Below are positions 1-32,643 of a stretch of 32,643 bases of DNA, piece by piece. The translations under genes and the position numbers were made by a program. Every line of letters begins with the position of its first letter. Within the stretch, counting starts at the first letter, position 1. The notes below the pieces were generated by a model. The model had not been told where the DNA came from. It did no database searches and saw only the letters and a program-made list of their open reading frames with translations. Source of the stretch: Micromonospora foliorum (GTDB lineage: Bacteria > Actinomycetota > Actinomycetes > Mycobacteriales > Micromonosporaceae); contig NZ_JAKKFF010000273.1 of NCBI RefSeq assembly GCF_022229015.1, positions 1 through 32,643 on the forward strand. Direction: 5' to 3'.

Positions 1-1829
1 AGGACCGCCCGGAACAGCTCGGTGCCGCTGGCCGGACGGCGGGCCACCAGCCACTCCTGCAAGGCCGTGGACGGCTCGGCCGCCATCACCCGCAGCGCCG
101 CGAAGACCCGCAGGTCCGCCTCCGGCACGGCGCGCCGCAGGCCGCCGGCCGCGTCGAAGCCGGCCAACACCTCGGTCGTACGCTTCCCGGTCGGCCACGG
201 ACCGTTGCGCAGCAGGATCAGCCGCCGTTGCGGCAGGTCCCGGTCCAACCCTGCGAGGGTGCAGGCGGCCTTGACCCGGGCGGTGACGGCGACGGCGTTC
301 GGGTGCGCGATGGCCCGGAAGCACCAGTGCGCCTCGTTCTCGGTGGCCTCGTCGAGCACCTCGATGAGCCGCCCGTGCAGCGCGGGCTTGCGCCCGGGCG
401 GCGGATCGTACTTGTAGGTGGCGCCGGTCGGCGCCTGCTCGGCGATCCAGGCGGCCAGGCCGGCGGCGAGCAGCGGCGGCAGGTGCTCGTCCTCGCCCGC
501 CGGGTCGACGGCGGCCGACACGTCCGCGGCCTCGACCAACGCGGCGAACCGTGCGTCCAACTCGTGCAGGCGGCGCTCGTCCGTCGTCGGGTCGGCGGAG
601 GCGCCACGGACGGTGCGCACCGTCGGCGTCGAGTCGGCGCCGTCGATGAGCCGGTCCAGCTCGACCACCTCGTCGCGGTCACGGCACCAGGCGATGTGGC
701 GGTCCACCCGGCGGAGCAGGGCGCGCGGGGTCAGGGTGGGTGCGTCGGCGAAGGCGGCGGGGGCGATCGGCCAGGTGGGGTGCGGTGGCACGAAGCGCGG
801 ACCGGCGAACGCGGCGGCGAGGCGCTTCGCCACGATCGCCTGCCCGATCTCCGGGGTGGGGATCCGGTCCGGCAGGGTCGACGTACGGAAGCGGTCGGCG
901 ACCGGGGTGGGCGCGGTGCGGGTCATCAGCACCCAGGTGTCCGGCAGGCACGAGACGACGACAAGCGTGCGGCGGGTGATGTCGCGGAGCTTGAGCAGGC
1001 CGTCGGCGATCGGGCCGAGCACCTTGGCCTGGCCGTCCTCCAGCCCCTGATGCTGGTTGAGCAGTGAGGTGCTGGTCTGGGCGAACAGCGTGTCGAGCTG
1101 GTCCACGGCGATGACCGTGGGGTCCAGGGTCAGGGCCATCAGCCGGGAGATGTCCTGCACGACCTGCTGCGGGGTGCGGACCGCCGCGCTCAACCCCCAC
1201 ACCGCCCGTGTGGCCGGGTCACCCGGTTCGGAGATCAGGTGGGCGTAGCCGACGTCCTGTGCCTCGAAGTCGATGGCGCCGTGCAGGACGAGCGCCCGAG
1301 CAGTGTCCTGGGCGTCCCGTCCGACCTCCCGATCGCGGTCGCGCAGCGCCCAGATGAAGGTGTCGAGCTGCGCACGGGTCACCGGTCGGGCGCCGGCGAC
1401 CGCGTCGCGGACCTCCACCGGCAGGCCGAGCTGGGGGGTGAGTCGGCGCAGGAAGGTCTTCAGCTGGGTGCCCCAGCCGACGTGGGGGCGGCCCAGCCCC
1501 TCCACCAGGGCCAGGGCCACGCTCTCCCAGAACGTCTTGCCGCTGACCATGTCGACCAGGAAGAAGTAGCCGCCGTCGCGCTGGATCCGTTCGCGGACCG
1601 CCCCGAGCAGGTGCGTCTTGCCGGCGCCCGCGCGGCCCTGCATGGCCACGCCGAGCGGCATGCTCGTGTCGTCGGTGCGGGCCCGTGCCACCCCGCGAAG
1701 GATCTCCGCGGCCACCTTCTCGTGCAGCTCCGGCACGTTGTGCGGGCTGGGTCGCCAGACGTCGTCCGGGGTGACCGCCGGGTTGAGACTCACCGCTTCC
1801 AGCGCGGCCCGCTGGTCGTCCGAGATCAT
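1..1829 (-). CDS. P-loop ATPase, third gene of nuclease/wHTH/ATPase operon (partial)
   Basis: About 609 N-terminal residues are visible; the gene continues past the left edge. A Walker A motif GRAGAGKT lies at residues 65-72, after a short lead containing a DDVW..SPHNVPELH segment. A hydrophobic Walker B-like strand VIAVDQLD is near residues 237-244, followed by a sensor-like strand (TLVVVSCLP). This order fits an AAA/STAND-like NTPase core that opens with a helical N-terminal element. The rest is helical, without transmembrane segments. The start ATG overlaps the stop of the upstream winged-helix gene as ATGA, so the two are translationally coupled. I do not recognise the family. Large ATPases of this general build occur in BREX/Pgl-like and other conflict systems, but no diagnostic motif ties it to one. 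The role is therefore open; energy-dependent remodelling of a DNA-bound complex would fit its partners. Confidence 0.8.
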   Translation of the reverse strand, partial: MISDDQRAALEAVSLNPAVTPDDVWRPSPHNVPELHEKVAAEILRGVARARTDDTSMPLGVAMQGRAGAGKTHLLGAVRERIQRDGGYFFLVDMVSGKTFWESVALALVEGLGRPHVGWGTQLKTFLRRLTPQLGLPVEVRDAVAGARPVTRAQLDTFIWALRDRDREVGRDAQDTARALVLHGAIDFEAQDVGYAHLISEPGDPATRAVWGLSAAVRTPQQVVQDISRLMALTLDPTVIAVDQLDTLFAQTSTSLLNQHQGLEDGQAKVLGPIADGLLKLRDITRRTLVVVSCLPDTWVLMTRTAPTPVADRFRTSTLPDRIPTPEIGQAIVAKRLAAAFAGPRFVPPHPTWPIAPAAFADAPTLTPRALLRRVDRHIAWCRDRDEVVELDRLIDGADSTPTVRTVRGASADPTTDERRLHELDARFAALVEAADVSAAVDPAGEDEHLPPLLAAGLAAWIAEQAPTGATYKYDPPPGRKPALHGRLIEVLDEATENEAHWCFRAIAHPNAVAVTARVKAACTLAGLDRDLPQRRLILLRNGPWPTGKRTTEVLAGFDAAGGLRRAVPEADLRVFAALRVMAAEPSTALQEWLVARRPASGTELFRAV

Positions 1830-2551
1830 GCCGGGCCGATCGCCAGGGCGTGGTTGTCCTCGTTCCCGATGCGGACGGCCGCGGCCCGGTCCCGTGCGGT
1901 CAGTGACTTGGTGTTCGCCACCGGGATGATGCGGACGTCCTCGCGGCCGACCATCGCCCGCAACGCCGCGTCGAGGGAGGCCCGGTCGGTGTCGGCGAGC
2001 CGCTCGCGGACGTCGGCGAGGCCGACCCAGGCGCCCGGCGCGGTGGCCAGATCCCGGTACGCGGAACGAACCAGCGCCTCCACCTCCGCCGCGGACATCG
2101 GCGCTGTCGCTGCGGGTGCCGCCGTCGTCGCTGCCACCGTGGGTGCGGGTGCTTCCTGTCGCGGCTCGGTGGCCACCGGGGCCGTCGCCTCGGTCTGCTT
2201 GAAGAAATCGCCGTGGCTGACCCGGAGCCGGTCCAGCGAACGGTGCAGGTTGGACAGGACGACGAACAGCGACCGGGTGGTCGAGCCGCCCTGCTTCGGC
2301 GGCGCGGCGGTGTGCAGCTGACGTGCCACCCGCCAGCCCTCCTCGGTCAGCTCGTGGGCGAACGGCCGGTGCGTCCGATCGGTGTCCACCAGGCCCAGGT
2401 CGACGAGCTTCTTGTTGTCCTGGCCGGTCAGCGTGAAACCGGCCAGCTCCTTCAGCTCGGCGTTTGTGAGTCGGCGCGCCTCGACCATCAGCACCACGAG
2501 GGCGTTGATCTGGTTCGGCGTCAGGTGCGGGACGTCCGCCGGGGTGGTCAT
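1826..2551 (-). CDS. tandem winged-helix DNA-binding protein
   Basis: This 241-residue soluble protein has two winged-helix-like units. The first (about residues 8-80) begins LTPNQINALVVLMVEARRLT and has a MarR-like helix pattern. The second (about 155-235) contains VGLADVRERLADTDRASLD followed by a wing-like strand RIIPVANTKSL. They are joined by an Ala/Pro/Thr-rich linker (about residues 115-150) that is probably disordered. The start ATG overlaps the stop of the upstream DUF559 gene (ATGA), and its stop overlaps the next start in the same way. These overlaps suggest three proteins made in fixed ratio. Its likely job is to bring the nuclease-fold and ATPase partners to DNA, or to repress the operon. 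That role is inferred from fold and position only. Confidence 0.75.
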   Translation of the reverse strand: MTTPADVPHLTPNQINALVVLMVEARRLTNAELKELAGFTLTGQDNKKLVDLGLVDTDRTHRPFAHELTEEGWRVARQLHTAAPPKQGGSTTRSLFVVLSNLHRSLDRLRVSHGDFFKQTEATAPVATEPRQEAPAPTVAATTAAPAATAPMSAAEVEALVRSAYRDLATAPGAWVGLADVRERLADTDRASLDAALRAMVGREDVRIIPVANTKSLTARDRAAAVRIGNEDNHALAIGPA

Positions 2552-3651
2552 GATGTCTCATCTCCGTGGGATTGCGTGCCGTCCGCGCGTCGCCGGGCCA
2601 GCAGCCGACGGATCCCGTCGACCACCGCCGGCACGTCGGTGAGCACCTGCTCATTGGTGAAGCGGAGCACGTCCAGCCCGAGGAGTTGCAGCTGCACGTC
2701 TCTCCGCCGATCGTTGGCGAAAGCGATTCGCCCACGATGCTCCGGGCCGTCCACCTCGACCGCAAGCCCCTCCACGGGCCAAAACAGATCCAGTCGGTAC
2801 GCCGCGCCCAGGACGTGCCACTCGTAGGTCTGGTTCCACCGCCGGCCGCGCGCCCAGTCGTGCGGCGCGAGTGCGCGTTCCAACGCCTGCTCGGCGGCGC
2901 TGTCACCGCGTGGGACGCCCGCGAGCGGCGGCCAGGCCAGCACCGTCGACTCCGGCTCGACGGCGGTGGCCGGAATCCGTTCGATCGTGCTGGCCAACTC
3001 GGCGAAGCGCGCCGGCATTGGCATGGACACCGACCGCACCCGGTCGGCGTGGCGCAGGGGCCCACCGGCCAACCACACCGTGAAGTCGCCGTGCCGCACG
3101 AGCCACTCGGCGGCGGCCACCAGCGTCCGCTCGGCGTCGGCGTCCAGGTCGGGCAGGGCCACGACGAGTAGGCAGCTCTCCCGGTCGTACGCCTCGGCGA
3201 TCACCCGGGCGAGCCCGGCGGCGCGTACCCCCGGGGCGAAGCGGGACGGGCCGGCGGGGTGGCGCGGACCGCGCAGCCCACGCTCGGCGAGGTCGGCCAG
3301 GAACGGGCCGAAGTGCCGGGAGTGGGCGGCGGTACGGGCCGCGAGGGCGCGCACCGCCGCCACGCCGAGCGTGCCCTCGCCGTCGAAACGGTCGGCCCCG
3401 GTCAGCCAGCGGGGGAACATGGCGAGGGCCGCGGTGTCGAGGTGGCCGAGCAGGGTGTCCACGAGGTCGCCGAGGGGACCTGTCACCGTGGGCCGGTAGT
3501 GCACGATCGCGGGCGCTGCCGGTGGCAACGGGTCGAGTGCCACCCGCAGCAGCTCCGGGTCGATGCTCGGCAGGTGACTCACCCGTCGCGTCGGCGGGGC
3601 GGCCCACCAGGCAGTGTTGGCGTCGCCGATGGCTCGGACGGGGTGCGCCAT
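2548..3651 (-). CDS. DUF559-type (Vsr-like) nuclease-fold protein, first gene of operon
   Basis: The protein has 367 residues. The C-terminal ~100 residues carry the DUF559 pattern of the PD-(D/E)xK/Vsr endonuclease fold. The stretch YRLDLFWP...AVEVDGPEH supplies the metal-binding Asp and the E-V-D strand. It is followed by NDRRRDVQLQLLGLDVLRFTNEQV, the usual RD..L...G..VLRF.N..V signature. The N-terminal ~250 residues are less familiar, mixed alpha/beta, and may be a sensor or partner-binding region. Translation probably starts at the ATG at 3651, because a TAGGGT -10 box sits exactly six bases upstream with no Shine-Dalgarno, as in leaderless actinobacterial mRNAs. Association with a winged-helix protein and an ATPase suggests DNA cleavage or processing under ATP control. 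Target and trigger are unknown. Confidence 0.8.
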   Translation of the reverse strand: MAHPVRAIGDANTAWWAAPPTRRVSHLPSIDPELLRVALDPLPPAAPAIVHYRPTVTGPLGDLVDTLLGHLDTAALAMFPRWLTGADRFDGEGTLGVAAVRALAARTAAHSRHFGPFLADLAERGLRGPRHPAGPSRFAPGVRAAGLARVIAEAYDRESCLLVVALPDLDADAERTLVAAAEWLVRHGDFTVWLAGGPLRHADRVRSVSMPMPARFAELASTIERIPATAVEPESTVLAWPPLAGVPRGDSAAEQALERALAPHDWARGRRWNQTYEWHVLGAAYRLDLFWPVEGLAVEVDGPEHRGRIAFANDRRRDVQLQLLGLDVLRFTNEQVLTDVPAVVDGIRRLLARRRADGTQSHGDETS

Positions 3652-3657
3652 GCCGGC

Positions 3658-3663
3658 ACCCTA
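3658..3663 (-). promoter_or_regulatory. -10 box of a leaderless promoter for the nuclease/wHTH/ATPase operon
   Basis: On the minus strand, TAGGGT (TANNNT type) is followed by six bases and then the ATG at 3651, so transcription would begin at or next to the A of the start codon. No purine-rich ribosome-binding site lies in front of the ATG. No good -35 hexamer is seen. Confidence 0.5.
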
Positions 3664-3720
3664 CGACACGGCGTGTGCGACCGGGACCCCTCGGTGACGC
3701 AGGCGGTGCGCTCGCCGCGC

Positions 3721-5139
3721 TCAGCGCAGCCGGCGGATGTCGCCGTACGCGCGGTAGTAACCACCGCGGCTGGACTCCCGCACCTCGGTCACCAGGTAGC
3801 GGGCGCCGGGCTCGCGAATCCCCTTGGGGAACTGCACCGACCAGTCGCGCCGGTAGCCGTCGGAGAGCACCTGCACCCGCAACCGCCCCCGGTCGTCCAG
3901 GCACTGCACGACCACGCCCGCGCCCGAGTCGCTTGTCACCTCGACGATCGTCGGTTGCACCGGCTGGGGCGCCTGGCGTGGGGCCTTGATGTCGCGGACC
4001 TGGGGCACATCCCCGGCCTGCGCCGCGCGGATCGCCGGCTCGCTCGCGTCGATGCAGGCCAGGTGGCCGCCGGTGGTGACGACGTAGAGCCGGTCGTCGT
4101 GGTACTGCATGGAGTACGCCGAGCCACAGCCGGTGCCGAGCTTCCACAGCCGGGTGCCCGCCGCGTCGAAGCAATAGATCGAGGACTGGCTGTCACCGGC
4201 GAAGACGTACCGGCCGCCCTCGGCGGTCGCGCAGGAGAAGACCGGGGCGTCGCAGCGGTAGGTGCGTTCGAGTCGACCCGACTTGGACAGTCGCACCACC
4301 TCGCGGGTGCCCGTCCCGGCGAACACACTGCCGTGCTCCTGCCACCCGAAGAGCACCGAGCCGGTCCGGGTGTGCCACAGTTCCCCGCCGGTACGCCACT
4401 CGTAGCCGGTCACGCCCTGCGAGTGGCCGTGGTAGATGGCGTCGTTGTCGCACCGCACCATCCAGGCCGAACGCCCCCGCCCCGGGCGACGCCACAGGAA
4501 CTCGTCCTCGTGGTCGACGGCGGTGATGCCGCCGTCGGCGTCGGAGACCCCGAGGACGCCGTCGTGGATGTCCAGCCAGTAGATGTCGATCTCCGGGGCG
4601 ATCGCGTACGCCACCCGGGGCACCTTGCCGGACAGGTCGTAGACGTTGCCGTCGTCGCAGCCGGCGTAGACCCAGGCGTCGTCGGCGACGATGCACTTCA
4701 CGCCGTCGGGAAGGCGGACCTGGCTGCGCACCTGGGCGTCGTGGTCGAGCGTCGTGATGACGCCGTGCTCGTTGCCGACCATGCAGTGCTGCCCGTCGAC
4801 GAAGATGCCGAAGGCGGGGGCGCCGGAGTCGTAGCGCCAGAGGACCGGGGCGGTGTGGGCGGTGGACCGGGTGCTCACGATCTGCCGCCGCGACACGGTG
4901 CGCTTCTGGCGGACGCCGGGGACCGCCGGCGCGTAGCCCTTGCGGACCTTCTCCCCGATCTTCTTCGCCGCGGCGGCCCGGGCCCGGGCGTTGTCCGGAT
5001 AGGCGCTCGCCTTGACCTGCCCCTGGTCACCGATCCGGCCGTAGCGCACCGTCAGTGTGGCGTTGTCGACGATGACCTCGTAGAACTTGTGTGCACCGTC
5101 CACTTCGGACAGTTCGAGGTAGGTCGTCTCCTGGGACAT
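3721..5139 (-). CDS. WGR-domain protein with beta-propeller repeats
   Basis: The protein is 472 residues long, starting at the ATG behind GGAGG; an in-frame GTG at 5199 lacks such a site. Residues 1-80 form a WGR domain, with FYEVIVDNATLTVRYGRIGDQGQ followed by an Ala-rich helix ending KKIGEKVRKGY. WGR domains are known from PARPs and bacterial MolR-like proteins and bind nucleic acid or protein. Residues ~105-430 hold repeated strands of the type VYAGCDDGNVYDLSGK and YVFAGDSQSSIYCFDAAGTRLW, typical of PQQ/WD-like propeller blades. There is no signal peptide or membrane segment, so it should be cytoplasmic. It lies upstream of, and on the same strand as, the nuclease operon, but that operon has its own promoter, so a shared function is only possible. 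Activity is unknown; a propeller scaffold that reads a nucleic-acid or protein ligand is a reasonable guess. Confidence 0.85.
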   Translation of the reverse strand: MSQETTYLELSEVDGAHKFYEVIVDNATLTVRYGRIGDQGQVKASAYPDNARARAAAAKKIGEKVRKGYAPAVPGVRQKRTVSRRQIVSTRSTAHTAPVLWRYDSGAPAFGIFVDGQHCMVGNEHGVITTLDHDAQVRSQVRLPDGVKCIVADDAWVYAGCDDGNVYDLSGKVPRVAYAIAPEIDIYWLDIHDGVLGVSDADGGITAVDHEDEFLWRRPGRGRSAWMVRCDNDAIYHGHSQGVTGYEWRTGGELWHTRTGSVLFGWQEHGSVFAGTGTREVVRLSKSGRLERTYRCDAPVFSCATAEGGRYVFAGDSQSSIYCFDAAGTRLWKLGTGCGSAYSMQYHDDRLYVVTTGGHLACIDASEPAIRAAQAGDVPQVRDIKAPRQAPQPVQPTIVEVTSDSGAGVVVQCLDDRGRLRVQVLSDGYRRDWSVQFPKGIREPGARYLVTEVRESSRGGYYRAYGDIRRLR

Positions 5140-5202
5140 GGGGGGCCTCCGAGGGGTCAGCGAGCGGCGCGATCCGGCCGGCGCTTCGACAGTGACCACA
5201 CG

Positions 5203-6162
5203 TTATCGACGCCCCCCGACAGAACCGGGGTCCGGCCAGCCCAGCGCGTCGTCGCGGAGCACCGCGTGCGCGCCGACGCTCTGGTTGACGATCTGCGTCA
5301 CCCGCACGTCGACCGCGATGCTGGCCAGCGCCACCGCGTCCGCGCGGCTGAGGCCGTGCAGCCGCTGCATCAGGGTCAGCATCGAGTCCAGGGCGGTGAA
5401 CGTGGCCTCGTCGAGGGAGGCACCGACGCCGAGGGTCAGCCACGCGTCGGGGGTACGGGCCACCGGGCCGGTGACCGGGAAGTCTTCGCGTACGTCGAAG
5501 GTCAACGTCACCTCGTCCATCGGACACTCGATCGCGGTGCCGCCGACCTCGCCGTCACCCTGTGCGGCGTGTCCGTCCCCGACGGAGAACAGCGCGCCGT
5601 CCACCGGGATCGGCAGCAGGAGGGTGCTGCCAGCGGTGAGGTCCCGGCAGTCCAGATTGCCGCCCCAGGGGCGCGGTGGGATCGTCGAGTGAAGCCCCGG
5701 CTCCGCTGGTGGCATCCCGAGCACTCCCATGAAGGGCCGCAGCGCGACCGTGTGCCCGTGCTGGTTGCGGCCGGTCATCGTCACCGGGTCCAGCGTCCAG
5801 GCGTGCACCACCGGTTGATCCTGCACGCCGTAGCGCTCGTTGAACCCGCTCGGCCAGCCGCCGGCCACTGTGGTCCCCCAGCGGCCAGGGACGACCGCGT
5901 CGACCCGTACCGCGAGGGTCTGGCCGGCGCGCGCACCGCGGACCGCGACCGGACCGATCAGCGCGTGCCCGTGGTCGGGCCGGTGCTGCGCGACCCGGGG
6001 CCGGTCCCGGTTCGGCCCACCGGAGTACGGGCCGGCGGACCACCAGCAGTCCAGGGTGCGGTAGGTGACGGTGTCGCCGGGTTCGATGGTGAGCACCGGA
6101 GGGAAGTCGGGGGAGAAGTGGCCGTGCAGGCTGTCGTCCCCGGGCGTGAGGGTGTGTCGCAT
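5203..6162 (-). CDS. acetamidase/formamidase family amidohydrolase
   Basis: This 319-residue protein matches the FmdA/AmdA family along its whole length. It opens with a barrel strand (SPDFPPVLTIEPGDTVTYRTLD) and has the central P..GGNLDCRDLTAGSTLLLPI segment. The family's active-site signature is DGHAAQGDGEVGGTAIECP near residue 200, with its conserved His, Asp and Glu. Known members hydrolyse formamide or acetamide to ammonia plus the acid, as soluble oligomers; substrate preference cannot be read from sequence. The ATG at 6162 has no Shine-Dalgarno, but a TAGCCT -10 box lies exactly six bases upstream, which suggests a leaderless message. The gene is monocistronic between the deacetylase terminator and the WGR gene. 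Confidence 0.88.
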   Translation of the reverse strand: MRHTLTPGDDSLHGHFSPDFPPVLTIEPGDTVTYRTLDCWWSAGPYSGGPNRDRPRVAQHRPDHGHALIGPVAVRGARAGQTLAVRVDAVVPGRWGTTVAGGWPSGFNERYGVQDQPVVHAWTLDPVTMTGRNQHGHTVALRPFMGVLGMPPAEPGLHSTIPPRPWGGNLDCRDLTAGSTLLLPIPVDGALFSVGDGHAAQGDGEVGGTAIECPMDEVTLTFDVREDFPVTGPVARTPDAWLTLGVGASLDEATFTALDSMLTLMQRLHGLSRADAVALASIAVDVRVTQIVNQSVGAHAVLRDDALGWPDPGSVGGRR

Positions 6163-6168
6163 CAGTGC

Positions 6169-6174
6169 AGGCTA
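6169..6174 (-). promoter_or_regulatory. -10 box of a leaderless promoter for the acetamidase/formamidase gene
   Basis: TAGCCT on the minus strand ends six bases before the ATG at 6162, so the start codon would be at about +1. A weak TGCCTG lies 18 bases further upstream. No Shine-Dalgarno is present. Confidence 0.4.
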
Positions 6175-6199
6175 GTGACCACGTGCGGCGGGCAGGCAG

Positions 6200-6234
6200 G
6201 TGCGCGGTGGGTGCCGGGCGCACCCACCGCGCAC
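6200..6234 (-). terminator. hairpin terminator after the CE4 deacetylase gene
   Basis: A perfect 15-bp inverted repeat (arms 6200-6214 and 6220-6234) encloses a 5-base loop 17 bases past the deacetylase stop. There is no U-tract, which is common for actinobacterial terminators. Confidence 0.7.
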
Positions 6235-6251
6235 GACTCGACCGGGCGATG

Positions 6252-7274
6252 TCAACCCGAGGTGCAGGAGCGAACCTGTGGGCGGGCGCTGCTGTTGCCG
6301 TTGGTCATCGTGGTGAAGCCGAAGGTGTTGCCGCTGCCGTTGGACCGCATGGTCATGACTGTCCCGCTGCTGTCCCAGGTGGCGGTGCCGTTCCAGATGG
6401 TGGTGACCCGCTGCGGTGCGGTGATGGCCACGACCACCGTCCACGTGCTTGCGCCGCTGACCGTCACCGACGTGTTGTAGCGGTCGCCCCAGACGTTCGT
6501 GGTCGTGGCGGTGGCGGTGCAGGTGCCGCCGGCGGGCGGCGGGGTGGTGGTGGGCGGCGGGGTCGTGCCGTCGGGCGCGACCGCGCGGCCGGTGGACGGC
6601 GAGATCATGCCGGGGCACAGGTTGCGGCTGCTCAGGTTGGCCATGATCTGGGGGATGGCGTCGCGGGTGTTCTGGATCCCGTCGTGCATCAGGATGACCT
6701 GACCGGCCTGGAGCCGGCTCGCGTTGGCCACGATCTGGCTGACGCTGGCGCCGTTCCAGTCCTGGGAGTCGACGTCCCAGATCACCTGGCGCATGCCCAG
6801 TGACGAAGCGACGGACTGCAGGGTGGCGTTGGTCTCGCCGTAGGGCGGCCGGAACAGCACCGGTCGGCTGCCGGTCGCCGACTGGATCGCCGAGCTGGTC
6901 TGGGACAGGTCCGACTGCATCTGCGCCTGGCTCATCGAGGTCATGTGGGCGTGGTTCCAGCTGTGGTTGGCGACCCACATGCCGGCAGCCACCTGCGCCT
7001 GCGCGGCCGAGCGGTTGTTCTGGACGTTCTGCCCGACGTTGAACATGGTGGCCCGTACGCCGTTGGCGCGCAGCACGTTCAGCAGCGCGCTGGTGCTGGC
7101 GGTCGGACCGTCGTCGAAGGTGAGGCCGACGTAGCCGTTGCATACGGCGGCGCTCGACGGGGTCGAGGTGGCCGCGAGGACGACGCCGCACATGGCGACG
7201 GCGGTGGCGAGGACGGCGAGCGCCGCGCGCAACCGCCTCGACCACAGGGCCGTGCGGGGGAAGAGCCTGCTCAT
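6252..7274 (-). CDS. secreted CE4 polysaccharide deacetylase with C-terminal CBM2
   Basis: The protein has 340 residues. The N-terminus has Arg residues, a hydrophobic stretch and an SSAA-type cleavage region near residue 43 (export signal). The NodB/CE4 catalytic domain follows with all five motifs: TFDDGP (metal-binding Asp), HSWNH (metal-binding His pair), RPPYG, DVDSQDW and LMHD (catalytic His). A Pro/Thr linker leads to a family 2 carbohydrate-binding module with terminal Cys residues, used by actinomycetes to bind cellulose or chitin. The likely reaction is removal of acetyl groups from chitin/chitooligosaccharide or acetylxylan outside the cell. The divergent GH19 chitinase favours a chitin substrate. 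An AGGGG sequence precedes the ATG at 7274. Confidence 0.9.
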   Translation of the reverse strand: MSRLFPRTALWSRRLRAALAVLATAVAMCGVVLAATSTPSSAAVCNGYVGLTFDDGPTASTSALLNVLRANGVRATMFNVGQNVQNNRSAAQAQVAAGMWVANHSWNHAHMTSMSQAQMQSDLSQTSSAIQSATGSRPVLFRPPYGETNATLQSVASSLGMRQVIWDVDSQDWNGASVSQIVANASRLQAGQVILMHDGIQNTRDAIPQIMANLSSRNLCPGMISPSTGRAVAPDGTTPPPTTTPPPAGGTCTATATTTNVWGDRYNTSVTVSGASTWTVVVAITAPQRVTTIWNGTATWDSSGTVMTMRSNGSGNTFGFTTMTNGNSSARPQVRSCTSG

Positions 7275-7705
7275 CTGGTGCCCCTTCGCGCAGGCCCGGA
7301 CGCGCCCTGGTGGGTGGGCAGCACAGTCCGGACAGGTGTGGATGAGTGGGTGGGTGGAGCCGAAACCGCAACGAAGCCGATCGCATCGACGTCAATGGAT
7401 CGGAGTATTACAGCGAGAATTCCAACACGTCAACAAGTTCCGGAACATCCTCGGAACAACGCAGGAAGCTGTTCGGGGGGTTGGCCAGGCACTGCGGCCT
7501 CCGCTGGGATCTCGATCATGCTGTTCGACGCGTATGCACTCGACATGATCCGGAAAGCTGCCGGAATTATCGACCACCCGGCACCCGGGCCAGCATCGCG
7601 CCGGCCGCAGGTAATAGTAAAGATTGTGAACAGAAGATGTTACAGTCACTTCGGTCGATATCCGCTCGGGTTTCGGCCAGTGAGGTCCCAGAAAGGAGTG
7701 ATCAC
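7275..7705 (+). promoter_or_regulatory. 431-bp divergent control region between CE4 deacetylase and GH19 chitinase
   Basis: No gene is supported here. The region is clearly more AT-rich than its surroundings near 7380-7450 and 7600-7650. Candidate sites are a 10-bp palindrome GTTCCGGAAC at 7437-7446 and an interrupted inverted repeat TGTGAAC (7625-7631) / GTTACA (7639-7644), placed 60-80 bases before the chitinase start. No DasR-like TGGTCTAGACCA site was seen. Promoter hexamers could not be assigned with confidence. Confidence 0.4.
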
Positions 7706-8785
7706 ATGACGAGACTGCGCGCGCTGGTCGCGCTGGCGGCACTGGTCGTCACCGGTGGACTGGTTGCGGTCATCCCGGCCACGGCCGCGTCGGCGGCTGC
7801 CTGCTCAGCATCGTGGCAGGCCTCGGCCGTCTACTGGGGAGACGCCCAGGTCTCCCACAACGGCCGCAACTACCGGGCGAAGTGGTGGACCCAGAACGAG
7901 GCGCCACCCGGCACGACCGGCGTCTGGGAGGACCTCGGCGCGTGCGGGGGAGGCACCACGCCGCCCACGGGCGGGACCTGCAGCTACCCGAACTGGACCG
8001 CCGGGACGTGGTACGCCACCGGGGCGATCGTGCGGTACACCAACGGTCTCCACTACATCGCCGAGCACGACAATCCCGGGTACGACCCCGTCGTCAGCAC
8101 CTGGTACTGGGAGCCCTACACCTGTGGCGGTCAGCCACCGACCAGCCCGCCCCCCACCAACCCGGGCGGCTTCGTGGTCACCGAAGCCCAGTTCAACCAG
8201 ATGTTCCCGGGTCGCAACTCCTTCTACACGTACTCCGGGCTCGTCGCCGCGCTCAGCGCCTACCCGGCGTTCGCGCGCACCGGCAGCGCCACCGTCCAGC
8301 GCCAGGAGGCCGCAGCCTTCCTGGCGAACGTGTACCACGAGACCGGCGGGCTCGTGCACATCGTCGAGCAGAACACCGCGAACTACCCGCACTACTGCGA
8401 CCCCGGTCAGCCCTACGGATGTCCGGCCGGGCAGGCCGCCTACTACGGGCGGGGGCCGATCCAGCTCAGTTGGAACTTCAACTACAACGCCGCGGGCAAC
8501 GCCCTCAACCTGCCCCTGCTGACCAACCCGTGGCTCGTGCAGACCGACGCCTCGGTGGCCTGGAAGACCGGTATCTGGTACTGGATGACCCAGAACGGGC
8601 CGGGCACCATGACCGCCCACAATGCGATGGTCAACGGCGCCGGGTTCGGCGAGACGATCCGCAGCATCAACGGCTCGATCGAGTGCAACGGCGGAAACCC
8701 CGCCCAGGTGCAGAGCCGCGTCACCCGGTACCAGCAGTTCGTCGGCATCCTCGGCGTGTCCGCCGGAGCCAACCTCTCCTGCTGA
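7706..8785 (+). CDS. secreted GH19 chitinase with two CBM5/12 modules
   Basis: The protein has 359 residues; the ATG follows AAGGAG by seven bases. Residues 1-~33 are a signal peptide ending in ASAAA. Two chitin-binding CBM5/12 (ChtBD3) modules follow. The first (~34-85) has the typical SWQASAVYWGDAQVSHNGRNYRAKWWT pattern. The second (~92-142) keeps the Trp/Tyr framework but is more divergent. A Pro-rich linker leads to the GH19 catalytic domain (~150-359). It contains YHETGG, with the proton-donor Glu, and IVEQN, with the second acidic residue. It also contains the family signature YYGRGPIQLSWNFNY and a C-terminal Cys. It should cleave beta-1,4 N-acetylglucosamine chains extracellularly by the inverting mechanism. 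Divergent transcription with the CE4 deacetylase suggests joint induction by chitin. Confidence 0.93.
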   Translation: MTRLRALVALAALVVTGGLVAVIPATAASAAACSASWQASAVYWGDAQVSHNGRNYRAKWWTQNEAPPGTTGVWEDLGACGGGTTPPTGGTCSYPNWTAGTWYATGAIVRYTNGLHYIAEHDNPGYDPVVSTWYWEPYTCGGQPPTSPPPTNPGGFVVTEAQFNQMFPGRNSFYTYSGLVAALSAYPAFARTGSATVQRQEAAAFLANVYHETGGLVHIVEQNTANYPHYCDPGQPYGCPAGQAAYYGRGPIQLSWNFNYNAAGNALNLPLLTNPWLVQTDASVAWKTGIWYWMTQNGPGTMTAHNAMVNGAGFGETIRSINGSIECNGGNPAQVQSRVTRYQQFVGILGVSAGANLSC

Positions 8786-8791
8786 TCCGTG

Positions 8792-8835
8792 GCCGGGCCT
8801 CGGCGTCCGTCCCCGGACGTTCGTCGAGGCCCGGC
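8792..8835 (+). terminator. branched hairpin terminator after the GH19 chitinase gene
   Basis: The outer 11-bp stem (8792-8802 with 8825-8835) encloses a second perfect 6-bp stem, CGTCCG/CGGACG (8804-8809 with 8814-8819). It starts seven bases past the stop codon. There is no U-tract. Confidence 0.65.
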
Positions 8836-8890
8836 ACGTCGGCCGCCGGGTCCCGGGTGGGGCGGCGGCCGTTTCGGCGCGATCAACCCG

Positions 8891-8979
8891 TTGACAGGGC
8901 CGTGGTGCGCCCGGAACTATCAGCGACAGTCCACCGCCTCGGCTCTCGTTGTTCACGAACTCCCATGACAACGATGTCA
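8891..8979 (+). promoter_or_regulatory. promoter and LacI-type operator upstream of the GH92 gene
   Basis: TTGACA (8891-8896) is spaced 18 bases from a weak AACTAT -10 (8915-8920). At 8966-8979 lies TGACAACGATGTCA, a perfect inverted repeat with the central CG and the TGnnAnCGnTnnCA frame of actinobacterial LacI-family operators. Its position downstream of the putative start of transcription suits a repressor. The remaining bases from 8836 to 9060 show no gene. Confidence 0.5.
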
Positions 8980-9060
8980 GGGCTCGACCCACCACCCGCT
9001 CCACTCTGCCCAGACCTTCGACGTACTCGACCCGGTTCGAGGCGAAAGGCTCCGTCCCTC

Positions 9061-12000
9061 ATGTCGCACACCCCCCTTGCGCGTCTCCGCTCTCCCCGCC
9101 TGATCGCGGCGACGACAGCCGTCCTGCTCCCGCTGGGCCTGCTCGTCGCCGCGCCCCTGGCGAACGCCGCCCCCACCGCCGCGACGCCCGGCAACTTCAC
9201 CTCCTCCTTCGAGTCCGCCGACCCGCAGCCCGCCACCAGCACCGTGGAGGTCGGCGCGAACGGACAGCCGGTTCAGGCCAACCTGAGCGGCAAGGTCGCC
9301 ACGCTGCCCGGCAGCCTGCTCGGCCAGGTCAGCGCCGTGACCGCGAGCGACGAGAACCCACCGCGAGAGGTCGCCGCGAACCTCAAGGACGACGACCCGT
9401 CCACCAAGTGGCTCGTGTTCGCGTCGACCGGCTGGGTGACCTACCAGCTCGCCAAGCCGGCCACGGTGGTGCGCTACTCGCTGACCGCGGCCAACGACGC
9501 ACCGACCCGGGACCCGAAGGACTTCGTCGTCCAGGGGTCGAACGACGGCAGCACCTGGACGGACCTGGACAAGCGCGCCGGCGAGAAGTTCAGCGGGCGC
9601 TTCGCCACCAGGACGTACGACTTCACCAACACGACCGCCTACGGCTTCTACCGGCTCAACGTCACCGCGAACTCCGGTGACTCGCTCGTGCAGCTCGCCG
9701 ACTGGAACATCAGCGACGGCTCGGACGTCCGCCCGCCGGCCACCCCCATGGTCAGCGAGGCGACCGCCGGCCCGAACGGCGGCTACACCACGAAGCCGGA
9801 CGTCGGGTTCACCGGACTGGCCGCGCTGCGCTACTCCGGCGGCGCCGAGGGCAACGGCCGATCGTACGCGACCAACAAGCTCTTCGACGTCACCATCCCG
9901 GTCGGGCCGCAGACCCGACTGTCGTACAAGATCTTCCCCGAGTTCACCAACGGGGACGGCCGGTACCCGTCCACCTACGCCGCCGTCGACCTGCACTTCA
10001 CCGACGGCAGCTACCTGAGTGGTCGCTCGCCCGCCGACCAGCACGGCTACCCGCTCACGGGTGCCGGTCAGGGCGCCTCGAAGGTGCTTTTCGCCGACCA
10101 GTGGAACCTGGTGCAGGCCGACCTCGGCACCGTGGCGCGCGGCAAGACGATCGACCGGATTCTGCTCGCGTACGACAACCCGCAGGCCACCGGGGAGACC
10201 CGGTTCCAGGGTTGGCTCGACGACATCGAGCTGACAGCCACGCCAGCGTCGATCGACGGCTCGAAGCTGACCAACTACGTCGACACCCGCCGGGGCACCA
10301 ACTCGACCGGCGGTTTCTCGCGCGGCAACAACCTGCCGATCACCGCCGTGCCGAACGGGTTCAACTTCTTCACCCCGGTGACCGACGCGACCTCCGACTC
10401 GTGGGAGTACGAGTACCACCGGATCAACAACGAGGCCAACCTGCCGATGCTCCAGGGCCTCGCGATCTCCCACGAGCCGAGCCCCTGGATGGGCGACCGC
10501 AACCAGATGTCGGTCATGCCGGTCGTCGGTGGTGGGCCGCTCACCGGTCAGCCCGCCGGTCGGGCGCTCGCCTTCCGTCACGACGACGAGACGGCGCAGC
10601 CGGACCTCTACCGGGTCACGCTGCAGAACGGCCTGGTCGCGGAGATGTCGCCCACCGACCACGCCGGGATCATGCGCTTCACCTTCCCCACCGGGCAGGC
10701 GACCGGAAGCCTCGTCTTCCACAACGGCACGTTCACCATCGGCACGGACGGCACGTTCACCGGCTGGGTCGACAACGGAAGCGGCCTTTCGGCCGGCCGT
10801 AGCCGGATGTTCGTCTCCGGCGCCTTCGACCGGGCGCCGACGGCGTCCGCCTCGACCTCGGCCACCTTCGACACCTCCGAGTCGCGGGAGGTGACGATGC
10901 GCCTCGCCACGTCGTTCCTCTCCGTCGACCAGGCGCGCCGGAACCTCGACCTGGAGGTCACCGGCAAGAGCTTCGACCAGATCCACGCCGCCGCGACGGC
11001 CGCGTGGAAGGACCGGCTCGGTCGGGTCGAGGTGCGCGGCGCCAACGAGTCGCAGCTGGTCACCATGTACTCGAACCTGTACCGGCTGAACCTCTACCCG
11101 AACTCGCAGTCGGAGAACACCGGCACGGCCGCCGCGCCGCGCTGGCAGTACGCGAGCCCGGTCTCGGCGCCGACCGGCGCGTCGACCCCCACCACGACCG
11201 GCGCGAAGGTCGTCGACGGGCAGATCTACGTCAACAACGGCTTCTGGGACACCTACCGCACCGTGTGGCCCGCCTACGCGCTGCTGTACCCGGACGTCGC
11301 CGCCAAGATCTCCGACGGGTTCGTCCAGCACTACCGCGACGGCGGCTGGATCGCCCGCTGGTCGTCTCCCGGCTACGCCGACCTGATGACCGGCACCAGC
11401 GCGAACGTGGCGCTGGCCCAGGCGTACCTCACCGGGGTCGAGCTGCCCGACCCGCTCGCGGCGTACGACGCGGCCGTCAAGGACGCGACCGTCGCGTCCG
11501 GGCGCAGTGCGGTCGGGCGCAAGGGCATCGAGAGCTCCCTGTTCCTCGGCTACACGCCGACGTCCACCGGGGAGTCGGTGTCCTGGGCGCTGGAGGGCTA
11601 CATCAACGACTTCGGCATCGGCAACATGGGTGCGGCGCTCGCCAAGGACCCGGCCACGCCGAAGTCGGAGCGGACGCGGCTCAAGGAGGAGTCCCGCTAC
11701 TTCCTGGAGCGGGCCCGCAACTACGTCCACCTCTTCGACCCGAAGACGAAGCTCTTCCAGGGCCGCGACGCCGCCGGCAACTTCCTCGCCGGTGACCCGC
11801 TGGACTGGGGTGGCGTCTACACCGAGACCAACGGGTGGAATTTCGCGTTCACCGCCCAGCAGGACGGCCAGGGCCTGGTCAACCTGTACGGCGGGCAGCA
11901 GGCGCTGCGGGACAGGCTCGACGCGTTCTTCACCACCCCGGAGAACGCCGACCGCCCCGGCGGGTACGGCGGCGTCATCCACGAGATGCTCGAAGCGCGC

Positions 12001-14676
12001 GCGGTGCGGATGGGTCAGCTCGGCATGAGCAACCAGCCGTCGCACCACATTCCGTACATGTACAACGTGGCCGGCGCGCCGGCGAAGACCCAGGAGAAGG
12101 TACGGGAGATCCTGCGCCGCCTCTACGTCGGCAGTGAGATCGGCCAGGGCTACCTGGGCGACGAGGACAACGGCGAGATGTCGTCCTGGTACATCCTCAG
12201 CTCGCTGGGCATCTACCCGTTGCAGGCCGGGTCGTCCGAGTGGGCGATCGGGTCGCCGCAGTTCACCAGGATGACCGTGCACCGCAGCAGCGGCGACATC
12301 GTCGTCAACGCGCCGAACAACAGCGCGACCAACGTCTACGTGCAGGACGTGTCGGTCAACGGCAAGAAGCAGCGCGGTCTGTCGCTGGACGTGGCGGCGC
12401 TCGCCAAGGGCGGCACCATCGACTTCCAGATGGGCGCCGAGCCGTCGTCGTGGGGCACCGGCAAGAACGACGCCCCGCCGTCGCTGACGAAGGGTGACGA
12501 GGCGCCGAAGCCGTTGCAGGACGTCACCGGCCCCGGTCTCGGCACCGCGACCGCGACCGGCGGTCAGGACGCGTCGAAGCTCTTCGACGACTCGTCGACC
12601 ACGCAGCTGACCTTCACCTCGGCGACACCGCAGATCACCTGGGCCTTCCGGGGTGGCAAGCAGAAGCCGAAGTACTACACCGTCACGTCCGGGGCCGGTG
12701 CGGGCGATCCGGCGGACTGGCGTCTGCAGGGCTCCAACGACGGCCTCACCTGGACCACCGTGGACTCCCGCACCGGCCAGGTGTTCCCGTGGCGCAACCA
12801 GACCCGTCCGTACTCGATCGACAAGCCGGGACGGTTCGCGCAGTTCCGCCTCGCCGTCACGAAGACCGTCGGCGCCGCGCAGACCAACCTCGCCGAGGTC
12901 GAGCTGCTCGCCGGGGGTGACCTCGACCTCGGGGGCGGCGACATCACCGTCACCGCCGCCGAGGGCGTGCACGCGACCACCGGCGTACCCGTCTCGGTGC
13001 CGCTGGCCACCGTCACCGGCGGCGACGCCGGCGGTTACCAGGCCACCATCGACTGGGGTGACGGCACGCCGGTCACCGCGGGCACCGTGACGTTGAGCTC
13101 GCGGGCCGTCTACCGCATCGGTGGGTCGCACACCTACGCCACGCCCGGCTACCACCAGGCGAACGTCACGGTGACCGACGGCGAGAGCCAGAGCTCCGCG
13201 ACGGTCGGCGTCGAGGTGGCGTACGCCCCGGCCTCCGGTCTCACCGCCGCGTTCGACAGCGTCTGCGTCGGTGACGAAGGGGTCCTCGCGGCGGACTGTG
13301 ACGCCAAGTCGTGGGCGTACTCGCGGGCCGCCCTGGCGGCGGGCGGCGTGACCCAGGGCCAACCGCAGCAGGTTCCCGGAACCGCGTTGCGGTTCACCCT
13401 GCCGGCGATCCCGGCCGGGCAGCCGGACAACGCCACCGGCAACGGGTCGACGGTAGTCCTCGACCTTCCGCAGGACGCGAAGAGTATCTCGTTCGTCGGC
13501 GCCGGAACGCAGGGCAACCAGAGCACCACCGGCACGGCGACGTTCAGCGACGGCAGCACGGCCAGCATCCCGATCCAGTTGAGCGACTGGACGCTGGGCG
13601 GCAACGCCAACGGCACCCCGTCCTACGGCAACATCATCGTCGCCCGGACGGCCTACCGGTTGCAGGGCACGAGCCGCGACGGCGCCCAGCCGTTCCTGTT
13701 CGCCACCGCGCCGTACCAGATTCCGGCGGGTAAGACGCTGGTGTCGGTGACCCTGCCGACGCAGACCGGTGACCCTCGCTCGGCGGGCCGGATCCACGTG
13801 TTCGCCGTGGCCAACGACGGCACGCCCGCCCCGGGGCTGGCGACCGTCGCCCCGAAGGACCAGACGGCCACCGCCGGGCAGGCCCTCGCGGCGAACCTCG
13901 GTGCGGTGACCGGCGGCGTTCCCGGTACGACGGGCTACCGTGCCCGCGTCCAGTGGGGTGACGGCACGGTTCCGGACGACGTGACGATCGGCGCGTCCGG
14001 CGCGATGAGCGGCCAGCACACCTACCCGCGGGAGGGCACCTACACGGTGCGCGTCACCGTGTGGGACAGCCTGTCGAGCAGCACCGAGTCCTTCACCGTG
14101 ACGGTGGCCCGGGGTGGGTCGCAGCCGGCGATCGCGCTGTCCGCGTCCGGCACCGTCACCACCGGTGGCGCGATCACCGTCGCCGGCAGCGGCTTCGCCG
14201 CCGGCGAGCAGGTGACCGTCAGCGTCGGCACCGACCCGGGCCGCACCGTGAAGGTCGCGGCCTCCGCGACCGGAAAGGTCCGCGCCTCGGTGCCGACCTC
14301 GGGTGCGGCGCAACCCGGCCGGTACGCCGTCACCGCGACGGGCGCGTCCTCGCGTACGCCGGCCACGGCCACCGTCCAGGTGACGGAGGAGCCGGCGACG
14401 CGGACGTACCAGCCGCGGGTGGCGCTGCTGACCACCTCGGGGCCGCGCGGAACGTCGATCATGGTCGACGGTTCCGGGTTCGCTCCGAACGAGGCGGTCA
14501 CGATCGCCTTCGGGGCCGGGCTCGCGGTCAGCACCGTGCGCGCGAACGGTGACGGCGTCGTCTCCGGCGCGACGGTCAGCGTTCCGGGTGCGGCGAAGGC
14601 GGGCGCGACAAGCGTCACGCTTACCGGCGCCACGTCGGCGACGAAGGTGTCCCGACCGTTCACCGTCACCGGCTAG
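9061..14676 (+). CDS. large secreted GH92 alpha-mannosidase-like multidomain protein
   Basis: The protein has 1871 residues. The chosen ATG opens a typical signal peptide (residues 1-~38, ending ANA). Approximate domain order: F5/8-type C (discoidin) carbohydrate-binding domain (95-220); a beta-sandwich lead-in (240-400); GH92 N-terminal and (alpha/alpha)6 catalytic parts (405-1105); a second F5/8C-like domain (1165-1285); a PKD-like domain (1297-1393); an unassigned beta domain (1395-1590); a second PKD-like domain (1597-1683); and two IPT/TIG-like repeats (1687-1776, 1780-1871). GH92 marks include YVDTRRGTNSTGG, NGFWDTYRTVWPAYALLYPD, HHIPYMYN and the Asp-rich DEDNGEMSSWYILSSLGIYP that carries the proposed catalytic base. 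GH92 enzymes are calcium-dependent inverting exo-alpha-mannosidases. This one probably trims fungal or glycoprotein mannan, but linkage is not predictable. No LPxTG anchor is present, so it should be released or held by its C-terminal domains. Confidence 0.92.
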   Translation: MSHTPLARLRSPRLIAATTAVLLPLGLLVAAPLANAAPTAATPGNFTSSFESADPQPATSTVEVGANGQPVQANLSGKVATLPGSLLGQVSAVTASDENPPREVAANLKDDDPSTKWLVFASTGWVTYQLAKPATVVRYSLTAANDAPTRDPKDFVVQGSNDGSTWTDLDKRAGEKFSGRFATRTYDFTNTTAYGFYRLNVTANSGDSLVQLADWNISDGSDVRPPATPMVSEATAGPNGGYTTKPDVGFTGLAALRYSGGAEGNGRSYATNKLFDVTIPVGPQTRLSYKIFPEFTNGDGRYPSTYAAVDLHFTDGSYLSGRSPADQHGYPLTGAGQGASKVLFADQWNLVQADLGTVARGKTIDRILLAYDNPQATGETRFQGWLDDIELTATPASIDGSKLTNYVDTRRGTNSTGGFSRGNNLPITAVPNGFNFFTPVTDATSDSWEYEYHRINNEANLPMLQGLAISHEPSPWMGDRNQMSVMPVVGGGPLTGQPAGRALAFRHDDETAQPDLYRVTLQNGLVAEMSPTDHAGIMRFTFPTGQATGSLVFHNGTFTIGTDGTFTGWVDNGSGLSAGRSRMFVSGAFDRAPTASASTSATFDTSESREVTMRLATSFLSVDQARRNLDLEVTGKSFDQIHAAATAAWKDRLGRVEVRGANESQLVTMYSNLYRLNLYPNSQSENTGTAAAPRWQYASPVSAPTGASTPTTTGAKVVDGQIYVNNGFWDTYRTVWPAYALLYPDVAAKISDGFVQHYRDGGWIARWSSPGYADLMTGTSANVALAQAYLTGVELPDPLAAYDAAVKDATVASGRSAVGRKGIESSLFLGYTPTSTGESVSWALEGYINDFGIGNMGAALAKDPATPKSERTRLKEESRYFLERARNYVHLFDPKTKLFQGRDAAGNFLAGDPLDWGGVYTETNGWNFAFTAQQDGQGLVNLYGGQQALRDRLDAFFTTPENADRPGGYGGVIHEMLEARAVRMGQLGMSNQPSHHIPYMYNVAGAPAKTQEKVREILRRLYVGSEIGQGYLGDEDNGEMSSWYILSSLGIYPLQAGSSEWAIGSPQFTRMTVHRSSGDIVVNAPNNSATNVYVQDVSVNGKKQRGLSLDVAALAKGGTIDFQMGAEPSSWGTGKNDAPPSLTKGDEAPKPLQDVTGPGLGTATATGGQDASKLFDDSSTTQLTFTSATPQITWAFRGGKQKPKYYTVTSGAGAGDPADWRLQGSNDGLTWTTVDSRTGQVFPWRNQTRPYSIDKPGRFAQFRLAVTKTVGAAQTNLAEVELLAGGDLDLGGGDITVTAAEGVHATTGVPVSVPLATVTGGDAGGYQATIDWGDGTPVTAGTVTLSSRAVYRIGGSHTYATPGYHQANVTVTDGESQSSATVGVEVAYAPASGLTAAFDSVCVGDEGVLAADCDAKSWAYSRAALAAGGVTQGQPQQVPGTALRFTLPAIPAGQPDNATGNGSTVVLDLPQDAKSISFVGAGTQGNQSTTGTATFSDGSTASIPIQLSDWTLGGNANGTPSYGNIIVARTAYRLQGTSRDGAQPFLFATAPYQIPAGKTLVSVTLPTQTGDPRSAGRIHVFAVANDGTPAPGLATVAPKDQTATAGQALAANLGAVTGGVPGTTGYRARVQWGDGTVPDDVTIGASGAMSGQHTYPREGTYTVRVTVWDSLSSSTESFTVTVARGGSQPAIALSASGTVTTGGAITVAGSGFAAGEQVTVSVGTDPGRTVKVAASATGKVRASVPTSGAAQPGRYAVTATGASSRTPATATVQVTEEPATRTYQPRVALLTTSGPRGTSIMVDGSGFAPNEAVTIAFGAGLAVSTVRANGDGVVSGATVSVPGAAKAGATSVTLTGATSATKVSRPFTVTG

Positions 14677-14700
14677 CACCGAGCCGGGGACAGCGCAGCC

Positions 14701-14736
14701 GCGTGGGGCGGGCCGTGATCACGGCCCGCCCCACGC
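14701..14736. terminator. perfect palindromic bidirectional terminator (GH92 / TetR)
   Basis: A perfect 36-bp palindrome with 18-bp GC-rich arms and central TGATCA lies between the convergent GH92 and TetR genes, 25 bases past one stop and 20 bases past the other. It can serve both strands. Confidence 0.8.
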
Positions 14737-14755
14737 CGCGTCGAATGACCAACCG

Positions 14756-15388
14756 TCAGTGCGGCGGCAGCAGCGCGTCGACCAAGTCGCGCAGCGGCCC
14801 GACCAGGTCCTCCTCGGTGGCGGAACTCAGCGGTTCCAGCCGGATGGACGACCGCAACACCGCGACTCCGATGCCGGCGGCGAGGGCCATCTGGGCGCGG
14901 AGCAGGAGCTGCTCGCTGCCCGGTTCGCCGGGACGCCAGCCGCGAGCCGCCGCCAGTTGTTCGCTGGAACGGACCAGGACGCCGCGCCGGATCTCGTCGG
15001 CCCTCGCGTCCCCGGATGACCGCAACAGCAGTGAGAGCTGGCTCGACAGGCCCGCCGCGCCGAGGTCGGCGATGTGCCGGGCGATGGCCTCGGGCACCCG
15101 GTCGGCGGGCGTCTGCCCGGTCGTCCGGCGCAGCTCGTCGCCGGCCGCCCGCAGGCACGCCTCGAACAGGCCCTCCTTGGACGTGAAGTAGCGGCTGATG
15201 AGCGCCACGTTGACGCCCGCGTCGTCGGCGATGTCCCGGACGGTCGTGGCCGCGTAGCCGTCGCGGGCGAAGCGCTGGCGAGCGGCGTCGAGCAGCAGTT
15301 GCCGGGTCTCGGCCGCGTCCCGACGGCGACGCTGGGCCGGTTCGCCGGCGGTGCTGCTGGTCGCGGGGACAGGCGGTTCTGCTGTCAC
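14756..15388 (-). CDS. TetR-family repressor of the adjacent MFS exporter
   Basis: The protein has 210 residues from the GTG at 15388, which has GGAAGGA eight bases upstream; in-frame starts further up lie in the operator region and lack such a site. After a short basic tail, the TetR HTH occupies about residues 28-72: RQLLLDAARQRFARDGYAATTVRDIADDAGVNVALISRYFTSKEGLFEA. The C-terminal helices (~80-205) are the variable ligand-binding and dimer part, with a Leu-rich ending. It is divergent from an MFS drug-exporter gene, with three copies of one palindromic site between them. It is therefore very likely an autoregulated repressor released by an exported substrate, which is unknown. Confidence 0.9.
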   Translation of the reverse strand: MTAEPPVPATSSTAGEPAQRRRRDAAETRQLLLDAARQRFARDGYAATTVRDIADDAGVNVALISRYFTSKEGLFEACLRAAGDELRRTTGQTPADRVPEAIARHIADLGAAGLSSQLSLLLRSSGDARADEIRRGVLVRSSEQLAAARGWRPGEPGSEQLLLRAQMALAAGIGVAVLRSSIRLEPLSSATEEDLVGPLRDLVDALLPPH

Positions 15389-15432
15389 GACGCGTCCTTC
15401 CTTCGCTCTGGCTCGGGCGTCAGGGCCCAGCA

Positions 15433-15465
15433 AGTAAACATATGTTGACTTCCCGGCGTCCGCAA
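15433..15465 (-). promoter_or_regulatory. tetR promoter with operator copy A
   Basis: On the minus strand, TTGCGG (15465-15460) is 17 bases from TATGTT (15442-15437). The -10 is covered by operator A, GTAAAC-N4-GTTGAC at 15434-15449, extended to a near-perfect 18-bp palindrome at 15433-15450. A repressor bound here would block its own gene. Confidence 0.7.
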
Positions 15466-15489
15466 GCTCCGGTGCGACCCGAGGGTGAC

Positions 15490-15550
15490 GTAAACGACTG
15501 TTGACATGGCCCACCGGCTGCGCATACTGGCTAAGTCAGCAAACGTTTAC
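15490..15550 (+). promoter_or_regulatory. MFS promoter with operator copies B and C
   Basis: Operator B is GTAAAC-N4-GTTGAC at 15490-15505, with the same halves and spacing as copy A. It overlaps a consensus -35, TTGACA (15501-15506). A -10 around CATACT/ATACTG (15523-15529) follows at 16-17 bases. Operator C is the same element in reverse with one change, GTCAGC-N4-GTTTAC at 15535-15550, next to the expected start of transcription and 19 bases before the MFS ATG. Confidence 0.75.
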
Positions 15551-15568
15551 ATCTAGTTCGGGGATCTC

Positions 15569-17071
15569 ATGACCCACACCATCGAGGAGTCGACCCACCT
15601 CGGCTCCGCGCCCGGCGCCGCCCCGCGCGCCAACAGCACCCTTCTGGTGCTGTACCTGTCGCTGGGCGGCCTGGCGTTCGCGGTGCTGCAGTCGCTGGTG
15701 GCGCCCGCGCTGTCCACCATCGGAAGGGACCTGGGTGTCTCGACCGGGGACATCAGCTGGGTGCTCACGGCGTACCTGTTGGCCGCCTCGGTGCTGACGC
15801 CCATTCTCGGACGTCTCGGTGACATGGTTGGCAAGCGTCGGGTCCTCATCGGCGTCCTCGCGGCCCTCGCCGCGGGCACCCTGCTCGCCGCCCTCGCTCC
15901 CAACCTGACCGTGCTGATCGTCGCGCGGGCCCTACAGGGAGCCGCCGGAGCCATCCTGCCGCTGTCGATCGGCATCGTCCGCGACCAACTGCCCCGGGAG
16001 AAGGTCGGCGTCACCGTCGGCCTGCTGTCGGCGATCTTCGGTGTCGGCGCCGGTGTCGGCATCGTGGCCGCCGGCCCGATCGTGGAGCACCTGTCGTGGC
16101 ACTGGCTGTTCTGGCTGCCGCTGGTCCTCGTCGTCGTCGCGCTGCTCGGAGCGATCTTCGGAATGCCCGAGTCGCGGGTCCGCACGCCCGGACGGCTCGA
16201 CATGTTCGGCGCGGCCATCCTGTCGGTGTCGCTGGTCTCGCTGCTGCTCGCCGTGAGCAAGGGGCAGGGCTGGGGCTGGACCGAGCCGAAGACCGTCGGC
16301 CTGTTCGTGCTCGGTGCGGTCGCGATGGTCGTGTTCGTCCGGGTCGAGCTTCGGGTACGCGAGCCGCTCATCGACATGCGCCTGATGCGGATTCGCGGTG
16401 TCTGGGCCACCGACCTCGTCGCCCTGATCCTCGGTTTCGCGATGTTCGGGACGTTCGTGCTCGTACCGACCCTGCTCCAACTTCCCGCGGCCACCGGCTA
16501 CGGGTTCGGCAAGACGGTGTCCCAGGCGGGCCTGTTCCTTCTGCCCACCGTCCTGATGATGGTGGTCTTCGGCCCCCTCGCGGGTCTGCTGGACCGGCGC
16601 TTCGGCCCCAAGGTTCCGATGTTCCTCGGCACGGTCGCGGTCGTCGTCGCGTTCGCGCTGCCAGCCCTCGCGCACGGCGCGACCTGGCAGGTGCTGCTCT
16701 CCGGGGTGCTCACCGGCGCCGGCATCGGTCTGGCGTTCGCGGCGATGTCCAACGCCATCATCGAGAGCGTCCCTGCCGGGCAGACCGGCGAGGCGAGCGG
16801 CGTCAACACCATCGCGCGGACCATCGGCAGCAGCATCGGCGCGGCGGTGGTGGCGGCTGTCATCACGTCGAACAGCACTCCTCAGGGTCTGCCCACCGAC
16901 GCGGCGTTCACCGCCGGCTTCTGGGTGTGCGCGGGCGTCGCGGTCCTGGCCGTCTTCGCGGCACTCGCCCTGCCCTCGGCGCGTCGCCGCCACGAACAGG
17001 CCATCGCCGCCGGCGTCGAAGACCTTCCGCCCGAGCCGGTCGAGCTGCACCTGCCGCACCGGCAGCACTGA
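15569..17071 (+). CDS. MFS multidrug exporter, DHA2 (14-TM) type
   Basis: This 500-residue integral membrane protein has evenly spaced hydrophobic helices, consistent with the 14-TM DHA2 (EmrB/QacA) group of proton-driven exporters. Loop 2-3 has the motif A-like LGRLGDMVGKRRVLIG. A proline- and glycine-rich TM5 (LLSAIFGVGAGVGIVAAGPIV) corresponds to the antiporter motif C. The N-terminus (~22 residues) and the His/Pro-rich C-tail are cytosolic. The ATG follows GGGGA by a few bases. It sits under control of the divergent TetR gene and three operators, the usual design of an inducible efflux pump. The substrate is unknown; an antibiotic or own secondary metabolite is possible, though no biosynthetic genes are in view. 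Confidence 0.92.
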   Translation: MTHTIEESTHLGSAPGAAPRANSTLLVLYLSLGGLAFAVLQSLVAPALSTIGRDLGVSTGDISWVLTAYLLAASVLTPILGRLGDMVGKRRVLIGVLAALAAGTLLAALAPNLTVLIVARALQGAAGAILPLSIGIVRDQLPREKVGVTVGLLSAIFGVGAGVGIVAAGPIVEHLSWHWLFWLPLVLVVVALLGAIFGMPESRVRTPGRLDMFGAAILSVSLVSLLLAVSKGQGWGWTEPKTVGLFVLGAVAMVVFVRVELRVREPLIDMRLMRIRGVWATDLVALILGFAMFGTFVLVPTLLQLPAATGYGFGKTVSQAGLFLLPTVLMMVVFGPLAGLLDRRFGPKVPMFLGTVAVVVAFALPALAHGATWQVLLSGVLTGAGIGLAFAAMSNAIIESVPAGQTGEASGVNTIARTIGSSIGAAVVAAVITSNSTPQGLPTDAAFTAGFWVCAGVAVLAVFAALALPSARRRHEQAIAAGVEDLPPEPVELHLPHRQH

Positions 17072-17097
17072 GCAAGCGGCCGACAGTCGCCGAACCC

Positions 17098-17136
17098 GCG
17101 CGGGCCGTGTCCACCCCTGGTGGGCACGGCCCGCGC
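17098..17136. terminator. bidirectional terminator (MFS / histidine-phosphatase gene)
   Basis: Twelve-base perfect arms (17098-17109 with 17125-17136) enclose a further CCACC/GGTGG pairing. The element lies between convergent stops at 17071 and 17150. Confidence 0.75.
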
Positions 17137-17149
17137 CGTTGGTGTGACC

Positions 17150-17746
17150 TCAGCCTGCTCCCGGCGCGCCCAGTCGGAGCTGCCAGCGCGTGCCCTGACT
17201 GGTGAGCCGGACGACGGCCAGGGGCTCCACGTCCACCTGCCGGTAGGCCGCCATCGGCAGGCCGAGGGCGTGCACGACCGCGACCCGGATCACCAGCGGG
17301 TGGGTGACCGCGATGACGCGTCCACCGGCGCTGTGCTGCTCGTCCAGCCAGCTGCCGACCCGATCCCGCACGGCCGTGACGGACTCACCGCCGTGCGGCG
17401 CGGAGTCCGGTGCGGACAGCCAGTCGCGCAGCGCCTGCGGCTGCGTGCCGGCGACCTCCTCAAGTGACCGTCCGGACCAGTCGCCGTAGTCACAGTCGGC
17501 CAACGCCGCCTCGATCGTCGGCAGCAGGCCGAAGGCGTCGGCGGTCTGCCGGGCCGCCGCCGCCGGGCTGGACACGCAGGTGTCGTTCACGCCGAGGTGC
17601 CCCCGCCGGTCCGGATCCGCGTGGGCCTGGGCGAGGGCGGCACGCCGGCCACCCTCGTCCAGGCCGTCGTCGGTGCCGCCGAAGCGCGCCCGGCGCAGAG
17701 CGGCGGTGTGACCGTGGGCGACCAGCCGGAGGCTGGTGCCGGTCAC
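17150..17746 (-). CDS. histidine phosphatase-like protein in the cobalt-uptake operon, RHG motif altered
   Basis: The protein has 198 residues from a GTG that overlaps the cbtA stop as GTGA, so it is translationally coupled to cbtA. It has the phosphoglycerate-mutase/histidine-phosphatase fold order. A strand with LVAHGHTAALRRARF (residues ~8-22) comes first, then CVSSPAAAARQTA supplying the second-shell Arg, HGGESV supplying the acid/Glu region, and VTHPLVIRVAVVHALGLP supplying the second catalytic His. The invariant Arg of the usual RHG triad is Ala here, so classical phosphotransfer may be weakened or the substrate different. CobC-type alpha-ribazole phosphatases belong to this superfamily and the gene is behind a cobalamin riboswitch, so a cobalamin-related step is possible but unproven. 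Confidence 0.8.
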   Translation of the reverse strand: MTGTSLRLVAHGHTAALRRARFGGTDDGLDEGGRRAALAQAHADPDRRGHLGVNDTCVSSPAAAARQTADAFGLLPTIEAALADCDYGDWSGRSLEEVAGTQPQALRDWLSAPDSAPHGGESVTAVRDRVGSWLDEQHSAGGRVIAVTHPLVIRVAVVHALGLPMAAYRQVDVEPLAVVRLTSQGTRWQLRLGAPGAG

Positions 17747-18510
17747 GTGCTCGGCAGCGCGGTGGCGGCCCGGCGACGCCGCTCGTGGTGCATCAGGGCC
17801 GCGAACAGCAGGCCGATGCCGGTCCAGAGCACGACCTGGGTGCCGAGCGAGGCCAGTCGGAAATTCCACAGCAGGGTCGCGGGGAAGTCCGCCGGAACCT
17901 CCTGGAAGGACGGCATGACCACGTACGACACTGCCGTGACCAGCAGGAACCCGCCCACGGCCGCGGCGGCGCGCTGCCAGGTCGGCGCCTGGGCACCGAC
18001 CGACCGGTAGCCCAGCGAGCCGGCCCACACGGCCACCAGCCCGAGCACCACCATCAACAGGTAGGTGACGGTCCGTTGGTCGATGGTGGCCGGGTCGCCG
18101 ACCGCCGGCGGGTTCGCCGGGTACTTGACGAACGGCACGATCACCGCGCCGAGCAGCGCCGCGCCGGCCAGCAGCAGGCCCGACCGCCCGTCGTCGTCGC
18201 GCCGCCGACGGGACAGCAGGACGTACGCCGTGGCCAGCAGGCCACCCATCGCGGCCCCGAACAGGCCGGTGGCCAGGAACAGGCCGCCGCGCTGACCCGT
18301 CCGGCTGACCAGGGCGTCCCCGTGGTCGTGCGCACCCGCGGCGGGCTCGGCGTGCGCCGCCGCCTCCTCGATGGCGATGGCCGCCTCGACGTGCGGTTCG
18401 CCGGCGACGTACGCGAACGCCCCGGCGAGCAGGCCGGCGATCAGGCCGGCGAGCAGCCCGCGGACGAGGACGGCGAGGAACGGGGGAGCGGCGGTGGTGT
18501 TCAGTGGCAC
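17743..18510 (-). CDS. cbtA: CbtA cobalt transporter subunit
   Basis: The protein has 255 residues. The GTG start lies inside the last codons of cbtB (10-base overlap). Several hydrophobic helices are visible (~12-35, 75-97, 112-130, 145-165, 178-200, 215-235), as expected for the CbtA family of predicted cobalt permeases. A His/Asp loop AHDHGD near residue 60 is suited to metal binding. It ends in a basic tail (HHERRRRAA). CbtA works with the small CbtB protein at the cytoplasmic membrane to import cobalt for corrin synthesis. The cobalamin riboswitch upstream of cbtB supports this role independently. It is co-transcribed with cbtB and the phosphatase-like gene. Confidence 0.92.
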   Translation of the reverse strand: MPLNTTAAPPFLAVLVRGLLAGLIAGLLAGAFAYVAGEPHVEAAIAIEEAAAHAEPAAGAHDHGDALVSRTGQRGGLFLATGLFGAAMGGLLATAYVLLSRRRRDDDGRSGLLLAGAALLGAVIVPFVKYPANPPAVGDPATIDQRTVTYLLMVVLGLVAVWAGSLGYRSVGAQAPTWQRAAAAVGGFLLVTAVSYVVMPSFQEVPADFPATLLWNFRLASLGTQVVLWTGIGLLFAALMHHERRRRAATALPST

Positions 18511-18704
18511 GGAACGCCCAGCAGGTGCCTGCCGTCGTGCATCAGCTCGTGCAGGTACGTCCCGCTGCGCGAGACGGCCCCCTGGTCGAAGGCGACGAGG
18601 TAGGTCAGCAGGGCGAGCACGGCAACGGTGGCCAGGGCCGTCCAGAGGAGACGGGCACTGCCAACGGGGTGCACCACCGGCTGGCTGGAAGCGGAGCTAG
18701 ACAT
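18501..18704 (-). CDS. cbtB: CbtB small cobalt transporter subunit
   Basis: The protein has 67 residues: a Ser-rich N-terminus, one transmembrane helix (about residues 19-38, LLWTALATVAVLALLTYLVA) and the family's C-terminal metal motif HELMHDGRHLLGVPCH with four His and one Cys. The ATG has GGAGG upstream at a rather long distance (11 bases). Such a site may be exposed or hidden by the adjacent riboswitch, which ends about 18 bases upstream of the start. It is the first gene of the leftward cbtB-cbtA-phosphatase operon. Confidence 0.92.
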   Translation of the reverse strand: MSSSASSQPVVHPVGSARLLWTALATVAVLALLTYLVAFDQGAVSRSGTYLHELMHDGRHLLGVPCH

Positions 18705-18721
18705 GAATACACGAACCTCCC

Positions 18722-18892
18722 CAGGGATGACGCGTCCCCATCGCAAGGCTGCGGACGACCGAGCGTCCTGGCTCGCGGGCCCCCGGTTGTGGTTGGGGAA
18801 CCGCTCACAGTGGCGCGACCGCGCCGGATTCACACCGGCTTCCCTCGCGTCGCCGCAGATAGTGGGTCGACGGTATCGGTGCCGCCTCGGGC
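18722..18892 (-). promoter_or_regulatory. cobalamin riboswitch controlling cbtBA
   Basis: Read on the minus strand, the conserved core is clear: GGGAAGCCGGTGTGAATCC followed by the paired GGCGC and the B12 box GCCACTG (18814-18808). Further downstream come AGCCAGGA and the CGTCATC-like closing segment just before the ribosome-binding site. Aptamers of this class bind adenosylcobalamin and shut off the gene. Because the 3' end runs into the Shine-Dalgarno region and no poly-U hairpin is visible, control is probably at translation initiation. Confidence 0.93.
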
Positions 18893-19041
18893 GGTCAACC
18901 CGGGACCCCGCGCACCGAACACGTCCTCCACCCGGTGGATCAGTGAGTCGGACCAGCCGTGGGTGCCACAGATTCGTCAGACCAAAAGGTGACACTGCCG
19001 CACGTCGATCCTGGCGCGCGTTCCGCGCCTCATGAGCAGCC

Positions 19042-19055
19042 TGTTACCGCTAACA
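19042..19055 (+). promoter_or_regulatory. LacI-type operator upstream of the fuconolactonase gene
   Basis: TGTTACCGCTAACA is an inverted repeat with central CG that fits TGnnAnCGnTnnCA and shares its half-sites with the palindrome at 20067-20090. It overlaps an in-frame ATG (19055), which argues that translation starts further downstream. Confidence 0.65.
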
Positions 19056-19159
19056 TGGTCAACCTGCCAGATCGCGCCGTGGCTCCGGGTCGACCCGGAG
19101 GGTTCGATCAGTGGCTGGGCGGGGTGCGGGGTGGACGGGAACACGCCAGGACGGCTCCG

Positions 19160-20038
19160 GTGACGGCCGACGAGGTCGTGCGACCACCGGGCATCGTCGA
19201 CGCGCACCATCACCTCTGGGTCCGAGCGCGGCACCCGCAGCCCTGGATCGACCCGCACACCATGGCCGCGATCGACGACGACTTCACGCCGGTCGAGCTC
19301 GCCCCGGCGGCCCGGGCCGCCGGGGTCACCCGGACCGTGGTCGTGCAGTCCGTCGCCGTCCGGTCGGAGACGCCCGAGTTGCTCGGCATCGCGGCCGACG
19401 ACCCACTCGTGGCCGGGGTCGTCGGCTGGGTCGACCTCACCGCCGCCGATGTCGACCGCCGCCTCGACCGACTACGGAAGGCGCGGGGCGGCGAACGGCT
19501 GGTCGGGATCCGCCACCTCGTCCAGTCCGAGCCCGACCCGACCTATCTGGACCGTCCCGACGTGCGGCGGGGCATCGCCGCGGTCGGTGCCGCTGGCCTC
19601 GCCTTCGACCTCCTGGTGCGCCATGGTCAGCTGCCGGCGGCCACCCGGCTCGTCCGCGACCTGCCCCGGGTGCGGTTCGTCCTCGACCACCTCGGCAAAC
19701 CCCCGCTCGGGCGCGCCGATTTCGGTGACTGGCGCCGCGACCTGCGGGCGCTCGCGGCCGAGCCCAATGCGACAGCGAAGCTCTCCGGCCTGGTGACCGA
19801 GGTGGACGGCGCGTCCTGGACGCCAGCCGACCTGCGGCCCGCCGTCGAGCACGCCCTCGACGTGTTCGGGCCGGATCGGCTGATGTTCGGCTCGGACTGG
19901 CCGGTGTGCCTGCTCGCCGCCTCGTACACCCGCTGGGTCACCGTCCTCGGTGACCTGCTGGACCCGCTGTCCGACGACGAGCGGGCGGCGATCTGGCGCC
20001 AGACCGCCGGCCGGGTGTACCGGCTGGCCCCGTCCTGA
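19160..20038 (+). CDS. amidohydrolase, probable L-fuconolactonase
   Basis: The protein has 292 residues from the GTG at 19160 (VTADEVVRPPGIVDAHHHLW). The earlier ATG at 19055 lies within an operator and lacks a ribosome site, though the true start remains uncertain. It belongs to the Amidohydro_2 TIM-barrel group: VDAHHHLW near residue 12, GIRHLVQ, the VLDHLGKPP His/Lys strand, AKLSGLVTE, and the C-terminal FGPDRLMFGSDWPVC with the catalytic Asp. These are the landmarks of L-fuconolactonases, which open L-fucono-1,5-lactone to L-fuconate in the oxidative L-fucose pathway. L-fuconate dehydratase 4 kb away supports that substrate. A related sugar lactone (for example L-rhamnono- or galactono-lactone) cannot be excluded. 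Control by a LacI-type repressor is suggested by the upstream operator. Confidence 0.85.
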   Translation: MTADEVVRPPGIVDAHHHLWVRARHPQPWIDPHTMAAIDDDFTPVELAPAARAAGVTRTVVVQSVAVRSETPELLGIAADDPLVAGVVGWVDLTAADVDRRLDRLRKARGGERLVGIRHLVQSEPDPTYLDRPDVRRGIAAVGAAGLAFDLLVRHGQLPAATRLVRDLPRVRFVLDHLGKPPLGRADFGDWRRDLRALAAEPNATAKLSGLVTEVDGASWTPADLRPAVEHALDVFGPDRLMFGSDWPVCLLAASYTRWVTVLGDLLDPLSDDERAAIWRQTAGRVYRLAPS

Positions 20039-20066
20039 CCCGGCGGTGGCTTCCGGACTGGGGGCA

Positions 20067-20090
20067 TAGCATGTTATCGATAACATGCTA
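20067..20090. promoter_or_regulatory. perfect 24-bp LacI-type operator before the sugar ABC transporter
   Basis: A perfect palindrome of 24 bp has the core TGTTATCGATAACA at 20072-20085. The core matches the site at 19042-19055 (TGTTAnCGnTAACA). It lies 29 bases after the fuconolactonase stop and 270 bases before the permease gene, so it can govern a promoter for the transporter operon. Confidence 0.8.
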
Positions 20091-20360
20091 GCGACGGCAG
20101 CCGATGTCGGTCTGGTCAGACGTATGCCTCCGGTGGTGCGGGTAACGATGGCAAAACATGCCCGCAAGACCTTGGCAACATATGTGAATGCGTGGCAAGG
20201 TAACGCCTGATCGTGGGAAACATCCGATCTATCTCCGAGGGTCGCGCGGGCACTTGGCCGCGCTGCCAGCCGAGCGGGGTCGGTCGCTCACAGGCGTTCG
20301 GCTCGTCGGCGGTTCCCCGTCGGGTTGCCGGCGCCAGGCTTGGGGAGGTCAGGTCCGACG
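20091..20360 (+). other. long leader/intergenic stretch before the ABC transporter operon
   Basis: No gene is supported. An interrupted inverted repeat ACCTTG (20169-20174) / CAAGGT (20196-20201) flanks ACATATGT (20178-20185) and a TTGGCA hexamer. This could be an additional control site or an RNA hairpin. If transcription begins at the upstream palindrome, the leader would be about 270 bases. Confidence 0.3.
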
Positions 20361-21368
20361 ATGAGTAGCGTCGAGGCAACCGCCGGCACGCAGCGCGGCG
20401 AGCTCAGCGACTGGTTCCGGGAACGGATCTCGCACGCCGTCTCCGAGTTCACCGCCGCCACCGCGTTGGTCGTCCTGTTCATCGCCCTGACCTTCGCGAG
20501 CCCCTACTTCCTGACCGCCGACAACCTCTTCAACATCGGGGCGCAGACGGCGGTGATCGCCATCATCGCCACGGCCCAGACGATGGTCATCATCACGAAG
20601 GGCATCGACCTGTCCGTGGGGTCGGTCGCCGCGCTCGCCGGCGTGTTGGGCGCGATGGTCGTACGCGACCTCGGCTTCTCGCTCTGGGCGGCGACCGCGG
20701 TCGCGATCGGCGTCGGCGCGCTGGCCGGGCTGTTGAACGGGCTGCTGGTGACGGTGGCCCGGATCCCGCCGTTCATCGCGACGTTGGGGACGATGTCCGT
20801 GGGCCGCGGCCTCGTCTTCATCATCACCGGAGCGGTCGGCGTCTACGGTCTGCCCCGCTCCTTCCAACTGCTCGGCAACGGGGAGATCCTCGGCATCCCG
20901 TTCGCCGTGGTGATCACCGTCCTGGTCGCCGTCGGTGTCGCCTTCCTGCTCTCCCAGACCCGCTTCGGTCAGTACACGTACGCGATGGGCTCCAATCTGG
21001 AGGCGGCCCGCCGCTCCGGCATCCGGGTGGGGCGGCACCTGACCGGGGTGTACGTGCTGGCCGGCGTGCTGGTCGGGCTGGGCGGCATGATCGCCGCGTC
21101 CCGGGTCAACTCCGGCCAGCCCAACTACGGGATCTCGCTGGAGCTCGACGTCATCGCCGCCGCGGTCATCGGCGGTGCCAGCCTGTTCGGCGGGCAGGGC
21201 CGGATCGTCGGGACCATCATCGGCGCGTTCCTCATCGCCCTGGTGCGCAACGGGGCCGTCCTGCTCGACATCAGCATCCACTACCAGCAGGTGATCGTCG
21301 GCGTGATCATCTGGGCCGCCGTCTACTTCGACCAGTACCGCCGCCGGCGGCTGGAATCGCGGGGTTGA
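20361..21368 (+). CDS. sugar ABC transporter permease (RbsC-like)
   Basis: The protein has 335 residues from the ATG preceded by AGGTC. A ~38-residue cytosolic N-terminus is followed by 8-10 hydrophobic helices of the BPD_transp_2 family. Conserved features are the ITKGIDLSVGSVAAL segment in the first third and the permease loop TRFGQYTYAMGSNLEAARRSGI that contacts the ATPase. VIGGASLFGGQGRIVGTIIGA lies near the C-terminus. These are hallmarks of ribose/fucose/fructose-type (CUT2) permeases. It is first in a permease, binding protein, ATPase operon. Neighbouring L-fuconate pathway genes make L-fucose, or an L-fucose-like sugar, the likely cargo. Confidence 0.93.
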   Translation: MSSVEATAGTQRGELSDWFRERISHAVSEFTAATALVVLFIALTFASPYFLTADNLFNIGAQTAVIAIIATAQTMVIITKGIDLSVGSVAALAGVLGAMVVRDLGFSLWAATAVAIGVGALAGLLNGLLVTVARIPPFIATLGTMSVGRGLVFIITGAVGVYGLPRSFQLLGNGEILGIPFAVVITVLVAVGVAFLLSQTRFGQYTYAMGSNLEAARRSGIRVGRHLTGVYVLAGVLVGLGGMIAASRVNSGQPNYGISLELDVIAAAVIGGASLFGGQGRIVGTIIGAFLIALVRNGAVLLDISIHYQQVIVGVIIWAAVYFDQYRRRRLESRG

Positions 21369-21408
21369 CATGCCATTCCGAGAGTCCGAACGAGGAAGGA
21401 CACACACC

Positions 21409-22464
21409 ATGGCACACACCACCACCAGCCGGCGGACGCGAGGACCACTCCTGCGCGCGCAGGCGATCCTGGCCGCGGCAGCGGCGACCGCGCTGCTCAG
21501 CGCCTGCGGCGGGGTCGAGGTCCGGGACGGCGGCGGCGACGGCGCGACCAAGGACGCGAGCGGTCCGTTGAAGCTCGCCGTCGTACCCAAGGCGGTCGGG
21601 GCCGACTACTGGAACACGGTCAAGGCGGGCGCGGAGTGCGCCGCGCAACGCGCGGGGGACGTCACCGTCCAGTGGGACGGGGTGACCACCGAGACCGACG
21701 TCGAGGGCCAGGTCAACCTGATCCAGAACTTCGTCACCAAGAAGGTCGACGGCATCGTCTACGCGGCCACCGACTCCAGTGCGCTGGCACCGGCGACCGA
21801 CCAGGCGCTCGCCGCCGACATTCCGGTCGCCATGATCGACTCTGGCACCAGTCCGCAGCCGTCGACGGTGCCCCTCTTCGCCACCGACAACCGTGCGTCG
21901 GCAACCGAGGCGGCGAAGCTGCTCGCCACCGAACTCGGCCCCGGCAACCACGAGGTGGCGCTGGTCGAGTTCCAGCCCGGATCGCAGACCAACACCGAGC
22001 GGGTCGACGGCTTCAAGGCCGGCCTCGCCCAGTACCCCAACCTGAAGCTGGTCGGCCAGCAGCCGAGCCGCAGTGACGTCAACGAGGCCCGGCGGGTCAC
22101 CGAGAACATCCTCACCGCAAATCCCAAGCTCGCCGGCGTCTTCGCGGCCAACGAGCCGAGCGTGCTCGGTGCCGCGCAGGCCATCCAGGCGGCTGGCAAG
22201 TCCGGCAAGGTGGTCATCATCGGCTGGGACGCGGCCCCGGACGAGATCGCCGGGGTGCGCAACGGCCAGATCTCGGCGCTGGTCGTGCAGAACCCGTTCA
22301 AGATGGGCTACTTCGGCGTCGACAAGATGGTCAAGCACCTTCGGGACAAGGCGCCGCTGGCGTCGGCCGACACCGGCGTCACGTTCGTCACCAAGGAGAA
22401 CATCGACTCGGCGGAGATCAAGGCGGTGCTCGAGCCCAGCTGCGCCAACCCGCCGGTGCAGTGA
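21409..22464 (+). CDS. sugar-binding lipoprotein of CUT2 ABC transporter
   Basis: The protein has 351 residues from the ATG behind GAGGAAGGA; an in-frame ATG at 21370 has no such site. The lipoprotein signal ends LLSAC with the lipidated Cys at residue 33. The mature part is a Peripla_BP_4 type I sugar-binding fold: LKLAVVPKAVGADYWNTVKAGAE, DGIVYAATDSSALAPA, VAMIDSGT, LVEFQPGSQTNTERVDGFKAGL, FAANEPSVLGAAQAI and VIIGWDAAPDEI. It should be tethered outside the membrane and deliver sugar to the RbsC-like permease. Gap to the permease is 40 bases; its stop overlaps the ATPase start. Confidence 0.94.
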   Translation: MAHTTTSRRTRGPLLRAQAILAAAAATALLSACGGVEVRDGGGDGATKDASGPLKLAVVPKAVGADYWNTVKAGAECAAQRAGDVTVQWDGVTTETDVEGQVNLIQNFVTKKVDGIVYAATDSSALAPATDQALAADIPVAMIDSGTSPQPSTVPLFATDNRASATEAAKLLATELGPGNHEVALVEFQPGSQTNTERVDGFKAGLAQYPNLKLVGQQPSRSDVNEARRVTENILTANPKLAGVFAANEPSVLGAAQAIQAAGKSGKVVIIGWDAAPDEIAGVRNGQISALVVQNPFKMGYFGVDKMVKHLRDKAPLASADTGVTFVTKENIDSAEIKAVLEPSCANPPVQ

Positions 22465-23282
22465 TGGGCGGCATTCCCACGGCCACCGCCGACAGCGAGC
22501 AGCAACCCACCGACGCGGAACCGCCGGTCCTCGAAGCCCGCGGCATCGTCAAGCGGTTCGGGCACGTCGAGGCGTTGCGGGGCGCCGACTTCACGGTCCG
22601 CCGGGGTGAGGTCGTCGCGCTGATCGGTGACAACGGCGCCGGCAAGAGCACCCTGATCAAGACCCTGTCCGGTGTGCATCCCCCCGACGAGGGCGAGATC
22701 CGGGTGGGCGGCCGTCCGGTGCAGTTCTCCACTCCGGTCGATGCCCGACGGGCCGGGGTGGAGACCGTCTACCAGGATCTCGCCGTCGCCGACGACCTCA
22801 GCGTGGCCGCCAACCTGTATCTGGGCCGGGAGATCCTGCGCTCCGGACCGCTCGGTCGGCTGGGACTGCTGGACAAGCGCGCCATGCGCCACGGCGCCGC
22901 CGCCGCCCTCGACGAACTGGGCGTACGGATCCCCCGGGTCACCACCCCGATCGCGATGCTCTCCGGTGGGCAGCGGCAGTGCGTGGCGGTGGCCCGCGCC
23001 ATCATCTGGGCGACCAACGTGGTCATCCTCGACGAGCCCACGGCGGCGCTGGGCGTGGTTCAGACCGGGCGGGTGCTCGACGTCGTTCGGCGTGCCCGTG
23101 ACGCCGGCATGTCGGTGGTGCTGGTGAGCCACAACATGCCGCAGGTGCTCGAGATCGCCGACCGGGTCGAGGTGCTGCGCCTCGGCCGACGAGCGGCCCA
23201 ACTCCGCGCCGACGAGGTCACCACCGACGACCTGGTCGCGGCGATGACCGGCAGCACCGGTGTGGACCGGGACGAGCGGTGA
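22464..23282 (+). CDS. sugar ABC transporter ATPase, single-domain type
   Basis: The protein has 272 residues. The ATG overlaps the previous stop (TGATG); an adjacent GTG at 22461 is an alternative. Walker A is GDNGAGKST, the signature is LSGGQRQ, Walker B is VVILDEPTAAL, with the switch His in VLVSHNM. CUT2 ATPases such as RbsA usually have two fused nucleotide-binding domains (~500 residues). This one has a single domain, like the FrcA subtype, and must homodimerise. The gene completes the permease, binding protein, ATPase operon. Directly after its stop lie codons of a degraded aldo/keto reductase gene, suggesting a deletion just downstream. Confidence 0.93.
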   Translation: MGGIPTATADSEQQPTDAEPPVLEARGIVKRFGHVEALRGADFTVRRGEVVALIGDNGAGKSTLIKTLSGVHPPDEGEIRVGGRPVQFSTPVDARRAGVETVYQDLAVADDLSVAANLYLGREILRSGPLGRLGLLDKRAMRHGAAAALDELGVRIPRVTTPIAMLSGGQRQCVAVARAIIWATNVVILDEPTAALGVVQTGRVLDVVRRARDAGMSVVLVSHNMPQVLEIADRVEVLRLGRRAAQLRADEVTTDDLVAAMTGSTGVDRDER

Positions 23283-23354
23283 TCCGACGTCGACGTCCCG
23301 GATCCGCTCTGGGCGGCGTTGTACGACGAGGGGCTGCTCGACGTGCAGTCGTAA
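23283..23354 (+). pseudogene. relic 3' end of an aldo/keto reductase gene
   Basis: The 23 codons after the ATPase stop, in the same frame, read SDVDVPDPLWAALYDEGLL and then DVQS before TAA. The pattern V.vPd.LWa.L..EGLL is what I know as the C-terminal helix of aldo/keto reductases of the L-fucose/D-threo-aldose 1-dehydrogenase type. No start codon, catalytic Tyr region or remaining domain is present. The piece is therefore best read as what is left after a deletion fused the two gene ends. It is short, so chance resemblance cannot be ruled out. An L-fucose dehydrogenase is exactly the enzyme missing from this locus. Confidence 0.5.
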
Positions 23355-23364
23355 GGGTGGGTGG

Positions 23365-24087
23365 TCAGGACCGGGCCGTCTCGATGCTCGCGTCAGCGTC
23401 GTCGGGTAACCCCTGCAACGACTCCTCCACGCCGATCAGGTGGTTGGCCATCCGGGTGCGGGCCCGCTCCGGGTCGCGCGCCACGAGGGCCTTCAGGATC
23501 GCCACGTGTTCGTCATGGGTGCGCAGGTCCGCGCCCTCCTCGTGCAGACTCCGCCAGAGTCGGCCGCGGATGGTGCGCCCGGCGAACGCTTCGATCAGAC
23601 CGACGAGCACCGGATTCTCGGCGTGCACCGCGATGATCCGGTGGAAGGCGATGTCGATCTCCATGATCCGCTCGTGATCCGGCGGTGACTGGCCGACCAG
23701 CCGAGCCGCCTCGTCGAGCAGGTCACCCGCCTGGGCCAGGGCCTCGTCGGTGATCCTGGTCGCCGCCAGGCAGGCGGCCTCGCACTCCAGCAGTCGCCGG
23801 ACGGTGTGGATGTGCCGGGGGTCGCCCTGACCCTGGAAGTCCACCACGAAACCCATCGGGGCCAGCAGTTGTGGCGCGTCGAGGTTGGTGACGTAGGTGC
23901 CGTCGCCCTGGCGAATGTTGACGATGCCGAGGATCGACAGGGCCGACATTCCCTCGCGGAGAGACCCCCGCGAGACACCGAGCTGCTCGGCGAGGTCCTT
24001 CTCGATGGGCAACCGGTCGCCGGGCCTGAACTGCCCTTCGAGGATCATCCGCTTGATGCCGTTGACCACTTCGTCGGTGCGAGACAC
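23365..24087 (-). CDS. GntR regulator, FadR subfamily (FCD domain), likely fucose-locus regulator
   Basis: The protein has 240 residues from the GTG at 24087 (VSRTDEVVNGIKRMILEG), preceded by AGGGGGT. The N-terminal winged helix (~1-72) has the GntR signature RPGDRLPIEKDLAEQLGVSRGSLREGMSAL and the wing RQGDGTYV. The FCD effector domain (~90-225) shows its metal-ligand pattern: D..FH (EIDIAFHRII), H in THDEHVAIL and H in RMANHLIG. FadR-type regulators with these residues often bind sugar acids. L-fuconate or its dehydration product would be a natural ligand, as the gene follows the fuconate dehydratase gene by eight bases and is probably co-transcribed with it. Confidence 0.92.
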   Translation of the reverse strand: MSRTDEVVNGIKRMILEGQFRPGDRLPIEKDLAEQLGVSRGSLREGMSALSILGIVNIRQGDGTYVTNLDAPQLLAPMGFVVDFQGQGDPRHIHTVRRLLECEAACLAATRITDEALAQAGDLLDEAARLVGQSPPDHERIMEIDIAFHRIIAVHAENPVLVGLIEAFAGRTIRGRLWRSLHEEGADLRTHDEHVAILKALVARDPERARTRMANHLIGVEESLQGLPDDADASIETARS

Positions 24088-24095
24088 GACACCCC

Positions 24096-25490
24096 CTAGC
24101 GGCCGGCGGGGGTGGCCGTTCCACCCGCGATCACGTACGGCTCCGGAGATGACACGGTAGTCGGGTCTGTCGCCGCCCAGTAGTGGCCGTCGGGAAACCG
24201 GTAGAGCGCGACCGACTCGGGGCGCATCCGGGTGGAGTAGCCGGGCTGGTTGGGCAGGACGTAACCGCTGCCCGAGCCGGTGTCCCGGATGACGCACGGG
24301 TCGGTGAAGTGCTCGTGCAGGTGGTCGACGAACTCGGTGACCCGGTTGGTGAGGTCTCCCGAGATCGCGACGTAGTCGAGCACCGACACGTGTTGGACCA
24401 TCTCGCACAGCCCGACGCCGCCGGCGTGTGGACACACCGGGACGTCGAACTTCGCGGCGAGCAGCAGCACGGCGACGATCTCGTTGATGCTGGCCAACCT
24501 GCCGGTGTCCAGCTGGCAGAAGTCGATGGCCTCGGCCTGGAACAGCTGCTTGAACATCACCCGGTTGTGGCAGTGCTCGCCGGTGGCGACGCCGATCGGA
24601 GCGACGGCACGGCGGACGGCCGCGTGGCCCAGGATGTCGTCGGGGCTGGTCGGTTCCTCGATCCACAGTGGCGCGAACCGGGCGAGGGCGGTGACCCACT
24701 CGATGGCCTGACCGACGTCCCACACCTGGTTGGCGTCGATCATCAGGTTGCGGTCCGGTCCGAGGATCTCCCGCGCGATCGCGCAGCGGCGGATGTCGTC
24801 GTCGAGGTTGGCGCCCACTTTGAGCTTCACGTAGCCGTAGCCGGTGTCCACCGCCTCCTGGCACAGCCGGCGCAGCTTGTCGTCGCCGTAGCCGAGCCAA
24901 CCCGCCGAGGTGGTGTAGGCGGGGTAACCGGTCCGGTCGAGTTCGGCGAGGCGGGCGGCCTTCGTGCCCTCCTTGGCCCGCAGGATGGCCAGCGCCTCGT
25001 CCCGGGTCAGCGCGTCGGACAGGTAGCGCAGGTCCGCGATGTCGACGAGTTGCTCGGGGGACATGTCGACGAGCAGCCGCCACAGCGGCTTGTCGGCGAC
25101 CCGGGCGACCAGGTCCCACGACGCGTTCAGCACGGCCGCCAGCGACAGGTGGACGACACCCTTCTCGGGACCGAGCCAACGCAGCTGCGAGTCCGAGGTG
25201 AGGAGGCGGTAGACCGCGCCCATGTCCGCTGCCATCGTCGCCACGTCCAGGCCCACGAGGCGCTGCGCCTGGTGGACCGCCGCCGCCGCGACGATGTCGT
25301 TGCCTCGACCGATGGTGAAGGTCAGGCCGTGCCCCGTGAGCGGGGCGCCCACGCCGTCGACGCCATCGGTGTGCAGGATGACGTAGGCCGCCGAGTAGTC
25401 GCCGTCCTTGTTCATGGCGTCTGACCCGTCAGCGGTCAGGGAGGTGGGGAAGCGGACGTCTTCGACGGTGACGGCAGTGATCTGCGGCAT
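24096..25490 (-). CDS. L-fuconate dehydratase (enolase superfamily)
   Basis: The protein has 464 residues; the ATG follows GAGGAG. It belongs to the mandelate-racemase group of the enolase superfamily, fuconate dehydratase subgroup. The N-terminal capping domain includes [27 protein letters not shown]. The barrel carries the catalytic Lys pair in YVKLKVG, metal ligands in [17 protein letters not shown] and GEHC, and the His base in [15 protein letters not shown]. It removes water from L-fuconate to give 2-keto-3-deoxy-L-fuconate in the cytoplasm. Its substrate would come from the fuconolactonase encoded at 19160-20038. The ~20-residue C-terminal tail (after YWAATDP) is Ser/Thr/Gly-rich and likely dispensable. 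Confidence 0.93.
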
Positions 25491-25515
25491 GCGCTCCTCG
25501 CCCGGCTAGGCTAAA

Positions 25516-25563
25516 GATCAGATGATCACTGGGAGTATACGGAGGGTTGTCTCGGCGCGTCAA
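25516..25563 (-). promoter_or_regulatory. fuconate dehydratase promoter with palindromic operator at the start site
   Basis: On the minus strand, TTGACG (25563-25558) is 18 bases from TATACT (25539-25534), a good housekeeping promoter. The palindrome GATCA-GA-TGATC at 25516-25527 lies at the expected +1, where a repressor would block initiation. The FadR-type regulator in the same transcript is the natural candidate. A GATCACT half-like repeat recurs at 25571-25577, upstream of the -35. Confidence 0.65.
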
Positions 25564-25776
25564 CGATGTCGATCACTATGGGGCCGTAGACATATGATGT
25601 TTGCCGGGCCGCGTCGACCCTCATGTCCGCCCACAGTGCCCGGTTGACGGGTGGGTGGCGAGGTGGCTGACATTCTCGTCCGCGTTGCCCGGCGATGGTC
25701 GGGCCGGCCCGGTCGACGGCACGGGTGATGGTGGTCACCGCCCACCCGCCGACACGCCCGGGACCGACATGTGGGG
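25564..25776. other. intergenic stretch without recognised gene
   Basis: Between the divergent fuconate dehydratase and nrd promoters I see no credible gene. Short open frames here lack ribosome sites and family signals. Confidence 0.4.
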
Positions 25777-25808
25777 TGTGACAACGGCTGCGTCCCTATA
25801 TATGGTGT
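25777..25808 (+). promoter_or_regulatory. nrdAB promoter with candidate NrdR box
   Basis: The 16 bases at 25793-25808 (complement ACACCATATATAGGGA) resemble the NrdR box, ACACwATATATwGTGT: the ACAC half and the ATATAT core match, while the other end is degenerate. The box overlaps a -10-like TATATG (25799-25804), 16 bases after TGTGAC (25777-25782). NrdR normally uses two boxes; a possible partner at 25764-25779 keeps only the GTGT half. Confidence 0.45.
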
Positions 25809-25809
25809 C

Positions 25810-26005
25810 GAGCGCAGCTGGTTCGGCCGTCCACCCGGGGCGGTCGAGGCAACAGGGAACCCGGTGGAATTCCGGGACTGTCCCGCAGCGGTGAGTGGGA
25901 ACGACCGCCGTCATCAGCACTGGGCCACCAATCGGTCTGGGAAGCGACGGCCAGTAGGAGACCGGCGAGCCCGGTCGTGCCCGCGAGTCCGAAGACCTGC
26001 CAGCG
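25810..26005 (+). promoter_or_regulatory. cobalamin riboswitch controlling nrdAB
   Basis: The conserved aptamer reads through in order: GGGAACCCGGTGGAATTCC, then CCCGCAGCGGTGAGTGGGAA, CCGTCATCAGCACTGG, CTGGGAAGCGACGGCCAGTA and the closing GTCCGAAGACCTGCC. This is the form long known before actinobacterial B12-related and nrd genes. With B12 present it should reduce expression of this B12-independent reductase. In the remaining leader, a CCACGCC/GGCGTGG hairpin (26072-26090) may be part of the switching element. Confidence 0.93.
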
Positions 26006-26153
26006 CGCCGCGTACCCGCACCCGGGTGGGCGGCGGTCCGAGGCCGCGTGGGACGGCTGACGCCACCTGACCCACGCCGGGCTGGCGTGGCGTCCGTCGG
26101 TGTCTGTCTCCTCGCGTCCGGGCCACCAGGTCTCGAACTCCGAGGAGCGAGTG

Positions 26154-28529
26154 GTGACAGTCACCGAGGTAGTCCCGGCCAGCGGCGACGCGACCCTGCG
26201 GCGGACGCCGATGCAGGTCCGCAAGCGCGACGGCGGCACCGAACCCGTGGACGTGAACAAGATCGTCCGAGCGGTCGAGCGGTGGGCCGACGACCTGACC
26301 GACGTCGACCCGATGCGGGTGGCCACCCGCACCATCAGCGGCCTCTACGACGGCGCGACCACGGCCGAACTGGACCGGCTGTCCATCCAGACCGCGGCCG
26401 AGATGATCGGTGAGGAGCCGCAGTACTCGCGCCTCGCCGCGCGGCTGCTGGCCGGCTACGTCGACAAGGAGGTGCGTCGACAGGGCATCACCTCGTTCAG
26501 CGCGGCGATCCGGGTCGGCCACGCCGAGGGCCTGATCGGTGCCGACACCGCCGCGTTCGTCGCCGCACACGCCGCGACCCTCGACCACGCCGTCGACGTG
26601 GCCGGCGACCGCAGGTTCGAGTACTTCGGCCTGCGTACGGTGTACGACCGCTACCTGCTGCGCCACCCCACCAGTCGACTGGTCCTGGAGACCCCGCAGT
26701 ACTGGCTGCTGCGGGTGGCCTGCGGCCTGTCCCGGACGGCGGACGAGGCGGTCGACTTCTACCGGCTGATGTCCAGCCTGGCCTACCTGCCCAGCTCACC
26801 AACCTTGTTCAACTCCGGGACCCGGCACACCCAGATGTCCTCCTGCTATCTCGTCGACTCCCCGCTCGACGAGTTGGACTCGATCTACCAGCGGTACGCC
26901 CAGGTCGCCAACCTGTCCAAGTTCGCCGGTGGCATCGGCATCGCGTACTCCCGGGTCCGCTCCCGGGGCGCGCTGATCAGGGGCACGAACGGGCAGTCCA
27001 ACGGGATCGTGCCGTGGCTGCGCACGCTGGACGCGAGCGTCGCCGCGGTCAACCAGGGCGGTCGGCGCAAGGGCGCGGCCTGCGTCTACCTGGAGCCGTG
27101 GCACCCGGACATCGAGGAGTTCCTGCAACTGCGGGACAACACCGGCGAGGACGCCCGGCGCACCCACAACCTCAACCTGGCCAACTGGATCCCGGACGAG
27201 TTCATGCGCCGGGTCGAGGCCGACGAGCCGTGGTCGCTGTTCGACCCGCACGAGGTGCCCGAGCTGCCCGACCTGTGGGGGGAGCGGTTCGACGCCGCGT
27301 ACCGGGAGGCCGAGGCGCAGGGTCGCTACGTGCGGCAGGTCCCGGCCCGGGAGCTGTACGGGAAGATGATGCGCACCCTCGCCCAGACCGGCAACGGGTG
27401 GATGACCTTCAAGGACGCCGCCAACCGCCTCTGCAACCAGACCGCCGAGCCGGGCAACGTGGTGCACCTGTCCAACCTCTGCACCGAGATCGTCGAGGTG
27501 TCCAGCGACGCCGAGACCGCCGTGTGCAACCTCGGCTCGGTGAACCTCGCCGCCCACCTCACCGACGGCGGCATCGACTGGGAGCGGCTGCGCGCCACGG
27601 TGCGGACGGCGGTGACCTTCCTCGACCGGGTCATCGACATCAACTACTACCCGACCGCGCAGGCGGCGGCGAGCAACCCCCGCTGGCGGCCGGTCGGGCT
27701 CGGGCTGATGGGCCTTCAGGACGTCTTCTTCGCGCTGCGGTTGCCGTTCGACTCGCCGGCCGCCCGGGAGCTGTCCACCCGGATCAGCGAGGAGCTGTAC
27801 CTGACCGCGCTGGAGACCTCCGCCGACCTGGCCCGCGACTTCGGCGCGCATCCGGCGTACCCGCAGACCCGGGCCGCGCGGGGGCAGCTCCAGCCCGACC
27901 TGTGGGGTGTCGAGGGTACGCAGACCGCGCGGTGGGACGCGCTGCGCGAGCGGGTCGAGGCGTACGGGCTGCGCAACTCGCTGCTGGTGGCCGTCGCGCC
28001 GACCGCGACCATCGCCTCGATCGCCGGGTGCTACGAGTGCATCGAGCCGCAGGTGTCCAACCTGTTCAAACGCGAGACCCTGTCGGGGGAGTTCCTCCAG
28101 GTCAACACCGCCCTGGTACGCGAGCTGAAGGCCCGCGGTCTGTGGACCGAGCGGATTCGTTCGGCGATCAAGCGGGCCGAGGGGTCGGTGCAGGACATCG
28201 CCGAGCTGCCGGCCGGCGTACGGGAGTTGTTCCGCACCGCGTGGGAGCTGCCGCAGCGGGCGCTGATCGACCTGGCCGCCGCCCGCGCCCCGTTCATCGA
28301 CCAGTCCCAGTCGCTGAACCTGTTCCTGGCCGCACCGACCATCGGCAAGCTCTCCTCGATGTACCTGTACGCCTGGAAGGCCGGGCTGAAGACCACCTAC
28401 TACCTGCGCTCGCGCCCCGCCACCCGGATCCAGCAGGCCACCGTCAGCGCCGTCGCACCCGTCGCCGTCGACGTGGAGGCGCTGGCCTGCTCGCTGGAGA
28501 ACCCCGAGTCGTGCGAGGCCTGCCAGTGA
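26154..28529 (+). CDS. nrdA: class Ia ribonucleoside-diphosphate reductase, alpha subunit
   Basis: The protein has 791 residues. The GTG at 26154 follows GAGGAG with good spacing; GTG at 26151 is less well placed. An ATP-cone (~18-108, starting MQVRKRDGGTEPVDVNKIV) allows overall activity control by ATP/dATP. The catalytic barrel holds the redox-pair Cys in SSCYLVDS and VCNLGSVNLA, and the thiyl-radical Cys in NLCTEI. The C-terminus ends SCEACQ, the shuttle Cys pair that is re-reduced by thioredoxin or glutaredoxin-like partners. It reduces ribonucleoside diphosphates with the beta subunit encoded directly downstream (GTGA overlap). Expression is expected to rise when B12 is scarce and a B12-dependent class II enzyme elsewhere cannot serve. 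Confidence 0.96.
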   Translation: MTVTEVVPASGDATLRRTPMQVRKRDGGTEPVDVNKIVRAVERWADDLTDVDPMRVATRTISGLYDGATTAELDRLSIQTAAEMIGEEPQYSRLAARLLAGYVDKEVRRQGITSFSAAIRVGHAEGLIGADTAAFVAAHAATLDHAVDVAGDRRFEYFGLRTVYDRYLLRHPTSRLVLETPQYWLLRVACGLSRTADEAVDFYRLMSSLAYLPSSPTLFNSGTRHTQMSSCYLVDSPLDELDSIYQRYAQVANLSKFAGGIGIAYSRVRSRGALIRGTNGQSNGIVPWLRTLDASVAAVNQGGRRKGAACVYLEPWHPDIEEFLQLRDNTGEDARRTHNLNLANWIPDEFMRRVEADEPWSLFDPHEVPELPDLWGERFDAAYREAEAQGRYVRQVPARELYGKMMRTLAQTGNGWMTFKDAANRLCNQTAEPGNVVHLSNLCTEIVEVSSDAETAVCNLGSVNLAAHLTDGGIDWERLRATVRTAVTFLDRVIDINYYPTAQAAASNPRWRPVGLGLMGLQDVFFALRLPFDSPAARELSTRISEELYLTALETSADLARDFGAHPAYPQTRAARGQLQPDLWGVEGTQTARWDALRERVEAYGLRNSLLVAVAPTATIASIAGCYECIEPQVSNLFKRETLSGEFLQVNTALVRELKARGLWTERIRSAIKRAEGSVQDIAELPAGVRELFRTAWELPQRALIDLAAARAPFIDQSQSLNLFLAAPTIGKLSSMYLYAWKAGLKTTYYLRSRPATRIQQATVSAVAPVAVDVEALACSLENPESCEACQ

Positions 28530-29578
28530 CCACCGCCGCCGCCACCACCGACGTCAGCACCGCCGACACGAGGACCACGCACATGCTGCTCGACCCCGGG
28601 ATGGACCTGACTCTCCGCCCGATGCGCTACCCGCACTTCTTCGACCGGTTCCGCGACGCGATCCGCAACACCTGGACGGTCGAGGAGGTCGACCTGCACG
28701 CCGACCTCGCCGACCTGGACAAGCTGTCGCCGGCCGAACGACACCTGGTCAGCCGCCTGGTGGCGTTCTTCGCCACCGGCGACACGATCGTCGCCAACAA
28801 CCTGGTGCTCAACCTCTATCAGCACGTCAACAGCCCCGAGGGCCGCCTCTACCTGTCCCGGCAGCTGTTCGAGGAGGCCGTGCACGTCCAGTTCTACCTC
28901 AACCTGCTCGACACGTACGTGCCTGACGAGACCGAGCGCTTCGAGGCGTTCGCGGCCATCGAGAACATCCCCTCGATCCGTCGTAAGGCCGAGTTCTGCT
29001 TCCGCTGGATCGACTCCCTCAACGACCTGCGGGAGCTGCGGTCCCGTGAGGACCGGCGGACGTTCCTGCTCAACCTGATCTGCTTCGCCGCCTGCATCGA
29101 GGGGTTGTTCTTCTACGGCGCGTTCGCGTACGTCTACTTCCTGCGCTCCCGCGGCCTGCTGCACGGCCTCGCCTCCGGCACCAACTGGGTGTTCCGCGAC
29201 GAGTCCATGCACATGGCGTTCGCGTTCGACGTCGTCGACACCGTCCGCGCCGAGGAGCCGGACCTGTTCGACGACGACCTCGCCGACCAGGTCCGCCGGA
29301 TGCTCACCGAGGCGGTCGAGTGTGAGGTGCAGTTCGCCGAGGACCTGTTGGGCCACGGCGTGCCCGGTCTGACCTTGACCGACATGCGGGAGTATCTCCA
29401 GCACGTCGCCGACCGCCGCCTCGCCCAGCTCGGCATCGCGCCACACTACGGGTCGAGCAACCCGTTCGGCTTCATGGAGTTGCAGGACGTGCAGGAGCTG
29501 TCCAACTTCTTCGAGCGGCGGGTGTCGGCGTACCAGGTCGGGGTGACCGGCACGGTCGCCTTCGACGACGACTTCTAG
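28526..29578 (+). CDS. nrdB: class Ia ribonucleoside-diphosphate reductase, beta subunit
   Basis: The protein has 350 residues from a GTG that overlaps the nrdA stop (GTGA). All six metal ligands can be placed: Asp in ATGDTIV, Glu and His in EEAVHVQFY, Glu in CIEGLFF, and Glu plus His in FRDESMHM. The radical Tyr is four residues after the first His (HVQFY), the same spacing as in the E. coli enzyme, so a tyrosyl-radical diiron site is expected. The C-terminal tail TVAFDDDF is the acidic peptide that docks to the alpha subunit. No third nrd gene follows, unlike the nrdABS layout known from Streptomyces; an inverted-repeat element comes next. Confidence 0.96.
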   Translation: MTTAAATTDVSTADTRTTHMLLDPGMDLTLRPMRYPHFFDRFRDAIRNTWTVEEVDLHADLADLDKLSPAERHLVSRLVAFFATGDTIVANNLVLNLYQHVNSPEGRLYLSRQLFEEAVHVQFYLNLLDTYVPDETERFEAFAAIENIPSIRRKAEFCFRWIDSLNDLRELRSREDRRTFLLNLICFAACIEGLFFYGAFAYVYFLRSRGLLHGLASGTNWVFRDESMHMAFAFDVVDTVRAEEPDLFDDDLADQVRRMLTEAVECEVQFAEDLLGHGVPGLTLTDMREYLQHVADRRLAQLGIAPHYGSSNPFGFMELQDVQELSNFFERRVSAYQVGVTGTVAFDDDF

Positions 29579-29609
29579 GCGACGACCTCAACCCACGCGT
29601 TGCCCCTGA

Positions 29610-29714
29610 GGAACGCCCCGTCCGCGCCGATCTTGCAGTTTCGGTCGCCGATATGCGCGCAATGCTCTTTTATGTCGCGACAGGAAGTGCAAGATCGCGG
29701 GGAAGGGGCGTTCC
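29610..29714. repeat. long imperfect inverted repeat (element 1)
   Basis: The arms 29610-29637 and 29688-29714 pair almost fully: both begin GGAACGCCCC and end GATCTTGCA when read inward. Weaker pairing extends the arms to about 29653 and 29670. The ~105-base hairpin begins 31 bases after nrdB. It carries no gene and no T-tract. The size and ends suggest a REP/MITE-like dispersed element, possibly doubling as a terminator. Confidence 0.75.
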
Positions 29715-29717
29715 AGT

Positions 29718-29797
29718 CTCGTCGATCATGGAGTTGTGGTGCCTGATTTGGTGTGTGCAGGCACTTTGTCACCCACCACAACTCCATGATCGACGAG
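29718..29797. repeat. perfect 24-bp inverted repeat (element 2)
   Basis: Perfect 24-base arms at 29718-29741 and 29774-29797 start CTCGTCGATCATGGAG when read from the outside. An inner TGCCTG/CAGGCA pairing lies within the loop. It abuts element 1 with a 3-base gap, so the two form a tandem pair. I take it as a second copy type of a dispersed intergenic repeat; from 29798 to 29882 nothing else is recognised except the short palindrome ATCAATTGAT at 29857-29866. Confidence 0.8.
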
Positions 29798-29882
29798 GCG
29801 GTGCGGGGTGGCTAACAGTCGCTCCGTCTAAACGCGACGGTGCTGACCTGCTTCTCATCAATTGATCAAGAAAGCGGCGCGC

Positions 29883-30110
29883 TCAGCTCTGGGCCTCTGC
29901 GACGTAGACACCTTTGCCTGGATGGCCCTCTACCAACTCGCGGTCTTTGAGGATCGTCATGACCCGGTTGATGGTGGAGATATGCACCCCGTACTGCTCG
30001 GCCAGCTCGCGGGTGGACGGCAGCTTCTCGCCCGGAGCAAGCTCACCCGACTTAATTTTTCCCGCGATCTCGTTGGCGATCCGCCGGTAGTCCACTCGCT
30101 CGGTCGGCAT
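29883..30110 (-). CDS. small GntR-type regulator without effector domain
   Basis: The protein has 75 residues from the ATG with GGAG upstream. Almost the whole protein is the GntR winged helix: RIANEIAGKIKSGELAPGEKLPSTRELAEQYGVHISTINRVMTIL and the wing GHPGKGVYV. There is no ligand-binding domain. Such minimal GntR proteins occur widely in actinomycetes, including on integrative elements (KorSA-like), and often control a divergent neighbour. Here that neighbour is a small CxxC protein gene, with an 11-bp inverted repeat between the two starts. Confidence 0.85.
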   Translation of the reverse strand: MPTERVDYRRIANEIAGKIKSGELAPGEKLPSTRELAEQYGVHISTINRVMTILKDRELVEGHPGKGVYVAEAQS

Positions 30111-30168
30111 GGGTCGATCTCCGTAGGGTTCCCTGGTTTCGGCAAACTCCTGGGTTCTCGGCCGCACA

Positions 30169-30212
30169 CCCACCTGGGGAGCACGGCAGATGGTCGCTGC
30201 CCCCCAGGTGGG
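30169..30212. promoter_or_regulatory. 11-bp inverted repeat between small GntR gene and CxxC gene
   Basis: Arms CCCACCTGGGG (30169-30179) and CCCCAGGTGGG (30202-30212) are perfect and separated by 22 bases. The site lies in the 133-bp divergent region, 59 bases from the GntR start. It is a candidate operator, or an attenuating hairpin in the rightward leader. Confidence 0.5.
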
Positions 30213-30243
30213 GCCAACGTCGTGAACGCGGGAGGGTGCCGCC

Positions 30244-30444
30244 GTGCCGATCGATAAACCGGTAAGTCGGGCAGACGAACTGTTCGCCGCGAGGCGGACG
30301 CTTGATGCTCACTGGACTCGCGCACTTGACCAGCCGTGGCGTTCAGGCGGCTGCCTCGAGTGCGCGAGTCAGAGCGAATTCCGTCAGCTCGATTGGTCGT
30401 TGGGTGTCGTGGCGGACGCCGCATCGATCATGTTGCAGAAGTGA
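30244..30444 (+). CDS. small hypothetical protein with CxxC motif
   Basis: The protein has 66 residues from a GTG preceded by GGAGGG at 7 bases, which is the strongest argument that it is real. The sequence is hydrophilic, with RADELFAARRTLDAHWTRAL (helical) and then GGCLECASQSEF carrying Cys37 and Cys40, a possible metal or redox pair. The C-terminal part is amphipathic (LDWSLGVVADAASIML). No family is recognised. It is divergent from the small GntR gene. Its stop overlaps a GTG that opens a 15-codon frame. Confidence 0.55.
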   Translation: MPIDKPVSRADELFAARRTLDAHWTRALDQPWRSGGCLECASQSEFRQLDWSLGVVADAASIMLQK

Positions 30445-30488
30445 CGATGGACGCCGAGCAGTGCGGCGAGTTCGACGACGAATTCTAG
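30441..30488 (+). CDS. possible 15-codon coupled reading frame
   Basis: A GTG overlapping the previous stop (GTGA) opens a frame reading MTMDAEQCGEFDDEF and ending at a TAG. That TAG interlocks with the stop of the convergent MerR gene (shared CTAG). It could be a translationally coupled micropeptide, the 3' remnant of a longer gene, or chance. The acidic, aromatic tail FDDEF is similar to the NrdB docking tail FDDDF, though nothing else is. Confidence 0.25.
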   Translation: MTMDAEQCGEFDDEF

Positions 30489-31399
30489 GCGGCAACCGAT
30501 CCGGGGGCCTGGCGTCGCTTGGTGAGCCACCGCATCACGTGCAGGGGGTGCGACGCCGGGTCCGGGATCGGGTGGAAGACGTGTTCGACTGCGCCGTCGG
30601 CGACGATCAGGGTCAGCCGCTCGTAGAGCGTCATGTCGCCCGCGGTGCGGGTCGGCAGCCGCAGCGCGTCGGCCAGGGTCAGCCTCGGGTCGGGGATCAG
30701 CGGGTAGGGCAGCCGCAGTCGGTGTGCGAGTTCTCGCTGGTACCCGGTCGACTGCGCGGACAGGCCATACACCCGGGCGGCGCCGGCCGCGCGGAGTTCC
30801 GCGTGGTGGTCGCGGAACCAGGCGGCCTGCTCGGTGCTGCCGCGCGCGCCGTGGATCTCCAGCAGCCCGTTGGGCAGGTCGACGCCCGGTCGTCCGGTCA
30901 GCGGGTAGACGAAGATGACGCTGCGCCCGGGGCCGAGCGCACCGAGATCGACCGGGCGGCCGTCGGTGCCGTAGAAGGACAGCGGTGGCAATCCGGCGCC
31001 GACCAGCGCGGTGGGGTCGGCGCCTTCGGCGGGACTGCCGGGTACGACCTGGGTCGCGGCGGCGTCCAGGCGCGCGTCCAGCGCGTCCCGCTGGGCGGTC
31101 AACCTGCCGATCCGTTCCTGGAGGTTGGTGATGGTGCTGCGGTACGTGGCCACCGCCGCCGCGCACACGTCGGTGTCGTCGGAACCATCCGCGATCGACT
31201 CGACGAACGGGCGGGTCTCCTCGACGGTGAGGCCGAGCGCCATCAGTTCGCGGATCTGCGCCACCAGCCGCACCGCGATCGGGTCGTACTCGCGGTAGCC
31301 GTTGCTCAGCCGCCGGGGTACGACCAGCCCGGCCGACTCGTAGTACCGCAGTGCCCGGACAGTGGTTCCGGTCCGGCGTGCCAACTCACCCACCCGCAT
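30485..31399 (-). CDS. MerR regulator fused to a cysteine-less peroxiredoxin-like domain
   Basis: The protein has 304 residues. Residues 1-~115 form a MerR module: the HTH MRVGELARRTGTTVRALRYYESAGLV, the wing GYREYD, and a coiled-coil dimerisation helix ending ERIGRLTAQRDALDARL. Residues ~130-300 have a thioredoxin/AhpC-TSA-like fold: LPPLSFYGTDGRPVDL, VIFVYPLTGRPG, GARGSTEQAAWFRDHHAEL, VYGLSAQS, LPYPLIPDP, TLIVADGAVEHVFHPI. In enzymes of this type the GARG segment is followed by CTPQSC-like residues. Here it is S188 T E Q A A193, so both cysteines are missing, and the only Cys in the protein is C79 in the MerR part. The domain is therefore probably a sensor, not a peroxidase. The start lacks a Shine-Dalgarno but fits a leaderless promoter. 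Confidence 0.88.
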   Translation of the reverse strand: MRVGELARRTGTTVRALRYYESAGLVVPRRLSNGYREYDPIAVRLVAQIRELMALGLTVEETRPFVESIADGSDDTDVCAAAVATYRSTITNLQERIGRLTAQRDALDARLDAAATQVVPGSPAEGADPTALVGAGLPPLSFYGTDGRPVDLGALGPGRSVIFVYPLTGRPGVDLPNGLLEIHGARGSTEQAAWFRDHHAELRAAGAARVYGLSAQSTGYQRELAHRLRLPYPLIPDPRLTLADALRLPTRTAGDMTLYERLTLIVADGAVEHVFHPIPDPASHPLHVMRWLTKRRQAPGSVAA

Positions 31400-31405
31400 C
31401 CCGCG

Positions 31406-32643
<1,238 letters not shown>

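Follow-up and report, generated by a model that had tools for sequence, protein, structure and literature searches.

The left end of the DNA analysed here (the window, 32,643 nucleotides from Micromonospora foliorum; contig C194 of a 586-contig assembly) carries three genes, named A, B and C, on the minus strand, with successive 4-nt overlaps according to the ORF calls, and the question raised by this locus is which cellular process the three products serve. An earlier note on this DNA had described them as coupled through ATGA overlaps, and this was borne out by the ORF calls and the overlap bases, ATGA being common to A and B at 2548-2551 and to B and C at 1826-1829. A -10-like box lies just upstream of A (Table 1); the pattern TANNNT-N5-9-RTG precedes A in 30 of 65 loci, where simple shuffling of the letters gives 4.85 on average, and a single promoter for A-B-C is plausible. 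The order A-B-C recurs in Micromonospora, Microbispora, Rhodococcus, Tsukamurella, Nonomuraea and Methylobacterium, therefore the arrangement is not due to chance. Gene C resumes at the start of contig C235 in this assembly (loci L002/L068), the first 270 bases of which overlap the window end with 95% identity. The leftward extension that had been recommended thus provided the C-terminus of the ATPase, a HerA domain, followed by an unrelated ABM-domain gene that also comes after C in the closest relatives (cluster 5, 14 loci).

Table 1. Features of the A-B-C locus, with positions in the window, and sites in relatives that lack the three genes.
Feature	Positions	Strand	Remarks
Gene A	2548..3651	-	367 aa; DUF559-family protein; ORF and Pfam
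Gene B	1826..2551	-	241 aa; two predicted winged helices; partner of C
Gene C, 5' part	1..1829	-	residues 1-609 of ~1080; runs off window edge
TAGGGT, -10-like box, candidate leaderless operon promoter	3658..3663	-	6 nt before the ATG of A
DUF559 domain of A (residues 284-350)	2602..2802	-	Pfam; PDB 3hrl
B, predicted first winged helix, MarR-like (residues ~11-83)	2303..2521	-	AlphaFold2, Foldseek
B, predicted disordered linker (residues 105-150, pLDDT < 50)	2102..2239	-	length differs among relatives
B, predicted second winged helix (residues ~153-240)	1832..2095	-	AlphaFold2
C, N-terminal AAA+ domain (residues 1-395)	645..1829	-	Walker A K71, Walker B D243-Q244
C, middle domain (residues ~414-609)	3..590	-	predicted secondary structure; no Pfam match
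WGR-ABM empty sites			L212, L213, L214, L216, L222, L223

Complete relatives of C (1033-1220 aa) begin with an AAA+ domain and end with a HerA translocase, the two being separated by a middle domain. The large P-loop ATPase of the earlier note was right as to the P-loop AAA domain, but the chain holds two ATPases, AAA+ and HerA. In the AAA+ domain K71 and D243-Q244 were each found in 106 of 106 C proteins; the Walker B motif usually carries Glu at the position of this Gln, and its invariance suggests that the domain acts as an ATP-held switch instead of a motor. AAA_22/AAA_16 scored above the Pfam cut-off in a Rhodococcus C, and the ORC-CDC6-like family PF24389 matched one C below the cut-off only (E 0.06 and 0.17). 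The middle domain has the predicted order helix-three strands-helix-strand-helix-strand, which taken by itself is consistent with an inactive REase fold; Pfam gave no match to it in four C proteins, no (D/E)xK motif was seen in it and no wHTH was recognised after it. The HerA motor residues are intact throughout the relatives of C (K709, T710, D954 and E955 in 106 of 106, R980 in 102 and Q991 in 104). In the structural comparison, whose C model drew on 66 rows (L003, L028 and 64 of 72 picked proteins), the motor domain came closest to solved HerA chains, including those from HerA-NurA complexes, and chains of TrwB, VirB4 and FtsK were also among the matches; the HerA part of C occupied the VIA-align rows, hence the missing AAA+ and REase rows are uninformative.

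The claim that A is a DUF559/Vsr-like nuclease-fold protein with a large unassigned N-terminus agrees with the Pfam result, in which the DUF559 domain (PF04480) was matched with E 3.1e-9 and the N-terminal region of ~250 aa matched no family. The domain matched PDB 3hrl, an 'Endonuclease-Like Protein' (E 4e-8), and the residues E254, D288, E299 and D301 of A are each kept in 65 of 66 aligned A proteins. The DUF559 family, which we take to be of the PD-(D/E)xK type, makes A a likely nuclease. As for B, the AlphaFold2 model (input of 41 rows: the window, two loci and 38 of 47 picked proteins) places two confident domains of winged-helix order on both sides of a low-pLDDT stretch, and the two winged helices with a disordered linker that had been proposed are thus supported as a prediction. 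Its nearest solved structures were RosR/MarR-type winged helices (best Foldseek E 3e-3, none at 1e-3 or better), and some relatives of B are annotated in databases as 'MarR family transcriptional regulator'; comparison of the B profile with PDB sequences returned chance matches only, nearly all to calmodulins (E 0.19 and worse).

The distribution of these genes was explored at several taxonomic levels. With each species represented by one genome, a scan found 30 loci, in Micromonospora, Microbispora and Rhodococcus. At E <= 1e-60, samples drawn at phylum, class and order level contained C in 6 of 396, 46 of 394 and 33 of 200 genomes, respectively. Within the genus, near-full-length C occurs in 66 of 151 genomes, a count obtained by reading the place list by hand since the raw tally of 108 also includes short P-loop matches; three more genomes keep short remnants (71-95% identity). 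Gene B is the direct neighbour of C at 113 of 121 loci, a set that contains near-copies and was reduced to 110 at 97% identity and >500 aa, then to 106 tree rows after removal of four (edge, split and fragment list, and a 900-aa minimum). The exceptions are contig-edge fragments (L027, L030, L208), a remnant (L105), two loci in which C is split and B sits before the first half (L183, L206) and two longer C variants without B that have divergent kinase genes upstream (L184, L185). The stop of B overlaps the start of C by 4 nt in 94 of the 104 loci measured, a count biased towards 4 because the start codon nearest to such an overlap was picked. As to whether the trio is conserved as a unit, its coupling and horizontal spread are supported, but the conserved part is B-C, and the gene upstream of it varies by lineage, A being one among several alternative partners.

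Upstream of B, the 106 tree rows carry the DUF559 protein A in 65 cases, a TIR protein with a KGGVGR/ParA-type ATPase in 12, a divergent trypsin-WD40 gene in eight, a DUF4365 nuclease with an uncharacterised protein (366-471 aa) in four, a P-loop, STAND-like protein in two and no recognised partner in 15. The KGGVGR ATPase has a CATASP match slightly under the Pfam cut-off; WD40 and Trypco1 were identified by Pfam on L069 and L073. The trypsin-like part of the WD40 protein is our own reading of the motifs LTCHH (8 of 8) and GFSGG (7 of 8), as is the putative STAND-like character of the cl85 protein, read from its P-loop, cl85 matching no Pfam family. On the C tree, a quick LG+G4 reconstruction with long branches, the partner labels change 13 times against a mean of 39 after shuffling, and TIR-KGGVGR and trypsin-WD40 occupy one branch each with 100% SH-aLRT; the DUF4365 partner may have arrived once or twice.

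The association of partners with C is close at the genome level. A-type proteins occur in 49 of the 151 genomes of the genus (E <= 1e-30), every one of which also has C, and Trypco1 occurs in 16 (E <= 1e-20); among the 66 genomes with C none has both, and neither A nor Trypco1 was found in genomes of the genus that lack C. The sole C genome with neither (G067) has a locus, L103, that retains scraps of A. All 16 Trypco1 genes are divergent from C and start 968-1102 nt from it. In another family (f76, 120 genomes), C is present in 35 genomes and the KGGVGR gene in 24; of 27 KGGVGR matches, the 25 that are full-length all share the strand of C and stop 629-745 nt short of it, a distance close to the length of B, the two others being partial and away from C, and 14 of 39 C places have no KGGVGR gene. 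Genomes within each group are related, and for this reason the Fisher values for partner association overstate independence. Searches of 20 genomes whose C locus lacks A recovered no A-type protein at other places, and six of the 20 have matches to the DUF559 domain only. Twelve intact B-C loci have no recognised partner (L085, L086, L161, L165, L167, L169, L188, L190, L193, L194, L195 and L205; the 15 partnerless rows minus L103, with its decayed A, and L184 and L185, which have no B). In the 11 of these twelve genomes that were searched, no A-type protein occurs elsewhere but only DUF559 domains, which indicates that the partner may be accessory; faint A-like matches at four of the twelve loci (E 3e-4 to 7e-3) may reflect decay or chance. 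Profile comparison of ten family pairs (drawn from A, cl98, KGGVGR, STAND-like, trypsin, DUF4365, B and C) revealed no shared adaptor domain, the best probability being 1.9%. The exclusive exchange is best explained if A, TIR, protease and other nucleases dock on one platform.

Several observations point to a mobile cassette. Relatives offer 12 sites at which the flanking WGR gene lacks the trio beside it; at six of them (Table 1) the WGR and ABM genes are neighbours, 20 to ~690 nt apart, and the other six have different sequence after WGR. At L216 and L222 both flank alignments stop at the same base, which places one end of the unit immediately behind the stop codon of WGR and the other at the -10-like TAGCCT of the following gene, and no integrase or relaxase lies inside this three-gene unit at the sites compared. 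The empty sites may represent gains or losses of the trio. The megaplasmid pMaq22A_1p (MOBP) of Methylobacterium aquaticum has the three genes in the order A-B-C, again with a 4-nt overlap between B and C, and among the matches listed (120 of 275) relatives of C are common in Methylobacterium and also occur in Methylorubrum, Rhodopseudomonas and Lichenibacterium. The Methylobacterium megaplasmid is the only record accepted as a plasmid, since Nonomuraea 'plasmid I' measures 11.9 Mb and was judged chromosomal and Tsukamurella 'plasmid 22' bears ribosomal gene clusters. It is these empty sites and the megaplasmid copy on which the mobile character is based. In Tsukamurella the trio and an adjacent VapBC pair break up a ribosomal protein gene cluster.

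The enrichment in defence islands suggested by the earlier note was addressed on a sample with PADLOC models (E <= 1e-10): flanks of 20 loci gave 69 families among 120 of 152 genes, against 26 families among 120 of 206 control genes of the same 20 genomes. Among the 25 families listed for each set, flank models include Cas1, Cas5/6, AbiU, RT and Cas12f, and control models DpdF, AbiEi and BrxHI. This excess is suggestive only, because the families overlap, the listing covers 25 families per set and gives no member genes, and two bSEFIR flank matches are probably SEFIR genes of the TIR variant. Genes of unannotated loci were called by our own GC-frame heuristic, so some flank genes are spurious. 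SEFIR and PNP-bDLD3 genes adjoin some C loci. No relative of C was found in the phage collection, and in a scan of viral contigs 75 stretches fitted the patterns and none was confirmed as a relative of C.

HerA motors work as hexamers, which grip or translocate DNA and activate a partner, and NurA, SIR2 and DUF4297 are known effectors of this type. The DUF4297 protein assembles on the HerA hexamer, cleaves dsDNA and confers phage resistance, and a section heading of the same paper assigns this defence to abortive infection (PMC11291478). For the locus studied here we infer a defence role, and we lean, with rather more confidence than doubt, towards the reading that the two-gene B-C core with its exchangeable upstream partner is a mobile defence system that captures and cuts invading DNA. 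B and the AAA+ and middle domains of C would recognise foreign DNA or load on it, the HerA domain, by analogy, may form a hexamer that captures and pumps this DNA, and the partner would be placed on the ring or activated by it and then deliver the blow: A or the DUF4365 protein would cleave DNA, and a TIR/KGGVGR or trypsin-WD40 partner would probably cause host-directed damage. The twelve intact loci without a recognised partner speak against this reading, as do the lack of a C relative in the phage collection or confirmed in the viral-contig scan and the weak PADLOC neighbourhood signal, and a machine that only cuts DNA would not explain the TIR and trypsin partners. In a more tentative formulation, B-C would be a plug-in DNA-sensing motor, a HerA/AAA+ core with a double winged-helix reader, to which chemically unrelated outputs (DNA nucleases, TIR/KGGVGR, trypsin-WD40/Trypco1, a P-loop protein) were fitted by gene exchange at one upstream slot, capture of DNA being the shared trigger of restriction and cell-suicide in actinobacteria.

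The same partners bear on a hub for abortive infection, in which B-C would detect DNA that is foreign or abnormal and the HerA ring would act chiefly as a scaffold activating the attached effector (nuclease, TIR or protease), with the host killed or arrested and the invader not selectively cut. TIR with a KGGVGR-type ATPase, trypsin-WD40 with Trypco1, the SEFIR and PNP-bDLD3 genes beside some loci and the description of DUF4297-HerA under this heading (PMC11291478) are in its favour; however, the most frequent partner belongs to a nuclease family and the HerA motor residues are intact throughout, and we regard it as somewhat unlikely. That the closest motor structures are HerA chains, some of them from HerA-NurA complexes, and that motor plus nuclease is a plan for repair, would agree with a DNA-repair or end-processing machine with A in place of NurA, an improbable role, since core repair genes would not be expected to be present so patchily (66 of 151 genomes in the genus and 6 of 396 across the phylum sample), to leave empty sites, to occur on a plasmid or to swap partners. 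The trio is gained or lost as a unit, the structural matches include TrwB, VirB4 and FtsK chains and the KGGVGR partner is of CbiA/ParA type, as would be expected of a segregation or conjugation ATPase that maintains or transfers integrated elements and has no part in defence; yet the unit comprises three genes only at the compared sites, free of integrase and relaxase, which makes this very improbable. One core, alignable from AAA+ to HerA, bears several unrelated partner sets in close genome-wide association, a natural experiment in which reader and motor stay constant and outputs vary. A testable trigger is thereby offered for genes named only 'hypothetical', 'DUF559', 'DUF87' or 'ATP-binding' protein.

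Among known systems, the two-component defences DUF4297-HerA and SIR2-HerA (Nezha) share with the locus a HerA motor and an effector gene. Their HerA presumably stands alone, lacking the N-terminal AAA+ and middle domains of C, as alignments to C also indicate, and we know of no winged-helix partner in them; no DUF4297 or SIR2 domain was among the Pfam matches listed for A, B, C and the scanned partners (for the WD40 protein, the best 25 of 45 matches). HerA-NurA likewise joins a HerA motor to a nuclease from an adjacent gene, but to our knowledge it has neither an AAA+ fusion nor B, and A showed no NurA match. The MADS system is an eight-gene mad operon with a methyltransferase; mad8 was the best PADLOC match of C (E 1.2e-21), over the HerA part only, and A and B matched no mad model. 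DndFGH was also discarded: DndH models, of ~1700 aa in PADLOC compared with ~1080 aa for C with its AAA+ in front, matched just one of three C proteins (best E 1.1e-4), and there the HerA part alone, and neither A nor B matched DndF or DndG. A BREX component, the identity named beforehand as incompatible with a new system, was not recovered: three C proteins had no BrxC/PglY match at E <= 0.01 (PADLOC), and the four neighbours in the window and the gene after C belong to families other than BREX PglZ and BrxC/PglY. The A-B-C locus also differs from the separate HerA capture system with PglZ reported in a 2026 BREX paper (PMC12839542).

The trypsin-WD40 and Trypco1 partner set belongs to the families of the Trypco/trypsin NTP-dependent conflict systems (PMC7159879, 2020); in the accessible text of that paper 'HerA' appears in the reference list only. 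DNA-capture systems and the TIR and Trypco conflict systems, previously described apart, are joined by the B-C core with its partner sets. In the 2024 'HerA/FtsK capture' systems, as their sections in PMC10853773 describe them, an ORC/CDC6 AAA+ ATPase accompanies the HerA/FtsK domain, together with an inactive REase placed between the AAA+ core and a C-terminal wHTH, active REases of two families and wHTH proteins; these parts may be spread over one or several polypeptides. Related ORC/CDC6 genes that are not associated with HerA bear TIR or STAND fusions. Our locus resembles them in that a HerA/FtsK motor is combined with an AAA+ ATPase, with a middle domain that may be an inactive REase, with a gene of a nuclease family and with a separate multi-wHTH protein (B, by predicted structure), in a mobile neighbourhood (PMC10853773): the HerA/FtsK domain has intact Walker motifs, Arg finger and Gln sensor-1, and the gene neighbourhood includes empty sites and a plasmid copy. 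It differs in that 'DUF559' and 'Vsr' are absent from the main text of PMC10853773, and the exchange of the nuclease for TIR/KGGVGR, trypsin-WD40/Trypco1 and others from its capture-system sections. Literature on HerA with DUF559 in defence yielded unrelated matter only, and none was found that joins DUF559 and DUF87. The system, which had been taken as a candidate undescribed one, is thus new in its DUF559 partner and in partner exchange, as far as searches of the literature show, but its general plan was published in 2024 in the sections cited (PMC10853773), and the locus is best read as a DNA-capture defence of the 'HerA/FtsK capture, ORC/CDC6-coupled' kind.

In gene C, which encodes the AAA+ and HerA-type ATPase of the trio, the AAA+ Walker B motif carries glutamine in place of the usual catalytic glutamate, and this substitution occurs in all of the C proteins aligned (106/106). 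The substitution reads as if the AAA+ domain of C were shaped for holding ATP. The two contig ends that carry gene C, window positions 1-330 and positions 1-270 of L068 (on contig C235 of the same genome), differ at 13 of 270 bases; the mismatches are found mostly near the end of contig C235 and are likely caused by low-quality contig ends.

A longer variant of C also occurs beside a full A-B-C set (L171), with a length of ~1480 aa and ~900 residues between the AAA and HerA matches. At two other loci (L184 and L185) the long variant stands alone, accompanied by divergent kinase genes, and B was absent from the gene neighbourhood of both. Short pieces of the HerA end of C, with 71-95% identity, were found at L105, L106 and L107 with neither B nor A, and are apparently leftovers of lost copies of C.

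The place of A, the DUF559-family gene preceding B, is taken at four loci (L176-L179) by a DUF4365 nuclease together with a protein of 366-471 aa (cl98), one member of which was scanned and matched no Pfam family. At L084, where the partner of B-C is STAND-like, the phosphorylase fusion gene lies next to the locus.

The WGR/PQQ-propeller gene is present in 106 of the 151 genomes of the genus (E <= 1e-100), both with and without the trio. The Tsukamurella record of L210 is labelled as a plasmid and looks chromosomal.

Coordinates of features in the window and at compared loci
Feature	Location	Strand	Pfam
AAA+ Walker B of C, D243-Q244 (residues 243-244)	window 1098-1103		
WGR and PQQ-type beta-propeller gene, adjoining A	window 3721-5199	-	PF05406, PF13360
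Consecutive genes: acetamidase/formamidase, polysaccharide deacetylase, family-19 chitinase with CBM5/12	window 5206-8785		
PNP_UDP_1 phosphorylase fused to bacterial Death-like domain bDLD3	L084:11165-12478	-	
Longer C variant beside full A-B-C set	L171:4998-14788		
Trio and VapBC pair within ribosomal protein gene cluster, Tsukamurella	L210:5541-11261
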